Assembly: GCA_030644725.1 (NCBI GenBank)
Contig: CP130629.1
Coordinates: forward strand, 1,962,795-2,026,794
Reading direction: 5' to 3'
From: Candidatus Electrothrix communis
GTDB taxonomy: Bacteria; Desulfobacterota; Desulfobulbia; Desulfobulbales; Desulfobulbaceae
DNA length: 64,000 nt
The position numbers and the translations under genes were made by a program. The notes under the pieces are model-generated. The model was given only the letters and a program-made list of their open reading frames with translations. It was not told where the DNA came from and searched no databases. Below, one piece after another: positions 1 to 64,000 of this stretch. Every line of letters begins with the position of its first letter. Position 1 is the stretch's first letter.

Positions 1-2
1 AT

Positions 3-119
3 AGAAATTCACTTGCAAAACAACACCAGCCCATCTACTTTAACAGTGTTTATGTTGCAGAGATATCTCAGGTGCCGCTCCCGGAACGGAAGCGAAAAAA
101 CTTCAAAAATGCCTATTAA
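3..119 (+). CDS. C-terminal end of an unidentified protein (cut by window edge)
   Basis: Frame 3 is open from the window edge to a TAA at 117-119. It reads as a plausible basic C-terminus containing VYVAEISQVPLPERKRKN. Frame 1 is also open, across this stretch into the next gene, but its composition looks less protein-like. Only about 38 residues are visible, so no family can be named. If real, it ends 47 bases before the phosphorylase start and may be the upstream gene of the same transcript. Confidence 0.35.
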   Translation, partial: RNSLAKQHQPIYFNSVYVAEISQVPLPERKRKNFKNAY

Positions 120-166
120 CTTAAAGCAAAAGGCAAATTCATTTAACGAGGCATCCAGAACCAGAC

Positions 167-2365
167 GTGACCAATAAAAAACCGATCAACATCAACTCTG
201 TCGAAGAATTAACCTGTAAGAATAAGTTCGGTACGTTTTTCGGGGTTCCCCAGTCTGTTTTTGATCAGGTCTGGCAGGAACTCAGCAGTCCGAAAAAAAA
301 CTCCGTTGCCTATGTTTCTATGGAGATCGGCGCGGATCCGGATATTTTTCATCCTGTGCAGGATTTTCTCAAAGAAGAAAAATATACGAAAAGTGCTGAT
401 CCGAATATCCAGAAACTGCTGGATAAATATCTTCAGGGGCCACGAAAAATCCCTAATTACAGCGGTGGATTAGGCGTACTTGCCGGAGACACCCTTAAGA
501 GCTTCGCAGACACCCATATACCGGTCATGGCCGTTTCTCTGCTGTATAGAGAAGGCTATTTTTCCCAACTTGTTGATTCCCGAGTCGGTCAGATTGATCA
601 AGCTACAACTTGGTCCCCGGAAACAACACCGACCCTCTTTCAATTGCAAGATCCTGAACAGCCGGGACAGCCGTTGGAAATCACGGTTCCTTTTTTCAAT
701 GAATACGATCATCCCACCGAGGCCAAGGCCCATGTCTGGATGAAAATGGAAGTCAGCGAGGAACTGGATTATTTTGTGCCGGAATTCCTTCTAGATTACT
801 CCATCCCCTCTTCTCCGCCTTGGGTCCGTGAAGCAGGTCTACGCTTATATAATGCCAAATCGGCCATTATGAAGGCGAATCAGCGCCGTATGCTCGGCTC
901 AGGTATTCTACCGTTGACCGAGGCTCTCGGGCTGACTCCCAACACCATCCATCTGAACGAACAGCATGGGGTTACCGTGACCCTCCATCTGATACTCCGC
1001 CAGCTGGAAAAAACACTGGGCAAAGATTTTGGAACGGCTATGCGGGATGAAGATATCATGGCTGCCGCCCGAGAGGTTGAACAGCATATCGTCTACACCA
1101 TCCATACGCCGGTCAAAGCCGGACACGACCGATTCGCTCGCTCCCTCTACACCGGCATCAGCCACGAAACCTGTCATCATATTCTCAACCTGCTAGCCAG
1201 TGATGCAGACTCTCCCCATGAGTATAATTTTACCGCCTTTGCCATGCGGGTCAACCGGACTATCAACAGTGTCAGTCGGTTGCATCGTGATGTTACCAGA
1301 AAACAATTTCCGGACGTGGCTGACAAGATCAAGGCGATTACCAACGGTGTCCATCATCTCTCTTGGATCAGCGAAACAAGAGCCAAGCTCTTTGACGATA
1401 TCGAAGAGCTGGCAGGCTGGCGTGATGATCCCGGTGTTTTTGCCCATATGGAACTGCGTGACGAGCAATCTTTTCGAAAGCAGTTACAACAGGCCTGGTA
1501 CCAGGACAATCAAAGACTGATAGAGTATATCAATACAATGCTCTCGGACCACCGTACCCAGATGGATACCACCTGGATTGATCCGCCCAACTACCTCTCT
1601 CATCAGCTCCCGGAAGACTCCCGTCTGCTTCCCGGCGTATTTACTGTGGGATTTGCGCGACGATTCTCCACCTATAAGCGTGCGGATCTTATTTTTGATG
1701 ACATTCCCGCCTTAGCTGATATCCTGGTGAAAAATAATTGGCGCATTAATTTCCTTTTTGCTGGCAAGGCCCATCCCCAGGACGAACCAGGCAAGTCCGT
1801 ACTGAAACTCATTCTGGATAATCAAGAAGAGCTGTATACCCGGAGTAACGGCTTGGCCCAGCTTATTTTCATTCCCGGCTATGACATGCGGATTGCCAAG
1901 ATGATGGTTTCCGGTGTACATACTTGGCTCAACAGCCCCAAACGCCCCTTGGAGGCATCCGGAACCAGCGGTATGAAAGCAGCCATGAACGGCGTCCCCA
2001 ACCTCAGCGTTATGGACGGCTGGTGGGTGGAAGGATACCACGAAGGAGCAACAGGATGGAAATTCGGCTATGATGGCCCTCTCAATGCCGACAGCCTCAG
2101 TGAGCATCCAGACACCCTCCTGTATGCTGAAGACTCACAGTCCTTTTACCGGCTCCTGCCCAAGGTACTTGAGCTGTTCTACGAGCGTCATGACGAATAC
2201 ATGCAGCTTGCCATCAATAATCTGCGACTTAATGTCCCCATATTCAACACCCACCGAATGGCTGCTGAATACGTCAGCAAATACGACCTTGAGCTTCCCG
2301 CAGAGACTGACGCACGTATAAAGGACTTTCAGAAACTCTACCAAAGTGAGCCCTCTGATGGCTGA
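167..2365 (+). CDS. glgP: Alpha-glucan (glycogen/maltodextrin) phosphorylase
   Basis: This is a 732-residue GT35 phosphorylase. The family removes terminal glucose from alpha-1,4-glucans with phosphate, giving glucose-1-phosphate in the cytoplasm. The pyridoxal-phosphate attachment motif EASGTSGMKAAMNG is intact, with the lysine at residue 604, and is followed by the usual NLSVMDGWWVEGY. Further family landmarks are SGGLGVLAGD near residue 100 and HLNEQHG near residue 265. The length fits the shorter bacterial/archaeal phosphorylase branch rather than the roughly 800-residue E. coli type. The start is GTG, and the upstream Shine-Dalgarno is weak. It begins a three-gene plus-strand run with an unknown protein (51 bases downstream) and a radical SAM protein, which suggests one transcript. 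The exact substrate, glycogen or maltodextrin, cannot be told from sequence. Confidence 0.93.
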   Translation: MTNKKPININSVEELTCKNKFGTFFGVPQSVFDQVWQELSSPKKNSVAYVSMEIGADPDIFHPVQDFLKEEKYTKSADPNIQKLLDKYLQGPRKIPNYSGGLGVLAGDTLKSFADTHIPVMAVSLLYREGYFSQLVDSRVGQIDQATTWSPETTPTLFQLQDPEQPGQPLEITVPFFNEYDHPTEAKAHVWMKMEVSEELDYFVPEFLLDYSIPSSPPWVREAGLRLYNAKSAIMKANQRRMLGSGILPLTEALGLTPNTIHLNEQHGVTVTLHLILRQLEKTLGKDFGTAMRDEDIMAAAREVEQHIVYTIHTPVKAGHDRFARSLYTGISHETCHHILNLLASDADSPHEYNFTAFAMRVNRTINSVSRLHRDVTRKQFPDVADKIKAITNGVHHLSWISETRAKLFDDIEELAGWRDDPGVFAHMELRDEQSFRKQLQQAWYQDNQRLIEYINTMLSDHRTQMDTTWIDPPNYLSHQLPEDSRLLPGVFTVGFARRFSTYKRADLIFDDIPALADILVKNNWRINFLFAGKAHPQDEPGKSVLKLILDNQEELYTRSNGLAQLIFIPGYDMRIAKMMVSGVHTWLNSPKRPLEASGTSGMKAAMNGVPNLSVMDGWWVEGYHEGATGWKFGYDGPLNADSLSEHPDTLLYAEDSQSFYRLLPKVLELFYERHDEYMQLAINNLRLNVPIFNTHRMAAEYVSKYDLELPAETDARIKDFQKLYQSEPSDG

Positions 2366-2415
2366 GTGCGGACACTGAATGCGGAAGTAAGTAAAAAGAC
2401 AAGGAGAAAAAAATT

Positions 2416-2835
2416 ATGGCCCGTCATATTAACCCGAGCAGATCAACAAATAAAGCGATTGACGCCCTTGATCGGAAACGAGAAAGAGAACGTCGCTTCA
2501 TCCTGAACAAGGCCAGAGATAATGCGCAGGACTTGGCAACAATTCTGGTTCAGCGACTTATGGACGACCATATCATCGAAACCAATGATGTCCATGCCAT
2601 CCAGCAGGGGGTTGAACGACAACTGCGAGAACCAGCAGACATGGAGGAATTCGAGATTCGCTTAAAAGTCGCGGACATTCGAACCCTTGTTCCAGACCCT
2701 AACATCCTCACGCTTTACCTGACAGCCTATGTCATTGATGACCTCATCAAACATCCTAAGATCCAGGATGTGTTTGGTGACGATCTTGACGTGTATAATG
2801 CTGTTGACAGCGTGCTGAGCAAATTAAAGAAATAA
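2416..2835 (+). CDS. Conserved-looking hypothetical protein
   Basis: A 139-residue soluble protein with no signal peptide or membrane segment. The N-terminus is very basic (RKRERERRF), and the rest is predicted mainly helical, with many acidic and leucine residues. I do not recognise a family. The AAGGAG about nine bases before ATG is a strong ribosome-binding site. It sits 51 bases after the phosphorylase gene, and its stop is followed by the GTG start of the radical SAM gene after a single base, so translational coupling to that gene is likely. Its role may be linked to the radical SAM enzyme or to glycogen turnover, but this rests only on position. Confidence 0.75.
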   Translation: MARHINPSRSTNKAIDALDRKRERERRFILNKARDNAQDLATILVQRLMDDHIIETNDVHAIQQGVERQLREPADMEEFEIRLKVADIRTLVPDPNILTLYLTAYVIDDLIKHPKIQDVFGDDLDVYNAVDSVLSKLKK

Positions 2836-2836
2836 G

Positions 2837-4114
2837 GTGAGCAGTAATAAACCGACGTTGGTTTTCGCCAACAGTAAAGGTGAAATAAGAGATTATGAAG
2901 GGCTGACCATGGCCGGTGCCAGTGGGGAGCTTTTTCACTGCCCGGATCATGCAGAGCTGATAGAGTTGCCCGAAGGCAGCGAACTCTTTGTCCTGCCGGG
3001 CCGACTTCCCGTCGGCATTGAACCGGATACCGGGGAACCGGCCCTTCTGGATGCTGATCCCTATACCGGGGAAACAGACATATCCGCTGTTGCCGCCTTT
3101 ATGGCTCCGGCCCATACAGCTGTGTATACAGCTGCTTATCAGAGCCAAGAAAAAGCTCCGCTCCTTCCCCTGTTTGCCTACACAGCAGTAGGATGGATGG
3201 ATGGAAAATTTTGGGTGGCCGCCTTTCGCAGCGATCAGGATAACCGCCAGGACATTGCTGGATTTAACCAGAATCTCATCAACAAACGGACTGAAAAAAA
3301 ACTCAGGCAACACCGGGACAACCGCCTGATCCAGCATCTGGGTAAATGCTGCCTGACCTACGGCTGCCCGGCGGCCCGTAATTATTTCCTCGGGCGCTGG
3401 GAAGCACCATTGCCCAGTTCACCAGACTGTAATGCCTCCTGCGTGGGCTGCATCTCGCTCCAGCCTTCAGGCTGCTGCCCGTCCACCCAGGATCGGATCC
3501 GCTTTGCCCCGACAGCCCGTGAAATCGCTGAAATTGCGATCCCGCATCTGAAGAATGCTCCCCGCCCGGTGGTCAGCTTCGGTCAGGGCTGCGAGGGAGA
3601 ACCGCTGCTTCAGGCATCAACCTTGGAAAAATCAATTCATATGATCCGCCAGCAGACCACGAAAGGCACGATCAACCTGAACACTAATGCCAGCCTGCCC
3701 GATGCGGTGGAAAAACTGGCTACAGCTGGCCTTGATTCCATCCGAGTCTCCATGAATTCGGCTCGCCCTGACTTTCATCAGCGTTATTATCGTCCATCAG
3801 GCTTTTCCTTCAAAGACGTTCGCCGTTCCATTGAGGTGATGAAAGCGGCAGGCAAGCATGTTTCCCTGAATTATTTCATCCTGCCCGGCTTTACCGATGA
3901 TCCTGAGGAGTACGCTGCATTATGCGAGCTTATCGCCTCAACAGCACCTGATCTTATTCAGCTGCGTAATCTGAATATGGACCCGGAACAGTACAGAAAG
4001 GCTGTCCAGCACGCACCGCAGAATCCCCCCTTGGGTATGCTGCACTGGCTGGAGAGCTTAAAAAAGCAGTTCCCTGCGCTCAAATTCGGTTATTTCAACC
4101 CCTGCCTGAATTGA
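2837..4114 (+). CDS. Radical SAM domain protein
   Basis: A 425-residue protein. The [4Fe-4S]/SAM motif CNASCVGC (CxxxCxxC) has its cysteines at residues 198, 202 and 205, followed by more cysteines (SGCCPS). A GQGCEGEP stretch near residue 255 resembles the GEP motif that contacts SAM. About 190 residues precede the cluster motif and form a separate N-terminal domain that I do not recognise. The reaction is unknown. The GTG start lies one base after the previous stop, which supports coupled translation with the 2416-2835 gene. Downstream lies a palindromic repeat and a convergent dihydrouridine synthase gene. Confidence 0.85.
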   Translation: MSSNKPTLVFANSKGEIRDYEGLTMAGASGELFHCPDHAELIELPEGSELFVLPGRLPVGIEPDTGEPALLDADPYTGETDISAVAAFMAPAHTAVYTAAYQSQEKAPLLPLFAYTAVGWMDGKFWVAAFRSDQDNRQDIAGFNQNLINKRTEKKLRQHRDNRLIQHLGKCCLTYGCPAARNYFLGRWEAPLPSSPDCNASCVGCISLQPSGCCPSTQDRIRFAPTAREIAEIAIPHLKNAPRPVVSFGQGCEGEPLLQASTLEKSIHMIRQQTTKGTINLNTNASLPDAVEKLATAGLDSIRVSMNSARPDFHQRYYRPSGFSFKDVRRSIEVMKAAGKHVSLNYFILPGFTDDPEEYAALCELIASTAPDLIQLRNLNMDPEQYRKAVQHAPQNPPLGMLHWLESLKKQFPALKFGYFNPCLN

Positions 4115-4200
4115 CCTGTTTGGTTGGTCGAGTTCATCTCTGCTTATCCCGATCAGGAATTATTCAGAAAATAAGCCCCCCTTTTTTAGGTGCTGAGATC

Positions 4201-4271
4201 GTAGGGTTCAGGTCCCCGTGCCTGACCTGAACTGTCACCCCGCCGGGCAAACACAGGGGTTTTGCCCCTAC
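4201..4271. repeat. REP-like palindromic intergenic repeat
   Basis: The unit begins GTAGGGTTCAGG and ends TTTGCCCCTAC, with internal palindromes (GTGCCTGAC, CCGGGCAAACACAGGGG). The same arms, GTAGGGGC and GCCCCTAC, recur at 19403, 44746, 44838, 45704, 50046, 52618 and 59039. This copy lies between convergent genes and runs over the stop codon of the dihydrouridine synthase gene. Confidence 0.75.
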
Positions 4272-5305
4272 TCTTGTTGAATCCCTCGCCCCATCAACAA
4301 CGCAGTAACCACCGCCAGCCGTTGTTCGGCTTCCGCCACCCCCTGCTCATCACTCCGCTGAAAAAAAGCACAGGCCCTCTGCCACGCCTGTTCAACTGAG
4401 CCAGCGCCCTGGACCGCACAGGCCAAGGTATGCCCAAAAAAATAATTCTTAGCAAAATAATGGGTAAACTCCTTCATCCTGCCGAGACGCCGCTCCTGAA
4501 CAAAACGGAGCAAAGCAACAACAAAATCAGCGTACACCGCAGGCAAACAGATCTCGACCTTCGGGATATCAATACCGTACACCTCTCTGGCAATATCGGC
4601 AAAGAGCCAGGGCGTATAGGCGGCCCCGCGACCGATCATGAGCCCATCCGCATTGCTGACCTGCAAGCATTTTTTCGCATCTGCCACTGAAAGGACAGAG
4701 CCGTTAGCAATCACCGGGATGGATACCCATTCTTTGACCTTGGCCACCCATTGCCAATGGGGTTTCCGACAAAAGGCCTCCTTGCGTAGGCGGGCATGCA
4801 CGGTCAGCAGATCAATCCCCTCTCCTTCCAACATCTGACAAAAACTCTGTAATTTTTCTTCGGAAAAAGATTCACCAAGTCTGATCTTGGCTGTCAGAGG
4901 CAATGCTGTTTTCCTGCGGGCTTGGGCAATAATCTCACGAACAAGCTCCGGCGCATCCATCAACGAGCTACCGCCACCGGAACGACGTACCTTCGGGGCC
5001 GGGCAACCAAGATTGATATCAACAGCATCGGCATCCAAACGATGTAGGGCCTCTAAGGCTGGAGCAACCTCATCTGCTGCTCGCACTAAGAGCTGGTAAG
5101 AAAGCGGCTTTTCCTGTTCTGTTCGAACAAGAAAAGGAGAGAGGTGCTTATTTTCCACAGGGAGCTTGCTAGCTGCAAGCATCTCTGTGGACAGCAGCCC
5201 CACCCCTCCGAATTGGAGCAGAAGAGTACGCAGGGCGGAATGGGTCAAGCCAGCCATGGGCGCCAGCAATAAGGGGGGGGCAAGCTGAAGATCTTTTATT
5301 TTCAT
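4268..5305 (-). CDS. tRNA-dihydrouridine synthase (Dus family)
   Basis: A 345-residue FMN enzyme of the Dus family, which reduces specific uridines in the tRNA D-loop to dihydrouridine with NAD(P)H. The start LAPPLLLAPMAGLTHSALR is the usual flavin-binding opening. DINLGCPAPKVRRSGGGSSL contains the catalytic cysteine (residue 101). HARLRKE near residue 175, PVIANGSV near 200 and GLMIGRGA near 225 are the other conserved blocks. Which uridines it modifies cannot be assigned. It is transcribed alone, towards the radical SAM gene. Its stop codon is inside a palindromic repeat, which may act as the shared 3' hairpin of both transcripts. Confidence 0.93.
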   Translation of the reverse strand: MKIKDLQLAPPLLLAPMAGLTHSALRTLLLQFGGVGLLSTEMLAASKLPVENKHLSPFLVRTEQEKPLSYQLLVRAADEVAPALEALHRLDADAVDINLGCPAPKVRRSGGGSSLMDAPELVREIIAQARRKTALPLTAKIRLGESFSEEKLQSFCQMLEGEGIDLLTVHARLRKEAFCRKPHWQWVAKVKEWVSIPVIANGSVLSVADAKKCLQVSNADGLMIGRGAAYTPWLFADIAREVYGIDIPKVEICLPAVYADFVVALLRFVQERRLGRMKEFTHYFAKNYFFGHTLACAVQGAGSVEQAWQRACAFFQRSDEQGVAEAEQRLAVVTALLMGRGIQQE

Positions 5306-5452
5306 CCTGGGGTCGAAGCCTCTATACCAATAGAAAATTCCTTGTTACGCAGTCAAAAAAAACGAAGCATGCTTTTTTAGCACAAGCAATCTGTATAAAA
5401 AACACACCTACCATCTTTATAAAACTTGACTTATCAGCAAATCGTTTTATAA

Positions 5453-5483
5453 GTGACAATTATTATTTTATAAAAATTATCAC
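5453..5483. promoter_or_regulatory. Putative Fur/PerR-type operator dyad
   Basis: A 31-base AT-rich interrupted palindrome: arm GTGACAATTATTA against TAAAAATTATCAC. It resembles the TTATAAT-type inverted repeats bound by Fur and PerR. It lies about 220 bases upstream of the Fur-family gene, which suggests autoregulation. The distance is long, and the site is inferred by eye. Confidence 0.35.
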
Positions 5484-5653
5484 CTTGCTATTTTACAACA
5501 TACTACATCGTGCTGTATCCTTTTTACTCTGGGAGAGAGCAGCAGTAGAACCTCTTGTGAGACATTATTGCAAATCGAAAAATGTAACTCTTGTACATAG
5601 ATCCATGCACGTCCCACCTCCTTTGTTACAAGGAGAAGGTTGGAGACTGCTCC

Positions 5654-5674
5654 GCCTCAAAAGCACATTGAGGC
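5654..5674 (+). terminator. Small hairpin followed by T-rich sequence
   Basis: GCCTCAA pairs with TTGAGGC around a seven-base loop, and is followed by TTATCATTTTTC. The structure sits 30 bases before the Fur-family start codon, so it may be an attenuator or leader element rather than the end of an upstream gene. The evidence is weak. Confidence 0.3.
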
Positions 5675-5704
5675 TTATCATTTTTCATTAAAAAAGAGAA
5701 AGAT

Positions 5705-6145
5705 ATGAATACACCGGAATCCATGATCCGCCTGACAACCCAACGTCAAATTTTGCTCGAAGAGCTCTCCAAGGTCAAAAGCCATCCAACGGCATGTGAA
5801 CTCTATGAGATGGTACGAAGACGACTACCCAGAATCGGGTTAGGCACGGTGTACAGAAATCTTGAACTCATGGCTGATTCCGGCATGATCCTCAAGCTCG
5901 AACTCGGGGGAGCGCAAAAACGTTTTGACGCCACAACCGATCCCCATTATCATGTTCGGTGTTCTGTCTGCGGAAAAATGGATGATATCACTGTTGATGT
6001 ACAGGAAAAAATCACAGATAATGCCGCCAAGAAGACTTCTTATAAAATCCTAGGGCATAATGTGGAATTCACCGGCGAGTGCCCTGCCTGTCAAAAAGCT
6101 AAGGCAACTGGAAAGAAGACAAGGAAGGCTGGCGCAGCAGCTTAA
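5705..6145 (+). CDS. Fur-family metalloregulator (PerR-like)
   Basis: A 146-residue winged-helix repressor of the Fur family. The N-terminal DNA-binding part includes GLGTVYRNLELMADSG, the recognition-helix signature. The dimerisation part carries DPHYHVRCSVCG and ECPACQ, giving structural-zinc cysteine pairs at 86/89 and 126/129 and histidines at 81 and 83. The C-terminal tail is lysine/alanine-rich. The pattern fits PerR or generic Fur; the exact metal or peroxide sensing cannot be decided from these motifs. An AGAAAGA stretch is a weak ribosome-binding site before ATG. It converges with tyrS. Confidence 0.88.
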   Translation: MNTPESMIRLTTQRQILLEELSKVKSHPTACELYEMVRRRLPRIGLGTVYRNLELMADSGMILKLELGGAQKRFDATTDPHYHVRCSVCGKMDDITVDVQEKITDNAAKKTSYKILGHNVEFTGECPACQKAKATGKKTRKAGAAA

Positions 6146-6221
6146 ACCTTATAAGCCTGCGTATACTCCCTTTCCCTCGTTTCCTCTCATGATCCTTCTT
6201 CCACCACCCTAGGTGGGTTGG

Positions 6222-7445
6222 TTAGTGATCAAGAGAGAAGGAGGCCTTGCAGAAACGACGCTTGCCAACCTTGAGGAGCACCTCTGCGTCTGTGGGGATT
6301 TCTGCGTTCACATCTGCAATCTTATCACCGTTCACAGAGACAGCGTTTTGTTTGACCATCCGCCGCCCCTCTGAGGTTGATTGCACCAGCCCGGCTTCAT
6401 GCAGCAGTTTGGGCAGCCAAATGGATTCGCCTTCCACGATAATATTCTTTTCCGGGATCTCGTCAGGGAGCTCGTGGCGCTTAAAGACCTGCTCAAAATT
6501 CTTTTCCGCTGCTTCCGCTGCATCCTGATCATGGAAGCGAGCCACTAACTCCTTAGCAAGCTGCACCTTGACCGCTTTGGGATGGACTCTCCCCTGTTCC
6601 ATATCCTGCTTTAACAGAGCAATCTCTTCCAGAGTCAAATCACTGAGCAACTCATAATACCGGAACATGAGCTCATCGCTCATGGAAAGGACCTTCCCAA
6701 AAATATTATCTGCTGATTCGGAAATGCCGATATAGTTGTCCAGCGATTTACTCATCTTATTGACCCCATCCAGGCCCTCCAGCAGAGGCATGGTCAGGAC
6801 AACCTGGGGCGGGATTCCGCGAGAACGCTGCATTTCTCGACCCATGAGCAGATTAAACAGCTGATCAGTCCCGCCCAGCTCCACATCAGCCTTCAGGGCA
6901 ACAGAATCATACCCCTGAATGAGCGGGTAAAAAAACTCGTGAATGGAGATGGGGCGATGTGCTTCAAAACGTTTTTTAAAATCATCCCGTTCCAGCATAC
7001 GGGCCACGGTCAGCTCAGAAGCCAGATGAACCATCTCGTACGAAGAAAGCTCACCCAGCCATGCTGAGTTAAAAACCACCGTGGTCTTTGCCGGATCCAA
7101 AATCTTAAAGACCTGCTGCTTATAGGTCTCGGCATTACGGGCGATATCGTCGCGGGTCAGCGGTGGCCTGGTTTCCGACTTACCGGTCGGGTCCCCGATC
7201 AGGCCGGTAAAATCACCGATCAAAAAATTAACGGTATGCCCGAGCTGCTGGAACTGGCGCAGCTTCTGTAACAGCACGGTATGCCCCAGATGAAGGTCAG
7301 GAGCAGTGGGATCAAACCCCGCCTTGATAACCAGCGGTTCATCCTTTTCTATGGCCTTCCTGAGCTTTTTTTCCAGGTCTTCCCGAGAAAGGAGCTCGGC
7401 ACAGCCACGTTCTATGAGTGCAATTTGTTCCTCAACGGATTTCAT
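6222..7445 (-). CDS. tyrS: Tyrosyl-tRNA synthetase
   Basis: A class I aminoacyl-tRNA synthetase that charges tRNA-Tyr. HLGH (residues 55-58 counting from the longest frame) is the HIGH motif, and KMSKS (233-237) is the second nucleotide-binding motif. The C-terminus has the S4 RNA-binding fold ([18 protein letters not shown]). The frame can be extended to a GTG at 7454. However, AAGGAG overlapping the end of rny is 11 bases from the ATG at 7445 and only two bases from the GTG, so I chose 7445. The gene follows rny by 15 bases and is probably cotranscribed with it. Confidence 0.95.
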
Positions 7446-7460
7446 AATTCCCACAGCTCC

Positions 7461-9026
7461 TTATTTCGCGTACTCGACAGCTCGGGTTTCCCGAATCACC
7501 GTCACTCTAATCTGTCCCGGATAGGTCAATTGCTCCTCAATGGACTTGGCAATATCACGACTCAACAGCATGGCATCATCATCATGCACTTTTTGGCTGT
7601 CCACGATAATCCGCAAATCACGGCCCGCCTGCACAGCATAGGATTTATCAACCCCTTCAAATGCATTAGCTATATGTTCAAGATCTTCCAAACGCTTCAC
7701 ATAGCTCTGCAGCATCTCTTTCCGGGCACCTGGACGGGCTCCTGACAGGGCATCCGCTGATTGCACCAAGACATCAAGAACGCTTTTAGGTGGAAGATCC
7801 TCATGATGGGCACCCACGGCATAAACAATATCATCGGCCTCACCGTATTTTTTCACCAGATCACGCCCGATCATCGCATGGGAGCCTTCCACTTCGTGGT
7901 CCACGGCCTTGCCGATATCATGAAGCAAACCGGCCCGCTTGGCCTTTTTCACATCCAGGCCCAGTTCCGCCGCCATAACACCGCAGAGAAAGGCTACTTC
8001 CAGAGAATGCTGTAAAATATTCTGACCGTAGCTGGTCCGGTATTTCAACCGACCGATCAGATTCACCAATTCCACATGTACACCATGGGCATTGACGTCA
8101 AAGGTGGCCTGCTCACCAACCTCTTTAATCTCTACATCCAGCTCGCCAGTCACTTTGGCAACCACTTCTTCAATCCGGGCAGGATGAATTCTGCCGTCGG
8201 AGATCAGTTGGATCAGCGATTGGCGAGCCACTTCGCGCCGGATAGGGTTAAAACCGGAAAGGATCACTGCCTCCGGGGTGTCATCAATAATAATGTCAAT
8301 CCCGGTTGCCGCCTCGATCGCTCGAATATTCCGACCTTCACGACCAATAATCCGTCCCTTCATCTCATCGCTAGGGAGCGGTACCATGGATACTGTTTTA
8401 TCGGCAACATAATCACCGGCATAGCGGGCAATGGCCAACGCGAGGATATTCTTACCTTTCCGGTCAGCCTCAAGCTTCATCTCATTTTCAATACGGCTCA
8501 AACGCTTGGCCGCATCCATCCGCGCTTCGCTCTCTATGGAATCCATAAGCCGCTCTTTGGCCTGCTCACGGGTTATCCCAGAAATATTCTCCAGCTCGTA
8601 ACGCTGCTGATCAATAAGGGAGCTCAGTTCCTTTTCCCGTTCAACAACAGCCTGTTCACGACTGTTGATCATTTTTTCTCTTGCTTGAAGTCCCGACTCT
8701 TTCTTCTTCAGATCATTGAGTTCATCATGGACTTTATCAAGCTTCCGATCAAGCCTGAGCTGTTCATCTTTGAGCTCTTTACGGGACCCCTTTATTTCCT
8801 CTTCAGCTTCTTTTTTTGACTGATAAATTTCCTCTTTGACCTGAAGCAAACGCTCTTTCTTGATCTGCTCAGCTTCCTGAATAGCATTTTCTACAATCAG
8901 GCGCCCCTGCCCCTCAATGTCCGCCTGGTTCCCTTCAACAAACTTCTTTCTCAGCACAAAACCGACAGCTACCCCGGCTATTAATGCCAGAACAAAGAGA
9001 AGTACTGCCACACCGCTCATCATCAT
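7461..9026 (-). CDS. rny: Ribonuclease Y
   Basis: A 521-residue membrane-anchored endoribonuclease that initiates mRNA decay. The parts are in canonical order: an N-terminal transmembrane helix ([20 protein letters not shown]), a long charged coiled coil to about residue 200, a KH domain ([19 protein letters not shown]) and an HD phosphohydrolase domain with [12 protein letters not shown]. The length matches the family. It lies directly upstream of tyrS and downstream of the 6S RNA candidate. The roughly 600-base gap back to the 6S locus suggests its own promoter. Confidence 0.96.
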
Positions 9027-9135
9027 AGTATATTTACCTGATCTGTTATGCTGTATTGAAAGTAAACCGCATATTTCCCGCTCAACTGACGAAAACGGCT
9101 GACATTTTCAATAAATTATCAATGTTGACAATCTT

Positions 9136-9216
9136 GTGAAAAGTCCCAAAAATTCTTTTTTCACGGCGCAACTCATTGAGTTATCGTCGGCAAAAACGTA
9201 AGTTCTGACTTTTCAC
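9136..9216. repeat. 81-bp MITE-like palindromic element, copy 1
   Basis: Terminal inverted repeats GTGAAAAGTC and GACTTTTCAC bound a core with AACTCATTGAGTT, itself a near-perfect palindrome. Two more copies lie at 10604 and 25088. ATCAATGTT occurs on both sides (9118-9126 and 9223-9231) and could be a target duplication. No coding capacity. Confidence 0.75.
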
Positions 9217-9647
9217 CTGACCATCAATGTTAAGTCAAAAAAACAGGAGGAAACTTGAAACGGAAGGAAAAGAGAAGAGAAGAGAAGAAGCAATACACCA
9301 ACAGGGGTCCGCCGATGGAAATCTGCTTTCAAACGGATCAGAAGGACGCAGCTGAATGCGCTGCGAAAAGACATTATATTAAAAAATCTTTACAGATCGG
9401 AAGAATATATATCCGTTAAAAGACCTATGGATCATAACAGCAAAGAACCGAAGCAGGATCTCTCCTATCCTCCAGATATTTCACCGGAAAACACCCCTTT
9501 TTGAAGCACACCTAACTTCTCCGGAGCTCTTCCTACCGCACCGGAATCCCCCGGACATCTTACTCATACTGCCCAAGGATCTACACAACGGGACAAGGCA
9601 GCACGCAATACATACTGCCAAACGGCCCCCGAAAAACACTACAAAAA
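9217..9647. other. Intergenic region between 6S RNA candidate and rny
   Basis: About 430 bases without a credible reading frame. It has a purine-rich stretch (GAAGAGAAGAGAAGAAG) near 9270 and an AT-rich stretch near 9380-9420 that could hold the rny promoter on the minus strand. No tRNA or further RNA gene was recognised. Confidence 0.5.
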
Positions 9648-9816
9648 AAATCCCCCGCCCTGCCGTGTCAACGCAATGATTAAACCTATAGCAATAGGTG
9701 GGCGACTCATACCACAGTTAGGAAATCAATGAAGTCTTCCAGCATGCGACAGGGAAGTCACCCTATCAATGAAAGTTGGCTCAATACTCCGCTGATCACA
9801 AACAGCGCAGGGAAAC
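9648..9816 (-). ncRNA. ssrS: 6S RNA candidate
   Basis: The minus strand reads as a long imperfect hairpin of about 170 nt. The 5' TTTCCCTGC pairs with the 3' GCAGGGC. A large internal region resembles the open-promoter-like bubble, and the apical stem pairs CTTCC with GGAAG around CTGTCGCATGCT. A smaller CCTATTGCTATAGG hairpin sits on the 3' side, where 6S RNAs often have one. The 3' end is followed by eight U residues, as in intrinsic termination. A TAATAT box lies just upstream of the proposed 5' end. Position next to zapA is the well-known 6S context in proteobacteria. 6S RNA binds the housekeeping RNA polymerase holoenzyme and lowers transcription in stationary phase. The ends are approximate. 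Confidence 0.72.
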
Positions 9817-9864
9817 TCGCTATATTAATCTAAAAAAGAACAGGAGAAAAGGCAAAAAAACAAT

Positions 9865-10176
9865 TCATTTATTCAAAGCTGTCGCTACTTGCTCAATAAG
9901 CCTTGAAATCACCTCATTACTCCCTTTATATTTTTTTCGCTCAGCATAAAATTCATCAAATTCCCGTTGCAAGCTCACATGCCGAGCTGCTATCCGCAAA
10001 CACGCCAGAACCAACAGGGCACTGGATGGGACCGTCGTTGTCGGACCGGTCTCCTCTGGCTCACCCAACTCCTGACGCAATACGGAAACTGCCTCTCGCA
10101 CCTCGTCATCAGGCACATCGCTATAGAACGAAAATTCCTGCCCATAAAGGGTAAACTTGATAAGGCGCTCTTCCAT
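9865..10176 (-). CDS. zapA: Cell division protein ZapA
   Basis: A 103-residue protein. ZapA binds and bundles FtsZ filaments at midcell. The N-terminal domain begins MEERLIKFTLYGQEFSFYSD, followed by a helical region with VPSSALLVLACLRIAARHVSLQREFDEF typical of the ZapA coiled-coil dimer. The length is right for the family. It follows the ZapB-like gene by 23 bases and precedes the 6S RNA candidate, the conserved arrangement in many proteobacteria. Confidence 0.88.
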   Translation of the reverse strand: MEERLIKFTLYGQEFSFYSDVPDDEVREAVSVLRQELGEPEETGPTTTVPSSALLVLACLRIAARHVSLQREFDEFYAERKKYKGSNEVISRLIEQVATALNK

Positions 10177-10199
10177 ATTCCAGCGGATAGCGTTTTTAT

Positions 10200-10508
10200 T
10201 CAGTAACTCACAGGGACATCTGAACCCGAGAGCTCGTCAGTTTCTTCTTCCCCTTGCCCAACCTCCGTATGCTCACCGACGTGCTCAGACTCCCATTGCT
10301 CTATTCGCCCAAGCAGGCCGGATACTCGACGACCTACTTCTGAACGTTGTTCCTGCAATTCGGCAAGCTCCATCTTTACAAGTTCGCGTTCGTCTTCACT
10401 CTCACGAAGTTTCTCTTTAAGAACACGATACTTATCTTTCAAACCACTATAATTATCAATCAAGGTCTCGACAAGCTGTTCGAGGCGAACAAACTCTTCG
10501 TTATCCAT
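10200..10508 (-). CDS. zapB: ZapB-like coiled-coil protein
   Basis: A 102-residue protein made almost entirely of heptad-like coiled coil (residues 1 to about 70: LEQLVETLIDNYSGLKDKYRVLKEKL and onward), followed by an acidic low-complexity tail. Size, coiled-coil nature and position immediately upstream of zapA fit ZapB, the ZapA partner that stabilises the Z-ring. Coiled coils carry little family information, so the name rests mainly on context. AGGACT eight bases before ATG serves as ribosome-binding site. Confidence 0.7.
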   Translation of the reverse strand: MDNEEFVRLEQLVETLIDNYSGLKDKYRVLKEKLRESEDERELVKMELAELQEQRSEVGRRVSGLLGRIEQWESEHVGEHTEVGQGEEETDELSGSDVPVSY

Positions 10509-10603
10509 GTGGCAAGTCCTTTTTTTATATCTCTCTATGCACCAATTATAAACACAGTTGGTATAGAGCGACCAAAATATTTCTTCTCAAATATGACAAT
10601 CTC

Positions 10604-10685
10604 GTAAAAAACCCCAAAATACCCTTTTTTCGCATCGTAACCCATTGAGTTAACGTCGCCAAAAATGCAAATCCTGGTTTTTCAT
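10604..10685. repeat. 81-bp MITE-like palindromic element, copy 2
   Basis: Same element and orientation as at 9136: arms GTAAAAAACC and GGTTTTTCAT around a core with CCCATTGAGTT. It lies just upstream of the ZapB-like gene, so copies 1 and 2 bracket the zapB-zapA-6S block. Confidence 0.7.
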
Positions 10686-10797
10686 CTGACCATCAAATGT
10701 GGTAGTCTCATATCGACTTTATACTTACCAGCTAGCGCAGGCAAACGCAAGGATTTTACAGAACCCTTCACAGAACCCTTATAATAAATTTCCTCTG

Positions 10798-11280
10798 CTA
10801 GCGAGAAAAATGCCAGCTCACAGGCCGTCCTTTTTCATAGGGCATATGTCCATGAAAAGGGAAGGGATCTTTGTCAAAGACCAGGGGAAGAAAATATCGA
10901 TCTCCTTCCCACATTGGAAGCTCTCCCAGCTGGTCCAACTGGTGCCAAGCAAGCTCGCCTTCCTCGTTGCATGTTCGCGGAACCCCAACAAAGGAGGTAA
11001 TCAAAAAAATAAACCCCAGCCAGTGCTCTCCGTCGGGTCCGAAGCCGGGCCAACTGATTGTACCGCGCAGCTGCATATCTCGGCAGACAATACCGGCCTC
11101 TTCCCTGATCTCCCGGACCATGCAGCTCTGTACATCCTCATCAGCCTGCATCTTGCCACCAAGGCCGTTGTACTTCCCAAGATGCTGATCATCTGCTCGG
11201 GCATTGCGATGGACAAGCAATACCTTTTCTGCATCCGGAGAAAGGATATAGCCGAGTGTTCCCACAATAGGTGTATACAT
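10798..11280 (-). CDS. NUDIX hydrolase (MutT-like)
   Basis: About 160 residues. The NUDIX box GGKMQADEDVQSCMVREIRE and the following EAGI match G-x5-E-x7-REUxEExGU exactly. The family hydrolyses nucleoside diphosphates linked to another group. The surrounding order (GTLGYILSPDAEKVLLVHRN, then NGLGGKMQ) resembles 8-oxo-dGTP diphosphatases, but the substrate is not provable. The frame can start at a GTG at 11322. The ATG at 11280 is preceded by AGGAAAGGG and is the better start. It is a single gene with about 100 bases of unremarkable sequence on the 3' side, which includes a short tandem CAGAACCCTT repeat. Confidence 0.85.
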   Translation of the reverse strand: MYTPIVGTLGYILSPDAEKVLLVHRNARADDQHLGKYNGLGGKMQADEDVQSCMVREIREEAGIVCRDMQLRGTISWPGFGPDGEHWLGFIFLITSFVGVPRTCNEEGELAWHQLDQLGELPMWEGDRYFLPLVFDKDPFPFHGHMPYEKGRPVSWHFSR

Positions 11281-11322
11281 TCCCTTTCCTGTCCTGATTA
11301 CTCCATGCTGCTCAGCGTACAC

Positions 11323-11606
11323 CCTGCGCTCTCCGCAAGCAATGCCATAAGCAGCTTATTTCCTGGCGTTCTATACGGTCTATTTCAGGGTTTGTCAATA
11401 TACAGCAATGCCCTGAAGAGTCTTTTTTATATTCTGTTACAAACAGAATACCAGACATTCCAAGGAGATTCGCCGATCCTTTTTTCTAAAAAACAGCAGG
11501 GGGAAATTTCAAGTAGGGAAGGAAGACCTTCCTTACGTCCAACTTCTTCTATGAAATGGCCATACAAACCGAGTGATTCGGCATGGCAAGCGAATAATCT
11601 CTCGCG
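11323..11606. other. Intergenic stretch, no gene seen
   Basis: About 280 AT-rich bases. A GGAAGG...CCTTCC hairpin near 11518-11536 is the only structure noted. Nothing coding. Confidence 0.4.
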
Positions 11607-11732
11607 TCAGGAAAGCGAATGACGGGTAATTTCACGACAATAATCTTTTATCAATACCAATCGTTGTTTGACTGTCATCCGAAAATAAAAAGGGCTGTAC
11701 ATCAATATGCGGATCGCTTCACGATATTCCAT
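11607..11732 (-). CDS. Small hypothetical protein (41 aa)
   Basis: ATG at 11732 is preceded by AAGGATTTTAAAG, a usable ribosome-binding site. The product MEYREAIRILMYSPFYFRMT and onward is compact and amphipathic. It looks like a type of short conserved ORF found in related sulfate reducers, a recollection I cannot check. The open frame extends upstream to 11858, but that part has poor composition. Function unknown. Confidence 0.45.
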   Translation of the reverse strand: MEYREAIRILMYSPFYFRMTVKQRLVLIKDYCREITRHSLS

Positions 11733-12051
11733 CTTTAAAATCCTTAACAATAATTTACTACTGCAACAAGCCTTTCCCTCTAAGTACAGGGTACAAGGCT
11801 TTGTACTCCTCGTACAGCTTTTTATACCTCCTCGCCTAAAATTTCTTACAAAGAGCATAATGTTTATGCGTTAAACCACGTCCTCGCAGCAGACGCCATT
11901 CCAAAGAAACGCTCCTCTATTCCGACAATCCCCTTAGACAGGATTAAACGCACAAACGGAACAAAAGGGCGGCGCGCAATTGATTTCTCCTTGTAAGCAT
12001 GGCATTATGCCTAGAATGAATGGGTGAAATCGCAGCATTATACGGTTCGAA

Positions 12052-12156
12052 ATGATCAGCTTTGACTGGACCATGAAAAAGCTCCTGCGGAGCAAGGTCA
12101 ACTTTGAAATATTGGAAGGTTTGCCCAGCAAACGCATCAAGCCGAAAAAACAATAA
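12052..12156 (+). pseudogene. Remnant of an Rpn/PD-(D/E)XK nuclease-family transposase
   Basis: A 34-codon frame opens MISFDWTMKKLLRSKVNFEI, followed by LEG. This is very close to what I know as the beginning of Rpn-type 'PD-(D/E)XK nuclease family transposase' proteins. After LEG the similarity is lost, and the frame ends within ten codons (PSKRIKPKKQ). Everything after the first 25 residues of the usual roughly 300 is missing. The flanks 11859-12051 contain nothing recognisable. Confidence 0.55.
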
Positions 12157-12173
12157 CCTGACCGATCATTTTT

Positions 12174-12845
12174 ATGTGTTACAACGCAACATCAAGCCTG
12201 ATAGGTGCCTGTTGCGCCTACGGTGTGGCCGCCTACCTACTCCGGCGCGATAACCCGCGACTGAGATGGGGTGCGGTGGCGCTGATGGGGATCACCGCCA
12301 TGCAGTGGACCGAGGCCGCATTATGGCTGGATGGCCCCAAACCTCACGGAATGGTGAATCAACTGGTGACAATCGCCTTGATTCCTCTGGCCTTGCTGGC
12401 CCAGGCATGGGGACCACTGTTCGGTTCCACATTTGATCGCCCCGTGCGGGAACGGCGGGTGCCGTTTTATTTCCTGTTGATTCTCGGTCTGGCTTTTGTT
12501 GTGGTCGTACGTGTTGTCTATCATCCTCTACACACCCAGATTACCCCGGCAGGGCACCTGAACTGGTATTCTCCGCAAAATCCGCCAGTATTTGCTGCCT
12601 GGGCCTACGGATTGTGGGCCGTGATAATTGGAGCACCGTTTTTATTGTGGTGGCGACCGGTTTGGCAAGGCATCGGGATTGTGTCCTGGGGCTGGCTGTG
12701 GGCCGTTATTGCCTTTCTGATCAGCGACAGCGCGGCGAGTTATTGGTGTTTCTTTGTTACCTTCTACGCCGCGTTTATCTTGGTTTATTCGTTCATGGTC
12801 AGCGATGAAATGGAATCGGGGCAAGAGGGAACGGGGCGAACATAG
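12174..12845 (+). CDS. Integral membrane protein (DUF6629-like)
   Basis: A 223-residue protein with about seven hydrophobic segments. The start MCYNATSSLIGACCAYGVAA resembles the MCFSATAS opening of an uncharacterised membrane family (DUF6629). WTEAALWL and HLNWYSP occur in loops. It is GC-richer than the downstream island genes. No ribosome-binding site is obvious before the ATG. Function unknown. It ends 28 bases before a damaged antitoxin gene. Confidence 0.7.
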   Translation: MCYNATSSLIGACCAYGVAAYLLRRDNPRLRWGAVALMGITAMQWTEAALWLDGPKPHGMVNQLVTIALIPLALLAQAWGPLFGSTFDRPVRERRVPFYFLLILGLAFVVVVRVVYHPLHTQITPAGHLNWYSPQNPPVFAAWAYGLWAVIIGAPFLLWWRPVWQGIGIVSWGWLWAVIAFLISDSAASYWCFFVTFYAAFILVYSFMVSDEMESGQEGTGRT

Positions 12846-12873
12846 AAAACGGAGATTTTGTGGAGGTATCACC

Positions 12874-13179
12874 ATGAGAAAATAAATCGCAGATTCAATA
12901 ACAACGACTGTACGAGATCTGAACAAAAGCGGATTGGTAGATGATATTACGATGAAGAACATAGAAAAGTTCTGCCTGCCGAAAATTCAGGAGTATAGCC
13001 CAGAACAGATTGTATCAATCAGAAAAAAATTCAAATTGAGTCAGGCGGCACTGGCCAGCATTTTCAATATCAGCCCGTCTACTGTCCGAAAATGGGAGCA
13101 AAGCGACAAGAAACCTGCCGGTGCATCAAGAAAGTTGCTGGATATTATAGAAAGAAAAGGGATTGAAGCCTTGATCTGA
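12874..13179 (+). pseudogene. Orphan HigA/NadS-type antitoxin with a nonsense codon 4
   Basis: TGGAGG is well placed before an ATG at 12874, but the fourth codon is TAA (MRK-stop). Beyond it the same frame continues IADSITTTVRDLNKSG, then LVDDITMKN and a clear Cro/C1-type helix-turn-helix (LSQAALASIFNISPSTVRKW). This is the layout of NadS/HigA antitoxins, which begin MxKSIAESI. A shorter product could start at TTG 12934 or ATG 12952 and would keep the helix-turn-helix domain. No RelE/HigB toxin frame is found upstream or downstream, so the module is broken or reduced to a solitary regulator. Confidence 0.7.
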
Positions 13180-13247
13180 GTTTTCCCGGTGGCGATAGTG
13201 TACTTTTCCGGCGGTCAAAATGAAACACCGACACCCCTTATGTCAGG

Positions 13248-14309
13248 ATGAATAAAATAGAAATTCCGAAGCAGTTCAATGAAATCATTACTCTTATCAG
13301 AGATGCAAAATCTCGGGTTCTCTCTACGGCCAACGCTGAGTTGATCTCTCTGTACTGGCGGACGGGGCAATATATCAACAAACGCCTGTCTTCGGAGGAA
13401 TGGGGTAAAAAGACCATTGAGCAGCTTGCGGAGTACATTCGGGCACAGGAGCCGGGAATAAAAGGCTTCGAGCGGCGTAACCTCTACCGAATGCGTCAAT
13501 TTTACGAAACATACCCTGATTTCCAAATTGTGTCCCCGGTGGTGACACAATTATCTTGGTCGAATAATCTGATTATCCTGTCCCGATGCAAGACTGAGGA
13601 AGAGCGTTCTTTTTATCTCAATCTCGCACTCGCAGAGAGATATTCCAAAAGAGAGCTGGAGCGTCAGATAAACAGCGGTGTTTTTGAAAGAACGTTACTG
13701 TCGGACAATAAATTTTCCGGGGCAGGTCGAAAACTGCCGGAGGCTGCTCGCGGTGTATTCAAAGATGCATATGTTTTTGATTTTTTAAACCTTCCGCCCA
13801 TTCACTCGGAAAAGGATCTGCAAAAGGCTCTTCTGGCTTCTCTGAAAGATTTTATTCTTGAACTGGGACGAGATTTCACTTTCATCAGTCAGGAATACCG
13901 GATACAGGTCGGCAACAGCGATTTTTTCATCGACCTTCTTTTTTATCATCGGGATCTCAGATGCTTGATTGCTTTTGAGCTGAAAACGGATAAATTCAGG
14001 CCTGAGTATCTCGGACAGCTAGAGTTTTATCTGGAAGCCTTAGACAGGGATGTTAAAAAGGATCATGAGAACGTCAGTATAGGCATTTTGCTCTGTCGAG
14101 ATAAAGATGACGAGGTGGTTGAATACGCATTGAGTCGCTCTTTAAGCCCGTCGATAGTTGCCGAATATGAGACGAAGTTAATTCCCAAGGAGATATTGCG
14201 AAAGAAAATAAATGAATTTTATGAACTGCTTGACGCGCACGAGGGGGCAGGACACCCCCTGGGAAAAGACGATATGCTCCGTAATCAACCGGAATCGAGT
14301 GAAGAATGA
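13248..14309 (+). CDS. DUF1016 (YhcG-type) PD-(D/E)XK nuclease protein
   Basis: A 353-residue protein. The N-terminal domain (ISLYWRTGQYINKRL, FERRNLYRMRQFYETYP) is the DUF1016 N-domain. The C-terminal part (SDFFIDLLFYHRDLRCLIAF, ELKTDKFRPEYLGQLEFYL) carries the D-x(n)-ExK nuclease core. The family is widespread in mobile regions and is proposed to act on DNA, in recombination or defence. Only four bases overlap the next gene (ATGA), which suggests coupling. It follows an orphan antitoxin and precedes VanZ and an RloC-like gene in an accessory island. Confidence 0.88.
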   Translation: MNKIEIPKQFNEIITLIRDAKSRVLSTANAELISLYWRTGQYINKRLSSEEWGKKTIEQLAEYIRAQEPGIKGFERRNLYRMRQFYETYPDFQIVSPVVTQLSWSNNLIILSRCKTEEERSFYLNLALAERYSKRELERQINSGVFERTLLSDNKFSGAGRKLPEAARGVFKDAYVFDFLNLPPIHSEKDLQKALLASLKDFILELGRDFTFISQEYRIQVGNSDFFIDLLFYHRDLRCLIAFELKTDKFRPEYLGQLEFYLEALDRDVKKDHENVSIGILLCRDKDDEVVEYALSRSLSPSIVAEYETKLIPKEILRKKINEFYELLDAHEGAGHPLGKDDMLRNQPESSEE

Positions 14310-14707
14310 CCAGCGCAGCAAAAAAATCAAACCGTCTTTGGGCAATATTCGGGATACTTTTTCTCGCCTTCTTCCTCTATGTGATCTACGCAGCAAGTCA
14401 AGGAACTTTACCTTTCTTTATTCGTCGGTTATACATGTTTCCTGGTGGGGATAAATTGGGGCATTTTATTTTACTGGGGATCGCTTCGTTCTTTGCCAAT
14501 CAGCTTTTGCATCCAAGGCATTTTCTTGTTTTTGGGAAGGTATTCTTCGTCGGCACCCTGATAGTGTTGCTTGCTATTACGGGGGAAGAAATCAGCCAGA
14601 TTTTTATTGCGAATCGTACCTTTGACTTGATTGATCTTTTTTGCAGTTATCTTGGGATTATTGCCGGGGATATTCCAGCAAGGCCATCAAGAGAGAGCAG
14701 ACAATAA
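14306..14707 (+). CDS. VanZ-like membrane protein
   Basis: 133 residues with three or four hydrophobic segments. GGDKLGHFILLGIASFFANQ and GEEISQIFIANRTFDLIDL are the two conserved VanZ blocks. The family is named for a teicoplanin-resistance accessory protein, but most members have unknown roles. Its ATG overlaps the DUF1016 stop by four bases. It ends 28 bases before the RloC-like start. Confidence 0.8.
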   Translation: MTSAAKKSNRLWAIFGILFLAFFLYVIYAASQGTLPFFIRRLYMFPGGDKLGHFILLGIASFFANQLLHPRHFLVFGKVFFVGTLIVLLAITGEEISQIFIANRTFDLIDLFCSYLGIIAGDIPARPSRESRQ

Positions 14708-14735
14708 CCTTATTTTAAATAATTACGATACAACC

Positions 14736-16964
14736 ATGCTTAACTTCATAACCATTAAGAACGTTGCCAATTATGACTCTCAAGGTATTCAGCTCGATAA
14801 TTTAAAAAAAATTAATTTTATATATGGGGCCAATGGAACAGGAAAAACTACCATCTCGAATTTTTTAGACGACCAGTCCAGCAACAACTTCAATCATTGC
14901 CAAGTGACTTGGAAGCATGGCATTTCTCTCAAGTGTCAAGTTTATAATAAAAGCTTCCGAGAGCGAAATTTTGGAAAGGGCGAAATTGCGGGAGTATTCA
15001 CTTTAGGACAGGCCGCGAAGCAAGATACTGAACTTATAAAACAAAAAGAAGAACAGCTTGCAGCATTGAAAGAGGAGGGGGAGAAAAAAAAGGAAACGTT
15101 ACAAAAGCAAATTAGAACGAAAGAAGAAAAAGAAATTGAATTAAGGGAGTTTCTTTGGAAGTCCGTATATAAAAAGTATGAGGGAACTTTTAAGGAAGCA
15201 TTCAGGGGTTCTATAAATAAAGAAAAATTCCAACAAACATTGATATCTGCTTTGAAGAAAGGCAAACGCGAACTTCCAACGCATGAAGAATTAGAAAAAA
15301 AATACAAAACTATTTTTGGCAAAACTCAACAAAAAATTAATTCGATTCCAACAATAAAGTACGATAGATTAGTTAAAATGGAAGAAGATGACATATGGAA
15401 AAAAAAGATAATTGGAAAAAAAGATGTAGAAATAGCAAAAATTATTCAATTGCTAAATATTGATGATTGGGTTAACCAAGGAAGAAATTTCATTAAAGAA
15501 AGTAAAATTTGCCCTTTCTGCCAACAGGAAACAATTACTGAATCATTCAGAGAACAGATAGAGCATTTTTTTGATGAAACCTATACACAATTAATAGATA
15601 ACATTAAATCACTAAGCGTAGAATATATAAAATATATCGATGATATAAATATAATTTTAAGCCAAATAGAAACAACAGAAAAATCCGATGAAAATAGTAA
15701 ACTAAACCTCGATCTATTTTCGACACACTTGAGAAGTGCTGTTAGCCAATTATCTGAAAACAAAGAATTGTTAAGTATTAAACTTAAAGAACCAAGTAGA
15801 GTAATTGAACTTCGTTCAACACATGTTGATTTAGATGCACTATCTACCCTTATCGACTCAGCTAACGATGAAATAAGCAAGCACAATAAAATTGTATCAA
15901 ACTATAACAGAGAAAGAGACCAACTAATTCTAGACATATGGGAATTAATAGCAAAAGAGAACAAATTAGAGATAGAGGATCGAGAAAATAAAATTACTGG
16001 ACTTCAACAAGGAATAAATAATTTAGAAAAAGAACTCTCTGAAAAACGAGAGTCTTATTCAAAGGTTAACAACGAGATAAAAGAATTAAATCGAAATATA
16101 ACCGGAGTGCAATCTGCCGTTGACGAAATTAACAATACACTTCGTTATTATTCTTTTACAAATTTCGAAATCGTGCCCTCAAATTTATTGGAAAATCATT
16201 ATCAAATAAGAAGAGAAGATGGAAGCCTAGCTGAATCAACGCTGAGCGAGGGCGAAATAACATTTATTACATTTTTATATTTTCTACAATTAGCTAAAGG
16301 ATCAAAATATAAAGAAAAAGTATCTTACGAACGAATATTGGTAGTCGACGATCCAATATCAAGTCTTGATAGTAATATTTTGTTTGTAGTTAGCACGATG
16401 CTGAAACAAGTTATACGTGATATTAAATCTGGAACTGGAAACGTAAAACAACTAATATTATTAACACATAATGTTTATTTCCACAAAGAAGTCTCGTTTA
16501 TTGATGGCAGAACGAAGGAAGACAAATACACAAATTATTGGATATTAAGAAAAAATAACAATACCGCTTTCCTGCAATCATTTAACATGAAAAACCCTAT
16601 TAAATCATCTTACGAACTGTTATGGCAAGAATTGAAAGACAAAGAAAATAGTTCTTGTATTTCTTTACAAAATACCATGAGAAGAATTATTGAAAATTAC
16701 TTCAAAATATTGGGAAAATATGGCGATGATGACCTGATTAAAAAATTTTCTTCAAAAGAAGAGCAAGAGATTTGCAGGTCGCTTATTTCATGGATCAATG
16801 ACGGATCTCATAGTATAAATGACGACCTATTTATTGAATATCAATCAAAAACAATTGATAATTATTTATCAGTATTTGAAAAAATATTTGTCTTAACTGA
16901 TCATAAAGGACATTATGACATGATGATGGGTCCCGCAGTTAGCACTTGTAATTGGGCAGTTTGA
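14736..16964 (+). CDS. RloC/PrrC-like AAA ATPase, putative anticodon nuclease
   Basis: A 742-residue protein. Walker A GANGTGKTT is at residues 31-39, a CPFC zinc-hook motif at 259-262 inside a long coiled coil, the ABC signature LSEGE at 503-507, Walker B ILVVDDP with aspartates 538-539, a D-loop SSLDS, and an H-loop LLTHN. The C-terminal domain has R649-x3-E653 (MRRIIENYF) and H692 (NDGSHS), matching the R-x3-E...H catalytic triad of PrrC/RloC tRNA anticodon nucleases. RloC is the member with a Rad50-like zinc hook. The frame can be extended to 14631, but the ATG at 14736 starts the conserved LNFITIKNV. The gene is visibly AT-richer than its neighbours, a sign of transfer. Another AAA_13 ATPase without nuclease activity cannot be excluded. 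Confidence 0.82.
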   Translation: MLNFITIKNVANYDSQGIQLDNLKKINFIYGANGTGKTTISNFLDDQSSNNFNHCQVTWKHGISLKCQVYNKSFRERNFGKGEIAGVFTLGQAAKQDTELIKQKEEQLAALKEEGEKKKETLQKQIRTKEEKEIELREFLWKSVYKKYEGTFKEAFRGSINKEKFQQTLISALKKGKRELPTHEELEKKYKTIFGKTQQKINSIPTIKYDRLVKMEEDDIWKKKIIGKKDVEIAKIIQLLNIDDWVNQGRNFIKESKICPFCQQETITESFREQIEHFFDETYTQLIDNIKSLSVEYIKYIDDINIILSQIETTEKSDENSKLNLDLFSTHLRSAVSQLSENKELLSIKLKEPSRVIELRSTHVDLDALSTLIDSANDEISKHNKIVSNYNRERDQLILDIWELIAKENKLEIEDRENKITGLQQGINNLEKELSEKRESYSKVNNEIKELNRNITGVQSAVDEINNTLRYYSFTNFEIVPSNLLENHYQIRREDGSLAESTLSEGEITFITFLYFLQLAKGSKYKEKVSYERILVVDDPISSLDSNILFVVSTMLKQVIRDIKSGTGNVKQLILLTHNVYFHKEVSFIDGRTKEDKYTNYWILRKNNNTAFLQSFNMKNPIKSSYELLWQELKDKENSSCISLQNTMRRIIENYFKILGKYGDDDLIKKFSSKEEQEICRSLISWINDGSHSINDDLFIEYQSKTIDNYLSVFEKIFVLTDHKGHYDMMMGPAVSTCNWAV

Positions 16965-16995
16965 TTATAACGTCGCCATATATGCCAGTGGCAAT

Positions 16996-17139
16996 ATGAA
17001 TAGATTTCTCCGCATCCTCCACACCTCCGACTGGCACATAGGCCGAACCCTCTACGGACGCCATCGCTACGCCGAGTTCGCCGCCTTTTTCGATTGGCTC
17101 AACAACACCATTGTCGAGCAACCCGGCAGATCAGGGTAA
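16996..17139 (+). pseudogene. Duplicated 5' fragment of sbcD
   Basis: Positions 17011-17120 match 18171-18280 of the intact sbcD gene with only three differences in 110 bases. The fragment has its own ATG (16996) and reads MNRFLRILHTSDWHIGRTLY and onward, diverging at VEQ into PGRSG and a stop. GTAAAACAC at its end (17136-17144) recurs at 18086-18094 just before intact sbcD, so this direct repeat brackets the toxin-antitoxin pair. It marks a recombination junction. Confidence 0.92.
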
Positions 17140-17236
17140 AACACGAACTCGATTACAATAAGAATTTATTTGTTTCAAGTTCACCGGTTATGGTATCATA
17201 TTTATTGTGATGATAATCAGATGACAAGGAGAAGAT

Positions 17237-17524
17237 ATGGCCACATTAATGATAGATCGTATAGATGAACGAACATTCACGCAATTGAATCAGATGGCTC
17301 TTCATCTTTTCGAGAGTCCTGCCGAACTGGCGCGTTTTCTCTTGGCTGCCGGAATGTATCATGCAAATAAAATGAGCTTTCAGGCTGCGGCAGATTTATC
17401 CGGCTTAAGCTTTGACGGTTTTAAAAAAAGATTAAGAGAATATTTTTCAACGGGTTATATTATTGCACCCGAGGTTGCGGAAGAAGACCTAGACATTGCA
17501 AAAAAAATATCCGATTCAGCATGA
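17237..17524 (+). CDS. UPF0175-family antitoxin
   Basis: 95 residues. MALHLFESPAELARFLLAAG and MSFQAAADLSGLSFDGFKKR match the helix-turn-helix-like layout of UPF0175 proteins, which act as antitoxins to PIN toxins. AAGGAG seven bases before ATG is a strong ribosome-binding site. The stop overlaps the next start by four bases (ATGA). The AT-rich 17140-17236 upstream probably holds promoter and operator. Confidence 0.83.
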   Translation: MATLMIDRIDERTFTQLNQMALHLFESPAELARFLLAAGMYHANKMSFQAAADLSGLSFDGFKKRLREYFSTGYIIAPEVAEEDLDIAKKISDSA

Positions 17525-17994
17525 GAGTCGTCTCAAACACAAGTCCGATTATATTTTTAGGCAATGTCGACAGCCTGGATATTCTGTCTTCCTGCTTCAG
17601 CAGAATTTTTATTCCGAAGGCTGTCGAAACTGAATTTAAAGCGGAACAGCTGCCCCCGATGCTGGAATCCCGCCGGATCTCAGCGACAGGAGAATCTTTT
17701 GTCGATTTACATTACGGTGCATTACATCGCGGTGAACTGGAGGCCATTCAGCTGGCTCGGGAAGTAAATGCCGATTTGGTATTATTGGACGACCTGCTGG
17801 CTCGTAACAAGGCAAAGGAACTGAATATTGACGTAATGGGAACATTGGGGATTTTTCTGTTCGCCTGTCGTCAAAAATATATCTCCCCGAAATTCGCCGC
17901 ACAAAAAATAGATCTTTTGATCAGCGAATACGATATGTATGTGGCTTCAAATCTCTTGCGAAAGATCAAGGATGAACTGAAATCATTAGAATAA
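17521..17994 (+). CDS. PIN-domain (DUF3368) toxin
   Basis: 157 residues. The start VVSNTSPIIFLGNVD has the first PIN aspartate replaced by the N-T-S-P pattern usual in DUF3368. The remaining acidic residues appear as E in HRGELEAI and DD in LVLLDDLLARNKA. PIN toxins are metal-dependent RNases that cleave tRNA, rRNA or mRNA. The DUF3368 group pairs with UPF0175 antitoxins, as here. Start and stop overlap supports coupled translation. The module sits between a partial and an intact sbcD. Confidence 0.85.
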   Translation: MRVVSNTSPIIFLGNVDSLDILSSCFSRIFIPKAVETEFKAEQLPPMLESRRISATGESFVDLHYGALHRGELEAIQLAREVNADLVLLDDLLARNKAKELNIDVMGTLGIFLFACRQKYISPKFAAQKIDLLISEYDMYVASNLLRKIKDELKSLE

Positions 17995-18152
17995 GTTCAA
18001 AAACGACAGGGGAACTGATTAAATATTGTGGCGAGCGGGTGCGCTTTGTGTTATCCCTTGTTTCGTTGTTCTGCACCGAATGAGCGTAAAACACAAATAA
18101 AGGATGAGGACTCCTCTTCCGTCACCATTCGAGCCCAACCCCATCGCCCACA

Positions 18153-19406
18153 ATGCAATCCCCCACCCGCCGCATCCTCCACACCTCAGACTGGCACATA
18201 GGCCGAACCCTCTACGGACGCCATCGCTACGCCGAGTTCGCCGCCTTTTTCGACTGGCTCTACAACACCATTGTCGAGCAGCAGGTGGACATCCTCCTGG
18301 TGGCAGGCGACGTCTTCCACACCACCACCCCCAGCAACCGGGCCCAGCAGCTCTACTACGATTTCCTCTGCCGGGTGGCGGCCTCGACCTGCCGACATCT
18401 GGTGGTGACTGCGGGCAACCACGACTCCCCCACCTTTCTCAGCGCACCGCGAGAACTCCTGCGTGCTCTTAATATTCACATTCTCGCCACCCTGCCTTCT
18501 TCCCCTGCCGAGGAGGTCCTTGTCCTCAAGGACCAAGCCGGAGAAACCGAGGCCATCATCTGCGCAGTGCCCTTTCTCCGCGACCGGGAGATACGCACAG
18601 CAACAGCCGGGCAGGACATGGATGACCGGGAGCGGGATCTCATTCTGGGGATCACAAAACATTACAGCGAGGTCTGCGCCGAAGCTGAGGAGCAGCGGAA
18701 CAAGCTGGCCCGTCCAGTGCCGATCATCGGGATGGGTCATCTCTTCGCCGCTGGCGGCAGCAAAGTGGAAGGCGACGGGGTCCGTAATCTCTATGTGGGT
18801 TCCCTGGCCTCTGTGGGTGCGGATGCCTTTCCGGCCTGTCTTGATTATCTGGCCTTGGGCCATCTCCATTGTCCGCAAAAGGTGGCTGGCAACGAAACCC
18901 GCCGCTACAGCGGAGCCCCCTTAGTGATGGGCTTTGGTGAGGCTGAAAAAAAGAAGAGCGTCTGTCTGCTTGATTTCCCGGCATCCAGCTCGACCGCCCC
19001 AACTGTGGAGCTTCTGCCAGTGCCGATATTTCAACGGATAAAACAGATCCAGGGCAACTGGGAGCATATCCAGACCGAGCTCACTACCCTGAAGCTGGAA
19101 GGCCAGGCCATCTGGCTGGAGATCATCTATCAGGGCGAAGAGCTGATCGCTGATCTCCGCCAACGCCTTGATGAGGCGGTGACTGACACCCGCCTGGAGA
19201 TCCTCCGTATCTGCAATCGCCGCATTATCGAGCAGGCCCTGCGCCCGGTTCAGGCCGAAGAAACTCTGGCCGACCTCCGGCATGAAGAGGTCTTCAGCCG
19301 TTGTCTTGATGCCCATGCCATCCCGGCGGAACAACGCTCTTCCCTGTTAGCCGCCTATAACGAAATCGCTCTGGCCCTGGAACAGAATGACCTGATGGCT
19401 ATGTAA
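18153..19406 (+). CDS. sbcD: SbcD nuclease subunit (Mre11-type)
   Basis: A 417-residue metallophosphoesterase. HTSDWHIGRTLYG, LLVAGDVFH and VTAGNHDSP are the first Mre11 phosphoesterase motifs, and LALGHLHCPQ is the last. With SbcC it forms a DNA hairpin and end-processing nuclease. The C-terminal capping domain is complete. No strong ribosome-binding site precedes ATG. The first 110 bases also occur at 17011, in a duplicated fragment. The stop lies inside a palindromic repeat that separates it from sbcC. Confidence 0.95.
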   Translation: MQSPTRRILHTSDWHIGRTLYGRHRYAEFAAFFDWLYNTIVEQQVDILLVAGDVFHTTTPSNRAQQLYYDFLCRVAASTCRHLVVTAGNHDSPTFLSAPRELLRALNIHILATLPSSPAEEVLVLKDQAGETEAIICAVPFLRDREIRTATAGQDMDDRERDLILGITKHYSEVCAEAEEQRNKLARPVPIIGMGHLFAAGGSKVEGDGVRNLYVGSLASVGADAFPACLDYLALGHLHCPQKVAGNETRRYSGAPLVMGFGEAEKKKSVCLLDFPASSSTAPTVELLPVPIFQRIKQIQGNWEHIQTELTTLKLEGQAIWLEIIYQGEELIADLRQRLDEAVTDTRLEILRICNRRIIEQALRPVQAEETLADLRHEEVFSRCLDAHAIPAEQRSSLLAAYNEIALALEQNDLMAM

Positions 19407-19474
19407 GGGCACGGCGCGCCGTGCCCCTACCGAAATTGCAAATTTTTCGGGCAGACACAGGGATCTGCCCCTAC
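19403..19474. repeat. REP-like palindromic repeat between sbcD and sbcC
   Basis: GTAAGGGCACGG pairs with CCGTGCCCCTAC around CGCG at 19403-19430, followed by a second unit GGGCAGACACAGGGATCTGC ending CCCTAC. The left arm covers the sbcD stop codon, and the unit fills most of the sbcD-sbcC gap. Confidence 0.85.
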
Positions 19475-19505
19475 ATCTGAAACGACCTCACCCCGCCAAA
19501 AAAAC

Positions 19506-22500
19506 ATGCGTATCCTCCAACTTCGTCTCCACAATCTCAACTCCCTGACTGGCAAATGGGAGCTGGATTTCACCCACCCGGCCTTCATGAGCGACGGCAT
19601 CTTTGCCATCACCGGTCCCACCGGCGCAGGCAAGACCACCATCCTGGACGCCATCTGCCTGGCCCTGTATGGACGCACCCCCCGGCTGGATCGGGTGACC
19701 AAGGGCGGCAACGAAATTATGTCCCGCCAGAGCGGGGAATGCTCTGCTGAGGTGGAATTCGCCACTGTCAAAGGTGCGTACCGCTGTTCCTGGTACCAGC
19801 ATAAGGGCCGCAAACAGGCAGACGGTGCCCTACAACCCCCTAAGCGGGAGCTGTCCGAGGTGGAAGGTGGGCGCATCCTTGCTTCCAAGGCCAATGAGGT
19901 GGCAGCCAAGGTTGAGGAATGCACAGGCATGGATTTTGACCGTTTCACCCGCTCCATGCTCCTGGCTCAGGGCGGATTTGCCGCCTTTCTCCAGGCTGGC
20001 CAGGACGAACGTGCCCCGATCCTGGAGCAAATCACCGGTAGTGAGATCTATACCGAGATCTCCAAACGGATCCATAGCCGGTTCACGGAAGAACGGGAAA
20101 AGCAGGACAAGCTGGAGGGGAAAACCGGGGCCATGCAGTTGCTCACCCTGACCCAAGCAGCCGAGGTTCAGCAGGAACTCATCAAGGAGCAGGAGGAGGA
20201 AATCCGCCTGAACAAGGCCGTGAAAGAAAAGGCCGAAGCCTTAGATTGGTTGAACAGGATCAAAAACCTTTGCGACGAACTGGTCCGGATCAAGGAGGAG
20301 CAGGAAAAACTAGCGCAGGAGGAATCAGCCTTTGCCGATGAGGCGCAACGACTCAAATTAGCGCAGCAGGCCCTGGCACTGGAGGGGGATTATGCTCAAC
20401 TTATTGCCACCCGCAAGCAGCAGAACCAAGAGGGCACTGCACTCACAGTATTACAGGACAAACTGCCGGACCAGAAAAGCACACTGAGTCAGGCGGAAAA
20501 GCAGCTAAAGACGGCCAAGACGCAGCTTGATCAATGCAGGATCAGCTGGGAGCGGGGACATACCCTGATCAAACAGGTTCGAGAGCTGGATTTTCGCATT
20601 AAAGAAAAAAACCAGGCCATTCACAAAGAAGAAAAGAGCTGCCAAGATCTCCAACAAATGAATGCGGAAGCGCAAAAGCAAGGCGAACAGCTGGAGCAGG
20701 AACTCACCCTTGCCCAAACCCGGCAGAAGCAAAGCCGTGCCTATCTGGAAAAACATCAGGTTGATGAACAGCTGATCAGCGATCTGGCCGGAATCCGCAA
20801 AACCCTTGATCGCCTTAAAGAGGTTGCAGACAGACAGGCGGCCCTTGGCCCGGCCCTGGAAAAAGCAGAACAGCTGGCTGTCCAAGCCGGACAGAGCTGG
20901 CAGGCAAAGGTGCAGGCCTGTACAGCAGCTAAAAAAGATCTGACCACCATCCGACAGCAACGGCAGGAGGTCCAGCAAGAGGCTGAGACACGCCTGAACG
21001 GGCGCAAACTGGAAGAGCTGCGCCGGGATCAGGTCCTCCTTGCAGATCAACGCAATATTTTGGGACGTCTACTGGAAATACATCAGCAAAAAAATACGAT
21101 AGAGCAGGAGCTGACCACTCTCCGCACCCGACAGGCAGAACTTGCTGAGACAAGCAAAAAACAGGGCGAGCAGCTCAGTCTGTTGCACAAGCAACGGGAT
21201 CAGGCCCGGCAGGAGGTGGAAATCCGGCGCACCTTAGTTGAACAGGCCAATCGTATCCGCGATCTGGAAGAGGAACGTGCTCGTCTCCGCGATAATACGG
21301 CCTGCCCCCTCTGCGGTTCCCTTGATCATCCCTATGCCCAGGGCAATATTCCGCCGCTCAACCAGTATGAACAGGATCTGCACACCGCTCTGACAGCAGA
21401 AAAGCAGGCTGAACAGGATCTGAACACGGCAGAAAGAGAATCTGCTCGCCTTATCCAGGATGAGCAGAACCTTGGTGAGCGCATCAAAGAAAAACAGGAC
21501 GCTGTGCAGGAAGCAGAGGCAATAATCAAAGGCCATTGCAACGAGCTTGGAGCCCTTGTACCCGGACAAAAAAATGACCTGCACAAAGAAAAACCTTCGG
21601 CTCTGGCCATACGCCTGACCAAGCTTGCAGAACGCCTTGCTGGCGTTCAGCAGCAGCTGGACGCCCTGGATCAGCTGGACAGGAAGCTGGCTCGACTCAG
21701 CAAGGACCTGGAAACACAACAGGCCACAGCAAACCAAGCAGAAAAGGACCAGGAACGGGCCGTCCATGCCAAGGAGCAGAGGGAACAGGAACAGCAACGG
21801 CTTACGGAAGAGCAACAGACAGCAACGCAGGAACGGGAAAAACTCCGATCACTTGCCCTGGAAGAACTGGCAGTACATGGGATCAACGAGCTTCGCCTCC
21901 CTACCCTGCCCCAACTTCTCACCAACCTGACCGCTCGTAAAGATCGCTGGCAGCAGCAGCACAAGGCGTTCAGCACAGCAGGCGAGAGGATAACCAGTCT
22001 ACAGACCGAGTTACGGGAGTTACGAGCAGGTATGGCCGCCCGCGCTGCTCAGCTGGAAAGAGGAGAACAAACTGTTGCGGAGAACGGTAGGCAACGACAG
22101 ACCCTGGCTGAGGAACGGTTCAACCTGTTTGGGGAGATAAACCCGGATGTCGAGGAAAAACAGCTTGTCGCTGCACTCAGACAGGCGGAAGAGCGCGTGA
22201 GCAAGGAGCAAAAAGAGCAGACTCGGTTATGCAGGGAATGTGAGCTGACCAAGGCTGGGATCAAAGATCGTGAAACCTCTATGAGCAAAAGAAAAGAAGA
22301 GCTGGTTCAGCTGGAGGCATCCTTCTGCAGACGGCTTCATGAGAATCAGTATGCTGATGAGGCGGCTTGGCAGGCAGCCCGTCTGCCGGAAAACGAGCAA
22401 ATCACCTTGCAAAAAAAGGCCGAGGATGTACAGAATCGCCGAACCCGCCTTGATGAACGGCTCCAGGATCGACAGACCCGACTGGCAGAGGAAGAACAAC

Positions 22501-23198
22501 TGCAACTCACCGAGACCAGTTCTGAAGAACTCAGCAAAGAACATAACGAGCTAATCACGGCCTGCAAGCAGACAACAGAGCAGATCGGCTCCCTGAGTCA
22601 GCAATTGGAGACCGACAAACAGCAACGGGCTCAGCAACAGGATCTGCTGACCAGCCTGGAAATACAGAAAAAAGAATGCCTGCGCTGGAAAGAGTTGCAT
22701 GACCTGATCGGCTCAGCAGACGGCAAAAAATACCGCAACTTCGCCCAGGGGCTGACCTTTGAGCTGATGGTCTCCCGTGCCAATGAGCAGCTGGCCCGGA
22801 TGACGGACCGCTATCTGCTGGTGCGGGATCAGGCCCAGCCCTTGGAACTCAACGTGATCGACTCCTGGCAGGCCGGGGAAATCCGCTCCACCAAGAACCT
22901 GTCCGGCGGCGAGAGCTTTGTGGTCAGCCTGGCCCTGGCCCTGGGCCTTTCCGAGATGGTGGGCGGTAATGTGCGGGTGGATTCCCTCTTTCTTGATGAG
23001 GGCTTCGGTGCCCTGGATGAGGAGGCCCTGGAAACGGCTCTGGAAACCCTGGCCGGGTTGCGCCGGGAAGGCAAGCTGATTGGGGTGATCTCCCATGTTG
23101 GGGCACTTAAGGAACGGATTGCCTGTCAGCTGGAGGTGGTTCCGGGGACTGGCGGGCAGAGTGTTGTGCAGGGGGCTGGGGTTCGGCGGGTGGAGTAA
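19506..23198 (+). CDS. sbcC: SbcC ATPase subunit (Rad50-type SMC protein)
   Basis: 1230 residues. Walker A GPTGAGKTT is at 37-45. Very long glutamine/glutamate-rich coiled coils flank a zinc hook CPLC at residues 600-603. The C-terminal lobe has the signature LSGGESFVVSLALALGL, Walker B VDSLFLDEGFG and an H-loop VISHV. It powers SbcD and tethers DNA ends. It follows sbcD by about 100 bases, occupied by a palindromic repeat. Pieces of its signature-to-Walker-B region occur again at 24278 and 27604. Confidence 0.95.
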   Translation: MRILQLRLHNLNSLTGKWELDFTHPAFMSDGIFAITGPTGAGKTTILDAICLALYGRTPRLDRVTKGGNEIMSRQSGECSAEVEFATVKGAYRCSWYQHKGRKQADGALQPPKRELSEVEGGRILASKANEVAAKVEECTGMDFDRFTRSMLLAQGGFAAFLQAGQDERAPILEQITGSEIYTEISKRIHSRFTEEREKQDKLEGKTGAMQLLTLTQAAEVQQELIKEQEEEIRLNKAVKEKAEALDWLNRIKNLCDELVRIKEEQEKLAQEESAFADEAQRLKLAQQALALEGDYAQLIATRKQQNQEGTALTVLQDKLPDQKSTLSQAEKQLKTAKTQLDQCRISWERGHTLIKQVRELDFRIKEKNQAIHKEEKSCQDLQQMNAEAQKQGEQLEQELTLAQTRQKQSRAYLEKHQVDEQLISDLAGIRKTLDRLKEVADRQAALGPALEKAEQLAVQAGQSWQAKVQACTAAKKDLTTIRQQRQEVQQEAETRLNGRKLEELRRDQVLLADQRNILGRLLEIHQQKNTIEQELTTLRTRQAELAETSKKQGEQLSLLHKQRDQARQEVEIRRTLVEQANRIRDLEEERARLRDNTACPLCGSLDHPYAQGNIPPLNQYEQDLHTALTAEKQAEQDLNTAERESARLIQDEQNLGERIKEKQDAVQEAEAIIKGHCNELGALVPGQKNDLHKEKPSALAIRLTKLAERLAGVQQQLDALDQLDRKLARLSKDLETQQATANQAEKDQERAVHAKEQREQEQQRLTEEQQTATQEREKLRSLALEELAVHGINELRLPTLPQLLTNLTARKDRWQQQHKAFSTAGERITSLQTELRELRAGMAARAAQLERGEQTVAENGRQRQTLAEERFNLFGEINPDVEEKQLVAALRQAEERVSKEQKEQTRLCRECELTKAGIKDRETSMSKRKEELVQLEASFCRRLHENQYADEAAWQAARLPENEQITLQKKAEDVQNRRTRLDERLQDRQTRLAEEEQLQLTETSSEELSKEHNELITACKQTTEQIGSLSQQLETDKQQRAQQQDLLTSLEIQKKECLRWKELHDLIGSADGKKYRNFAQGLTFELMVSRANEQLARMTDRYLLVRDQAQPLELNVIDSWQAGEIRSTKNLSGGESFVVSLALALGLSEMVGGNVRVDSLFLDEGFGALDEEALETALETLAGLRREGKLIGVISHVGALKERIACQLEVVPGTGGQSVVQGAGVRRVE

Positions 23199-23482
23199 AA
23201 AATCAGCCCGTCAAAACAACGAATGATTTTATTTTACTCTGCGAGAACAATATTTATACCTCTATCATTTTTATCCCTATGTTTTTGTTTACTTTTCAAC
23301 CTTCAAAAGGTTATATTTTTTTATTTTTCAACAAAACAATATTGCTAAATTTTCAATTAAGATTAAAAAGTTACACAATCAAGTCAGCCAGAGCAGATAG
23401 AAACTATTTTAGATGTACTCCACAAAGAAGGTGTTGACAAGAATCAGTTCAGGACTACCACAAAACAAAAGGAGGTCAGAAG
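23199..23482. other. AT-rich intergenic region with a possible coding remnant
   Basis: Strong drop in GC content after sbcC. From about 23367 the plus strand reads SQPEQIETILDVLHKEGVDK and onward without a start codon. This looks like a protein tail and runs out of frame into the next gene. It may be what is left of a deleted gene. AGGAGG lies well before the ATG at 23483. Confidence 0.4.
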
Positions 23483-24274
23483 ATGCATGATAAAAAATTT
23501 ATCTATTCACTTATGATTCTAATTATGGGAATAATTATGCTGATTGGTGGATTAAGCTTTTTGATAAAAGACAACATTATAAAAGGATTGATATGGCTGT
23601 TTATCAGTATCAGCACATTAGCTGTAGGGATAAATAAATTTAAAGCAAATATTAGAGAAACTGAACGGGAACGCCTCCGAAAGGAGTTAATAAAGGCTAA
23701 AAAGAAAGAAATCAAGCAAGAAGAAAAACGTGCTGAACTACAGAGAATTGAGCAGCAAAAAAAGAAAATGTCTGAGTTATTGGCCGTAGCAGTTGATAAA
23801 TATAGAGATACCGCAAAACGAATCACTACAGCAGAAGACTGCCTCGATCAAGCCGAATCTGAATTTAAAGCCAGAGCTTTTTCACCATTTTGGGATCAAA
23901 TAGAAAATGCTGCCAACAATATTACCACTCATCAAAAACACATTGATTTTATCAATAATGCTGCAATTCAGTATAAGATGGAACTTGCCAATATTGAATC
24001 AGATATTCCAGAATTCAAACTTCCTGAAAATTCCTTGCCCGATGCTCACCCGACCATTACTCGAATGCAAAGTATTATACGGAAAGCCCAGAAAGATTTT
24101 CAATTCGCCACAATTTTCGAACAAAGAAGAACAAGTATATTGTTAACAGATAGTGTAGGTACTCTCGCAGACGTAATCGACACTCTTGATAGAACAATTG
24201 AATACTCCTTGTCGAATCTTTCTATTACATTAAGATCATCGACAGATAGTATATTGAATACACAGCTAGAATAA
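23483..24274 (+). CDS. Two-helix membrane-anchored coiled-coil protein, unknown
   Basis: 263 residues. Two transmembrane helices near residues 8-28 and 32-50 (FIYSLMILIMGIIMLIGGLS; IKGLIWLFISISTLAVGI) are followed by a highly charged coiled coil (RERLRKELIKAKKKEIKQEE) to about residue 90 and a helical soluble domain. No family recognised. AGGAGGTCAGAAG before the ATG is a good ribosome-binding site. AT-rich and clearly unlike sbcC in codon use, so probably acquired. It lies between sbcC and an sbcC fragment. Confidence 0.7.
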   Translation: MHDKKFIYSLMILIMGIIMLIGGLSFLIKDNIIKGLIWLFISISTLAVGINKFKANIRETERERLRKELIKAKKKEIKQEEKRAELQRIEQQKKKMSELLAVAVDKYRDTAKRITTAEDCLDQAESEFKARAFSPFWDQIENAANNITTHQKHIDFINNAAIQYKMELANIESDIPEFKLPENSLPDAHPTITRMQSIIRKAQKDFQFATIFEQRRTSILLTDSVGTLADVIDTLDRTIEYSLSNLSITLRSSTDSILNTQLE

Positions 24275-24277
24275 CCT

Positions 24278-24348
24278 GTCGGGCTGCGAGAGCTTTGTGG
24301 TCAGCCTGGGGCTTTCCGAGATGGTGGGCGAGACAATGTGCGGGTGGA
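24278..24348 (+). pseudogene. sbcC signature-motif fragment 1
   Basis: GCGAGAGCTTTGTGGTCAGC is identical to sbcC around 22910. After a short deletion the match resumes with CTTTCCGAGATGGTGGGCG and ATGTGCGGGTGGA. It corresponds to the SbcC ABC signature and the start of the Walker B strand, without an open frame. Confidence 0.85.
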
Positions 24349-24358
24349 GTGAGAGGAA

Positions 24359-24632
24359 TCATGCGACATACAGTTTCCTCGTCTCTGACAAAATATACTT
24401 TTTGATGCGTCGGTTTCTGATGGCTTTCGGCATGACAAGGTCAACAGGGCGGGAAAACAGGGCTTCCAGTTCAAACTTGATGTTCATGTACCCTTTTATG
24501 CCGTTCTGTGTGCCGTCCAGCTCCAACAGAAAATCAATGTCGCTTTTGTCATGAAAATGCTCAGGTTCTTTACGCGGTATTTCCCGCAGATTCTATCAAT
24601 ATCTATCTGATATTTTTCAAAATCAATCATTG
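24359..24632 (-). pseudogene. Decayed MNT-type nucleotidyltransferase (antitoxin-like)
   Basis: On the minus strand ATG at 24632 opens MIDFEKYQIDIDRICGKYRV and continues to LSIF. A frame change then skips the GSxxxRxD loop. The next frame continues DIDFLLELDGTQNGIKGYMN, then FSRPVDLVMPKAIRN, to KLYVA and a stop. This is the MNT half of HEPN/MNT modules with about 26 bases deleted at the catalytic GS...R, which destroys both frame and active site. No HEPN gene is adjacent; downstream is the sbcC fragment. Confidence 0.8.
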
Positions 24633-24786
24633 TGTTCTCTCGAAGACGGAATGCGATCCCTTGGTATCAATTTTTACAGAATATAATGCTACACTCATGG
24701 CCTCATCTCTGTTATCATGCTGCCATATTTATCACCTTGATGTAAGATTGTTTCCGATTCGGTTGAAACTGACAGAGCGAAGTGAA

Positions 24787-24960
24787 ATGAGAGATTCCAT
24801 AAAAAAAGCTATCGGCAGCACAGTTCAGGGCTTCGTTGACTCCGGCGCAAAAACATCCTTTACCCAGAAAGAACTCAATGCCCTTGATGTAAAAATACCG
24901 AAAATCAACCTAATCTCAATTCAACCGAAAGAAATAAAAGAAAAATTCAAGATCAGTTAA
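24787..24960 (+). pseudogene. Truncated HigA-type antitoxin N-terminus
   Basis: 57 codons: MRDSIKKAIGSTVQGFVDSG, then AKTSFTQKELNALDVKIP, ending EIKEKFKIS and TAA. This is the dimerising N-terminal part of HigA-like antitoxins. The stop falls exactly where the helix-turn-helix (SQAxxA) should begin. The following sequence does not continue the domain. The frame extends upstream to 24508 with poor composition. No toxin nearby. Confidence 0.55.
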
Positions 24961-25087
24961 ACTGTCTCTTCATCCTCCTGGCACCGTGCGTAGCGCGTGA
25001 CCCGTTTTTTGCCCCTGTACGCCTCCTCACTGCACGATCTGACTTTGGCCTATGATACCGGCGTGAGTACTTATTATTGATGGATTC

Positions 25088-25168
25088 GTAAAAAGTCCCA
25101 AAAACCCTTTTTTCGCATCGTAACTCATTGAGTTGTCGTCACCAAAAACGCAATTCCTGACTTTTTAC
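25088..25168. repeat. 81-bp MITE-like palindromic element, copy 3
   Basis: Perfect terminal inverted repeats GTAAAAAGTC and GACTTTTTAC with the same core as copies at 9136 and 10604 (TAACTCATTGAGTTGTCGTC). It lies 80 bases upstream of the IS66-type element. Confidence 0.8.
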
Positions 25169-25247
25169 CAGAACCATCATTATTGACTTTTTCAGTTCGG
25201 CATGTACTTTGGTATATTGAAATCGTTATTTATTTTAACCGTGGCCT

Positions 25248-27021
25248 GTATCCTCTCCAAAATCCAGGGTAGCTAAATAAAATTTTTCAAAGCTTGCAAT
25301 ATGGCTCAATTTATAAGAATATATGCCTCATGAATGCAGATAGTCTGAAAACCTTACAACAGCTTCATATTGATTTTGACTCACTGCCCGACAATGGGGT
25401 GCAGGATAAAATCATGCTGTTGATAAACATCGTTGAGCAGTTAGCCCAGGAGAACCAAGAACTCAAGGAAACTGTCAAATTGCTCAAAGACGAGAACAAC
25501 CGTCTCAAAGGAGAGCAGGGGTGTCCGATAATTCGACCCAAAACACAATCTGGTGATATTTCATCGGAGTCGGACCGTAAAAAGAAAAAAACAACAAAGC
25601 AACCCAAACGGAAAAAACGCAATTTTGTTATCCATAAGGAAAAAAGCTGCCCAGTGGATAAGGAAAAATTACCCGCTGATGCTGTACCAAAAGGACACGA
25701 TACCGTTGTTGTTCAGGATATTATTATAGAGGTGAAAAACACCGCCTTTAAGCGGGAAGTCTATTATTCAGCATCAGAAAACCGACGAATCATCGGCGCA
25801 TTACCTATTGAATATCAAGGTGGTTTCGGCCCCGGCATCAGGACATTGGTCCTCTGCTTATATAATGACTCCAACATGAGTCAGCCTAAAATCCATAGCT
25901 TGTTGCAGACAGTCGGTGTTGAAATCTCACCAGCAACAATTTCTCGCATAATAACAGACGATGTTACCTGTTTTCACGACGAAAAATCTGAAATTGTCTC
26001 GGCTGGTCTTCAAGCAACGAATTATCAGAATGCTGATGATACCAGTGCTCGTGTCAATGGCGCCAATTTCTACAACCATGTACTCTGCAGCCCCTATTAT
26101 ACAGCATATTTTACCAGAGCGAAGAAGAATCGCCTGACTCTGCTGGAAATATTCAGTGAAGGCGAATTGACCTTCCAGCTAAACTCGCAAACCATTGAAC
26201 TGTTAAGTGACTTTAACCTGTCTGAAAAACAGCGGCAACGTCTGACACCATTTTTAAGTGAACGCATAATGGAGCGTTCTGAAATGGATGCTTTGTTGAG
26301 TAGGCTGTTTCCTGACCCTGGCAAACAGAAAACGAATCGTCAACGCATTTTGGAAGCCTGTGCTGTGACAGCGTTTCGTCATCAGGGCCGCCCGTTTCCG
26401 ATCCTTATCTGTGATGATGCCCCTCAGTTTAAGGGGATCACCGAACATCTTGGTCTATGCTGGGTCCACGAAGGCAGGCATTACAAGAAACTGCAGCCGT
26501 TCATGGAAAATAATCGCGAGAAACTGGCAAAAGTGCTCAGTGACTTTTGGGATTATTACCATTGCCTGCGGAGCTATAAAGAGGCTCCCTCCAAGGCTGA
26601 AGCTGAACGTCTTTCCGAGCAGTTCGACACCTTATTCCTGCAAACAACAGGCTATGATCAGCTAGATGACCGTTTACGGAAAACATGGGCCAAGAAGGAT
26701 AATCTTCTGCTTGTCCTGCAATATCCGCACATTCCTTTGCATAATAATTCTGCGGAACTTGGTGCCAGAGTTCAGGCACGAAAACGGGATGTCAGTTTCC
26801 AGACGAAAAACGAAAAAGGGACTCAAGCAAAAGACACCATGATGACTGTGGTCGAAACTGCAAAAAAAATGTCGGTCAATGTGTTTGAATACATCCATGA
26901 CCGTATCAGCAAAAAGTACGAAATGCCCTCCTTGGCATCCATCATTTCATCTCAATCTCAGCATACTGCTTCCGACCCCGCCTGAAAATATTCCTGTTAC
27001 CCTGGTTTTTGGAGAGGATAC
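25248..27021 (+). mobile_element. Complete IS66-family element (ISBst12-like, tnpC only)
   Basis: Ends are 24-bp inverted repeats, GTATCCTCTCCAAAA followed by CCAGGGTA, with one mismatch (25248-25271 and 26998-27021). They are flanked directly by an 8-bp target duplication CGTGGCCT (25240-25247 and 27022-27029), the size expected for IS66. It carries one gene, tnpC, and no tnpA or tnpB, as in the ISBst12 subgroup. The intact duplication points to a fairly recent insertion. The total length is 1774 bp. Confidence 0.93.
25330..26985 (+). CDS. tnpC: IS66-family transposase TnpC
   Basis: About 551 residues from ATG 25330; the frame also allows a start at 25294. The N-terminus holds an IS66 leucine-rich coiled coil (LAQENQELKETVKLLKDENN) and a basic linker (KKKKTTKQPKRKKRN). 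The DDE core follows, with QNADDTSARVNGANFYNHVL, ILICDDAPQFKGI and late HNNSAELGARVQARKRDVSF. The reading frame is intact, so the enzyme may be active. Confidence 0.92.
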   Translation: MNADSLKTLQQLHIDFDSLPDNGVQDKIMLLINIVEQLAQENQELKETVKLLKDENNRLKGEQGCPIIRPKTQSGDISSESDRKKKKTTKQPKRKKRNFVIHKEKSCPVDKEKLPADAVPKGHDTVVVQDIIIEVKNTAFKREVYYSASENRRIIGALPIEYQGGFGPGIRTLVLCLYNDSNMSQPKIHSLLQTVGVEISPATISRIITDDVTCFHDEKSEIVSAGLQATNYQNADDTSARVNGANFYNHVLCSPYYTAYFTRAKKNRLTLLEIFSEGELTFQLNSQTIELLSDFNLSEKQRQRLTPFLSERIMERSEMDALLSRLFPDPGKQKTNRQRILEACAVTAFRHQGRPFPILICDDAPQFKGITEHLGLCWVHEGRHYKKLQPFMENNREKLAKVLSDFWDYYHCLRSYKEAPSKAEAERLSEQFDTLFLQTTGYDQLDDRLRKTWAKKDNLLLVLQYPHIPLHNNSAELGARVQARKRDVSFQTKNEKGTQAKDTMMTVVETAKKMSVNVFEYIHDRISKKYEMPSLASIISSQSQHTASDPA

Positions 27022-27050
27022 CGTGGCCTGTCCCTTAATTTACTAAAAAA

Positions 27051-27446
27051 ATGTTAAATACAGAAAAAAAACTAAACATTACGCATGATCAAGAAAAGGA
27101 AATTAGAAATCATATTGTTAATGTAATAAAAAATTCAAATAGTAAAACATGTCTTTGCAGGTTGGTAGCTAACTCGGTTTCTTTAACTATGGATAATTCT
27201 GTTACACCTCGACAAGTTAAAAAGATAATGAATGAAATGATGCTTAGAGAAAAAGATGTAATTTTATATTTATGCGCTGAGCCTTCTAGAGTATTTCTTA
27301 AAGAAGATTACAATGAACTGGTAGAAAATGGAATCTTTTATCCTATAGAGGAGGGTGTCATTGAGAAAGGAAAACGTTTAAATGGAGCTATAAAACTTAT
27401 TATCGGTATCATAGTTGCTGGTTTAGCTATTTTTCTGTTCGCATAA
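27051..27446 (+). CDS. Hypothetical tail-anchored protein
   Basis: 131 residues, mostly soluble and helical, ending in a single hydrophobic helix (AIKLIIGIIVAGLAIFLFA) with no residues after it, so probably inserted in the membrane by its tail. No family recognised. It is AT-rich. The IS66 element landed 30 bases before its start and probably removed its native promoter or ribosome-binding region. Confidence 0.6.
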   Translation: MLNTEKKLNITHDQEKEIRNHIVNVIKNSNSKTCLCRLVANSVSLTMDNSVTPRQVKKIMNEMMLREKDVILYLCAEPSRVFLKEDYNELVENGIFYPIEEGVIEKGKRLNGAIKLIIGIIVAGLAIFLFA

Positions 27447-27504
27447 GTGATGTTAGCCAAATAAACCGCTAGCGCGGAAATTTCCAAGCAACATGAACGC
27501 CCAC

Positions 27505-27558
27505 AAAACAGCCCAACACGGCTTAGCCCTCTGCGGCAGCGGCAACCTCTCCTGCCGC
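27505..27558. repeat. 54-bp dispersed repeat, copy 1
   Basis: AACAGCCCAACACGGCTTAG followed by CTCTGCGGCAGCGGCAACCT and CCTGCCGC. A related copy lies at 31061-31126 with insertions. It sits between the tail-anchored gene and an sbcC fragment. Confidence 0.6.
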
Positions 27559-27603
27559 AAGGACGAGCACCACATGCTGATTTCCGCAAGCCAAGTCGGA
27601 AAA

Positions 27604-27711
27604 GTCCACTCCAAAAACCTGCCCGGCGGCGAGAGCTTTGTGGTCAGCCTGCCCCAGGGACAATCCGAGCTGGCGAGCGGCAATGTGCAGGTAGATTCGC
27701 TCTTTTTTGAC
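27604..27711 (+). pseudogene. sbcC signature-motif fragment 2 (diverged)
   Basis: The plus strand reads SKNLPGGESFVVSLPQGQSE, then LASGNVQVDSLFFD. SbcC reads STKNLSGGESFVVSLALALG, then LSEMVGGNVRVDSLFLDE. The reading frame is kept with only codon-level changes over about 35 residues, then it runs into unrelated sequence. It begins the SbcC C-terminal ATPase lobe but lacks everything after Walker B. Confidence 0.8.
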
Positions 27712-27748
27712 TTAATTGCTTGCAGTCCTCAAAAATTTCAACGTACTT

Positions 27749-28516
27749 CTATATTTCGTCAATCAGCCTCTGTGCATCGTCAACTTCTTCTTCTCTACCG
27801 CTTTGCTTCAGCCGTTCACGAAGTTGATCAAGCTCCTCTTGAAGAGCGGGAACCCATTGTTTTTTCACCTTATCATGAACATCATTCGTTGATTTCTCTA
27901 GGTTATCAACGAGTTGCTTCACTGATTGCTCCAGTTTTCTCACTTCTTCACTGTCAGGCACGCCTTGTATCTTTTTATTCAGTGTCTCAAATTGGCGGGA
28001 AACATCTTTTAAAGCTCCTTCCAGTTGAGTGCTCAGCTCCTGGGATGTACCAATTATGGATTCCTGAAGTTTCTCATAATTAGATCTCAAACTATCCTCT
28101 GCATTTTCAATTGATTGAGCTATGCCAGTGAATACATTCTGTAAGGGTTTCTCTTTAACAGAGCCGTGAACGATGGCTCCTTTTTCAATAACGGCTCCGC
28201 CTGCTTGTTGCTGTTCGACAACTATAGCCTTGCTTTCCGCAATAACCGGATCATCGCTGATATAGAATTTAGAATTGACGGTAGCGGCATCTTTAAAATC
28301 ATATTTCACTTTCACATCAACAAGATAATCACCTTGTGATCTATATGATGTTTTTTGAACTTGCCCGATTTTATTGCCCTGAAAATAGATAAGGCTGCCT
28401 GTTTTAAGGCCTTCCAGTTTCTCATATTGAATTTGAAATGTCAGGTCACGTTCTAAACAACCGAATAAAAAAATACTGACTAGAGCCGACACGAGAAACC
28501 AACTGAATTTATTCAT
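27749..28516 (-). CDS. MCE/MlaD-domain lipoprotein
   Basis: 255 residues. The signal peptide MNKFSWFLVSALVSIFLFGC has the lipobox cysteine at residue 20. An MCE-like domain follows (LEGLKTGSLIYFQGNKIGQV), then a helical region from about 120 to the end with heptad character (LEQSVKQLVDNLEKSTNDVH). MCE proteins bind lipids and move them between membranes, usually with a permease and ATPase. Neither partner is nearby, so this is an orphan. The 5' side faces a 384-base divergent region. Confidence 0.82.
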   Translation of the reverse strand: MNKFSWFLVSALVSIFLFGCLERDLTFQIQYEKLEGLKTGSLIYFQGNKIGQVQKTSYRSQGDYLVDVKVKYDFKDAATVNSKFYISDDPVIAESKAIVVEQQQAGGAVIEKGAIVHGSVKEKPLQNVFTGIAQSIENAEDSLRSNYEKLQESIIGTSQELSTQLEGALKDVSRQFETLNKKIQGVPDSEEVRKLEQSVKQLVDNLEKSTNDVHDKVKKQWVPALQEELDQLRERLKQSGREEEVDDAQRLIDEI

Positions 28517-28900
28517 TATTATTCCTTTATTTTCTTTGATAGTTCTGGTCGAAAATCACTACCTTGACAACGTTCATTGCTATCTTATTCTAACTAGTCA
28601 TCAAGTTTTTTTAAAAATATATTAACAGATTTCCCCCTGCCTGTACAACCTCGCTACGCAGTAAAAAAAACACTGTGATACCAAGAGAGAATGTTTTTAT
28701 CCGACAACATCGAATTTCGCTTTACTCTTTACATACAGCATTTATGCATGTTAGCATGCAGAAATATTTAGTTATTCCTTCGCGAAAAAAAATACAGCTG
28801 AAAGTAAAGTTGACAGGTTGCTTCGACCCCAAAAAAAAAATCGTCAGAAATGACATCTGCCAACCTTTCAATATAAAATTCACAATAAATCCAAGGCAAT
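28517..28900. other. Divergent promoter region
   Basis: AT-rich spacer between the MCE lipoprotein and the metallo-beta-lactamase gene. A promoter-like pair is entered separately at 28564. A run of A's near 28831-28840 and a putative long 5' leader of the plus-strand gene are also present. No RNA gene recognised. Confidence 0.5.
28564..28591 (+). promoter_or_regulatory. Sigma70-like promoter
   Basis: TTGACA and TATTCT are separated by 16 bases, close to consensus. It points towards the metallo-beta-lactamase gene but lies 310 bases before its ATG, so either the leader is long or this is coincidental. Confidence 0.35.
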
Positions 28901-29902
28901 ATGAAAAGACACTCAAAACATCCTGTTGTTACTGTGTGCATTATCTTTTTCACAGCTTGCACTCTCCTCTTGAGTACTGTTCCAGGATGGGCGAAAGTAG
29001 ATCCACTTCAACAGATTGAATTAAGCCCACCACCACCCGGCACCCTCAGAGTCGTACTTCTTGGAACTGCTGCCGGTCCTCCGGTAGGACTGACACAGTT
29101 CGGAATGAGTACACTTGTTGAGGCGGGAGATAAACGCTTCCTGTTTGATTGCGGTCGCGGTTCGACAATTCGACTCAGGCAACTGGGAATTCCTCTAGGA
29201 TCCATCAATAAAGTCTTCCTGACGCACCTGCATTCAGACCATCTCATCCAGCTTCCCGATATTTTCCTAGCGGGTTGGGTGATGGGAAGGAGGAATGAGC
29301 CCTTAAAGATCTGGGGCCCCAAGGGTACCAGCGACATGATGAATGCTCTTACCCAGGCCTTTGCCTTTGATATTCATATTCGGCGTGATGTCGATGAAAA
29401 ATTTCCTGCTGAAGGTATTCAAGTACAGAGTCATGAGATACAGGAAGGGATAATTTTCAATGAGGACGGCGTAAAGATAACAGCCTTTTTTGTGGACCAC
29501 AGACCTATCATACCGGCGTTCGGTTATAGGATTGATTATGGCGACCACTCCGTTGTTCTTTCCGGTGATACCCGAGTGTCTGAAAATCTTGTGGCGTTCG
29601 CCAAAGGAACAGATATCCTTGTTCACGAGGCACTACCTGTTCCAAATCAAGGCCCAATCTCAAAACTTGAACAACGTATTCTTGCTCATCATACCACTGG
29701 CGAACAGGCAGGAAAAATATTCACACGGATTAAACCCCGTTTGGCGGCACTTTCCCATGCACCCAACGCAGAGGGCTTCCTTAAACAAGTCCGTAGAACC
29801 TACAGCGGTCCTTTGCAACCACCAGAAGACCTGACGATCATCACTATTGGCGAACAAGTCCGTGTGCAAGATTTTGCCTCCCTCATAGCAACGCAAGAGT
29901 AG
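28901..29902 (+). CDS. Exported metallo-beta-lactamase-fold hydrolase (RNase Z-like)
   Basis: 333 residues. A signal-like N-terminus (VVTVCIIFFTACTLLLSTVPGWA) ends near residue 31. The fold follows with LLGTAAGPP, FDCGRGS, the zinc motif THLHSDH (108-114), GDTRVSEN and LSHAP. The order is that of RNase Z/arylsulfatase-type members of the superfamily. Export to the periplasm argues against tRNA processing and for an unknown hydrolase. The next gene follows directly and is also exported. Confidence 0.85.
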   Translation: MKRHSKHPVVTVCIIFFTACTLLLSTVPGWAKVDPLQQIELSPPPPGTLRVVLLGTAAGPPVGLTQFGMSTLVEAGDKRFLFDCGRGSTIRLRQLGIPLGSINKVFLTHLHSDHLIQLPDIFLAGWVMGRRNEPLKIWGPKGTSDMMNALTQAFAFDIHIRRDVDEKFPAEGIQVQSHEIQEGIIFNEDGVKITAFFVDHRPIIPAFGYRIDYGDHSVVLSGDTRVSENLVAFAKGTDILVHEALPVPNQGPISKLEQRILAHHTTGEQAGKIFTRIKPRLAALSHAPNAEGFLKQVRRTYSGPLQPPEDLTIITIGEQVRVQDFASLIATQE

Positions 29903-29983
29903 TTGGCACATTTTTCACAACGTGCCTTTTTAACAAAAAAATATTGCAGCCCGAAAGAACAACCTCATCTTCTCCATAGACCA

Positions 29984-31009
29984 ATGAATATCAGGACAAA
30001 AGTACAACAGACCCTTCTTGTTTTCTTCGTTTTTCTGACAGTGGCAGGGTCCTGCGGAGCAGCGGAACGCCAAGAAGAAAGCAAACCCTGGTACTTTCTC
30101 GCTATCCACAGCGAGCCGTACAACCATGAATGGAACCTTTACTTCACGGAAAGAGCCTATGACACCCTGACAAAAATGATAGCTCAGGCCGATGCGTATC
30201 ACATCAAGCTCACCCTCATGTTTGCCCCTGCATGGATAGACTTTCTTTTATCAGACAAAGAGCGAGTCGCTGCGGTGGAACGCTGGAAAAAAAACGGTCA
30301 CGAAATAGCAGGGCATCACCACAGTGTCTGGCATGGTAACTGGGATGGCTATTCTGCACTGTCCCGGCAGGAAGCTGAAAAATGGCGAGTCAAAGTGGGG
30401 GGGCATGATTATGAATCCTGTTACGGTTCAGAAAGTTATTACGGCACCTTGACTGATTTCACCACCAAGTTGCAACGTCTAAACCCTGCTGTTAAATCCG
30501 GCTGTATGAACGATGAACCAAGCAGGAATGCCCTGCCCGATGAGATCGTCTATAATACATGCTCCGGCTTTGCTAACTACGGCGAGGTTGGTCGGGTTGA
30601 AAGAGATCCAATACCTGAAAAAGGCAGGAATGAATATGTCAGCGTTGGCACCTATAACGGTATTGAACGGAAGTGGCTCGCCCACCATTTCTTAGGAAAG
30701 GCGAACCCAGCAAAAAAAGTTTTTAGCTCTATGCACACTGGTGTATACGGTACCGTCAATCATAGTTCGCCAGGAGAGCTTCAAACCTTTCTTGAATACC
30801 TTGAGTTCCTTCACCAGGTTGATCCGCAGGGGGAGAAAAGTCGAACAATTTCTGAAATCATTGAACAAAAGCTGTTACCGGAAAAACAACTCTCCACCGC
30901 GCAGATAAATGCTTTCTACCCGCCACCGCAACGCTCTCCCGTCACGTTGGCACCAGAAGACTGCCCGCATGTCAAAGGAAAAAAAAGTTATAATAAACCA
31001 ACACCCTGA
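29984..31009 (+). CDS. Exported polysaccharide-deacetylase-like protein
   Basis: About 341 residues from ATG 29984. The frame continues upstream to the previous stop, but a signal peptide (QQTLLVFFVFLTVAGSCGAA) follows this ATG. YFLAIHSEPYNHEW, TLMFAPAWIDFL and GHEIAGHHHSVWHGN resemble the NodB/glycoside hydrolase-deacetylase barrel, with the histidine cluster as metal site. No close family is recognised, so the substrate is open. The start lies 81 bases after the metallo-beta-lactamase stop, and the two are probably one operon. Confidence 0.65.
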   Translation: MNIRTKVQQTLLVFFVFLTVAGSCGAAERQEESKPWYFLAIHSEPYNHEWNLYFTERAYDTLTKMIAQADAYHIKLTLMFAPAWIDFLLSDKERVAAVERWKKNGHEIAGHHHSVWHGNWDGYSALSRQEAEKWRVKVGGHDYESCYGSESYYGTLTDFTTKLQRLNPAVKSGCMNDEPSRNALPDEIVYNTCSGFANYGEVGRVERDPIPEKGRNEYVSVGTYNGIERKWLAHHFLGKANPAKKVFSSMHTGVYGTVNHSSPGELQTFLEYLEFLHQVDPQGEKSRTISEIIEQKLLPEKQLSTAQINAFYPPPQRSPVTLAPEDCPHVKGKKSYNKPTP

Positions 31010-31060
31010 GGGGTCGTTTTCTATGGCGAAATAAATGGACGATTCATAGCCGCTGCTCAC

Positions 31061-31126
31061 AAAATAGCCCAACACGGAACACGGCTTCGTCCTTTGCGGT
31101 AGCGGCGACCTTTTTATTCCTGCCGC
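31061..31126. repeat. 54-bp dispersed repeat, copy 2
   Basis: AAAATAGCCCAACACGG, then CTTTGCGGTAGCGGCGACCT and CCTGCCGC, related to 27505-27558 with two short insertions. It lies in the 180-base gap before the rhodanese gene. Confidence 0.55.
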
Positions 31127-31189
31127 GACAGTATAAAAAAACTAATTAGTTACAAAAACAACTTATTACTATTACACGGAGGTTACATT

Positions 31190-31735
31190 TTGAAGAAAAG
31201 CAAAAAGTTAGTAATCGCAACAGCATTCGCCTGTATCGTTTCGAGTTCGATAATGTCGGCCAATAATGCGATGAGTTCGTCGGGAATAACGGAGAACATT
31301 TTTAATTCCTTCAGAGAAATTACCGGTCAACCATGGCCTGAAAATGTCGATCAGAAAATAGCTGATGTTAAAAAAACCACTAAAGTCATCAGTATGGAGG
31401 AATTTCACAAATTATTTGAGAAAAAAGACTACGACCTGATAGTTGATGTTCGAGAGCCGGGGGAATATGCCAGCGGTCATCTTCCGGGAGCAATTAATAT
31501 CCCCAGAGGACTTCTGGAGTTTAAAGTTTGGAAACATATTGGATTCCCTAAGAACACAGATGCAAATAATCGTATATTCCTGTATTGCAAGGTAGGCGGA
31601 AGGGCTATCCTTTCAGCCAATGCACTCACTGGATTGGGACTGACCAATGCCGTGGCGGTGAATATGAAAGTCGACAAGTGGAAGGGTGCCGGTTACCCTC
31701 TGGAGACAGAACAAGCTGACACCTCAAAAAAATAG
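31190..31735 (+). CDS. Exported rhodanese-domain protein
   Basis: 181 residues. GGAGG is seven bases before a TTG, which opens MKKSKKLVIATAFACIVSSS, a signal peptide; TTG is therefore the likely start. The rhodanese domain has DVREPGEYASGHLPGAINIP and an active-site loop FLYCKVGGRA with the cysteine at 133. These proteins transfer sulfane sulfur or bind sulfur species. A periplasmic position is expected. The Fe-S protein gene follows 110 bases later. Confidence 0.88.
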   Translation: MKKSKKLVIATAFACIVSSSIMSANNAMSSSGITENIFNSFREITGQPWPENVDQKIADVKKTTKVISMEEFHKLFEKKDYDLIVDVREPGEYASGHLPGAINIPRGLLEFKVWKHIGFPKNTDANNRIFLYCKVGGRAILSANALTGLGLTNAVAVNMKVDKWKGAGYPLETEQADTSKK

Positions 31736-31844
31736 TCGGCAAAGGAGGGAGGCGGGCAAGAAGCTTTCGCCTCCCTGAAAAAAATATCTACATCAGGAAA
31801 TCAGGCAAGATGTTACCCCGCGATAGATTCTATCCCATCCCCCT

Positions 31845-33071
31845 ATGAGGCATATAAAAAGACAAACCCTGCTGGACAGCTTACAGAGAAAATCGGAGAA
31901 ATGCATAGAATGCGGACTCTGCCGCAAAGAATGTAAATTTCTGCAGCAATACGGCACTCCAAAACAGATTGCTGACAGCTTTGACCCTTCCTCCTCAAAA
32001 GATCTGAAGATGCCGTTCGAGTGCAGCCTCTGCGGGCTCTGCAGGGCAGTATGCCCGGTAAAGATAAATCCGGCCGCTCTGTTTCTGGAGATGCGCCGCG
32101 AGGCGGTTGCCCAGGGCGTGCGGCTTTATCCCGACTACAGCATTATTCTCAATTACGAGAAAAGGGGGACATCCAAACGATATTCCTACTATGCTCTGCC
32201 GGAAAACTGTGACACGGTTTTCTTTCCCGGCTGCACCCTGGCAGGTACAAGACATGACAAGGTTAAAGGCATCTATGAGCATTTGCGGAAAACCATACCG
32301 CAGCTGGGCATAGTGCTGGACTGCTGTACCAAGCCCTCCCATGATCTTGGCAGAGAGAGTCATTTTCATTCCATGTTTCATGAGATGGAAAGTTTTCTCC
32401 GGGGTCACGGTGTGAAAGAAATTCTTGTGGCCTGTCCCAGTTGTTACCGGGTGTTCAAAGATTACAGTGAAGATTTACAGGTAAAAACTGTCTATGAACA
32501 TTTCGCCGAAACCTCCTTGCCGCCTTCGTCCAACATCCCCGCAACGATTACAATCCATGACCCATGCAGCACCAGAGATGAACAGCAGATCCACGCCGCA
32601 ATTCGTCAGCTTGCCGAAAGCAAATTATTGACGATTGACGAAATGAAATATGTCGGGACGAAAACCCTTTGCTGCGGTGAGGGCGGAACTGTGGGCTGTG
32701 TTAATCCCGATTACTCCGCGAACTGGGGGATCCGGCGCAAAGAGACAGCTGGCGGCAACAGAATTATTACCTATTGCGCAGGCTGTGCCAATATTTTAGG
32801 TTTTGTCAATCCAACCAGTCATATAATTGATTTGTTCTTTGACCCGCAGGCCGCCCTTGCCGGGAAGACAAAAATTGCAAAAGCACCGTGGACCTACCTC
32901 AACCGACTGTTCCTTAAAAGCTATTTCAAAAAAAGAATAGATGCAGCTGTCTCTCGCGAGAGGACGTTCACCGGGGAAAATAGGAGCAAGACTGGTGCGT
33001 TCAAACGTGTCGGTATTCTTTTTGCCCTTGTCGCTCTCATCATCGCTGTACGTATGAGCATTGCGCCCTGA
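31845..33071 (+). CDS. Heterodisulfide reductase/GlpC-like Fe-S oxidoreductase
   Basis: 408 residues. Two 4Fe-4S motifs, CIECGLCRKEC and CSLCGLCRAVCP, precede two CCG-type domains (LDCCTKPSHDLG; TLCCGEGGTVGC), each with the paired cysteines that hold noncubane clusters or disulfide centres. A single C-terminal transmembrane helix (GILFALVALIIAVRM) ends the protein, so it is membrane-tethered by its tail. Such subunits pass electrons to or from thiols or quinones. It follows a rhodanese, which hints at sulfur redox work, but partner subunits are absent. The start at 31845 is an ATG with only a weak ribosome-binding site. Confidence 0.83.
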   Translation: MRHIKRQTLLDSLQRKSEKCIECGLCRKECKFLQQYGTPKQIADSFDPSSSKDLKMPFECSLCGLCRAVCPVKINPAALFLEMRREAVAQGVRLYPDYSIILNYEKRGTSKRYSYYALPENCDTVFFPGCTLAGTRHDKVKGIYEHLRKTIPQLGIVLDCCTKPSHDLGRESHFHSMFHEMESFLRGHGVKEILVACPSCYRVFKDYSEDLQVKTVYEHFAETSLPPSSNIPATITIHDPCSTRDEQQIHAAIRQLAESKLLTIDEMKYVGTKTLCCGEGGTVGCVNPDYSANWGIRRKETAGGNRIITYCAGCANILGFVNPTSHIIDLFFDPQAALAGKTKIAKAPWTYLNRLFLKSYFKKRIDAAVSRERTFTGENRSKTGAFKRVGILFALVALIIAVRMSIAP

Positions 33072-33156
33072 TCCCTTGAGAGCGAAAAACAATGCGCTCT
33101 TAGACGGATACGAACGAGGGCAGATCAACAATCACGGTGTACAGAAACAAAAAAAA

Positions 33157-33842
33157 TCACCCATTGACTGTGCTCAAATCAAAAATAAACTTGTGCAGTT
33201 CATCATAATTGCAGCCATAGCAGCGAAACGGTTGGCTCTTCCCCCGAATATCGATTGTGTATAAACGAAAAACGGTTGTCTGTTGAGGAAGATGGCGGTA
33301 ACAGCTCTCGCCGATAACCACATCACAGTTAAGGCGGGATGCCTGTTCTTCAAGACGGAAAGCGACATTAACCGCATCACCTATTATCGTGTAATCACGA
33401 CTGCCTGCCACGCCAATATTACCAACAACTGCCTCGCCTGTATTCAATGCTGTCCAAAGGCGCAACGGTTCCTGGATCTCAGTAAACCGGTTGCCGAGTT
33501 CTGCGGTCAGTCTCTGCATCTCATCGGCTGCGGTAAGTGCCTGAATAACCCGAGAGAGACTATCACTATCTTTCCAGACAGCTAAGACAGCATCACCGAT
33601 AAACTTATCCACCTCCCCCCCGTTCTTTGTTACAATATCGCTCATCGCCTTGCACCATAATTGGAGCAGTTCGCCGATTCGAGCTACACCGAGCTGTTCG
33701 GACAGGGCTGTGTAGCTGCGAATATCGCAGACAAGGATACAAACAATCTTCCGTTGCAGGCAAACGACCGTCTCATCAGGAGGAAACTCGCTTCGGAATG
33801 AAAAAAAATTAACTTCCCGATTTGCTCCACTGTTGTTAAATA
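33157..33842 (-). pseudogene. Adenylate/guanylate cyclase domain, 3' half of a split FHA-cyclase gene
   Basis: The minus strand is open without a start from about 33842. It reads VFNNSGANREVNFFSFRSEF, then RKIVCILVCDIRSYTALSEQ, then GGEVDKFIGDAVLAVW and NIGVAGSRDYTIIGDAVNVA, a class III cyclase domain with both metal aspartates. A Met at 33645 is internal to the domain. The missing N-terminus is found at 35033-35431. Joining the two at the element boundaries gives FQKT-VFNNS in frame, so one gene was interrupted by the ISAzo13-type element. Confidence 0.85.
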
Positions 33843-35052
33843 CCCTGTATTATGAAAACAGAACATTACACATCAGAAATAGAAGAGGGTATGCAGCTAT
33901 TTGCAGCAACACTTAATGAACGAGATTTTCGCCGTTATGCGGCAATCGAAGCTCTTAAGTTGGAGCACGGCGGTATTAGCTACATTTCAAAATTATTATC
34001 CATTGATCCCAAAACAATTACCAAAGGGATCAAGGAGATCCAAAAAAACATTAACCCATGAATATATCAGAAAACCTGGAGGAGGTCGTTCGTATATTGA
34101 TGAGAAATATCCAAATCTTCATGAGGTTTTTCTGACGATAATTAAAGAACATACCGCTGGATGCCCTATGAATGATGACATTCGCTGGACGTATTTGACC
34201 CATCAAGAGATTGTCGGAAAGTTAGCCGAGAAAGAAATTTATATCAGCCCGCCCACTGTTGCTGATCTGCTCAAGTTGCATAACTTCAAGAAGCGCAAAA
34301 TGAGCCAATGCAAAACCATCAAAGATGTTGAGAATAGAGACGAACAATTTATAAATATAGACAGGTTACGAAGTTCCTATACCCAGGAAGGAGAACCGGT
34401 TGTCAGCGTTGATAGCAAGAAGAAAGAACCGTTTGGCAGTTTGTATCGAGAAGGTAAAGTCTATTCAACAACAGCCCCTGAAGTATATGATCATAGCTTT
34501 GCTTCCTTACAAACCGGTTTATCGGTACCTCACGGCATCCTTGATATCAACAAGAATAAAGCCTGCGTTAATATTGGGTTATCTCGTGATACCGCCGAAT
34601 TTTTTATGACAGTATGGTTTTGTGGTGGGAAACATACGGAAAGGTCGAATACCCTGATGCTACAAAACTATTAATTCTTTGTGATGGTGGAGGATCAAAC
34701 GGTTGCAGACATTATGTTTTTAAGGAAGCTGTGCAAAAATTGGCCGACACGCTCGGTATCACTGTTCGCATTGCCCATTATCCGGCCTATTGCTCAAAGT
34801 ATAACCCCATAGAACATAGACTTTTCCCTCATGTAACCAGAGCGTTATCAGGTGTCGTTTTAGATAGTGTACAGACGGTGAAAGATTTAATTGAGAGTAG
34901 GGCTAAAACAAAAAAAGGTTTAGAGACCTACGCTAATATAGTGGATAAAATTTACGAAACAGGCAGAAAGGCATCTGAGTTGTTTATGGAGAATATGCCT
35001 ATCGTTTTTGATCAGTTCCTGCCGAAATGGAATTATAAGGCCGTGCCAGTTT
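33843..35052 (+). mobile_element. ISAzo13-family insertion sequence (ends approximate)
   Basis: The element is defined by its transposase and by the two halves of the FHA-cyclase gene on either side. I could not establish clear terminal inverted repeats; CCCTGTATTAT and GGCACGGCCTTAT at the ends are only loosely similar. Boundaries were placed from the in-frame junction of the host gene, so they may be off by several bases. Confidence 0.75.
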
Positions 35053-35057
35053 TTTGA
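33852..35057 (+). pseudogene. ISAzo13-family transposase with two frame changes
   Basis: Three overlapping frames together make one transposase: SYISKLLSIDPKTITKGIKE; then HEYIRKPGGGRSYIDEKYPN, PVVSVDSKKKEPFGSLYREG and GLSRDTAEFF; then MVLWWETYGKVEYPDATKLL, ILCDGGGSNGCRHYVF and KYNPIEHRLFPHV. These are the ISAzo13 DDE landmarks. The first change lies at seven A's (about 34042-34048), the second at six T's (about 34598-34604), with opposite sign. Either two single-base indels inactivated it, they are homopolymer sequencing errors, or the gene uses frameshifting. Decay or error is likelier. Confidence 0.8.
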
Positions 35058-35431
35058 AATCTGGAAGTTATTAATTTTTTATTCCTTCCCTGTTCTGGAA
35101 TGTCAGGCTCAGTCTCCTGCGTGAACGTCAGTTCAGTATCTCCCAAGGTGACAATATCACCGGAAGAAAGCGTGGCCGGAAAATGAATCAATTTATAATT
35201 TACAAGGGTGCCGTTGGTACTCCCGAGGTCAACAATCGTGTAGGTGTTGTTTTCGTCTTTCTGGATCATTGAGTGACGGCGGGATATCCAGGAGTAGGGC
35301 AGCACGATATCGTTACACAAGCTGCGACCGATAGTTATGGTGTCAGCGGCAAGAACCCATTTATTGTCATTACCTTCCGCCTGATTGGAGATATTTAGCG
35401 TGGCCTGCGGGATAACTAGAGAAGATGCCAT
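35033..35431 (-). CDS. FHA domain protein, 5' half of a split FHA-cyclase gene
   Basis: 132 residues. TITIGRSLCNDIVLPYSWIS, RRHSMIQ and DLGSTNGTLVNYKLI are the FHA phosphothreonine-binding motifs. The last residues (TGTAL) are read from the inserted element; the host sequence ends near FQKT. The original product would be an FHA domain fused to a class III nucleotide cyclase. The FHA part may still be made as a short protein. Confidence 0.85.
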   Translation of the reverse strand: MASSLVIPQATLNISNQAEGNDNKWVLAADTITIGRSLCNDIVLPYSWISRRHSMIQKDENNTYTIVDLGSTNGTLVNYKLIHFPATLSSGDIVTLGDTELTFTQETEPDIPEQGRNKKLITSRFQKTGTAL

Positions 35432-35555
35432 AAAGCTTACCTAACAGTTGACGGTCATTTGTACGCAATTAAAAAGACATGATGCAATTTTTGATGATAA
35501 CCTCTGAGTTTAAACTAGACAAGCTGTTTTCTCACACTGCCGAAGTCGACGTTGA

Positions 35556-35790
35556 GTCATATCGTACGCATTACCCACCTCTGTCATAGGCAAGTCAAGC
35601 GAGTTCTATGGCCACCACGTCAGCCAAGCCCTGAATGCCGTGGATCGACGGATCGACGAGGCACGCTTGACGGTGCCGATCAGTGGAACGACGCTGCATG
35701 CTGATTATTTTGCAGGGAAAAAGTATATTGCCCGCGCGTCTATACCGATCTCATCACCAAAGTCTACTTGAGTGAAACGAAAGCGGACAG
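35556..35790 (+). pseudogene. NadR-like nicotinamide-nucleotide adenylyltransferase remnant
   Basis: Open frame reads SSEFYGHHVSQALNAVDRRI, then DEARLTVPISGTTLHADYFA and GKKYIA. One base later the next frame reads PRVYTDLITKVY. This order matches the end of the adenylyltransferase domain of NadR-like proteins (SEDYG...VPISGT...), just before their P-loop kinase domain, which is missing. The N-terminal half is missing too. The remnant ends in a 26-base repeat shared with 49181. Confidence 0.5.
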
Positions 35791-35792
35791 CG
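35767..35792. repeat. 26-bp dispersed repeat, copy 1
   Basis: CTTGAGTGAAACGAAAGCGG and ACAGCG. A copy with two differences occurs at 49181-49206. Confidence 0.6.
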
Positions 35793-35836
35793 CATTTCTC
35801 AAATTGTCTGATTTCGCTGCACTCAAGCATACCTAC

Positions 35837-36496
35837 TCAACTCTCCCGAGAAAACTCAAGAATATACCCTTTAAACTTCTGCTCCAAATAATCCGTATGT
35901 ATGGGCTGAACATGACTGCTCGCAAAACCATAGCCACTCATCTTTATGCTGAGTTTGGTTTTCCTCCCTCTGCCAGGGTCAATAATGATAACCTCGCATT
36001 GAGGACTGGCATGATTCTCAATAAAATCAGCCAACAACTGCACATGCTCGTCCTCATAGAGTAAATCACTGCCAATAATGACATCAAAGAGCCCAAGTTC
36101 GCTCCGGTCATCGGCCCAGTCCACCCGCTCAAAGGCAATGCTTTTGCCGTTATTGAGCAGCGTATTTCGAGTGAGGAAATGTTCCACTTCCGGGTGATAG
36201 TCAGTAGCGGTAATATCAGCCAGTCGCTCATTGAGCAGCAAGCTGGACAATGCCATCCCGCACCCTATTTCCAGAATTCTTTTCCCCTCGGTTTTGTAGT
36301 CCAACATGTAATGAGCGAGCACAATACTTGACGGCCAGACCATACCGAAAATTGGCCAAGCAGCAGAAGAAATACCAAGGTCATGGGCCACGCTGTCAGG
36401 ATCGCTAAATTGCTGCCTGTCGCGAAGCGTGCATAAATGAATATCGACGTTACCGACTTCGATGGTTTGGTAACGAATACGCAGGGGGAGAGTCAT
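35837..36496 (-). CDS. SAM-dependent methyltransferase (METTL21/NNT1-like)
   Basis: About 219 residues from ATG 36496; an earlier in-frame start at 36550 adds an unlikely N-terminus. The SAM motif I is ILEIGCGMALSSLLL, preceded by IFGMVWPSSIVLAHYML, with FDVIIGSDLLYEDEH for the post-motif region. This is the PF10294 lysine-methyltransferase/nicotinamide N-methylase-like group. Its target is unknown. It stands alone on the minus strand next to a decayed region. Confidence 0.8.
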   Translation of the reverse strand: MTLPLRIRYQTIEVGNVDIHLCTLRDRQQFSDPDSVAHDLGISSAAWPIFGMVWPSSIVLAHYMLDYKTEGKRILEIGCGMALSSLLLNERLADITATDYHPEVEHFLTRNTLLNNGKSIAFERVDWADDRSELGLFDVIIGSDLLYEDEHVQLLADFIENHASPQCEVIIIDPGRGRKTKLSIKMSGYGFASSHVQPIHTDYLEQKFKGYILEFSRES

Positions 36497-36550
36497 AGTT
36501 ATCCTGGTCAGAAGACGCGGCTCAGCCAGATATCTCAGGATAAATGACAA

Positions 36551-36991
36551 AACAAAAGAGATTTCAGACTAATCCAATTGAAAAACAGTGCAAGACCTTT
36601 CCCCTCACCGGGTGACTCCTCAAAGCCTTTCAGGGGGGTGATGATGCGCTGAAAGCGAAGAAACCCTCTCCAGCAACACCACGAATTAAAACAAATAATA
36701 CCTCTCCCCTACCACATGGCTATTTTTTTATTGCAATTAATCCAAACAAGAGTATAATAGAAAAAATATATCATTTGGCAATTCTCAGCATTTTCTTTTT
36801 CGCCATCGCTTTTCACGATGGATCCAGTACACATCCTGGTGCCTTTAAAGTTTCCGCTTATTACCATATCGAGATAATATCACAAGTATTGCAAGAGAGA
36901 TGCTTGTTCATTACGTGCCCCTCTTTACATGCAGTGGGTTGTTTCTACCAACGTTATTTTTTTACGAAAGCATCTTTTCAGGAGAAGCAGC
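36551..36991. other. Long non-coding leader region before the RRM gene
   Basis: 440 bases without a credible gene. It includes a C/G-rich stretch near 36600-36660 that can form GGGTGA/TCACCC-type stems, then an AT-rich segment. Such a long leader before an RNA-binding, probably cold-responsive gene could be regulatory, as in cold-shock leaders. No specific element was identified. Confidence 0.4.
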
Positions 36992-37258
36992 ATGAAACTT
37001 TTTGTCGGTAGCCTTCCTTATAACACGACTGAAACTGAATTAAATGAACTGTTTGGCCAATACGGAAGTGTTGTCGACACAAATCTTGTAACAGATCATT
37101 TTACCGGGCAAACAAAAGGCTTTGCCTTTGTGGAAATGGAAACCAGAAGCGCAGGCCACAAGGCAATGGAAGATCTGAACGGAAAAGAATATAAGCATCG
37201 GCAACTTGTCTGCAATGAGGCCAAGCCAGCCAAGAAGAAAAAATTTCGGCGCGGATAA
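36992..37258 (+). CDS. RRM-type RNA-binding protein
   Basis: 88 residues from ATG 36992, preceded by AGGAGAAGCAGC; the longer frame from 36929 lacks a good start. RNP2 LFVGSLP and RNP1 KGFAFVEM are intact. A basic tail (AKPAKKKKFRRG) follows. Single-RRM proteins of this size in bacteria are typically cold-inducible RNA chaperones. It is followed by a DEAD-box helicase and a cold-shock protein. Confidence 0.92.
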   Translation: MKLFVGSLPYNTTETELNELFGQYGSVVDTNLVTDHFTGQTKGFAFVEMETRSAGHKAMEDLNGKEYKHRQLVCNEAKPAKKKKFRRG

Positions 37259-37440
37259 GCCCTTCATAAATACATCTCATCCGGAAGAACCAGCCAATAT
37301 TTTGATTCATGCAGCTGTCCCTTCCATTGGTCTCTCTTACACACGTTACCAACACTTTCTTTCTGCCTCAGTTGCTTTTTAGGCAATAGAATAAAGGCAG
37401 GGACTTAAAAAAGCTTATTGAGCTTATATTAAGAGGTTAC

Positions 37441-38703
37441 ATGAATTTTACAGAATTCGGTTTTAAACCGGCCATCGTAGCTGCCATTAAAAAATGTGGC
37501 TACAGCATCCCTACAGACATCCAACAGCAGGCCATGCCGCATCTCTTGCAAGGCCGCGATTTGCTGGGGCTTGCCCAAACGGGCACCGGTAAAACAGCAG
37601 CATTTGTTCTTCCTACCCTGCAACGCCTTACCGACGAAGCAGGAAAAAAAGTAAAAGCATTGATTCTGACCCCGACCCGAGAACTCTCGGAACAGGTTCA
37701 TGAAAATATTCAACAACTGGCCCAGGGTACCCGTTTGCGAAGCTGTACGCTCTACGGCGGCGTCAGCAAAGCAAGCCAGATACAGAAACTCAGACAAGGC
37801 GTGGATATCGTCGTGGCCTGTCCTGGTCGACTGCTTGATCATCTCAACTCAAAAACCGTTGATCTTTCCTCGATTGAGGTCCTGATTCTGGATGAAGCAG
37901 ATCAGATGTGCGACAAGGGTTTTCTGCCAGACATTCGCCGTATCCTCAAGCAGGTGCCGCGCCAAAGGCAGAGCATGGTTTTTTCAGCAACAATGCCGAA
38001 AGAAATACGCCGCTTTGTTGAAGAGATTCTCACCGATCCGATCACGGTTCGGGTTAATCATGAAAAACCGACAGCAACTATCAAGCACGCGCTTTTCCAG
38101 GTAGCACAGACGCAGAAAACAGCCTTGCTGAAACACATCCTGCAGAGTGAACCCATGACGACCACCCTCGTCTTTACCCGGACCAAGCATAAGGCAAAGA
38201 ATCTGGCCCGACAGCTGCAACAATTTGGGTTTAAAGCGACTTCGCTTCAAGGTAATCTGTCCCAGAACCAACGTAAAAAGGCTATGGACGGCTTCAGAAC
38301 CGGTACATTCAATATCTTGGTTGCTACGGATATCGCTGCACGGGGCATAGATGTCTCAGGTATTTCCCATGTTGTGAATTACGATGTGCCGGATACTGTC
38401 GAGACATACACCCATAGAGTCGGTCGAACCGGCAGAGCGTTACAGACCGGAGATGCATACACCTTTGCAACCCGAGAAGACGCAAAAATGATTCAGTCCG
38501 TTGAACGTCGCCTGGGAAAAAACATCACCCGCAAAACAATTGACGCGCCGCTCAACAATAACACCTCAACAGCAGCGCCCTCAGCTGGCTCAGCCGCTCT
38601 TGATGAGAAAAAGAGGGGCACGTCCGCTCCTCGCCAAAAAGCAAAAGGTAAACCGAGAAAACAACGCTCAAACTCGTTTGATTTTGGCTTATCCGCAAAC
38701 TAA
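37441..38703 (+). CDS. rhlE: DEAD-box RNA helicase (RhlE-like)
   Basis: 420 residues. Motif I AQTGTGKT (45-52), PTRELSEQ, motif II DEAD (151-154), SAT, ATDIAARGID and HRVGRTGRA are all present. The N-terminal F-x-x-FGF and Q motif are intact. After residue 365 a low-complexity basic tail (KQKAKGKPRKQRSN) replaces an ordered C-terminal domain, as in RhlE. It unwinds structured RNA. The subfamily assignment is less sure than the helicase function. Confidence 0.93.
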   Translation: MNFTEFGFKPAIVAAIKKCGYSIPTDIQQQAMPHLLQGRDLLGLAQTGTGKTAAFVLPTLQRLTDEAGKKVKALILTPTRELSEQVHENIQQLAQGTRLRSCTLYGGVSKASQIQKLRQGVDIVVACPGRLLDHLNSKTVDLSSIEVLILDEADQMCDKGFLPDIRRILKQVPRQRQSMVFSATMPKEIRRFVEEILTDPITVRVNHEKPTATIKHALFQVAQTQKTALLKHILQSEPMTTTLVFTRTKHKAKNLARQLQQFGFKATSLQGNLSQNQRKKAMDGFRTGTFNILVATDIAARGIDVSGISHVVNYDVPDTVETYTHRVGRTGRALQTGDAYTFATREDAKMIQSVERRLGKNITRKTIDAPLNNNTSTAAPSAGSAALDEKKRGTSAPRQKAKGKPRKQRSNSFDFGLSAN

Positions 38704-38814
38704 ACAATAGAATCAGCAGCTTGTACATACGCAGCCTGCACAATGGATCGCAAAGAATGCAATCCGTATTAACATAAAGATTTCAAAGAGAAATCAGCTT
38801 TAAGGAGCACGAAA

Positions 38815-39015
38815 ATGGTAGAAGGAACAGTAAAATGGTTTAATGATTCAAAGGGTTTTGGTTTTATCGAGCAGGACGGCGGCAAAGATGTTTTTGTTCA
38901 CCATTCAGCTATTCAGGCCCAGGGTTTCAAAAGCCTGCAGGAAGGACAGCGAGTAAGCTTTGACGTCGTTGACGGCCCCAAGGGACCGGCGGCGGAGAAT
39001 GTCGTTGGCCAGTAA
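38815..39015 (+). CDS. Cold-shock protein (CspA family)
   Basis: 66 residues, one OB fold. RNP1 KGFGFIEQ and RNP2 DVFVHHSAI are intact. It binds single-stranded RNA or DNA and prevents RNA structure. AAGGAG is ten bases before ATG. The stop codon is inside the first of three consecutive hairpins. It is the last gene of the RRM-helicase-Csp set. Confidence 0.97.
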
Positions 39016-39166
39016 TCCCTCACCTGGGATTACCCGTAACACGCACAAGCCGTAGAAGTCCAATCCCTTGAACGAAATACTTTTTTCGTCCAAGGGGCCT
39101 AAACTTCTACGGGAGATATCACTTGTTTTCGTGAATGAAGCTGTAATGCTCGTCACAAAACAAGTG
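39012..39166 (+). terminator. Three consecutive hairpins after the cold-shock gene
   Basis: Hairpin 1 pairs GTAATCCC (39012-39019) with GGGATTAC (39026-39033) across the stop codon. Hairpin 2 pairs CGTAGAAGT (39051-39059) with ACTTCTACG (39103-39111), with an inner stem CCTTGAACGAAA/TTTCGTCCAAGG. Hairpin 3 pairs CACTTGTTTT (from 39120) with AAAACAAGTG (ending 39166). None has a long T run after it. They may stabilise the short mRNA, terminate it, or be a small RNA. Confidence 0.7.
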
Positions 39167-39582
39167 GTTATCTCATATTCAACATGATCGAAACAACCAA
39201 GAGACAGGGCGATAAGATTTCTTCCTTTCTTTCTGTTCTATTCACACCTTGCTCTTTCCCTCCCAAGCCCTTTTCTTACGACCATTTTCCCGAATCAGAT
39301 TTACCCTCCCCTTTTTCTCTTCAAAATTCATTCAAAATACCCGTCCGCAAGACAGCAATAAACTATTTTTTCATATGCTTTGTCGAAGCTGACAAAATCC
39401 GTTATAATCACCAGCTCGTATAGTCTTTCAAACATGACGGGCACTTGTTTTTCTTCCCGCATACAACCAAATAACCTCCTGTAAAAATGTCCTAAACCTC
39501 TCCGAACCTCTGCCTAACAGACTTGCTCAATAAAAACACTGCGGAACATAAACAGGCTCCAGACGTAACCACTTAATAAAAT
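39167..39582. other. Intergenic region before the sensor kinase
   Basis: About 415 bases. A reading frame at 39184-39423 starts with ATG but has composition typical of non-coding sequence (F, S, P-rich). No RNA gene or repeat was recognised. Confidence 0.4.
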
Positions 39583-41118
39583 ATGCTGAAAATCGGCCTG
39601 CGTAACAGATTTCTTCTCTATTTCCTCCCCCTACTCCTCGGTGTTCTCATTCAAGGAGGATGGTGCGTCTGGACTTTTTCAACCGTCCATAGTCACTTTA
39701 CGCAGTTACAAGAGGAGGCAACAATGAATGCTTCCGCTATGCTGGATCTCAAAAAGCTGCTCGTTTCGTTAGAAACAGGCATTCGGGAACAGAGATTTGA
39801 CCGCGACCTGATCAGAGAGAAAGCAAATCAGCTCAGGGTAATGATAGAAACCCATGCCAAGCATAAGCATAAATCATTGACCCAAGATGAGCTAGCTGCC
39901 CATAAAATGCTCCACCATGTTATTTTTGCCACGACCCTGTCTCAATACCTCCTGGAACAATCCGAGCATGGCTGGCCGACCAATGCAGATGATATCTCTA
40001 AAATCTCCGAGGCCATCAAGGAAGAGCTCACCCATCTGGAAAACGCCATTGACAAACATCTCCAGCTTCACCTGCAACAGATCGACAAAACCGAGGCCTT
40101 TATCGGTCAACAATACCGTCAGACCTTGGCCGTTGTCGCTCTGACCGGCCTCGCTGTTATTTTTCTGACCCTCATTGTTGTATTTCTGATGATGCGCTCC
40201 GTGCTCGAACCCATGAAAACCCTTCAGGAAGGCACGCGACAAATCGGTTTGGGCAACCTAAAACATAAGGTGCATATCAATTCCGGTGATGAATTTGAAT
40301 TTCTCGCTAAAGAATTTGGCAAGATGGCGGAACAGCTGGCTGGATATCATAATGAATTTGACCTCAAGGTCCAGGAAAGAACCAAGGAGCTGCTGCATGC
40401 CAATGCCGAGCTCAGAAAGGCAGAAGAACAGGTGCATAATTTATCCCAAAAGCTTCTGACCGTGCAGGAGACTGAACGCCAGCAAATATCACTTTATCTG
40501 CACGATAATGTGGCGCAAAACCTTTCCTCATTAAAAATTACCGGAGAAAGCCTGCTGCAGGATGCGGCAAAAGGCCATCTGCCCGGTCAGGAAGAAAGAG
40601 CTGACTGGGCTAAGCTACTGAATCACTGCATCAAGACCGTACGCGAGCTTTCCTATAATCTGCGCCCACCCGGACTTGAACAGATAGGCCTGCCCAGTGC
40701 CATTGCCGACCATTGCCGTGATTTTGAAAAAAAGACCGGGTTATCTGTCCAGTTCACCAAGGCAGGAGTCGACGCCCTGGACTTTCCCTTTGATGATGCG
40801 ATCAACATTTACCGCCTGATTCAAGAGGCGTTGAATAATATTGAGAAACATGCCCAAGCAACAGGGATTGCAATACGCCTGATTGCCTCTCATCCAAATA
40901 TTATTCTTCGGATAGAAGATAACGGCTGTGGCTTTGACCCTGAACTGGGTATTCGCAAGGCCCTAGAGAACAAACGCTTCGGTTTACTCGGCATGGAAGA
41001 ACGGGTTCGGATGATGCAAGGAACTTTTAAGATCCTTTCCGCCCCGCAACAAGGGACAAAGATTATCATTGAATTCCCCGGTCCGGTAGCACCGGAGACC
41101 GTGGAAATACTAACTTGA
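39583..41118 (+). CDS. NarX-type sensor histidine kinase
   Basis: 511 residues. Transmembrane helix 1 is near 9-31, then an about 150-residue periplasmic helical domain, helix 2 near 184-206 (LAVVALTGLAVIFLTLIVVF), HAMP, a short coiled coil, and a HisKA_3 dimerisation helix (ERQQISLYLHDNVAQNLSSL) with the phosphoacceptor histidine. The ATPase has EALNNIEKHAQA and EDNGCGFD. The stimulus is unknown. A NarL-type regulator follows 20 bases later and is its presumed partner. Confidence 0.92.
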   Translation: MLKIGLRNRFLLYFLPLLLGVLIQGGWCVWTFSTVHSHFTQLQEEATMNASAMLDLKKLLVSLETGIREQRFDRDLIREKANQLRVMIETHAKHKHKSLTQDELAAHKMLHHVIFATTLSQYLLEQSEHGWPTNADDISKISEAIKEELTHLENAIDKHLQLHLQQIDKTEAFIGQQYRQTLAVVALTGLAVIFLTLIVVFLMMRSVLEPMKTLQEGTRQIGLGNLKHKVHINSGDEFEFLAKEFGKMAEQLAGYHNEFDLKVQERTKELLHANAELRKAEEQVHNLSQKLLTVQETERQQISLYLHDNVAQNLSSLKITGESLLQDAAKGHLPGQEERADWAKLLNHCIKTVRELSYNLRPPGLEQIGLPSAIADHCRDFEKKTGLSVQFTKAGVDALDFPFDDAINIYRLIQEALNNIEKHAQATGIAIRLIASHPNIILRIEDNGCGFDPELGIRKALENKRFGLLGMEERVRMMQGTFKILSAPQQGTKIIIEFPGPVAPETVEILT

Positions 41119-41138
41119 ATCTCAGCAACAGCTAAGCC

Positions 41139-41795
41139 ATGAAAAAAATAGTTCTTATTGATGACCACGATACCTTTCGAGCCGGGGTCAGGCAGCTCAT
41201 TGAAAAATATTCTGACTTTGAAGTTGCAGGCGAAGGTGCCGATGCCCGACAGGGGGAGGAGGCTGTCCGTACCATCAAGCCGGATATCGCAGTGGTTGAC
41301 CTCTCCCTGCCGGATAAGAGCGGCATTCAGCTGACCAGAATTCTTAAGGGAGCAGTACCAGAGACCCGCATCATCATTGTCAGTATGCATTCAAAAATTG
41401 ACTACATCCTGGGTGCATTACGAGCCGGAGCCATCGGATATATCGTGAAAGAGTCGGTTTCTGATTGTCTGCATAATGCGCTGGAGGCGGCCCTGCTGGA
41501 CGAGTACTACCTGGATTCGGCCCTTTCCCGTGAGATCGTCGGTCGCCTTCTTGAAGCCGCTGAATCCTCAGATCTCTCCGACTCAACCTATGGCAATCTC
41601 ACCGCACGGGAACAAGAAATCTTCCGACTGCTGGCCCAGGGAGCTCCTGTGGCTGATATCGCGGATAAACTCTGCATCAGCGCTAAAACCGTAACCAATC
41701 ATCGGGCCAATATCCTGAGCAAGCTTGACCTACACAGCACGGTCGATCTGGTTCGTTACGCAGCAAAGCTCGGCCTCCTGGAAGATATCATCTGA
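41139..41795 (+). CDS. NarL/LuxR-type response regulator
   Basis: 218 residues. The receiver domain begins KKIVLIDDHDTFRAGVRQL, with phosphoacceptor D54 in VVDLSLPDKSG and the conserved K in YIVKES. The C-terminal LuxR helix-turn-helix reads LTAREQEIFRLLAQGAPVAD, then ISAKTVTNHRANIL. It is a transcription factor partnered with the upstream kinase. Targets cannot be read from the sequence. Confidence 0.94.
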   Translation: MKKIVLIDDHDTFRAGVRQLIEKYSDFEVAGEGADARQGEEAVRTIKPDIAVVDLSLPDKSGIQLTRILKGAVPETRIIIVSMHSKIDYILGALRAGAIGYIVKESVSDCLHNALEAALLDEYYLDSALSREIVGRLLEAAESSDLSDSTYGNLTAREQEIFRLLAQGAPVADIADKLCISAKTVTNHRANILSKLDLHSTVDLVRYAAKLGLLEDII

Positions 41796-41977
41796 ATCTG
41801 ACATCTTATCTTTCCCCATACCTGCCCTATCCGGGCATTTCTCCCAGAGCAATGAGGTGACAAGCCCATTGCCTGGGCGCTCCCTCTGTGGTACAATTGC
41901 CCGTTATAAGATATTTTATTCTGGCGCAACAAAATATCGTGACAAGCGTATAAACAGAACCAAGAAGGAGAAGTAAC

Positions 41978-42481
41978 GTGGCAACATCAAAAAAGGATTG
42001 GGGAAAGCTTACTCATCAGGGAAAGAATCATACAAAAAAACTGCTAGTTGTTGACGATAGCCCAGGTGAGTTACAACTTATCTATAAGGTTCTCAGTAAA
42101 GCCGGTTATACAATCATCACAGCTTCTGACGGAGCTGAAGGCATAGAAAAATCCTTGTCTGAAAAGCCCGACCTGATTATTCTTGATGTTGTCATGCCAA
42201 AAAAAAACGGCTTTCAGGCATGCAGAGCCATCAAATCCTGCCAGGATACACAACATATCCCGGTCATCCTCCTCAGCAGCAAGAGTCAGCCAGCAGATAA
42301 ATTTTGGGGCATGAAACAGGGCGCAGACCTGTACCTGACAAAGCCGCTTGTTCCCATGGGTCTGTTAAAGGCAGTTGCCGGGTTTCTTGCAAAACACCTG
42401 CTCCTGCGTTATGAACGGGAGGAACGACGACAGCTGCGCAAAGCTGCTGTCACAATGAGCAGCCCCCCGGTCCGGCTCTAA
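41978..42481 (+). CDS. Single-domain response regulator
   Basis: 167 residues from GTG 41978, with AAGGAGAAG before it. The receiver domain (KLLVVDDSPGELQLIYKVLS) has phosphoacceptor D70 in LIILDVVMPKKNG and K in YLTKPL. No output domain follows, only a basic tail (YEREERRQLRKAA). It resembles CheY/PilH-like regulators that act by protein contact. It precedes the FmdE gene by 36 bases and could share its transcript. Confidence 0.9.
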   Translation: MATSKKDWGKLTHQGKNHTKKLLVVDDSPGELQLIYKVLSKAGYTIITASDGAEGIEKSLSEKPDLIILDVVMPKKNGFQACRAIKSCQDTQHIPVILLSSKSQPADKFWGMKQGADLYLTKPLVPMGLLKAVAGFLAKHLLLRYEREERRQLRKAAVTMSSPPVRL

Positions 42482-42517
42482 CCACGCTCATCACGGTCCG
42501 GCAAACGGAGAAAAAAA

Positions 42518-43057
42518 ATGGAAGAAGCGTTTCAAAAGGACTGGGAAAGATGTATTGCCTTTCATGGTCATCAATGTCCCGGTCTCGCCATCGGTTTTCG
42601 GGTGGCTCTGGCGGCTCGAAAACGTTTAGGAATAACTGCGGCCGCAGACGAAGAACTGGTCTGTGTCACCGAAAACGATGCCTGCGGGGTGGATGCGATC
42701 CAGTTCCTGACCAGCTGCACTCTCGGTAAAGGCAACCTCATCTACCGGGATCGAGGCAAGCATGCCTTTAGTTTTTTTCTCCGGGAGCAGGGCAAAAAAT
42801 TGCGCATTCGACTCATTCATCCCTTTAACAAGGAAACCGGTGACCGAAACGTCTATCAGCAAGAGATCCTGGCCCTGCCTGATGAAGAAATTTTCTCCTT
42901 CACTGAGCCTGCCTATGAGCTGCCTGCCAAGGCACGGATTTTTAAAACCGTGACCTGCGAGCAATGCGGAGAAACAGCGACCGAAGCAAAGATACGCCTG
43001 CATGACGGAAAAAAACTCTGCCTGGACTGCACACCGGCATATTCGAGACGGTGGTAG
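42518..43057 (+). CDS. FmdE-family protein with C-terminal zinc ribbon
   Basis: 179 residues. CIAFHGHQCPGLAIGFRVAL and ENDACGVDAIQFLTSCTLGK are the FmdE core (named after a formylmethanofuran dehydrogenase-associated subunit), with conserved H, C and D ligands. A TraR-like zinc ribbon (CEQCG...CLDC) closes the protein. FmdE homologues are common in sulfate reducers next to molybdenum-cofactor or metal-related genes; the molecular role is unsettled. AGGAGAAAAAAA lies before the ATG. PqqD-like and nucleotidyltransferase genes follow closely. Confidence 0.88.
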   Translation: MEEAFQKDWERCIAFHGHQCPGLAIGFRVALAARKRLGITAAADEELVCVTENDACGVDAIQFLTSCTLGKGNLIYRDRGKHAFSFFLREQGKKLRIRLIHPFNKETGDRNVYQQEILALPDEEIFSFTEPAYELPAKARIFKTVTCEQCGETATEAKIRLHDGKKLCLDCTPAYSRRW

Positions 43058-43085
43058 CCACGCACACTCAACCTCTTAAAGTTGC

Positions 43086-43376
43086 ATGAAAAAAACTCAA
43101 AAATTCACCCTGAATCCTGACTTCGCGTCAGAGGTCTTTGAGGACGAAATCCTGCTCTATGCCGTTGCCACCGGCAAGGGCGTGTATCTGAACAAGACTG
43201 CCGGGCTGGTCCGAGAAATGTGCGGCAAGGGACTGATTATCGAGGAGATCATCACCCTGCTAGAAGAGACCTTTCCTGATCAACAGGAGAATATCCGCCA
43301 GGATGTGGAGAGCGCTGTCCAGGCCCTGTTGGAACATAGAGCCCTTCTCCCTGCTGATGAGCAGGACAATGAATAA
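43086..43376 (+). CDS. PqqD-family peptide chaperone-like protein
   Basis: 96 residues. KGVYLNKTAGLVREMCGKGL followed by IIEEIITLLEETFP is the PqqD-type fold (RRE-like winged helix), which in peptide-modifying pathways binds precursor peptides. No precursor peptide or radical SAM maturase is adjacent. Here it sits between FmdE and a PF14907-type nucleotidyltransferase. PqqD plus this nucleotidyltransferase is a pairing I associate with polysaccharide and peptide clusters. Confidence 0.75.
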   Translation: MKKTQKFTLNPDFASEVFEDEILLYAVATGKGVYLNKTAGLVREMCGKGLIIEEIITLLEETFPDQQENIRQDVESAVQALLEHRALLPADEQDNE

Positions 43377-43435
43377 GGACGTCGTTTTCTTGCGAGACAT
43401 CTTCTCCACGACCACCCCCTGAACGAATTGATCCG

Positions 43436-44650
43436 ATGGCCCCTCTCCTCCGGCTCTGCGCCAGAATAGAACCGCATCCGCTTCAGCAGGAAATGCTCGC
43501 CCAAGCCTGCTCCGGTTTCCAAGCCTGGGACGACCTTATCCAACAGTCGGAAGTACACGGCATAGCCCCTCTGCTCCTGCACCATCTCCTGCTTGCTGAA
43601 ATAAACCCGCCCGATCATGTTCTCCGCAGCCTCAGATTACTCACCCTCAGGCACCGACAGACCAATATATTGCTGACGGAAACCTTGGGTAGGGTGTTGA
43701 CCATTCTGGAGGTGGCAGGTATTCCAGCCCTAGTTCTCAAAGGCGCAGCTCTCTGTCAAAGCCTGTACCCGGAACCCGGTCTGCGGCCCATGCGGGATAT
43801 CGACCTGCTCGTGCCCTGGGATCAGGCCCTGCCTGCCCATACCCTCTTGCAACAGCATGGCTTTCAAGATCCTTCCGTGTTCACCCCGGAGGATCATCTC
43901 CATCTTGCGGCCCTGTATCAGGAGGTGGACGGCATCCAAGTCTGTCTTGAGCTGCACCGCAGTCTTTTTCCTGATTGCCCGCCCTGCCCCAAAAGGATTG
44001 ATTTTTCCGAGTTGTATCAGCGGGCCAAAGCCTTTGAGGGCAACGAGGTGTCAGCCTTCACCTTAGGCAACGAAGACATGCTCTGGCACCTCTACCAGCA
44101 CGGTTTTCATGCCCCGCTCCCCTATGAGCCCTTTAAACTGATTTCCGCCGCCGATATTATCGGCCTTGTCGAAGCGAGGTTGGATGCCATTGACTGGGAC
44201 CGGATTAAATCTGTTTATCCGCACCTCCTGGCGGCCCTGCCCCAGCTGCACTCTCTCAGCCCGTGGAATGAGGCTGTACAGGAACGCTTAGGGTTTGGCA
44301 CAGAAAGCAGGCCGTCTGGTGTAGGGAAATCCTTTACTGGTTGGCCAAGGCGTAAATTGGCAGAGCAAAAAGGACGAGGGGTTAAGCTGATCCTGCGGGA
44401 TACCTTTCTGCCGCCAGACTGGTGGCTGCGGATTTATTACGCTCCCAAAGGACAGATTGGCAGGCTTTGGAGCCTCATTGTTCAACATCCTCTCCATGTG
44501 TTCTGGTGGATCAAGCTGTATTGGGCGATCTTCTTAAAAGAGACCTTGCCGAAGAAAAACATCTCTGTTCCGATGAAGTTGCGGGACATGGTGACTGTGA
44601 TGAGGAACAGCAGGACGCTGGTTGTGGCCATGTATCGGAAGATGCGTTAA
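43436..44650 (+). CDS. Nucleotidyltransferase-family protein (PF14907-like)
   Basis: 404 residues. GIPALVLKGAALCQSLYPEP and GLRPMRDIDLLVPWDQALPA contain the G-x-x-x-K and the D-x-D of the uncharacterised nucleotidyltransferase family. HLCLELHRSLFP-type sequence (VCLELHRSLFPDCP) follows. The C-terminal third is hydrophobic and tryptophan-rich (HVFWWIKLYWAIFL). The substrate is unknown. It is the last gene of the run starting with FmdE. Confidence 0.8.
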   Translation: MAPLLRLCARIEPHPLQQEMLAQACSGFQAWDDLIQQSEVHGIAPLLLHHLLLAEINPPDHVLRSLRLLTLRHRQTNILLTETLGRVLTILEVAGIPALVLKGAALCQSLYPEPGLRPMRDIDLLVPWDQALPAHTLLQQHGFQDPSVFTPEDHLHLAALYQEVDGIQVCLELHRSLFPDCPPCPKRIDFSELYQRAKAFEGNEVSAFTLGNEDMLWHLYQHGFHAPLPYEPFKLISAADIIGLVEARLDAIDWDRIKSVYPHLLAALPQLHSLSPWNEAVQERLGFGTESRPSGVGKSFTGWPRRKLAEQKGRGVKLILRDTFLPPDWWLRIYYAPKGQIGRLWSLIVQHPLHVFWWIKLYWAIFLKETLPKKNISVPMKLRDMVTVMRNSRTLVVAMYRKMR

Positions 44651-44968
44651 TTCTGGAAAGATCCCACCGGGAGGCTCTCCAGCGATAAATCACTGGGCTA
44701 TTATTGTATGTCCCTCCGGGACAGGGGATGCCGTTTCATGCCATCGTAAGGGCACGGCACGCCGTGCCCCTACAAAACCGTGTATGATACCGGGATAATG
44801 CCCGACCTGATAACCCAAATCGCCTCGGACGAGTTCCGTAGGGGCGAACCTATGTGTTCGCCCTGTTATTGCGGGCAGACACGCAGGTCTGCCCCTACAC
44901 CGTTCTGCCAACTCTCAACCCACAAGAGCGGCTCCCGCGCCACCATACCCCAACGGGGTTATACACTA
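44651..44968. other. Repeat-filled intergenic region
   Basis: 318 bases without a gene. It consists mostly of palindromic repeats, which are entered separately. Confidence 0.6.
44746..44898. repeat. Two REP-like palindromes in tandem
   Basis: GTAAGGGCACGG/CCGTGCCCCTAC at 44746-44773, then a composite unit at 44838-44898 (GTAGGGGCGAACC...GGGTTCG-type arm, ending CAGGTCTGCCCCTAC). Same family as at 4201, 19403 and 59039. Confidence 0.8.
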
Positions 44969-44995
44969 TCAGCTCGGGGTAACAACCCCGAGTAA
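44941..44995. repeat. Second palindrome family, copy 1
   Basis: CCCCAACGGGG, ATCAGCTCGGGGTAACAACC and CCGAG form nested palindromes. Related copies lie at 45791-45845 and, more loosely, 45632-45676 and 45871-45918. It overlaps the stop of the MazF-like gene. Confidence 0.65.
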
Positions 44996-45337
44996 CTGTT
45001 GCAGACTTTCCTGTACACCCTTTTGATCTTTGCCTGACAGCGCCCCTGTTTTTCGCATAATGAGGCGGCTGTCCAACGTAAAAATCTTCATCCGTACTTT
45101 TGACGGGGCAGGTAGACCAGCTTTCTGCAGACTGCCTATGGGCACGTCAAGGGGCCAATCCGGGTTCTTGGCACTGGTTATCATAGCCAGGACACAGTGT
45201 TCTGTCGGGGCATTAAAACGCTCGGAATCCGAGAGAACCAATGCCGGTCTTCGTTTTTCACTCTGCCGGTCGGTAAACGGAAAAGGCACGGTAACAACAT
45301 CAAATCTTTTATAAGTCACGATACGCGTCCTCGTCAT
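44969..45337 (-). CDS. MazF/PemK-type toxin
   Basis: About 122 residues from ATG 45337, which overlaps the antitoxin gene; a longer frame from 45388 is unlikely. KRFDVVTVPFPFTDRQSEKR, RPALVLSD and TEHCVLAMITSAKNPDWPLD match the SH3-like MazF fold. MazF proteins are sequence-specific mRNA interferases, but some PemK-like members have other RNA targets. Antitoxin and toxin overlap by 29 bases, typical for the module. Its 3' end is embedded in a palindromic repeat. Confidence 0.82.
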   Translation of the reverse strand: MTRTRIVTYKRFDVVTVPFPFTDRQSEKRRPALVLSDSERFNAPTEHCVLAMITSAKNPDWPLDVPIGSLQKAGLPAPSKVRMKIFTLDSRLIMRKTGALSGKDQKGVQESLQQLLGVVTPS

Positions 45338-45545
45338 TATCCGACAACCATTCTGAAAGTGTCCCTTCAAGGGCCTTGGCAAACTCAAGATCTATCGGAG
45401 TAGCCTTGCGCAGGTAAACCCTGCGGTCCTCATGCACCTCAAACGCTACAGAATCACCGGGGTGAAGCCCCAGAATCGTTCTGATCTTTTCAGGAATGGT
45501 GGTCTGGCTCTTGCTGGTAAGTTTCGTTGTTATTGCTGCTTCCAT
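45309..45545 (-). CDS. AbrB/MazE-type antitoxin
   Basis: 78 residues. TTKLTSKSQTTIPEKIRTIL and GLHPGDSVAFEVHEDRRVYL form the AbrB swapped-hairpin DNA-binding fold. The acidic C-terminus (LSEWLSDNDEDAYRDL) is the likely toxin-neutralising part. AAGGGCGATGG before the ATG provides a weak ribosome-binding site. Three GTAATAC iterons lie 32 bases upstream and are its likely operator. Confidence 0.88.
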   Translation of the reverse strand: MEAAITTKLTSKSQTTIPEKIRTILGLHPGDSVAFEVHEDRRVYLRKATPIDLEFAKALEGTLSEWLSDNDEDAYRDL

Positions 45546-45576
45546 CGCCCTTGCTCCTTCTGTATAAACACATTTG

Positions 45577-45599
45577 GTAATACTGTAATACCGTAATAC
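45577..45599. promoter_or_regulatory. Three GTAATAC iterons, operator of the MazEF-like module
   Basis: GTAATAC occurs at 45577, 45585 and 45593, each followed by one variable base (8-bp spacing). The array is just upstream of the antitoxin start and overlaps the region where its promoter must be. Autoregulation by AbrB-type antitoxins through repeated operators is well known; the assignment here is inferred. Confidence 0.6.
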
Positions 45600-45631
45600 A
45601 TCGTTGCAAAAATGTCAATCTTAGGGCTTGC

Positions 45632-45918
45632 CCAAGGTGTTACCCTGGGCTGATATATTACCCTTTCAGGGCATCGGTATTCTGTTAATCTGTCGCTGGC
45701 CGCTGGGTGCGAACCCCTGTGTTTGCCCTGAATTTCCCGGGAAGATCGAACCGGGCAGACACGCAGGTCTTGCCCCTACAAAATGACGGCACCACCATGC
45801 CCCAAAGGGGCTGTATGTATCAGCTCGGGGTAACACCCCGAGTATTAGGCTGATTCGGTTCTCGTGACCCGATGGCCCAGGGTGCTACCCTGGGCTGGTT
45901 ATCCCCGTTGGGGTATGG
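45632..45918. repeat. Cluster of palindromic repeats
   Basis: Contains CCAGGGTGCTACCCTGG-type palindromes (45632-45676, 45871-45918), a REP-like unit (45704-45779) and the CCCCAAAGGGG/CTCGGGGTAACACCCCGAG unit (45791-45845). This fills most of the gap 45546-45959; no gene is seen here. Confidence 0.7.
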
Positions 45919-45959
45919 GGTGCGCATCGTACCCGGCTTGACAAAATCAATCGAACGCG

Positions 45960-46664
45960 GTAGGGATACCGGTTACCCGGCACCCCCCGCACAGATCCAT
46001 ACGTGAGGAACTACCTCATACGGCTCCTACCTCGGGTCAACTGACGCATAACCGCTGGTACCTTCGCTGCTACACGTATCCTGTCAAGTCCACGCAATGT
46101 TTGCTCCTGTCTCTGGGTACAGGTCACAGGCGTACTCCTCAGAAATTCCCCTTGGTCACCGCCCTTCCCTCCAGAACCTCCGCTACTGTCTTGGGATAAA
46201 ACAGCATTGTTCGGCTCCTTCTCAGGTACTATGTTGGTGTCTGACTTCTCAGTGACGTACATGTTGGAAGTATGGCCACAGGCCTTCTCCAACCGCTCCG
46301 GCTTCTTCTCTGCCGGAGATCTCTGAGATCTCCCGGTTCTCGAACATAGAGCGTCCACGCATGCACAGGTTCTCACGACTCCGCAGGGCCGGGGAGCGAC
46401 TGGCTGATTTACGCCGCTTTCCGTGTTGCCTTCCCTGCCAGACCACGCGGCCGGCACCCTGTTTGTGGTGATTTCGGAGCTCAATGGCTGGCCTACGCTT
46501 CCCCTGTCAACGCTTCGCCGCATCCTCACGGAATACCGACGCATGACTCGGGGCCATAATGGAGCAGCTTCTCCTTTTATGTAGGGCTCTTTCATCCCTT
46601 ACTCTATGCCGGTTTATCCCGGCGCTTTCGGTCCGTCCCTGATTTATCCTGCCTCGACTCTCAC
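45960..46664 (-). mobile_element. Group II intron that has lost most of its reverse transcriptase
   Basis: The minus strand starts GTGAGAGTCGAGGCAGG and continues with GGACGGACCGAAAGCGCC, typical of a group II intron 5' domain. It ends with domain V (GAGCCGTATGAGG pairing with CCTCACGTATGGATC) and a domain VI hairpin (GTGCCGGGTAACCGGTATCC) ending CTAC. Between them is only the beginning of an intron reverse transcriptase: EKSDTNIVPEKEPNN and TLRGLDRIRVAAK, then the frame jumps to the 3' region. The frame 46011-46595 is therefore not an independent protein. Removing 45960-46664 joins a plus-strand frame on both sides. Confidence 0.75.
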
Positions 46665-47023
46665 AGGGACGAAAAGTCGCCTTGTGTCACGGAACAGACA
46701 GCCGCACCGATGAACAAATCATTGAATACGGCACAGCCTTGGCCTCGGTCTTCGATTATATCGTGTTGGCGGATTTAGATCCCCGCAACCGGCCTCTGGG
46801 AGAAACTATCGCACTGATTCGCGAGGGACTGATTCCAGGAGGCTTCAAAGAGGAACATATCGAAATCGTTCCAGACTCGATCATTTCAGACCCAAGAAAG
46901 GCTGTGGATTGTCTTTTTGCCCAGGCGGAAAGCGGCGATCTGCTGGTCATTCATCCTGATGAACTCGAACCTGTTCTGAGCCAGGTCATGGAGCGATACC
47001 GGCAGACCGTGACACTGATCTGA
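46665..47023 (+). pseudogene. C-terminal part of a cyanophycin-synthetase-like Mur ligase
   Basis: Reads GRKVALCHGTDSRTDEQIIE, YGTALASVFDYIVLADLDPR, GETIALIREGLIPGGF and GDLLVIHPDELEPV. This resembles the last Mur-ligase domain of cyanophycin synthetases. A TTG at 46682 could start a short product. Splicing out the intron adds LTKSIERE upstream, after which the frame runs into repeats, so the main part of the gene is missing. Probably a relic. Confidence 0.6.
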
Positions 47024-47322
47024 TTGATGGAAGGCGATTTATTTCGCCTTTTGTTTTTCTGCGGTTAAACAGGCAAGGGGTGTTGGTTATCAACAGAAGG
47101 TTTTGAGTAACCGACAGGGCTTGCTTTTCAATTCGTAAGGATGCACCTTTGAGTGAAATTCCTTTGTCGCAGAAGGAAAAACATGCGTATCCTCTCTGTT
47201 TTTTTTCGAAAAATACCTCTTTTTACTCCTTGACAGGCATCGGGAAACAGTTTAGACCGGTTGATAGATTTCTACAACTGCCTTTTCTATCAAATAAAAG
47301 CCTTCAGCAAGGAGGATGTCTC

Positions 47323-47462
47323 ATGGCCTGCAAACGCAAATTATTCCGAGTCATCGCTGATGCTCAAGAACGTTCCGCCAATCTGCGGGCAATGACTTTA
47401 AGGCGGTGGAAAAGGAGATCGACCTGTCTTTCCTGATGCTTTCCGGGGTGAAAGTGACGTGA
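47323..47462 (+). pseudogene. Small unidentified gene with a frameshift
   Basis: GGAGG precedes ATG 47323, which reads MACKRKLFRVIADAQERSAN then LRA. One base is missing at GCAATGAC; restoring it gives NDFKAVEKEIDLSFLMLSGV and KVT before TGA at 47460. Without it the frame ends at 47436. No family recognised; 45-residue intact product inferred. Confidence 0.4.
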
Positions 47463-47600
47463 GATCACTTGAATGTGCCCCGGCCTCTCTCAAAACCGTG
47501 CTTGCGCTATTTACGCACACGGCTTCTCACTACTCATAACTTGCACCAGCTAGTTTGTGACCATGCTGGTCACACCTCACAAAATTTCGGTGCGTCGGGT
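47463..47600 (-). mobile_element. Group II intron 3' remnant
   Basis: The minus strand contains GAAGCCGTGTGCG pairing with CGCAAGCACGGTTTT, followed by GAGAGAGG, a domain V-like stem. It is preceded by a short segment with GCTGGTGCAAG. No intron 5' end, reverse transcriptase or clear domain VI is visible. It is a different intron from that at 45960. Confidence 0.55.
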
Positions 47601-47626
47601 GTTAGCACCAATATAAGGAACTGAAA

Positions 47627-48382
47627 ATGAACGAAAAACTAGAACAACAAATATTAAATCTATCAAGTAGAAAAAGAAGAATTGCTGCTTTTGTGATTGA
47701 CCATTTTGTAATGACATTTTTAATCGTTTCAATTTTCTTTTTAACTCTCGGTTCAAATTTTATGAACGAGAATAATATGGTTAAAATGACAATTACAATG
47801 TTGGCTGTTATGCTTCCTGGATTTCTTGTATACTTTGGCAAGGATTCAATAAAAGGAATAAGTTTAGGAAGATGGATTATGGGAATAATGGTTAGAGATG
47901 AGAACAACCCTAAGCAAATTCCTTCTTTCGGAAGACTACTTATTCGAAACCTATTTTTAGTAATCTGGCCTATAGAATTCTTTGTTCTAGCTTTGAGCCA
48001 AGAAAAAAAAAGAATTGGAGACAAAACAGCAAAAACAATAATTGTTGAAAATCCGAATAAGCCGACTAAATTTCCGAGGGTCTTAGTATTGATAGTAGTC
48101 GGAATTGCTCTTTTTACATCTATTGGAATGACAATGAAAAACTCTGCATCTTATAAAGTTGCAATCATAGAAATTGAACAGAATCAGGACATATTAAACG
48201 AAACAGGTGGAATCAAGGGGTATGGAATGATGCCAACTGGTAGTATCAATATTTCAAACGGAAATGGGCAGGCTCAATTAAATATAAAAGTTTTAGGAAA
48301 TGAAAAGGATTTGAAAGTTAGTGTCTATCTGACGAAAGAACCAGATAGCGAATGGAAATTAATTGAAATGAATAGACAATAG
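47627..48382 (+). CDS. RDD-family membrane protein with Coa1-like tail
   Basis: 251 residues. RDD-type start RKRRIAAFVIDHFVMTFLIV, with GISLGRWIMGIMVRDENN and GDKTAKTIIV. A fourth helix (VLVLIVVGIALFTSIGMTM) is followed by an exposed domain (YKVAIIEIEQNQDILNETGG and onward) that resembles Coa1-type domains. Function unknown. Strongly AT-rich compared with the neighbours, so probably acquired. AAGGAACTGAAA lies before the ATG. It shares composition with the next gene. Confidence 0.75.
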   Translation: MNEKLEQQILNLSSRKRRIAAFVIDHFVMTFLIVSIFFLTLGSNFMNENNMVKMTITMLAVMLPGFLVYFGKDSIKGISLGRWIMGIMVRDENNPKQIPSFGRLLIRNLFLVIWPIEFFVLALSQEKKRIGDKTAKTIIVENPNKPTKFPRVLVLIVVGIALFTSIGMTMKNSASYKVAIIEIEQNQDILNETGGIKGYGMMPTGSINISNGNGQAQLNIKVLGNEKDLKVSVYLTKEPDSEWKLIEMNRQ

Positions 48383-48388
48383 TAGACT

Positions 48389-48475
48389 TGTTCCTATAGA
48401 AGCTCACAAGCCCATTTTTCGTATTTTAAGTGGCTGGTTTTGTGAACTCGAAAGTTATTAAGGAACAACTCTAGT
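48389..48475. repeat. Imperfect 87-bp palindrome between two AT-rich genes
   Basis: TTGTTCCT pairs with AGGAACAA at the ends, and CTCACAAGCC with GGTTTTGTGA inside. The size recalls attC sites, but the expected core sites (RYYYAAC/GTTRRRY) are missing. It may simply be a bidirectional terminator. Confidence 0.5.
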
Positions 48476-48535
48476 GAGTCCGGCGGGATGATCCTTAACG
48501 TTGTGCCAACGCTTAAATCAAATTTTGGAGGAAAA

Positions 48536-49129
48536 ATGAGTCAACTAAGCACAATAAAAGAATCTAAAGAAGTAAGCAAAACTGCCTTATTATTGTTAAC
48601 ATTTTTTTTGGGAGTATTTGGGGCTCATAAATTTTATCTCGGTAAAAATTGGCAAGGATTTTTTTATCTCCTTTTTTGCTGGACATTGATTCCAGGTTTG
48701 ATAGCTTTAATTGAATTTATAAGTTATGCATTTACTTCTAGCGAAGTTTTACAGGAAAAGCATACGGTTAAATGCGGTGCTGGAGCTGCTATTGCTGTCG
48801 TAGTAGCTGGTGGCTTCGTAATGCTCATGTTGTTAGCTACTATAGTAATGCCACAATTTATTGATTATATTAACAATAAAACTCGTACAGCTCACGTTGC
48901 TATAGAATCAGAATTACAAAATTTGGCAAAGGCTGAAAAAAGTTATTTTTTACAACACGGTCAGTACTCCTCAAATATACAAGCAATTAATTTCACAAAA
49001 ACTAACCCGAAAATAACAATTGAAATAAAAAATGCGGACAATACTTGTTATGAAGCTGTTGGCACACACCAACATTTACAAAAACCAATTAATTCTGTTT
49101 CAATTACTATTGATTGCAATTCCTTTTAG
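48536..49129 (+). CDS. TM2-domain protein with pilin-like C-terminus
   Basis: 197 residues from ATG 48536, preceded by GGAGGAAAA; the frame upstream to 48488 has no good start. The TM2 domain reads TALLLLTFFLGVFGAHKFYL, GKNWQGFFYLLFCWTLIPGL. A third helix (AIAVVVAGGFVMLMLLATIV) leads into MPQFIDYINNKTRTAHVAIE, resembling the helix and globular start of type IV pilins (PilA-like), with two cysteines near the end. No prepilin cleavage motif at the N-terminus. Function unknown. Strongly AT-rich. Confidence 0.7.
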   Translation: MSQLSTIKESKEVSKTALLLLTFFLGVFGAHKFYLGKNWQGFFYLLFCWTLIPGLIALIEFISYAFTSSEVLQEKHTVKCGAGAAIAVVVAGGFVMLMLLATIVMPQFIDYINNKTRTAHVAIESELQNLAKAEKSYFLQHGQYSSNIQAINFTKTNPKITIEIKNADNTCYEAVGTHQHLQKPINSVSITIDCNSF

Positions 49130-49180
49130 AATCAACGCAATAAAATTAAATTGCATAAATCGGGTAGCAGGGTAGATCTG

Positions 49181-49206
49181 CTTGAGTAAAACGAAAGCAG
49201 ACAGCG
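49181..49206. repeat. 26-bp dispersed repeat, copy 2
   Basis: CTTGAGTAAAACGAAAGCAG and ACAGCG, with two differences from 35767-35792. A palindrome begins immediately after it. Confidence 0.6.
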
Positions 49207-49304
49207 GTAGGGTGGGCAATATTTCGGTTCCACCCAACCTGTTCAGATGTACAAGCTGTCAGGTTACCGACGTTATTCACGTTATCGCTCATTGCCCACT
49301 CTAC
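49207..49304. repeat. 98-bp palindromic element
   Basis: Ends are GTAGGGTGGGCAAT and ATTGCCCACTCTAC, an inverted repeat with one mismatch, separated by about 70 bases with no coding capacity. It lies between the AT-rich pair and elbB. Confidence 0.7.
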
Positions 49305-49350
49305 AGAAAGGCGTATATTAAGTGCAGGTTAGAGCGGTGAGCAGAGTATA

Positions 49351-50004
49351 TCAAAGAAACCTCAATAAGGCCTGCATGAGCGCATCCGCCCCCTCAGCAA
49401 TCTGGTCAACCCGAGAGTCCAACATATAGCAGGGTGTAGAGACTATCTTGTTTTCCTGATCAACAGCTATCTCTCCAATCCCGGTAGGAGCATGGGTGGC
49501 TCCCATATCTTGGATTTGAGCAGCTGTGTCCTCATCCTGTCCTATGGTCAGGGTGATACCACCGAGGACTTTGGCCAGCAAAACCGGGGCAATACAGAGA
49601 GCACCAATGGGTTTCCCCGCCTGATGCACACCCTTAACTGCCTGTTCCACATCTTTATTCACCGTGCATTGTGGGCCGTCAAAGGCATAGGTACAAAGAT
49701 TCTTAGCAGCACCCACACCACCGGGAATAACCAGGGCATCTACTGCTGCTGCATCAAACAGGGCAAGATCCTCAACCTTTCCCCGAGCAATACGGGCTGA
49801 TTCGATCAGCACATTGCGCTGCTCATCCATTTCCTGCCCGGTAATATGATTCAAAACATGGTGCTGCATGATGTTCGGAGCAAAGCATCGATAGTCTGCG
49901 CCGTGTTTATGAATTGCCCAGAGGGTCAGGGTTGCCTCGTGGATTTCCGCGCCATCTTGATGGCCGCAACCAGATAACAGAACAGCGATTTGTTTTTTAC
50001 TCAT
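49351..50004 (-). CDS. elbB: ElbB-type DJ-1/PfpI-family protein
   Basis: 217 residues from ATG 50004, with GAGGAAACCAC before it; the longer frame to 50055 is unlikely. KKQIAVLLSGCGHQDGAEIH, GAAKNLCTYAFDG and KPIGALCIAPVLLAKVLGG are ElbB landmarks; the nucleophile-elbow cysteine is in ALCIAP. ElbB (GlxIII-type) proteins have glyoxalase activity and were linked to isoprenoid production. It follows BirA on the same strand, separated by a palindromic repeat. Confidence 0.9.
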   Translation of the reverse strand: MSKKQIAVLLSGCGHQDGAEIHEATLTLWAIHKHGADYRCFAPNIMQHHVLNHITGQEMDEQRNVLIESARIARGKVEDLALFDAAAVDALVIPGGVGAAKNLCTYAFDGPQCTVNKDVEQAVKGVHQAGKPIGALCIAPVLLAKVLGGITLTIGQDEDTAAQIQDMGATHAPTGIGEIAVDQENKIVSTPCYMLDSRVDQIAEGADALMQALLRFL

Positions 50005-50045
50005 GTGGTTTCCTCTGCCCTTTATTTTTTTGAGTGGAGGGCAAA

Positions 50046-50099
50046 GGGCAGACACGCAGGTCTGCCCCTACACAGGTGGTGCGCATGGCGCCCCCCTAC
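50046..50099. repeat. REP-like palindromic repeat
   Basis: GGGCAGACACGCAGGTCTGC, CCCTAC, then GGTGGTGCGCATGGCGCCCC and CCTAC. Same family as at 4201 and 44838. Lies between birA and elbB. Confidence 0.75.
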
Positions 50100-50105
50100 C
50101 CTACT

Positions 50106-51098
50106 TCAAAGATAAACAATTTCCCCGGAATACTCTGTGACCCTGCTGCCGTCCTCCAATTCCATGATCAGGCCGCCGCAGGAATCAATCGCTCGGGCAA
50201 GTGCCCGGTAAAGCGGTTTTTGCTGCACATCGAATCCATACTTCACCTGCTGGCCCACAGTATCACAGAGTTCCTGCCAGAGAGCCAAAAGCAACGACGC
50301 CCTGCCCTGCTCGCAACTCCCTCCCTCGGCCAAAGCCTGCTCCTCGTCATAATGGAGCAGCCCGAGGGACCAGCGTAACTCAGCTAGCAAACAGCCGGTC
50401 AGTTCGGCAAGATCTACTTCTTGGGACAGCTCAGAACGGAGACTGGTTGCCCTGCTCTGTAATTCCGCTGGGAAGGCCTGATTATTGCCATTGATCCCGA
50501 TGCCAAGCAGGTGGTAGCGATCTCCGCCTGGGCTTTGCACGGTTGTACAGAGGATACCAGCGAGTTTTTTCCCGACCACCAGCACATCGTTGACCCATTT
50601 CAAACGAGCATCGACCCCGTACTGCCTGACAGCCCGGCAACAGGCCGCACCCGCAGCAAAAGGCAAAAGGCGGGTGAACTCCGGCAGCAGGATATCCGGC
50701 CAGGCCATGGCCAGCCAGACCCCTCCTTCTGGGGCATGCCAAGCTCGGTCGAAACGTCCGCTGGAGTCGGTCAGGGTATCGGCGAGCACAACAGTGCCAG
50801 CAGCCAGCACCCGGCCCTGTTTTTCTTCTTCCCGGATTAATTGCTGCAAGCGATCCATGCAGCGGTCAAGCCGGGTATGGTGTTCAATCACTGCCCCGAC
50901 CGGGGCACCGTAGGCAAGAATTTTTTCAACAGCCGAGGGAAAAAAGGCGTGGGTGTTCAACCGGCCAAGACAGGCCTGCTGGTGTATACGGATGTGTTGC
51001 AAGGGAGAAGACACAAAGAGGTGTGTACAGGGCTGATTACAGAATATTACAGACTTATTCCCACTCAGCCTTAACCCTAGTGATGACCTTCTGCACAA
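50106..51098 (-). CDS. birA: Biotin-[acetyl-CoA-carboxylase] ligase
   Basis: 330 residues in the longest frame. The ligase core has SSGRFDRAWHAPEGGVWLAM (biotinyl-5'-AMP loop), LKWVNDVLVVGKKLAGIL and LGIGINGNN. There is no N-terminal winged helix, so it is a ligase only, not a repressor. The first 60 or so residues lack recognisable features. The frame start (GTG 51098) overlaps the upstream gene by 44 bases; a start further inside is likely. It may biotinylate the adjacent carrier-like protein. Confidence 0.88.
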   Translation of the reverse strand: MCRRSSLGLRLSGNKSVIFCNQPCTHLFVSSPLQHIRIHQQACLGRLNTHAFFPSAVEKILAYGAPVGAVIEHHTRLDRCMDRLQQLIREEEKQGRVLAAGTVVLADTLTDSSGRFDRAWHAPEGGVWLAMAWPDILLPEFTRLLPFAAGAACCRAVRQYGVDARLKWVNDVLVVGKKLAGILCTTVQSPGGDRYHLLGIGINGNNQAFPAELQSRATSLRSELSQEVDLAELTGCLLAELRWSLGLLHYDEEQALAEGGSCEQGRASLLLALWQELCDTVGQQVKYGFDVQQKPLYRALARAIDSCGGLIMELEDGSRVTEYSGEIVYL

Positions 51099-51708
51099 CA
51101 GGGAGCTTATCTTCTGCGCAGACGCCTATCAGGGGCTTGCCCTGATCAATGCTGTCACCTGGGGTAAAATACACAGAATGGATGATGCCGGGCTCACCGG
51201 CATAGTAGACAGGGGTGTCCCGCTTCATCAGAGACATGGTGAAAATTTCATCTCCAGGCTGGACAAAAACAGCTCGAGCACCTTTCTGATCTATCCTGGA
51301 TTGGATATCCAGAGAAAAATAATACCGAGCCCGTTCTGGTGCCTCAAACAGAAACAGCACTTCCTGAAGAATGCCCTCAATGATTTCTTTTTTCTTGAGT
51401 GGATGACGGATAGTAAGCAGCTTTTCTCCGGCCTCGACAAATTGACCATCCAGCTCAGAACAGACAGAGGAAATCGTCCCGTTGGTTTTGGAGGTTATTA
51501 TCTTGGTGTTGCGTTCTCGATTCATTTCGTATAGCCGCGTTCCCGGTTTATGCATCCATTCCCCGGAAGCCCCTTCAACCTCGGCACCTTCTTCTACCAA
51601 AAAGCGGACCATTCCGGTATGGACAGTATGCATATCTACATAATTATAGGGATCAGACCTGTATTGACCGAGAATCTCATCAAAATGTATTTCTTGATTA
51701 GAGGGCAT
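51055..51708 (-). CDS. Biotin/lipoyl-carrier-like domain protein
   Basis: 217 residues. Two half-barrel-like stretches are visible: HTGMVRFLVEEGAEVEGASG near residue 30 and KIITSKTNGTISSVCSELDG near 70. The C-terminal part (IFTMSLMKRDTPVYYAGEPG, IIHSVYFTPGDSIDQGKPLI) matches a biotinyl domain, with LMK in place of the usual AMKM. The lysine is thus in position for biotin. It is directly upstream of birA, overlapping it, which supports a carrier role. Its carboxylase partner is unknown. Confidence 0.65.
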   Translation of the reverse strand: MPSNQEIHFDEILGQYRSDPYNYVDMHTVHTGMVRFLVEEGAEVEGASGEWMHKPGTRLYEMNRERNTKIITSKTNGTISSVCSELDGQFVEAGEKLLTIRHPLKKKEIIEGILQEVLFLFEAPERARYYFSLDIQSRIDQKGARAVFVQPGDEIFTMSLMKRDTPVYYAGEPGIIHSVYFTPGDSIDQGKPLIGVCAEDKLPVVQKVITRVKAEWE

Positions 51709-51841
51709 GGCTGTCGAATTGCGTAAAAATTAAAGAAATATGAACGATAATTACATACATTTTATACTTTCAGTTTGACAAGATAGCAAGGCTATTTTAC
51801 AAATTGCAAAAACTGTTTTTTAGGGAGTAACAGGAAAAAGG

Positions 51842-52588
51842 ATGAACAACGACAAGTTATACCGTAGCGGCAAAGTGACAGAGGATTTTACCTTTAACGA
51901 TAAGGTAGCAGAGGTTTTCGACGACATGCTTGATCGCTCTGTGCCCCATTATCACACAGTGATCACGGCCACAGCTGCCATGATTCGCCGCTTGGCAAAA
52001 CCGGAGAGCGTGATTTATGATCTGGGCTGTTCCACGGGTTCTACCCTGCTGGAACTCGCACGCCTGCTGCCGGATATGCATCTGCGTTTTATCGGCCTGG
52101 ATAATGCCCCAGCTATGCTAGACAAGGCTCGAAGAAAGGCGGAAATGTTCGGCAAGAGCGCAGTAATTGAATTTCATCAACAGGATATCACCGACGTCGG
52201 GCTCGCAACAACACTTGAGGGAGCGGATATCATTCTCTGCAATTATACCCTACAGTTTATCCGCCCCATGCTTCGCCAGGAGTTCATCAACCGCCTCTCT
52301 GCCTCTCTCCCGGCTAACGGGTTGCTCTTTGTCAGTGAAAAGATCATCAGTAACCACAGCCTCCTGAACAGGACTTTTATCGACCTGTACCATGACTTTA
52401 AACGGGATCAGGGCTATTCAGAGCTGGAGATTGCGGCCAAGCGGGAGGCCCTGGAAAATATCCTGATCCCCTTTACCCCGGAAGAAAACATCAGCCTGCT
52501 CAAGGAAAGTGGCTTCCAAGAGGTAGAGATGTTTTTTCGCTGGATCAATTTTGCCTCGTTTGTGGCTCTCAAAAAACAAGCGGAGTAA
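51842..52588 (+). CDS. cmoA: Carboxy-S-adenosyl-L-methionine synthase
   Basis: 248 residues. MNNDKLYRSGKVTEDFTFND and VAEVFDDMLDRSVPHYHTVI are characteristic of CmoA, and YDLGCSTGSTLLELARLLPD is the SAM-binding motif. Other CmoA blocks are LCNYTLQFIRP and FIDLYHDFKRDQGYSELEIA. It makes carboxy-SAM from SAM and prephenate for the tRNA wobble modification cmo5U; the CmoB partner is not in this window. AGGAAAAAGG precedes ATG. Confidence 0.95.
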   Translation: MNNDKLYRSGKVTEDFTFNDKVAEVFDDMLDRSVPHYHTVITATAAMIRRLAKPESVIYDLGCSTGSTLLELARLLPDMHLRFIGLDNAPAMLDKARRKAEMFGKSAVIEFHQQDITDVGLATTLEGADIILCNYTLQFIRPMLRQEFINRLSASLPANGLLFVSEKIISNHSLLNRTFIDLYHDFKRDQGYSELEIAAKREALENILIPFTPEENISLLKESGFQEVEMFFRWINFASFVALKKQAE

Positions 52589-52617
52589 ACGAACTCTTCC
52601 TTTTTGATGCAGGGTCT

Positions 52618-52645
52618 GTAGGGGCACTGAGCGCCGTGCCCCAAC
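52618..52645. repeat. REP-like palindrome
   Basis: GTAGGGGCACTGAGCGCCGT then GCCCCAAC, a slightly diverged copy of the GTAGGGGCACGG family, in the gap between convergent cmoA and the PPK2 gene. Confidence 0.75.
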
Positions 52646-52650
52646 GTTTT

Positions 52651-53739
52651 TTAACCGACAAACCGTCCCAGCTTCAGAAGCTGGGCATCCATCAACTCCT
52701 TCTCCCGAGCCCCGGAGATCACCACGTCCGGCTCCGGCACATAATCAAGCTTCTTATTGCCCCGATCATAGGGAACCGTATTGAGAATGATCTTCATCAC
52801 GTTCAGGCGGGCCTCATGCTTATTATTGGACCGAATAATCGTCCACGGTGCCACATTGGTATGCGTACGCTTCAGCATTTCGTATTTTTGCCGGGTAAAA
52901 TCATCCCAGCGATTCTGAGCCTGCACATCGATTTCTGATAATTTCCACTGGCGCAGCGGATCGGTCTTGCGCCGCTCAAAACGTTTCGCCTGTTCTTCCT
53001 TGGTCACGGAAAAATAGAGCTTGACAAGAATAGTGCCCTGACGCACCAAATCTTTTTCAAAACCGGTAACGCCCCGCATAAAATCGTTATATTCTTCATT
53101 AGTACAGAAGCCGAACACCGGCTCTACAACCGCCCGATTATACCAACTGCGATCAAACAGCACCACTTCGCCGCCGCGTGGAAACTCGGTGACATATTTT
53201 TGAAAAAACCACTGGGTTTTCTGATGCTCTGTGGGCTTACCAAGGGCAACAATCCGGTAATGTTTCTCATTCATATACCGGGTTACCCGCCGAATAGTGC
53301 CGCCTTTTCCGGCAGCATCCCGTCCTTCAAACAAGATGACCATACGCCGATTGTTCAGCTCAAGATATTTCTGCAACCTGATCAGCTCAGCCTGATAGGG
53401 CTTTAAGGCTTCTTCTCTATGATAGCGCCTGATCGCCTTGCGTTGGAATTTACTCAGTTTGGGCATTCCGTCAACCAGCTCTTTATATTCTTTGACAAAT
53501 CCCTTGAGAGGAACGTGGTTACCGTCAACAGTAATTGTTTTTGGATTGGATTTTTTGCCTTTCCTTTTCTTTCTTTTTTCCTTCTTATCATCCGTAGCGT
53601 TACTTTTATGTACCTCCTGCTCACCTTGGCTATCAGCAGCATTTTCCTCGGGATCATTTTCCTGTTCGCTCACAGGAGCTGAGGCAGCATCCTGGAGATC
53701 TTTTTCTAGATTTTTTTTGTCCAATCTCGGTTCAGCCAT
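52651..53739 (-). CDS. ppk2: Polyphosphate kinase 2
   Basis: 362 residues. The PPK2 core has VILFEGRDAAGKGGTIRRVT (Walker A), LGKPTEHQKTQWFFQKYVTE, VVLFDRSWYNRAVVEPVFGF and LVKLYFSVTKEEQAKRFERR. It transfers phosphate between polyphosphate and nucleotides. The first 70 residues form an acidic, then lysine-rich low-complexity extension (DDKKEKRKKRKGKKSNPK), longer than usual. Preferred nucleotide and direction cannot be assigned. Single gene. Confidence 0.94.
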   Translation of the reverse strand: MAEPRLDKKNLEKDLQDAASAPVSEQENDPEENAADSQGEQEVHKSNATDDKKEKRKKRKGKKSNPKTITVDGNHVPLKGFVKEYKELVDGMPKLSKFQRKAIRRYHREEALKPYQAELIRLQKYLELNNRRMVILFEGRDAAGKGGTIRRVTRYMNEKHYRIVALGKPTEHQKTQWFFQKYVTEFPRGGEVVLFDRSWYNRAVVEPVFGFCTNEEYNDFMRGVTGFEKDLVRQGTILVKLYFSVTKEEQAKRFERRKTDPLRQWKLSEIDVQAQNRWDDFTRQKYEMLKRTHTNVAPWTIIRSNNKHEARLNVMKIILNTVPYDRGNKKLDYVPEPDVVISGAREKELMDAQLLKLGRFVG

Positions 53740-53941
53740 TTGTTACGTCCTGTCGTTGAAGTTCACTGAAAGTGATTTCTAAAAAATATGCAGAGCAAAA
53801 TATTTTCTTCAATAAGCCACCTCGTCGCAAAGCGAAGGGGATATTGAACTGGTGCTTCGCAAGGAAATCAAAAAAAATTATATCATTTCCGCTTCGTTTC
53901 TGTCAATGCGCGAAGGAGCCGATCTTCAGAAAAACCAGATC

Positions 53942-55114
53942 TTAACTACCAATAAAAACCGGTTGTCCTTCTTGTTTTTTCTCGGTCAGGCTCTGATGGA
54001 GAACAATTTTTTTACCGGCAATAACGGCATCTTCATAGGACTGCCTGTCAATTCGCACCCCTCTGGTCGTGCTGGTTCGCAGGCGAGGAAAATGAAACCC
54101 CACAAATTTCTGCAACACGGTATCCCCACTGACAATAAGTGCTCCTGTCATCTTGCTGCCTCCGACCGTCTCGCTCCCCTGTTGTGTCTCTCTCTGCGAC
54201 ATATTTTGAGCCTGCTCAGCCATCTTTTGAGAAAATCCATGCAGCAGACCAAGGTAATAACTGTTTTTCGCTGTTCGCGTATTCCCCTTAAACCGCTGTC
54301 TATTTTTCCCCCAGAGAGACTCCAGCTGCTGTTCAAGAAAATAAAAGCAATGTTCGGCAACAGGCACATTTTCCGAACGCCCCAAGAGCTCGATGGTCTT
54401 GTAGGAATCTTGGCGTTGCGCATCATAGAGCGAAGAAAAAATCACCTCAACAAAAAAATAATCTTTCAGGATCCGGCAGATGGCTTTCCGCCAAGACGGA
54501 ACCTGTTTTTTTCCAGTCTTGATCAGTAAACGGACACAGGCAGAGGGGTTATCTGCGGGATTATCTCCAGCATCTCCAGCGGTGGTCATTTTCACATTAT
54601 GCCGATGCAAAAGCTGTGTAGCCCGCTGCATGGCAAGGGCGGCCTCATGCTCATTCTCTGATCCAGCAAGAGCGAGTAACTTGTGTACCCGGCGGATAAT
54701 ATTTCGTCCAGCCTCTGTCTTCCCATCCTTGGCCGGTTCTGCAAGTACCTCCGGCAAATCACCAGTGGAACGATTATAAGGCGAGGGAATACCGAGCAGT
54801 TGACAGGCCTCCTGAAATGCTTTGCCGTGCCCGGCACTGGGCAGGCCCAAATACTCGCTGCACAGCTGGTGCGCCATCTCATGCTTGAGCACCATCAGGA
54901 CCACATCCCAGGAAAACGAGGCTATAAGATGCTGACTTATTCGAATGATGCGCTGGCCCGGAACCCAGCAGCCAAGCTGCTGTTTTGCTGCTGACAGCTC
55001 AAAGATAGGAGTACGGAGTTGGACACGGTAATAATAACAGATGTCGTTGAACTCATGGACCAGTTGCTCAAGCCATGCCTGTTGCGCAGCCTCGGTAATT
55101 TTTGTGCTCGTCAT
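53942..55114 (-). CDS. SprT-like zinc peptidase fused to DUF2786
   Basis: 390 residues. An N-terminal SprT-like domain with VVLMVLKHEMAHQLCSEYLG (HExxH) and GHGKAFQEACQLLGI is followed by DUF2786 (IIRRVHKLLALAGSENEHEA, ALAMQRATQLLHRHNV). The C-terminal part is unassigned. The fusion suggests a metalloprotease acting on DNA-bound or other proteins, which is inference only. It is transcribed alone. Confidence 0.85.
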   Translation of the reverse strand: MTSTKITEAAQQAWLEQLVHEFNDICYYYRVQLRTPIFELSAAKQQLGCWVPGQRIIRISQHLIASFSWDVVLMVLKHEMAHQLCSEYLGLPSAGHGKAFQEACQLLGIPSPYNRSTGDLPEVLAEPAKDGKTEAGRNIIRRVHKLLALAGSENEHEAALAMQRATQLLHRHNVKMTTAGDAGDNPADNPSACVRLLIKTGKKQVPSWRKAICRILKDYFFVEVIFSSLYDAQRQDSYKTIELLGRSENVPVAEHCFYFLEQQLESLWGKNRQRFKGNTRTAKNSYYLGLLHGFSQKMAEQAQNMSQRETQQGSETVGGSKMTGALIVSGDTVLQKFVGFHFPRLRTSTTRGVRIDRQSYEDAVIAGKKIVLHQSLTEKKQEGQPVFIGS

Positions 55115-55217
55115 ACCCTATTTCATTATTTTAGATAATAATACCGGGTGGATCATTGGAGTAGCCCGGCTCAACTTTCATTTCTTATTGTCCCTCCCCC
55201 GAGGGGAGGGATGGGTG

Positions 55218-56483
55218 TTATGATGTACGTGCAGATCCTTTTTCCCCGGCAACCCCTCGGATCGCCTCAATCCGTTGCAAGACAGGCGGATGAGAATAAT
55301 TGATAAAGACATTAAAGGGATGCGGGGTCAGATTGGACAGGTTATGGACACTGAGTTTTTTCAGACCGTTAATCAACCCTTCCCCCTGATCCTCAGTTGT
55401 GTTCACTGCCCAGGCATCAGCCTCGTATTCATTCTTCCTGGAATAGGTATGAAAAAAGATGGAAAGCAGCATGGAAACCGGTGCATACAGAAAGCCGAAA
55501 AAAATCAGACCGGCATAAACCGAAACATGCTCCATGCCAAAAGCGGCAAAGAGCTGCCTATTACCGAGAAACAGCGAAAGGATAAAAAACATAAGACCTG
55601 TTTGCAGAACAGAGATCCCCATCATTTTCAAAATATGCTTCTGCTTAAAATGCCCCATCTCGTGTGCCAGAACAGCTATTATTTCCTGAGAGCGCAACTT
55701 GTCAACCAAGGTGTCAAAAAAAACAATCCGACGAAAGGGACCAAAGCCGGTAAAAAAGGCATTCAACCGGGTAGAACGCTTGGAGCCGTCCATTGTATAG
55801 ACACCCTGGATGGCGAAATCCTGCTGGGCTGCGTACTCGGTAATCCCCTCTTTTAATTCCCCATCTTCCAAGGGGGTAAATTTATTAAACAGCGGCATGA
55901 TCAGAACCGGTGCCAGAAATTGTAGCACAAGGGTGAACAGGGTAACGGCCAGCCAGCAATAGAGCCAAGCCATGCTTCCGATAATCTCGAAAAACCAGAG
56001 CACTGCTGCAAGCAGCGATCCTCCTATAATTATGGCCAGCAATACTCCCTTAAGCAGATCCAGAACAAAGGTCTTTGCTGTGGTCTTGTTAAAGCCAAAA
56101 CGTTCTTCAATAACAAAGGTGGAATACAGAGAAAACGGGAGTCCGAGAAGGAAGGAAAGCAGGATCAAAGCCCCTGTGAACAGCAGGCCGGTGCTGATTG
56201 ATCCCCAGCCGACACTGCGAGCCAGCAGATCCACAGCATTAAATCCGCCTGCCAGGATAAAAACAAGGGTGAGAATCAAGGTGACAGTCTCCTGTATCAC
56301 GGAGAACCCCGTGGTCACTTTAGTGTACTCCTGTGATGTTCGATATTTTTCCTCATCATAGACATCCCTGAACTCTGTCGGCAGCTCAGGTTGCAGAGAA
56401 CGTATCTCAAAAAAAGAAACCACTAAGTCCAACAAATACCCGACCACAAGGACGGTAAGAATAAAAATAAGGTATGGGTTCAT
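55218..56483 (-). CDS. M48 (Ste24-like) membrane metallopeptidase
   Basis: 421 residues with about six or seven transmembrane helices. The zinc motif is IIAVLAHEMGHFKQKHIL, with the third ligand in RKNEYEADAWAV. FALTGFGPFRRIV-type text appears as FFTGFGPFRRIVFFDTLVD. This matches CAAX prenyl protease 1 (Ste24)-like bacterial proteins; HtpX is shorter. Bacterial substrates are probably damaged membrane proteins. A palindromic or promoter signal was not seen in the gap to the next genes. Confidence 0.92.
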   Translation of the reverse strand: MNPYLIFILTVLVVGYLLDLVVSFFEIRSLQPELPTEFRDVYDEEKYRTSQEYTKVTTGFSVIQETVTLILTLVFILAGGFNAVDLLARSVGWGSISTGLLFTGALILLSFLLGLPFSLYSTFVIEERFGFNKTTAKTFVLDLLKGVLLAIIIGGSLLAAVLWFFEIIGSMAWLYCWLAVTLFTLVLQFLAPVLIMPLFNKFTPLEDGELKEGITEYAAQQDFAIQGVYTMDGSKRSTRLNAFFTGFGPFRRIVFFDTLVDKLRSQEIIAVLAHEMGHFKQKHILKMMGISVLQTGLMFFILSLFLGNRQLFAAFGMEHVSVYAGLIFFGFLYAPVSMLLSIFFHTYSRKNEYEADAWAVNTTEDQGEGLINGLKKLSVHNLSNLTPHPFNVFINYSHPPVLQRIEAIRGVAGEKGSARTS

Positions 56484-56754
56484 ATTTTTTTTGTTCAGTA
56501 TTAATGGATGAGTTGATGAGTTCCAATTTCGAGGCGGAAGAAGAGGCTCTTTTCCGGTCCCTGTTCTTCCTGTTTGACATCTCCTTCTCCCCCCTATACC
56601 ATAATGATATTAGGAAAGAAAGCGAACCCCCTTTCTTTGTCCGGCAGAATTCTCTGTTTCTGTTAACAGAACAGTTGGCAGAACATGCACATGCGGTTTC
56701 TGAGAATATCCCTTGAAGTTTCGTTTATGATCTATCAGCCACATAATAATTTGT
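56484..56754. other. Divergent region between M48 peptidase and heme-type kinase
   Basis: 270 bases with an open frame at 56474-56716 that lacks coding features. It must hold promoters for both divergent genes, but no clear -35/-10 pair was singled out. Confidence 0.4.
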
Positions 56755-59025
56755 ATGCAAAATAATACAAGTGCAGGGCTCAAACAACTTCGTCTCTGGT
56801 GTGCGGCGGCATTGCTGTTCTGGTCGCTTCTTCTGAGCGGCTCTCTCGGTCTTTATGTTCAACATGAATGGCAAAGCGTAGAATTTATAGGAAAAAAAAT
56901 AGGACTGACCGCTGTCAACAAAGACTATGTCTACGAGTTATGGAACGCCCATAACGGCGGTGTCTACGCCCCGGTGAATGACAGGAATCAACCGAATCCC
57001 TATTTGAGCGGTGTTGTTGACAGGGATATTATCACACCGAGCGGGAAAAAACTCACGTTAATCAACCCCGCCCATATGACCCGTCAGGCATATCAGCTCG
57101 AACAGAAAACATACGGCATCGGCGGCCACACCACCAGCCTTGATGCGGTTCGACCGGAAAACGCACCGGATGACTGGGAGAGAGAAGCCCTCCTTTCCTT
57201 CACCCGGGGAGAAAAAGATGCTTCAAAGCTGATCAAAAAAGGCAAAAAGACCTCTATGCGAGTCATGATGCCAGCAATCACCCGAGAAAGCTGTCTCCAA
57301 TGCCATATACGAAAGGGCGATCAGGTCGGCGACATTCGCGGCGGGATCAGCATAACCTTTCCCATTGATGAAATTGCGGCGCTCTTCCAGAGCCAATTCA
57401 AAATAAATGCTCTGTATCATTTACTGATTTACCTAATAGGAATAACAGGACTCGTGCTCTTTTATGTGCAGACCAGCAAGCAAATAAAAAAAAGGGTAGC
57501 CATTGAGAAGCAATTACGGCGCCAAACAGAAGAATGGCAGAGCACCTTTGATGCTATTCCGGATATTATCACCCTTCAAGACAGTGAAATGCGCATCATC
57601 CGAGCAAATCGGGCAACATATGACTTTTTCCAGACAACCCCCGAGGAACTTGTCGGCTCCACCTGTTACAGCCTGTTTCGAAAAGAAACCACTGCCTGCC
57701 CCGGCTGCCCTGGAATACGCTCGACTGTTGACGGATATCAGCATTGCAGCACGGTTGAGCATAAATTCCTGGAAAACTTCTTTCATATCTGCTCGGCTCC
57801 TGTCCTGGATGAGCAGGGTGACTTTCAGTATATTGTCTATATTGCCCGTGACATAACGGACAAGAAAAAGCTGGAAGAAGAACTTTTCCAGGCCCGGAAG
57901 ATGGAAGCCATCGGCACCCTTGCCGGAGGAATAGCCCATGATTTCAATAATATTCTTGCTGCAATCCTTGGGTACACAGAAATAATTAAGCTCTCTCTGC
58001 CAACGAATAGTCCTCTTGAAAACGATTTTAATCAGATCATTCTTGCAGGCAACCGGGCAACGGATCTTATCAAACAGATCCTCACCTTTAGCAGAAAAAA
58101 AAAGCAGCAAAAAGAACAGCTCCAGATCGCCCAGACGGTCAGAGAGGCTATCAAAATGATGCGCTCATCCCTGCCAGCAACCATTGATATCCAGGAAGAT
58201 ATCGACGAGCAATGCGGCTTTGTGCTTGCCGACCCGACCAATATCCATCAAATCATTTTAAATCTCTTCACAAACGGTTTTCATGCCATCGGCAATGTAC
58301 AGGGGGTCTTGCAACTCATTCTAAAACCTGTAGAACTCTCCCTTGAACATATTGCTGATAAGCCGGAGATAAACCCAGGTTCCTTTGTAGAACTAACGGT
58401 GCAGGACAGTGGCCAGGGAATGGATGAAATCACCATGAGCCGCATCTTTGATCCCTATTTTACAACCAAGGAGCAGGGTGCCGGGACAGGATTGGGCTTG
58501 GCGGTCATCCACGGTATTGTGGAAGACTGCAACGGATTTATTGAGGTTGAAAGCGTTACCGGGCAGGGAACAGCCTTTCATGTCTATCTGCCGACTGTTG
58601 AGAACAGAAAAAAAAAGGAAAAGCCCAAAGAGGACCCTCGCCAGCCGCTCCCAGGCGGTAACGAACGAATCCTCTTTGTTGATGATGAGGTGGACCTTAC
58701 CCGTATCAGTGATTCCCTGCTGAGCAATCTCGGGTACAGTGTCACAGTTGAAACGCAAAGCCTCAAGGCGCTCGAAAAATTTCATAACGACCCAAAGGCC
58801 TTTGACCTGCTGATTACAGACCACACCATGCCGGGACTCACAGGAGGAGATCTCGCCCGTTCCGTCCTGCAACTCAGGCCGGACCTGCCTATCATCCTCT
58901 GTACAGGCTACACCGCCGCCTTTTCTGAACAGGAGGCCCGTAAAATCGGCATTAAAAAATATGCTATCAAACCCTTATCCACAAGAGAACTGGCCGAGCT
59001 TGTTCGGGACGTGCTTGATGGATAA
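56755..59025 (+). CDS. Hybrid histidine kinase with heme-type (CxxCH) sensor domain
   Basis: 756 residues. Transmembrane helix 1 is near 14-35. A periplasmic DUF3365-like sensor has RESCLQCHIRKGDQ, where CLQCH at 180-184 is a c-type heme site. Helix 2 is near 222-242. Next are a PAS domain (FDAIPDIITLQDSEMRIIRA), HisKA (LAGGIAHDFNNILAAILGYT), the ATPase (TGLGLAVIHGIVEDCNGFIE) and a C-terminal receiver (FDLLITDHTMPGL). It likely senses redox state or a gas through periplasmic heme. The cytochrome-like site needs the Ccm or Ccs system. Output partner unknown. Confidence 0.92.
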   Translation: MQNNTSAGLKQLRLWCAAALLFWSLLLSGSLGLYVQHEWQSVEFIGKKIGLTAVNKDYVYELWNAHNGGVYAPVNDRNQPNPYLSGVVDRDIITPSGKKLTLINPAHMTRQAYQLEQKTYGIGGHTTSLDAVRPENAPDDWEREALLSFTRGEKDASKLIKKGKKTSMRVMMPAITRESCLQCHIRKGDQVGDIRGGISITFPIDEIAALFQSQFKINALYHLLIYLIGITGLVLFYVQTSKQIKKRVAIEKQLRRQTEEWQSTFDAIPDIITLQDSEMRIIRANRATYDFFQTTPEELVGSTCYSLFRKETTACPGCPGIRSTVDGYQHCSTVEHKFLENFFHICSAPVLDEQGDFQYIVYIARDITDKKKLEEELFQARKMEAIGTLAGGIAHDFNNILAAILGYTEIIKLSLPTNSPLENDFNQIILAGNRATDLIKQILTFSRKKKQQKEQLQIAQTVREAIKMMRSSLPATIDIQEDIDEQCGFVLADPTNIHQIILNLFTNGFHAIGNVQGVLQLILKPVELSLEHIADKPEINPGSFVELTVQDSGQGMDEITMSRIFDPYFTTKEQGAGTGLGLAVIHGIVEDCNGFIEVESVTGQGTAFHVYLPTVENRKKKEKPKEDPRQPLPGGNERILFVDDEVDLTRISDSLLSNLGYSVTVETQSLKALEKFHNDPKAFDLLITDHTMPGLTGGDLARSVLQLRPDLPIILCTGYTAAFSEQEARKIGIKKYAIKPLSTRELAELVRDVLDG

Positions 59026-59038
59026 GCCCCCCATTTCG

Positions 59039-59107
59039 GTACAGGCCCCTGTGCCTGCCCTGAAATATTGCGGTTTCCGGTAGGGGCACGGCGTGCCGTG
59101 CCCCTAC
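59039..59107. repeat. REP-like palindromic repeat between convergent kinase genes
   Basis: First unit GTACAGGCCCCTGTGCCTGC then CC; second unit at 59080-59107 has 12-bp perfect arms GTAGGGGCACGG and CCGTGCCCCTAC around CGTG. It is the cleanest copy in the window and is placed as a bidirectional terminator would be. Confidence 0.9.
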
Positions 59108-59121
59108 GGTATCCTATTCCG

Positions 59122-60918
59122 TTACTCTTCCGTTACAGCAGGAATCTCTATATAAACGGTTGTGCCCTCTCCCTTTGTTGACTCAATATCTATATAGCCT
59201 TGATGCTGATGTATAATTGAAGAAGCGATAGTCAATCCTAACCCCATTCCTTTGCCGTTCCCCCGTACTTTGCTTGAAAAATACGGGTCAAAGACATTGA
59301 CAAGATCCTTGCTATCCATGCCGACACCTTGATCCTGAAGAGTTATCCTGATGAATTTCCCTTTGTTCCGCTCAGGATGGGCCTGCCCGGAACGGATTAT
59401 ATTCTCGACTGTCAGCGTAATGGCCCCACCTTCAGTGCCCAGCGCTTCCTGAGCATTAAGAAATAATTCACGCAGGGCCAAATCCAGCTGACCCGGATCA
59501 ATATATCCCATCCATAAATCCGGTGAAAAATGAAACTCCGGAACGACATTGGCTCCATCCAGAACAGCCAAGCAACTGGTAGCGACCAGATCACCAAGCG
59601 GAACAGCTTGCCGTGCAGGCGGATCAAAATTTGAAAAAAGCAGGAATTTATGGGTCAGATCCTTTGCCTGAGCAGAGGCCTCAGTTGCATAATCAAGAAA
59701 TCCTACTGCACTATGCCCAGGCGACATGTTCATGGCGGCAAGTTCGATATTACCGACAATGGCCATCAGGAGGTTATTGAAGTCATGGGCTATCCCTCCT
59801 GCCAAAGTTGCGACCAACGCCATCTTGCTATTTTTCAGAAAGCTTGCCTCCAGCTTCTTTCGGCGGGTGATATCGATACAGTATTCTATGGTCTGTTGTA
59901 TTTCATCTTCTCCCTGTCGGGCTGCCACCGGATGAGTATGGACTTCCAGTATCCGTTCATTTCCCTGGCGATCAAGAATGTTGTGCTCAAGCAAGGCTGG
60001 TTCATCCTGACGCAGAACATCCTGTAAAGGACAGGGAAGACCGCTCTTGTGACAGGGCTGATCCAACCCGTGCAGATATTGATAGCATTTTTCGCCTGCC
60101 GGTACGCCGCTCCGCCCCTCACGTGTTGCCTTATTGGCAATGGCAACCGTATAATCAGCAATGTTCACCACCATAAAAGGATGGGGAAGGGAATCGATCA
60201 CGGTGTGAAGAAAATTATTTTGCTCAACAATACGGGCGCTTCTCCGGGCAACCTCTTCCTCCAGCAGATCCCGGTGCTGCCGTATCTGTTCTTCGGCTTT
60301 TTTCCGTTCTTCAACCTCTTTTTGCAGAAGAATATTTTTCCGGTCCAACTCTGCTGTCCGTTCTTTGACCTTATCTTCCAATAAATCCCGCTGCACGGCC
60401 AAGGCAGCAAGGATATTCTCCCGTTCCATAGCAATATGCCATTTTTGAATAAGGGCACTGGCGCTCTGGCGTATTTCTATGGATTCAAAAGGCTTTTTTA
60501 TAACCAAAAGACTGTCTTTGGAGGTCAGCGCATTACTGATATCCTGCCAGGAATAATCAGAATGTGCCGTTATGATGACATATTGGAGCCGATCATCCTC
60601 CATCTGTAATTTCTTGATAGTTTGCAACCCGTCAAGACCGGGAGGTATCCGCATATCAACAAAGGCAAGGGCATACGGTTGCTCTTCCCTTCTGGCCTGA
60701 CGAACCATCCTGATGCCTTCATCACCCTGAAAGGCGGAATCCACCTGGATCATCGCATGGTAAGCCTTTGAAGCAGGCTTGCCGGTAATATCCGAAAGCA
60801 GGTCGTCGAAATCGTCAGGTGCAGTTGTCGGTTGCAGAATCTTTTTAATATCGTTGTGAATCTCCGGGTTATCGTCAATCACTAAAACCCGCCGAACTCT
60901 TTGTGCTATTGCTGTCAC
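59122..60918 (-). CDS. Response regulator-PAS-histidine kinase hybrid
   Basis: 598 residues. An N-terminal receiver (RRVLVIDDNPEIHNDIKKIL; LAFVDMRIPPGLDG) is followed by a coiled coil (70-150 residues), a PAS domain (IDSLPHPFMVVNIADYTVAI, with CYQYLHGLDQPCHKSGLPCP), HisKA (LAGGIAHDFNNLLMAIVGNI) and an ATPase (GMGLGLTIASSIIHQHQGYI). The GTG start overlaps the upstream kinase stop by four bases, so translation is coupled. It is probably the acceptor of phosphate from the DUF1638-like kinase. Confidence 0.9.
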   Translation of the reverse strand: MTAIAQRVRRVLVIDDNPEIHNDIKKILQPTTAPDDFDDLLSDITGKPASKAYHAMIQVDSAFQGDEGIRMVRQARREEQPYALAFVDMRIPPGLDGLQTIKKLQMEDDRLQYVIITAHSDYSWQDISNALTSKDSLLVIKKPFESIEIRQSASALIQKWHIAMERENILAALAVQRDLLEDKVKERTAELDRKNILLQKEVEERKKAEEQIRQHRDLLEEEVARRSARIVEQNNFLHTVIDSLPHPFMVVNIADYTVAIANKATREGRSGVPAGEKCYQYLHGLDQPCHKSGLPCPLQDVLRQDEPALLEHNILDRQGNERILEVHTHPVAARQGEDEIQQTIEYCIDITRRKKLEASFLKNSKMALVATLAGGIAHDFNNLLMAIVGNIELAAMNMSPGHSAVGFLDYATEASAQAKDLTHKFLLFSNFDPPARQAVPLGDLVATSCLAVLDGANVVPEFHFSPDLWMGYIDPGQLDLALRELFLNAQEALGTEGGAITLTVENIIRSGQAHPERNKGKFIRITLQDQGVGMDSKDLVNVFDPYFSSKVRGNGKGMGLGLTIASSIIHQHQGYIDIESTKGEGTTVYIEIPAVTEE

Positions 60919-62831
60919 TCTGTTCCCCCTGTTGCTGTTACAGGAAGCCGCATCCTGAACCTTGCTCCTTGTTCCGATCCTGCGCTTTCCCCTGTCAGGC
61001 TTCCGCCCATTTCTGCGGTCAGATTCGCTGCATTATGGAGACCGAAACCATGCCCGTCCTTTTTGGTGGTAAAACCGAAAACAAACGCCTGTTGTAAAAT
61101 GTTTTGTTGCATTCCTTTTCCGTTATCGGTTATCTCGACAACCACCTCATCCCGGTCGGCGGTCGGATATGTGCTCAACGAAATTTTCTTCTCTTCAACC
61201 GATATCCCGTCAAAGGCATCCACCGCATTTCGGATAAGATTATTCATAACCTGCAATATCTTATGCGGTTCTGCGCAAATACTCTGTTGAAAACCATAAT
61301 GACGCTCCACGGTAATTCGCTGTTCATCCAGCTCCCCCTGAAAAAGTTCCAGGCTTTCTTCGAGCAGAGAGGTCAGGTTCACCTGTTCCGTAAAATCAAT
61401 CAGCTTTGCCGTGTCCTGCTGGGCTCGAATAATCTCCGCAACACGGCGGATATGATGCAGCTGACGGGTCGTTTCAGTCAGCAGGAATTCTCGTTCTTCA
61501 GTCAATTTCCCCGAAAGCCGGGCAAAATAGGTAGGCAACATTTTCCCCCTGGGATCATGAGTGCAAAAATTCTCTCGATCCTCCTCATGGTCCTGTATCA
61601 ACTGGACAATATCCGGAAGACTGGTACTGCTGCTTTGCTGGACAGTTTCTCGAATATGTTCCGAAGAAACTGAAATACTGTTCAACGTGTTCCCTACATT
61701 ATGCAGCACTTCAGTGGCGACCTCCGCCTTACCAGCAAGGTGCGATGTACGAACCAATTCCCGCAAAGTCTGCACATGCTTAATAGATAAGGCACAGACT
61801 TCCGAGATAGCGAGGGCTGTATTGATATACTGATTAATATAGAGAGGATGGGTAACCTGAGAAACAAGCAATAAAGCAGAAGTTCCCTCTTTTCTCCCTA
61901 TACGTAGCAAAAAGCTCCCCTGCTCTTTATTCAGCAAAAAATATCTTTCCGGTCTCGCATAAAACTGCTGCGCCTGAAGCTGCTCTTCAGGGGGCAGGTC
62001 AGAAACCTGATCAAAATGCACCTCTGCGTTGCTCACCGGAATAAAATATATTTTTTTCGGGTCAAACAGCATAGTGAAAAGATCAATAATGGCAGACACA
62101 ACCTCTGATTTAGATTTTACTCTCGTCACCATACGGATGAGATCTAAGGTCATTGCCGATTCGGCAGCCTGGCGCTCAACCTCTTCTTTCTGGCGTATAA
62201 TTTTTTGCTGTTGATAATCCGCTATGATGTGCGACAGGGAGAGCCCGAGAAATTCCAAGCCGATGGGTAATATCTCGGTAGGCAGCTGAAGAAAACTGCC
62301 GAACTCGGCAAGATGTCGCTCCGAGTCCAGATCCGTGCCTGTATCAAGCAAAAGGAGTTTCCGTAAAGATTCCCCGAAAAATTCCATGGCCGTGGGCCTG
62401 TCAAACCCCCAGGTCGCGATATGCCTTCGCCAGCAACTCAACCAGCCTGGGCTCAACAGATACGTACCGTTCTGCTGTACCGCATCGACAAGGGTCGGGC
62501 TGCATAAAAGGTGGTGACACTGCTCCTTTTGATGAATTTGACAACGCGAGAACCCCTCCGGCGGAGCGCCCAGCTCACGCAAACAATAGCTGCCGAAAAT
62601 AACAACCGTATCCGCCCATGAGGATCTGACAATATCGACAAGTTCCGACCACTTTATCGGAGCGGAGGAGCAATGAGAAGGAAATGATCGAACCTCCACG
62701 TCCGTAAGCCCCTGCTGCCGCACAGCCGCCTGTATTTCAGGAAAAAAATTTTCACAGACAACAAAGCAACACACCGATTTCAAACTTCTTCTCCCTGTCC
62801 TGTTCGGCAGCATCCCGGGTAACGCCCCCAT
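60915..62831 (-). CDS. Histidine kinase with N-terminal DUF1638-like domain
   Basis: 638 residues. The first 200 (VCCFVVCENFFPEIQAAVRQ; VVIFGSYCLRELG; CHHLLCSPTLVDAVQQNGTY) resemble DUF1638, a cysteine-rich soluble domain found beside corrinoid methyltransferases. A coiled coil and a GAF-like region (LFTMLFDPKKIYFIPVSNAE) follow. The kinase has LAGKAEVATEVLHNVGNTLN, with the histidine in VLHNVGNT, and DNGKGMQQN...GFGLHNAANL for the ATPase. No transmembrane segment, so it senses in the cytoplasm. It overlaps the upstream methyltransferase by about 50 bases and the downstream regulator by four. Confidence 0.82.
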   Translation of the reverse strand: MGALPGMLPNRTGRRSLKSVCCFVVCENFFPEIQAAVRQQGLTDVEVRSFPSHCSSAPIKWSELVDIVRSSWADTVVIFGSYCLRELGAPPEGFSRCQIHQKEQCHHLLCSPTLVDAVQQNGTYLLSPGWLSCWRRHIATWGFDRPTAMEFFGESLRKLLLLDTGTDLDSERHLAEFGSFLQLPTEILPIGLEFLGLSLSHIIADYQQQKIIRQKEEVERQAAESAMTLDLIRMVTRVKSKSEVVSAIIDLFTMLFDPKKIYFIPVSNAEVHFDQVSDLPPEEQLQAQQFYARPERYFLLNKEQGSFLLRIGRKEGTSALLLVSQVTHPLYINQYINTALAISEVCALSIKHVQTLRELVRTSHLAGKAEVATEVLHNVGNTLNSISVSSEHIRETVQQSSSTSLPDIVQLIQDHEEDRENFCTHDPRGKMLPTYFARLSGKLTEEREFLLTETTRQLHHIRRVAEIIRAQQDTAKLIDFTEQVNLTSLLEESLELFQGELDEQRITVERHYGFQQSICAEPHKILQVMNNLIRNAVDAFDGISVEEKKISLSTYPTADRDEVVVEITDNGKGMQQNILQQAFVFGFTTKKDGHGFGLHNAANLTAEMGGSLTGESAGSEQGARFRMRLPVTATGGTE

Positions 62832-63853
62832 TTATGCACAGCATCGGAGACAGACAGTAATACCTCTTCACTGACCTGCCAGGGGATCTCGCCATTATCA
62901 GCAAGAATAAAGCCGCCACCGGGTGCTCCTTGCTCAATAACCTCTTTCACATTCTTTTCGGCCTGTTCCGAGGTCCAACGTCGCATCTCAACCCCGTTTA
63001 GGTTGCCCAGAATCGTCAATCTGCCCCGACAAACCGCCTTTAATGCGGCTAAATCATCCAAAATACTCACGCCGATCATCGAAGTTCCAGTGGCGATAAC
63101 TTCTTCGATAACAGACAAGGTAGCGGCTGTTGCCATGTGGATTGCCGACGGGCTGTTGATCCGGGCCAAAGTATCCCGTGCTATCCTGAATCCTATTTCA
63201 AGATGTGCGCTCGCAGTTATAGTGGGAGAAAGCAAGGCATCAAAATAACAAACAGCCGTTGCCCCAGCCTGAACTTGGGCATTGGCCCAGGCAACACAAA
63301 ACTCCTGGTTCACCTTCATAAGCCGATTGAACAATATGGGCTGTCCATGCATCAACTCAATATAGGCAGGAAACCCCATCTGCATAACCGGCAGAGAAAA
63401 AGGGGAGACTGCTATGCCCATAATCGGCACCTCGTCACCCACTTGTTCCTTGAGCATTTCAATAGTCTTTAGCATCCTGACAAGACAAGGGGTACTGGAT
63501 ATTTCTGGGACTTGCAAGGAGAGGATATCTTGTTCCGTCTTGATAATCGGTTCGCCGCTGTTTGGTGGACCGTCATCAAACCAAAGAACCTCTCCGCCAA
63601 AAGCTTCCACAGTCATTGCAGCAGCACAAAAAGAATTCACGCAGTCATGCCGATATTTCTCCCGCATCCGCAACTGCCCTTCCACCACATATTCGGGCCT
63701 GGAAAAATATTCCCTGATACTCAATCCCAGTTCTCTGGCTCCATGTATGGTCAAAAGCAGAGAAAGGGGAACTCTATCAGGTTCCTGATGACCTAAGGCC
63801 GTCAGAACCCGTTCCATTGAAGTCATTGTTGATTTTCCTTTTCCAACGCTCAC
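62780..63853 (-). CDS. MtaA/CmuA-like methyltransferase (uroporphyrinogen decarboxylase fold)
   Basis: 357 residues. MERVLTALGHQEPDRVPLSL, FGGEVLWFDDGPPN and LGNLNGVEMRRWTSEQAEKN are typical of the URO-D-like methylcobamide:CoM methyltransferase group. The family passes methyl groups between a corrinoid protein and a thiol acceptor, with a zinc site. GTG 63853 overlaps the stop of the preceding gene by four bases (GTGA). An ATG at 63826 with GGAAAAGGAAA before it is an alternative start. The methyl donor is unknown. Confidence 0.85.
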   Translation of the reverse strand: MSVGKGKSTMTSMERVLTALGHQEPDRVPLSLLLTIHGARELGLSIREYFSRPEYVVEGQLRMREKYRHDCVNSFCAAAMTVEAFGGEVLWFDDGPPNSGEPIIKTEQDILSLQVPEISSTPCLVRMLKTIEMLKEQVGDEVPIMGIAVSPFSLPVMQMGFPAYIELMHGQPILFNRLMKVNQEFCVAWANAQVQAGATAVCYFDALLSPTITASAHLEIGFRIARDTLARINSPSAIHMATAATLSVIEEVIATGTSMIGVSILDDLAALKAVCRGRLTILGNLNGVEMRRWTSEQAEKNVKEVIEQGAPGGGFILADNGEIPWQVSEEVLLSVSDAVHKWGRYPGCCRTGQGEEV

Positions 63854-64000
63854 ATTCTCTCCTTCATTTCCACACAGGAAGAAATTGCTGCGACGGCCTC
63901 ACTCGCATTCGCGCCCATGGCATCGGCTCCTATTTCCTTCCAAAGCAAGGGGTCAAAACGGAACGGAGCCCCACCGACAATAATTCGGGTTGAAGAACCA
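63850..64000 (-). CDS. Corrinoid (B12-binding) protein, C-terminal end
   Basis: The window edge cuts this gene. The visible 49 residues read RIIVGGAPFRFDPLLWKEIG and then ADAMGANASEAVAAI, the last strand and helix of methyltransferase corrinoid proteins. It would carry the methyl group for the coupled MtaA-like enzyme. Stop and next start overlap (GTGA). Confidence 0.82.
   Translation of the reverse strand, partial: GSSTRIIVGGAPFRFDPLLWKEIGADAMGANASEAVAAISSCVEMKERM

What the first reader, a model, noticed from the sequence alone, without database searches (positions are those of the whole stretch)
60915..64000. Corrinoid methyltransferase operon wired to a soluble DUF1638-like histidine kinase
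Four consecutive minus-strand genes overlap or touch: corrinoid protein, MtaA-like methyltransferase, a histidine kinase whose N-terminus resembles DUF1638, and a receiver-PAS-kinase hybrid. DUF1638 proteins are normally separate partners of methyltransferases. Here that domain appears as the sensor of a two-component kinase, in the same translationally coupled operon as the methyl carrier. One reading is that methyl flux or corrinoid state is converted into a phosphorelay. This is the best candidate in the window for an undescribed system.
Basis: partly seen in the sequence, partly recalled or inferred. Interest (0 to 1): 0.78.

Follow-up and report, generated by a model that had tools for sequence, protein, structure and literature searches.

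The report
Corrinoid methyltransferase module feeding bacterial kinases
A cable bacterium carries a vitamin-B12 methyl carrier and an altered methyltransferase in one operon with a signalling kinase whose sensor end is a domain (DUF1638) previously linked to B12 reactivation, and the same set with different signalling outputs recurs in many unrelated bacteria, so it looks like an undescribed kind of chemical sensor.

Summary
Corrinoid protein (CP), MtaA-like protein (URO-D fold), DUF1638-histidine kinase and REC-PAS-kinase form an operon with 4-nt overlaps. DUF1638 is over Pfam's cut-off; behind it the model shows a coiled coil and a GAF domain. In 257 genomes of the class, DUF1638-GAF proteins (>150 bits) occur in 25 and this MtaA subfamily in 24; the 24 coincide, 23 adjacent and one split over contigs. 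A cross-phylum scan found 328 relatives. Of the 80 kept, 80 have CP in the locus (76 directly upstream) and 62 have DUF1638; outputs differ (43 HATPase, 8 GGDEF). A split form, CP-MtaA-DUF1638-kinase, also exists. CP keeps its cobalamin motif (78 of 78); the MtaA-like protein lacks the HxC zinc cysteine (82 of 82); DUF1638 has four near-invariant cysteines. My reading: a modular intracellular sensor in which the corrinoid's methylation or redox state is read by DUF1638-GAF. Linkage, architecture and output swapping are shown; ligand, chemistry and direction are inferred. I found no description of the assembly in the searches I ran.

The parts
63850..64000 (-). 3' end of the corrinoid protein (CP) gene; the full 215-aa gene runs to window-equivalent 64497 (L002:8645-9292)
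   Evidence: B12-binding_2 and B12-binding Pfam hits; DxHxxG motif in 78 of 78 cassette CPs
62780..63853 (-). MtaA-like URO-D protein (MtaA2), GTG start overlapping the CP stop
   Evidence: Pfam URO-D 166.7 bits; best NCBIfam score 83 bits, far below the MtaA/CmuA cut-offs; HxC replaced by HxA
60915..62783 (-). DUF1638-GAF-histidine kinase, 622 aa, TTG start overlapping the MtaA2 stop
   Evidence: Pfam DUF1638 and HATPase_c over cut-off; relatives
62256..62783 (-). DUF1638 domain, residues 1-176, with conserved Cys10, 38, 67, 89
   Evidence: model pLDDT 96.4; all four Cys in 48 of 54 sequences
61749..62120 (-). GAF domain, residues 222-345, flanked by long helices
   Evidence: model pLDDT 93.2; VIA-align Z 13.4, rmsd 2.3, 143 aligned with 3jab_B and Z 12.5, rmsd 2.8, 133 aligned with KdpD GAF 4qpr
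60936..61268 (-). HATPase_c domain of the kinase (residues 506-616)
   Evidence: Pfam
59122..60918 (-). REC-PAS-HisKA-HATPase protein, GTG start overlapping the kinase stop; likely phosphorelay partner (inferred)
   Evidence: Pfam: Response_reg, PAS_4 and HATPase_c over cut-off, HisKA 22.5 bits below its 26.9 cut-off; same position in Electrothrix and other Desulfobulbaceae loci
56755..59025 (+). convergent Tll0287-like (CxxCH)-PAS-HK-REC protein; conserved neighbour, membership uncertain
   Evidence: Pfam; Tll0287-like domain in 14 distinct loci of those examined

Best explanation
The genes make a modular intracellular sensor. A dedicated corrinoid protein carries cobalamin. A zinc-less MtaA-like protein binds a small ligand and changes the state of that cobalamin, most likely by moving a methyl group onto or off the cobalt, or fails to do so when the cobalt is oxidised. 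The corrinoid protein then docks on the DUF1638 domain of the kinase, whose four-cysteine patch reads the state. The signal passes through a coiled coil and the GAF domain to the kinase, and in this operon probably on to the receiver of the next protein. In other bacteria the same input drives a diguanylate cyclase or another kinase. Shown: gene linkage, domain content, motif conservation and loss, interchangeable outputs. Inferred: docking, methyl or redox read-out, phosphotransfer partner. Unknown: the ligand. My odds are about 0.75 that CP-MtaA-DUF1638/GAF is a sensory input unit, and about 0.45 that corrinoid methylation or redox state is what is read.
For: Exclusive linkage in 257 genomes of the class. 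Conserved gene order in the 80 kept relatives from many phyla: CP in 80 of 80 loci, CP stop within -30..60 nt of the MtaA-domain start in 76 of 80, DUF1638 in 62 of 80, GAF in 73 of 80. Output swap behind the same input: HATPase 43, GGDEF 8 of the 62 with DUF1638 (Pfam check of 10). Split form CP-MtaA-DUF1638-kinase in 6 genomes, with CP off the contig in one of them (L054, L159-L163), so the kinase fusion joins proteins that elsewhere are separate operon neighbours. CP keeps DxHxLG in 78 of 78. Nearest flanking genes are mostly signalling: Response_reg in 20 of 55 downstream and 19 of 58 upstream, HATPase_c in 11 of 55 and 20 of 58 (55 of 58 and 58 of 62 neighbours given, from 69 of the 80 loci). 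Genetic precedent from passages of PMC5764234: in Phaeobacter inhibens a DUF1638 gene lies next to the corrinoid-protein gene, has correlated fitness with split methionine synthase, and its mutants are rescued by methionine. Other DUF1638 genes lie beside RACo (L014, L034) or are fused to a hydantoinase-type protein (L008).
Against: No biochemistry. The ligand is unknown and the zinc cysteine is lost, so the MtaA-like protein may no longer transfer methyl groups and may only bind ligand. DUF1638 is absent from 18 of 80 loci: 13 have a stand-alone GAF protein, 1 a GAF-HATPase protein, 3 are contig ends, 1 (L072) has neither. L100 has a stand-alone DUF1638 without GAF. G143 has a DUF1638-kinase without CP or MtaA; G371 has the MtaA-like gene without CP or DUF1638. 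No DNA-binding response regulator was found in the operon. DUF1638 has no confident fold match (best VIA Z 6.2, no Foldseek E<=0.001).
Confidence: 0.6

Rival explanations
1. Catabolic methyltransferase operon with its own regulator: CP and MtaA-like protein demethylate a growth substrate, and the kinase regulates them, as in the mec cassette for dichloromethane.
For: Operons combining corrinoid methyltransferases and two-component genes exist: mec cassette, passages of PMC9768040. Electrothrix has two MtaA-like paralogues here.
Against: Usually one URO-D gene and no second methyltransferase in the cassette; zinc cysteine lost in 82 of 82; flanking genes are mostly signalling, with no methylotrophy family among the 25 most frequent of 59 and of 66 families shown; outputs include cyclases; no DNA-binding regulator in the operon.
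Confidence: 0.15
2. Redox or oxygen sensor: the corrinoid is a redox probe; oxidation of Co(I) to Co(II) stalls the MtaA-like protein and is read by DUF1638. The methyl group is incidental.
For: DUF1638 is tied to corrinoid reactivation; four conserved cysteines; many carriers are named as gradient or sediment bacteria in record titles (cable bacteria, Beggiatoa relatives, Thiomargarita, magnetotactic bacteria); a CxxCH Tll0287-like kinase is a conserved neighbour in Desulfobulbaceae.
Against: Does not explain why the MtaA-like protein is 60-68% identical across phyla in most kept rows, which suggests a specific ligand. Nothing measured.
Confidence: 0.25
3. Ligand receptor without methyl transfer: the MtaA-like protein became a binding protein, and CP a structural partner or light/cobalamin sensor.
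For: Loss of the zinc cysteine. CP shows weak similarity to CarH (28.4 bits, cut-off 400) and to a solved GGDEF-domain protein, 8j2y (E 1.1e-4).
Against: CP keeps the full DxHxLG motif of methyl carriers and scores best against methylamine-type corrinoid proteins, though below their cut-offs. The W-x9-EH motif of CarH (recalled) reads W-x9-[VIL]Y here.
Confidence: 0.2

Closest known systems
[quoted passage not shown] passages read)
   Same: DUF1638 encoded beside a corrinoid protein; genetically or by proteomics linked to corrinoid methyl transfer
   Different: DUF1638 is free-standing and serves methionine synthesis or glycine betaine demethylation; no kinase
mec cassette for dichloromethane (PMC9768040; passages read)
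   Same: Histidine kinase, receiver, corrinoid protein and URO-D methyltransferases in one cluster
   Different: The paper assigns the kinase a PocR domain; several MTI and MTII genes; catabolic. Here DUF1638-GAF, one or two zinc-less URO-D proteins, no PocR hit
MsmS and RdmS of Methanosarcina acetivorans (PMC6944256; passages read)
   Same: GAF/PAS kinases tied to methyl sulfide metabolism; RdmS described as methyltransferase-associated
   Different: Sense through heme or thiols of their own domains; no DUF1638 or dedicated CP-MtaA input is described in the passages seen
CarH and other cobalamin photoreceptors (recalled)
   Same: B12-binding protein used for signalling
   Different: Adenosylcobalamin, W-x9-EH (recalled), DNA-binding; here methyl-carrier-type CP with a methyltransferase-fold partner

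Membership tests
DUF1638 (PF07796) | Score over Pfam gathering cut-off (27 bits) | tested here: met
   37.1 bits, 34 bits
DUF1638 (PF07796) | RACo/RamA-like partner gene nearby, as beside some other DUF1638 genes (L014, L034) | tested here: not met
   Three RACo_C_ter genes in the genome, all more than 0.6 Mb away; for the beside-RACo cases
MtaA/CmuA methylcobamide:thiol methyltransferases | Over the NCBIfam TIGR01463 cut-off of 235.4 bits | tested here: not met
   78.5 (MtaA2) and 115.4 (MtaA1) bits
MtaA/CmuA methylcobamide:thiol methyltransferases | Zinc ligands H-x-C and a later C (role recalled) | tested here: not met
   Cys of H-x-C is Ala 79, Gly 2, Ser 1 of 82; later motif DNHGEIP instead of GC; aligned with 4ay7
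URO-D superfamily (PF01208) | Pfam cut-off | tested here: met
   166.7 bits against 23.9
Methyl-carrying corrinoid proteins | B12-binding_2 cap, B12-binding domain and DxHxxG | tested here: met
   (78 of 78)
Methyl-carrying corrinoid proteins | Over a specific NCBIfam corrinoid-protein cut-off | tested here: not met
   best TIGR02370, 68.1 bits against 215.3
Two-component histidine kinases | HATPase_c domain | tested here: met
Two-component histidine kinases | HisKA-type phosphoacceptor domain | tested here: inconclusive
   No Pfam HisKA hit at E<=0.01; LHNVGN at residue 360
mec cassette | Kinase with PocR domain | tested here: not met
   No PocR hit among Pfam matches at E<=0.01
CarH-type photoreceptors | W-x9-EH cap motif (recalled) | tested here: not met
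   W 75 of 78; then Q, [VIL] and Y 76 of 78
Methyltransferase-type corrinoid sensing | Kinase activity depends on corrinoid state | not testable with these tools
   needs purified proteins

The most novel reading that the evidence does not exclude
A methyl-transfer-driven signalling system: the MtaA-like protein is a receptor enzyme that writes ligand presence as a methyl group on a dedicated corrinoid protein, and the DUF1638 four-cysteine site reads or accepts that methyl group (compare Ada, recalled), switching any of several outputs (kinases, cyclases). It would be a general-purpose sensory input spread across phyla, built entirely from corrinoid metabolism.
Probability: 0.3. Interest if true: 0.9.

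Novelty: new variant of a known kind. Interest (0 to 1): 0.72.

Why it matters
If true, bacteria sense a methylated compound, or the redox state of cobalamin, through a mobile enzyme-based input that can be attached to histidine kinases or to diguanylate cyclases. It would give a testable role to DUF1638, a domain whose requirement in corrinoid methyl transfer was seen genetically but left unexplained (PMC5764234, passages). It would also show what a cable bacterium, whose genome gave no other B12-binding_2 domain, uses this corrinoid protein for.

Tried and rejected
Considered and rejected or left open. (a) DUF1638 call by chance: rejected, over the cut-off and with conserved motifs. (b) Fusion as an ORF-calling artefact: rejected, the fused length recurs in many genomes, though ORFs such as L054:7047-8678 and L102:4550-7471 are extended by upstream in-frame sequence and were not counted as fusions to MtaA. 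(c) Fold relatives of DUF1638: no Foldseek match at E<=0.001 and best VIA Z 6.2 (4zpj, rmsd 3.2, 83 aligned), which neither shows nor excludes relationship. (d) Coordinates of the models are not available in the Python box, so distances between the four cysteines were not measured; the secondary structure puts them after successive strands (E5-10, E29-34, E59-64, E81-85), which only suggests a common site. (e) Literature: ten searches over open-licence PMC papers gave no description of this assembly; subscription papers and preprints are not covered. (f) translated the kinase in the wrong frame and was not used.

Limits of the counts. The 80 loci are the best of 328 relatives by closeness to one query, and about a dozen are the same genomes as in the class survey. 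The comparison with other DUF1638 proteins used 11 sequences that I picked by motif; 7 of them are long ORFs (the one checked, L008, is a DUF1638-hydantoinase fusion). Zinc-less MtaA counts use 82 sequences from 80 loci; CP motif counts use 78 of 80 loci (fragments dropped). The neighbour census used 55 of 58 downstream and 58 of 62 upstream genes from 69 of 80 loci, chosen by ORF length, and shows only the 25 most frequent families. The class contains related genomes, so 24 coincidences are not 24 independent events. Genome contigs was scanned once, its cap.
Full report
The window lies at C1:1962795-2026794 of a 4,845,585-base single-contig genome.

What is there. Reading along the minus strand from outside the window: MtaA-like 1 (L002:9599-10657), a 306-nt gap, CP (215 aa), MtaA-like 2, DUF1638-kinase and REC-PAS-kinase, the last four joined by 4-nt start/stop overlaps. 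CP carries B12-binding_2 and B12-binding. In this genome it is the only B12-binding_2 match at E<=0.001, so no MetH-type cap was found elsewhere; 13 B12-binding matches exist, the others in open frames of 142 to 564 aa. URO-D has three matches: two in this operon and one that scores far higher and is presumably HemE (442.6 bits). DUF1638 has one. Three RACo_C_ter genes exist, all distant.

The sensor. AlphaFold2 on residues 1-353 with 41 aligned sequences gave pLDDT 93.2, pTM 0.70: an alpha/beta DUF1638 domain, a long helix 177-220, a domain at 222-345 and a terminal helix. The second domain is a GAF fold: VIA-align Z 13.4, rmsd 2.3, 143 aligned with 3jab_B, and Z 12.5, rmsd 2.8, 133 aligned with KdpD GAF 4qpr. 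DUF1638 alone (pLDDT 96.4) has no confident match. Cys10, Cys38, Cys67 and Cys89 are conserved: 52, 52, 54 and 52 of 54, all four together in 48 of 54. In 11 other DUF1638 proteins that I picked, three of the four positions are also Cys, and the Cys38 position is not (10 Leu, 1 Phe), with a His beside it.

Linkage in the class. PF07796 matched 78 of 257 genomes. The DUF1638-GAF profile A3 matched 56 of 257 at E<=1e-10, of which 25 genomes have matches above 150 bits; the rest are below 87 bits and cover only the DUF1638 part. The MtaA profile A1 at E<=1e-70 matched 24 of 257. All 24 are among the 25; in 23 the two lie next to each other (in G076 and G078 with about 0.9 kb between them, where CP lies), and in G082 they are on two contigs, each cut within the operon. 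The exception is G143, whose DUF1638-kinase keeps the four cysteines but has no CP or MtaA match in the fetched 15 kb. In 395 genomes drawn from the phylum, A3 (E<=1e-30) matched 3 and A1 matched 4, the window genome included; the three coincide and are adjacent, and G371 has the MtaA-like gene alone. The patchy distribution suggests horizontal spread (inference; no tree was built).

Linkage across phyla. A scan of 84,980 species genomes with A1 found 328 relatives; the best 80 were kept. Record titles name Desulfobacterota groups, Chloroflexi, Bacteroidetes, Nitrospirae, Riflebacteria, Aminicenantes, alpha-, beta- and gammaproteobacteria (Methylobacter, Beggiatoa relatives, Thiomargarita), Magnetococcales and others, at 60-68% identity for most of the rows outside the query's close relatives. 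CP was found in 80 of 80, with its stop within -30 to 60 nt of the MtaA-domain start in 76 of 80. A DUF1638 profile matched in 62 of 80, its start within -30 to 60 nt of the MtaA stop in 56 of 62. The GAF profile matched in 73 of 80. Outputs in the 62: HATPase 39, HATPase with REC 4, GGDEF 8, cut by a contig end 5, other 6. Pfam confirmed DUF1638 in 10 of 10 given, with GGDEF in 2, HATPase in 5 and PAS without an output domain in 1. Of the 18 without DUF1638, 13 have a stand-alone GAF protein, 1 a GAF-HATPase protein, 3 end at the contig edge and 1 (L072) has neither.

Split form. In six genomes of the class (L054, L159, L160, L161, L162, L163) a more distant MtaA-like gene is followed by a separate DUF1638 gene and a kinase-receiver gene; CP precedes it in five, and in L163 the contig starts inside the MtaA-like gene. 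In five of these six the MtaA-like protein reads H-H-G where MtaA has H-x-C; my pattern did not find the site in L160. The fusion in the window therefore joins what others keep as neighbours.

Motifs. CP has D, H and G of DxHxxG in 78 of 78. The MtaA-like protein has His of H-x-C in 81 of 82 but never the Cys, and reads DNHGEIP where the more canonical URO-D proteins of L055 have GC. Its NCBIfam scores lie far below the MtaA and CmuA cut-offs. It should not be called MtaA; it is a URO-D-superfamily protein that works like, or descends from, a corrinoid methyltransferase.

Neighbours. The nearest genes outside the set are dominated by two-component parts: downstream Response_reg in 20 and HATPase_c in 11 of 55; upstream HATPase_c in 20 and Response_reg in 19 of 58. 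Among the 25 most frequent families shown in each there is no trimethylamine-type methyltransferase, RACo or methylene-THF family; less frequent families were not shown.

How it most likely works. DUF1638 has an independent tie to corrinoid proteins: in Phaeobacter inhibens its gene lies beside the corrinoid-protein gene, its fitness follows split methionine synthase, and its mutants are rescued by methionine (PMC5764234, passages); in Ruegeria pomeroyi it is more abundant on methylated osmolytes (PMC12478193, passages). Elsewhere in the class it lies beside RACo (L014, L034) or is fused to a hydantoinase-type protein (L008). A domain that acts on corrinoid proteins, placed before a coiled coil and GAF in front of interchangeable outputs and co-encoded with exactly one CP and one or two MtaA-like genes, is best read as the receptor for CP state. 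The MtaA-like protein would set that state from a small molecule. I rate the sensory-unit reading at about 0.75 and the corrinoid-state read-out at about 0.45.

Known or new. The parts are known families; GAF before kinases is ordinary. The nearest described systems are the mec cassette (PMC9768040, passages) and the kinases MsmS and RdmS (PMC6944256, passages). None of the passages seen describes DUF1638 as a sensor or a CP-MtaA pair as an input module, and ten literature searches gave no such description.

Noticed in passing
window 56755-59025 (+): Convergent Tll0287-like (CxxCH) PAS-HK-REC gene next to the cassette; the domain occurs in 14 distinct loci examined, mostly Desulfobulbaceae. 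Possibly a second, heme-type input to the same relay.
   Followed up: partly
L165:5187-6413 and 7709-8779 (G371): Lone zinc-less MtaA-like gene without CP or DUF1638, with a Tll0287-GGDEF gene about 1.3 kb away.
   Followed up: partly
L153:6028-8286 (G143): DUF1638-like kinase with the four cysteines but no CP or MtaA nearby; Pfam does not call DUF1638 there.
   Followed up: partly
L007-L012, L015: DUF1638 at the N-terminus of long ORFs; L008 is DUF1638 fused to Hydantoinase_A domains, a possible activator fusion.
   Followed up: partly
L052 (G055): The cassette appears broken: MtaA-like gene with an in-frame stop and short DUF1638 ORF.
   Followed up: no
L002:10892-13132 (beyond the window): 746-aa protein with weak AAA/STAND-type ATPase similarity (below cut-offs), conserved upstream of MtaA-like 1 in other Electrothrix genomes.
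   Followed up: no
L002:9599-10657 and window 62780-63853: Two MtaA-like paralogues flank CP in most Electrothrix loci, only one in most other carriers; the second lacks the His of DNHGEIP.
   Followed up: partly
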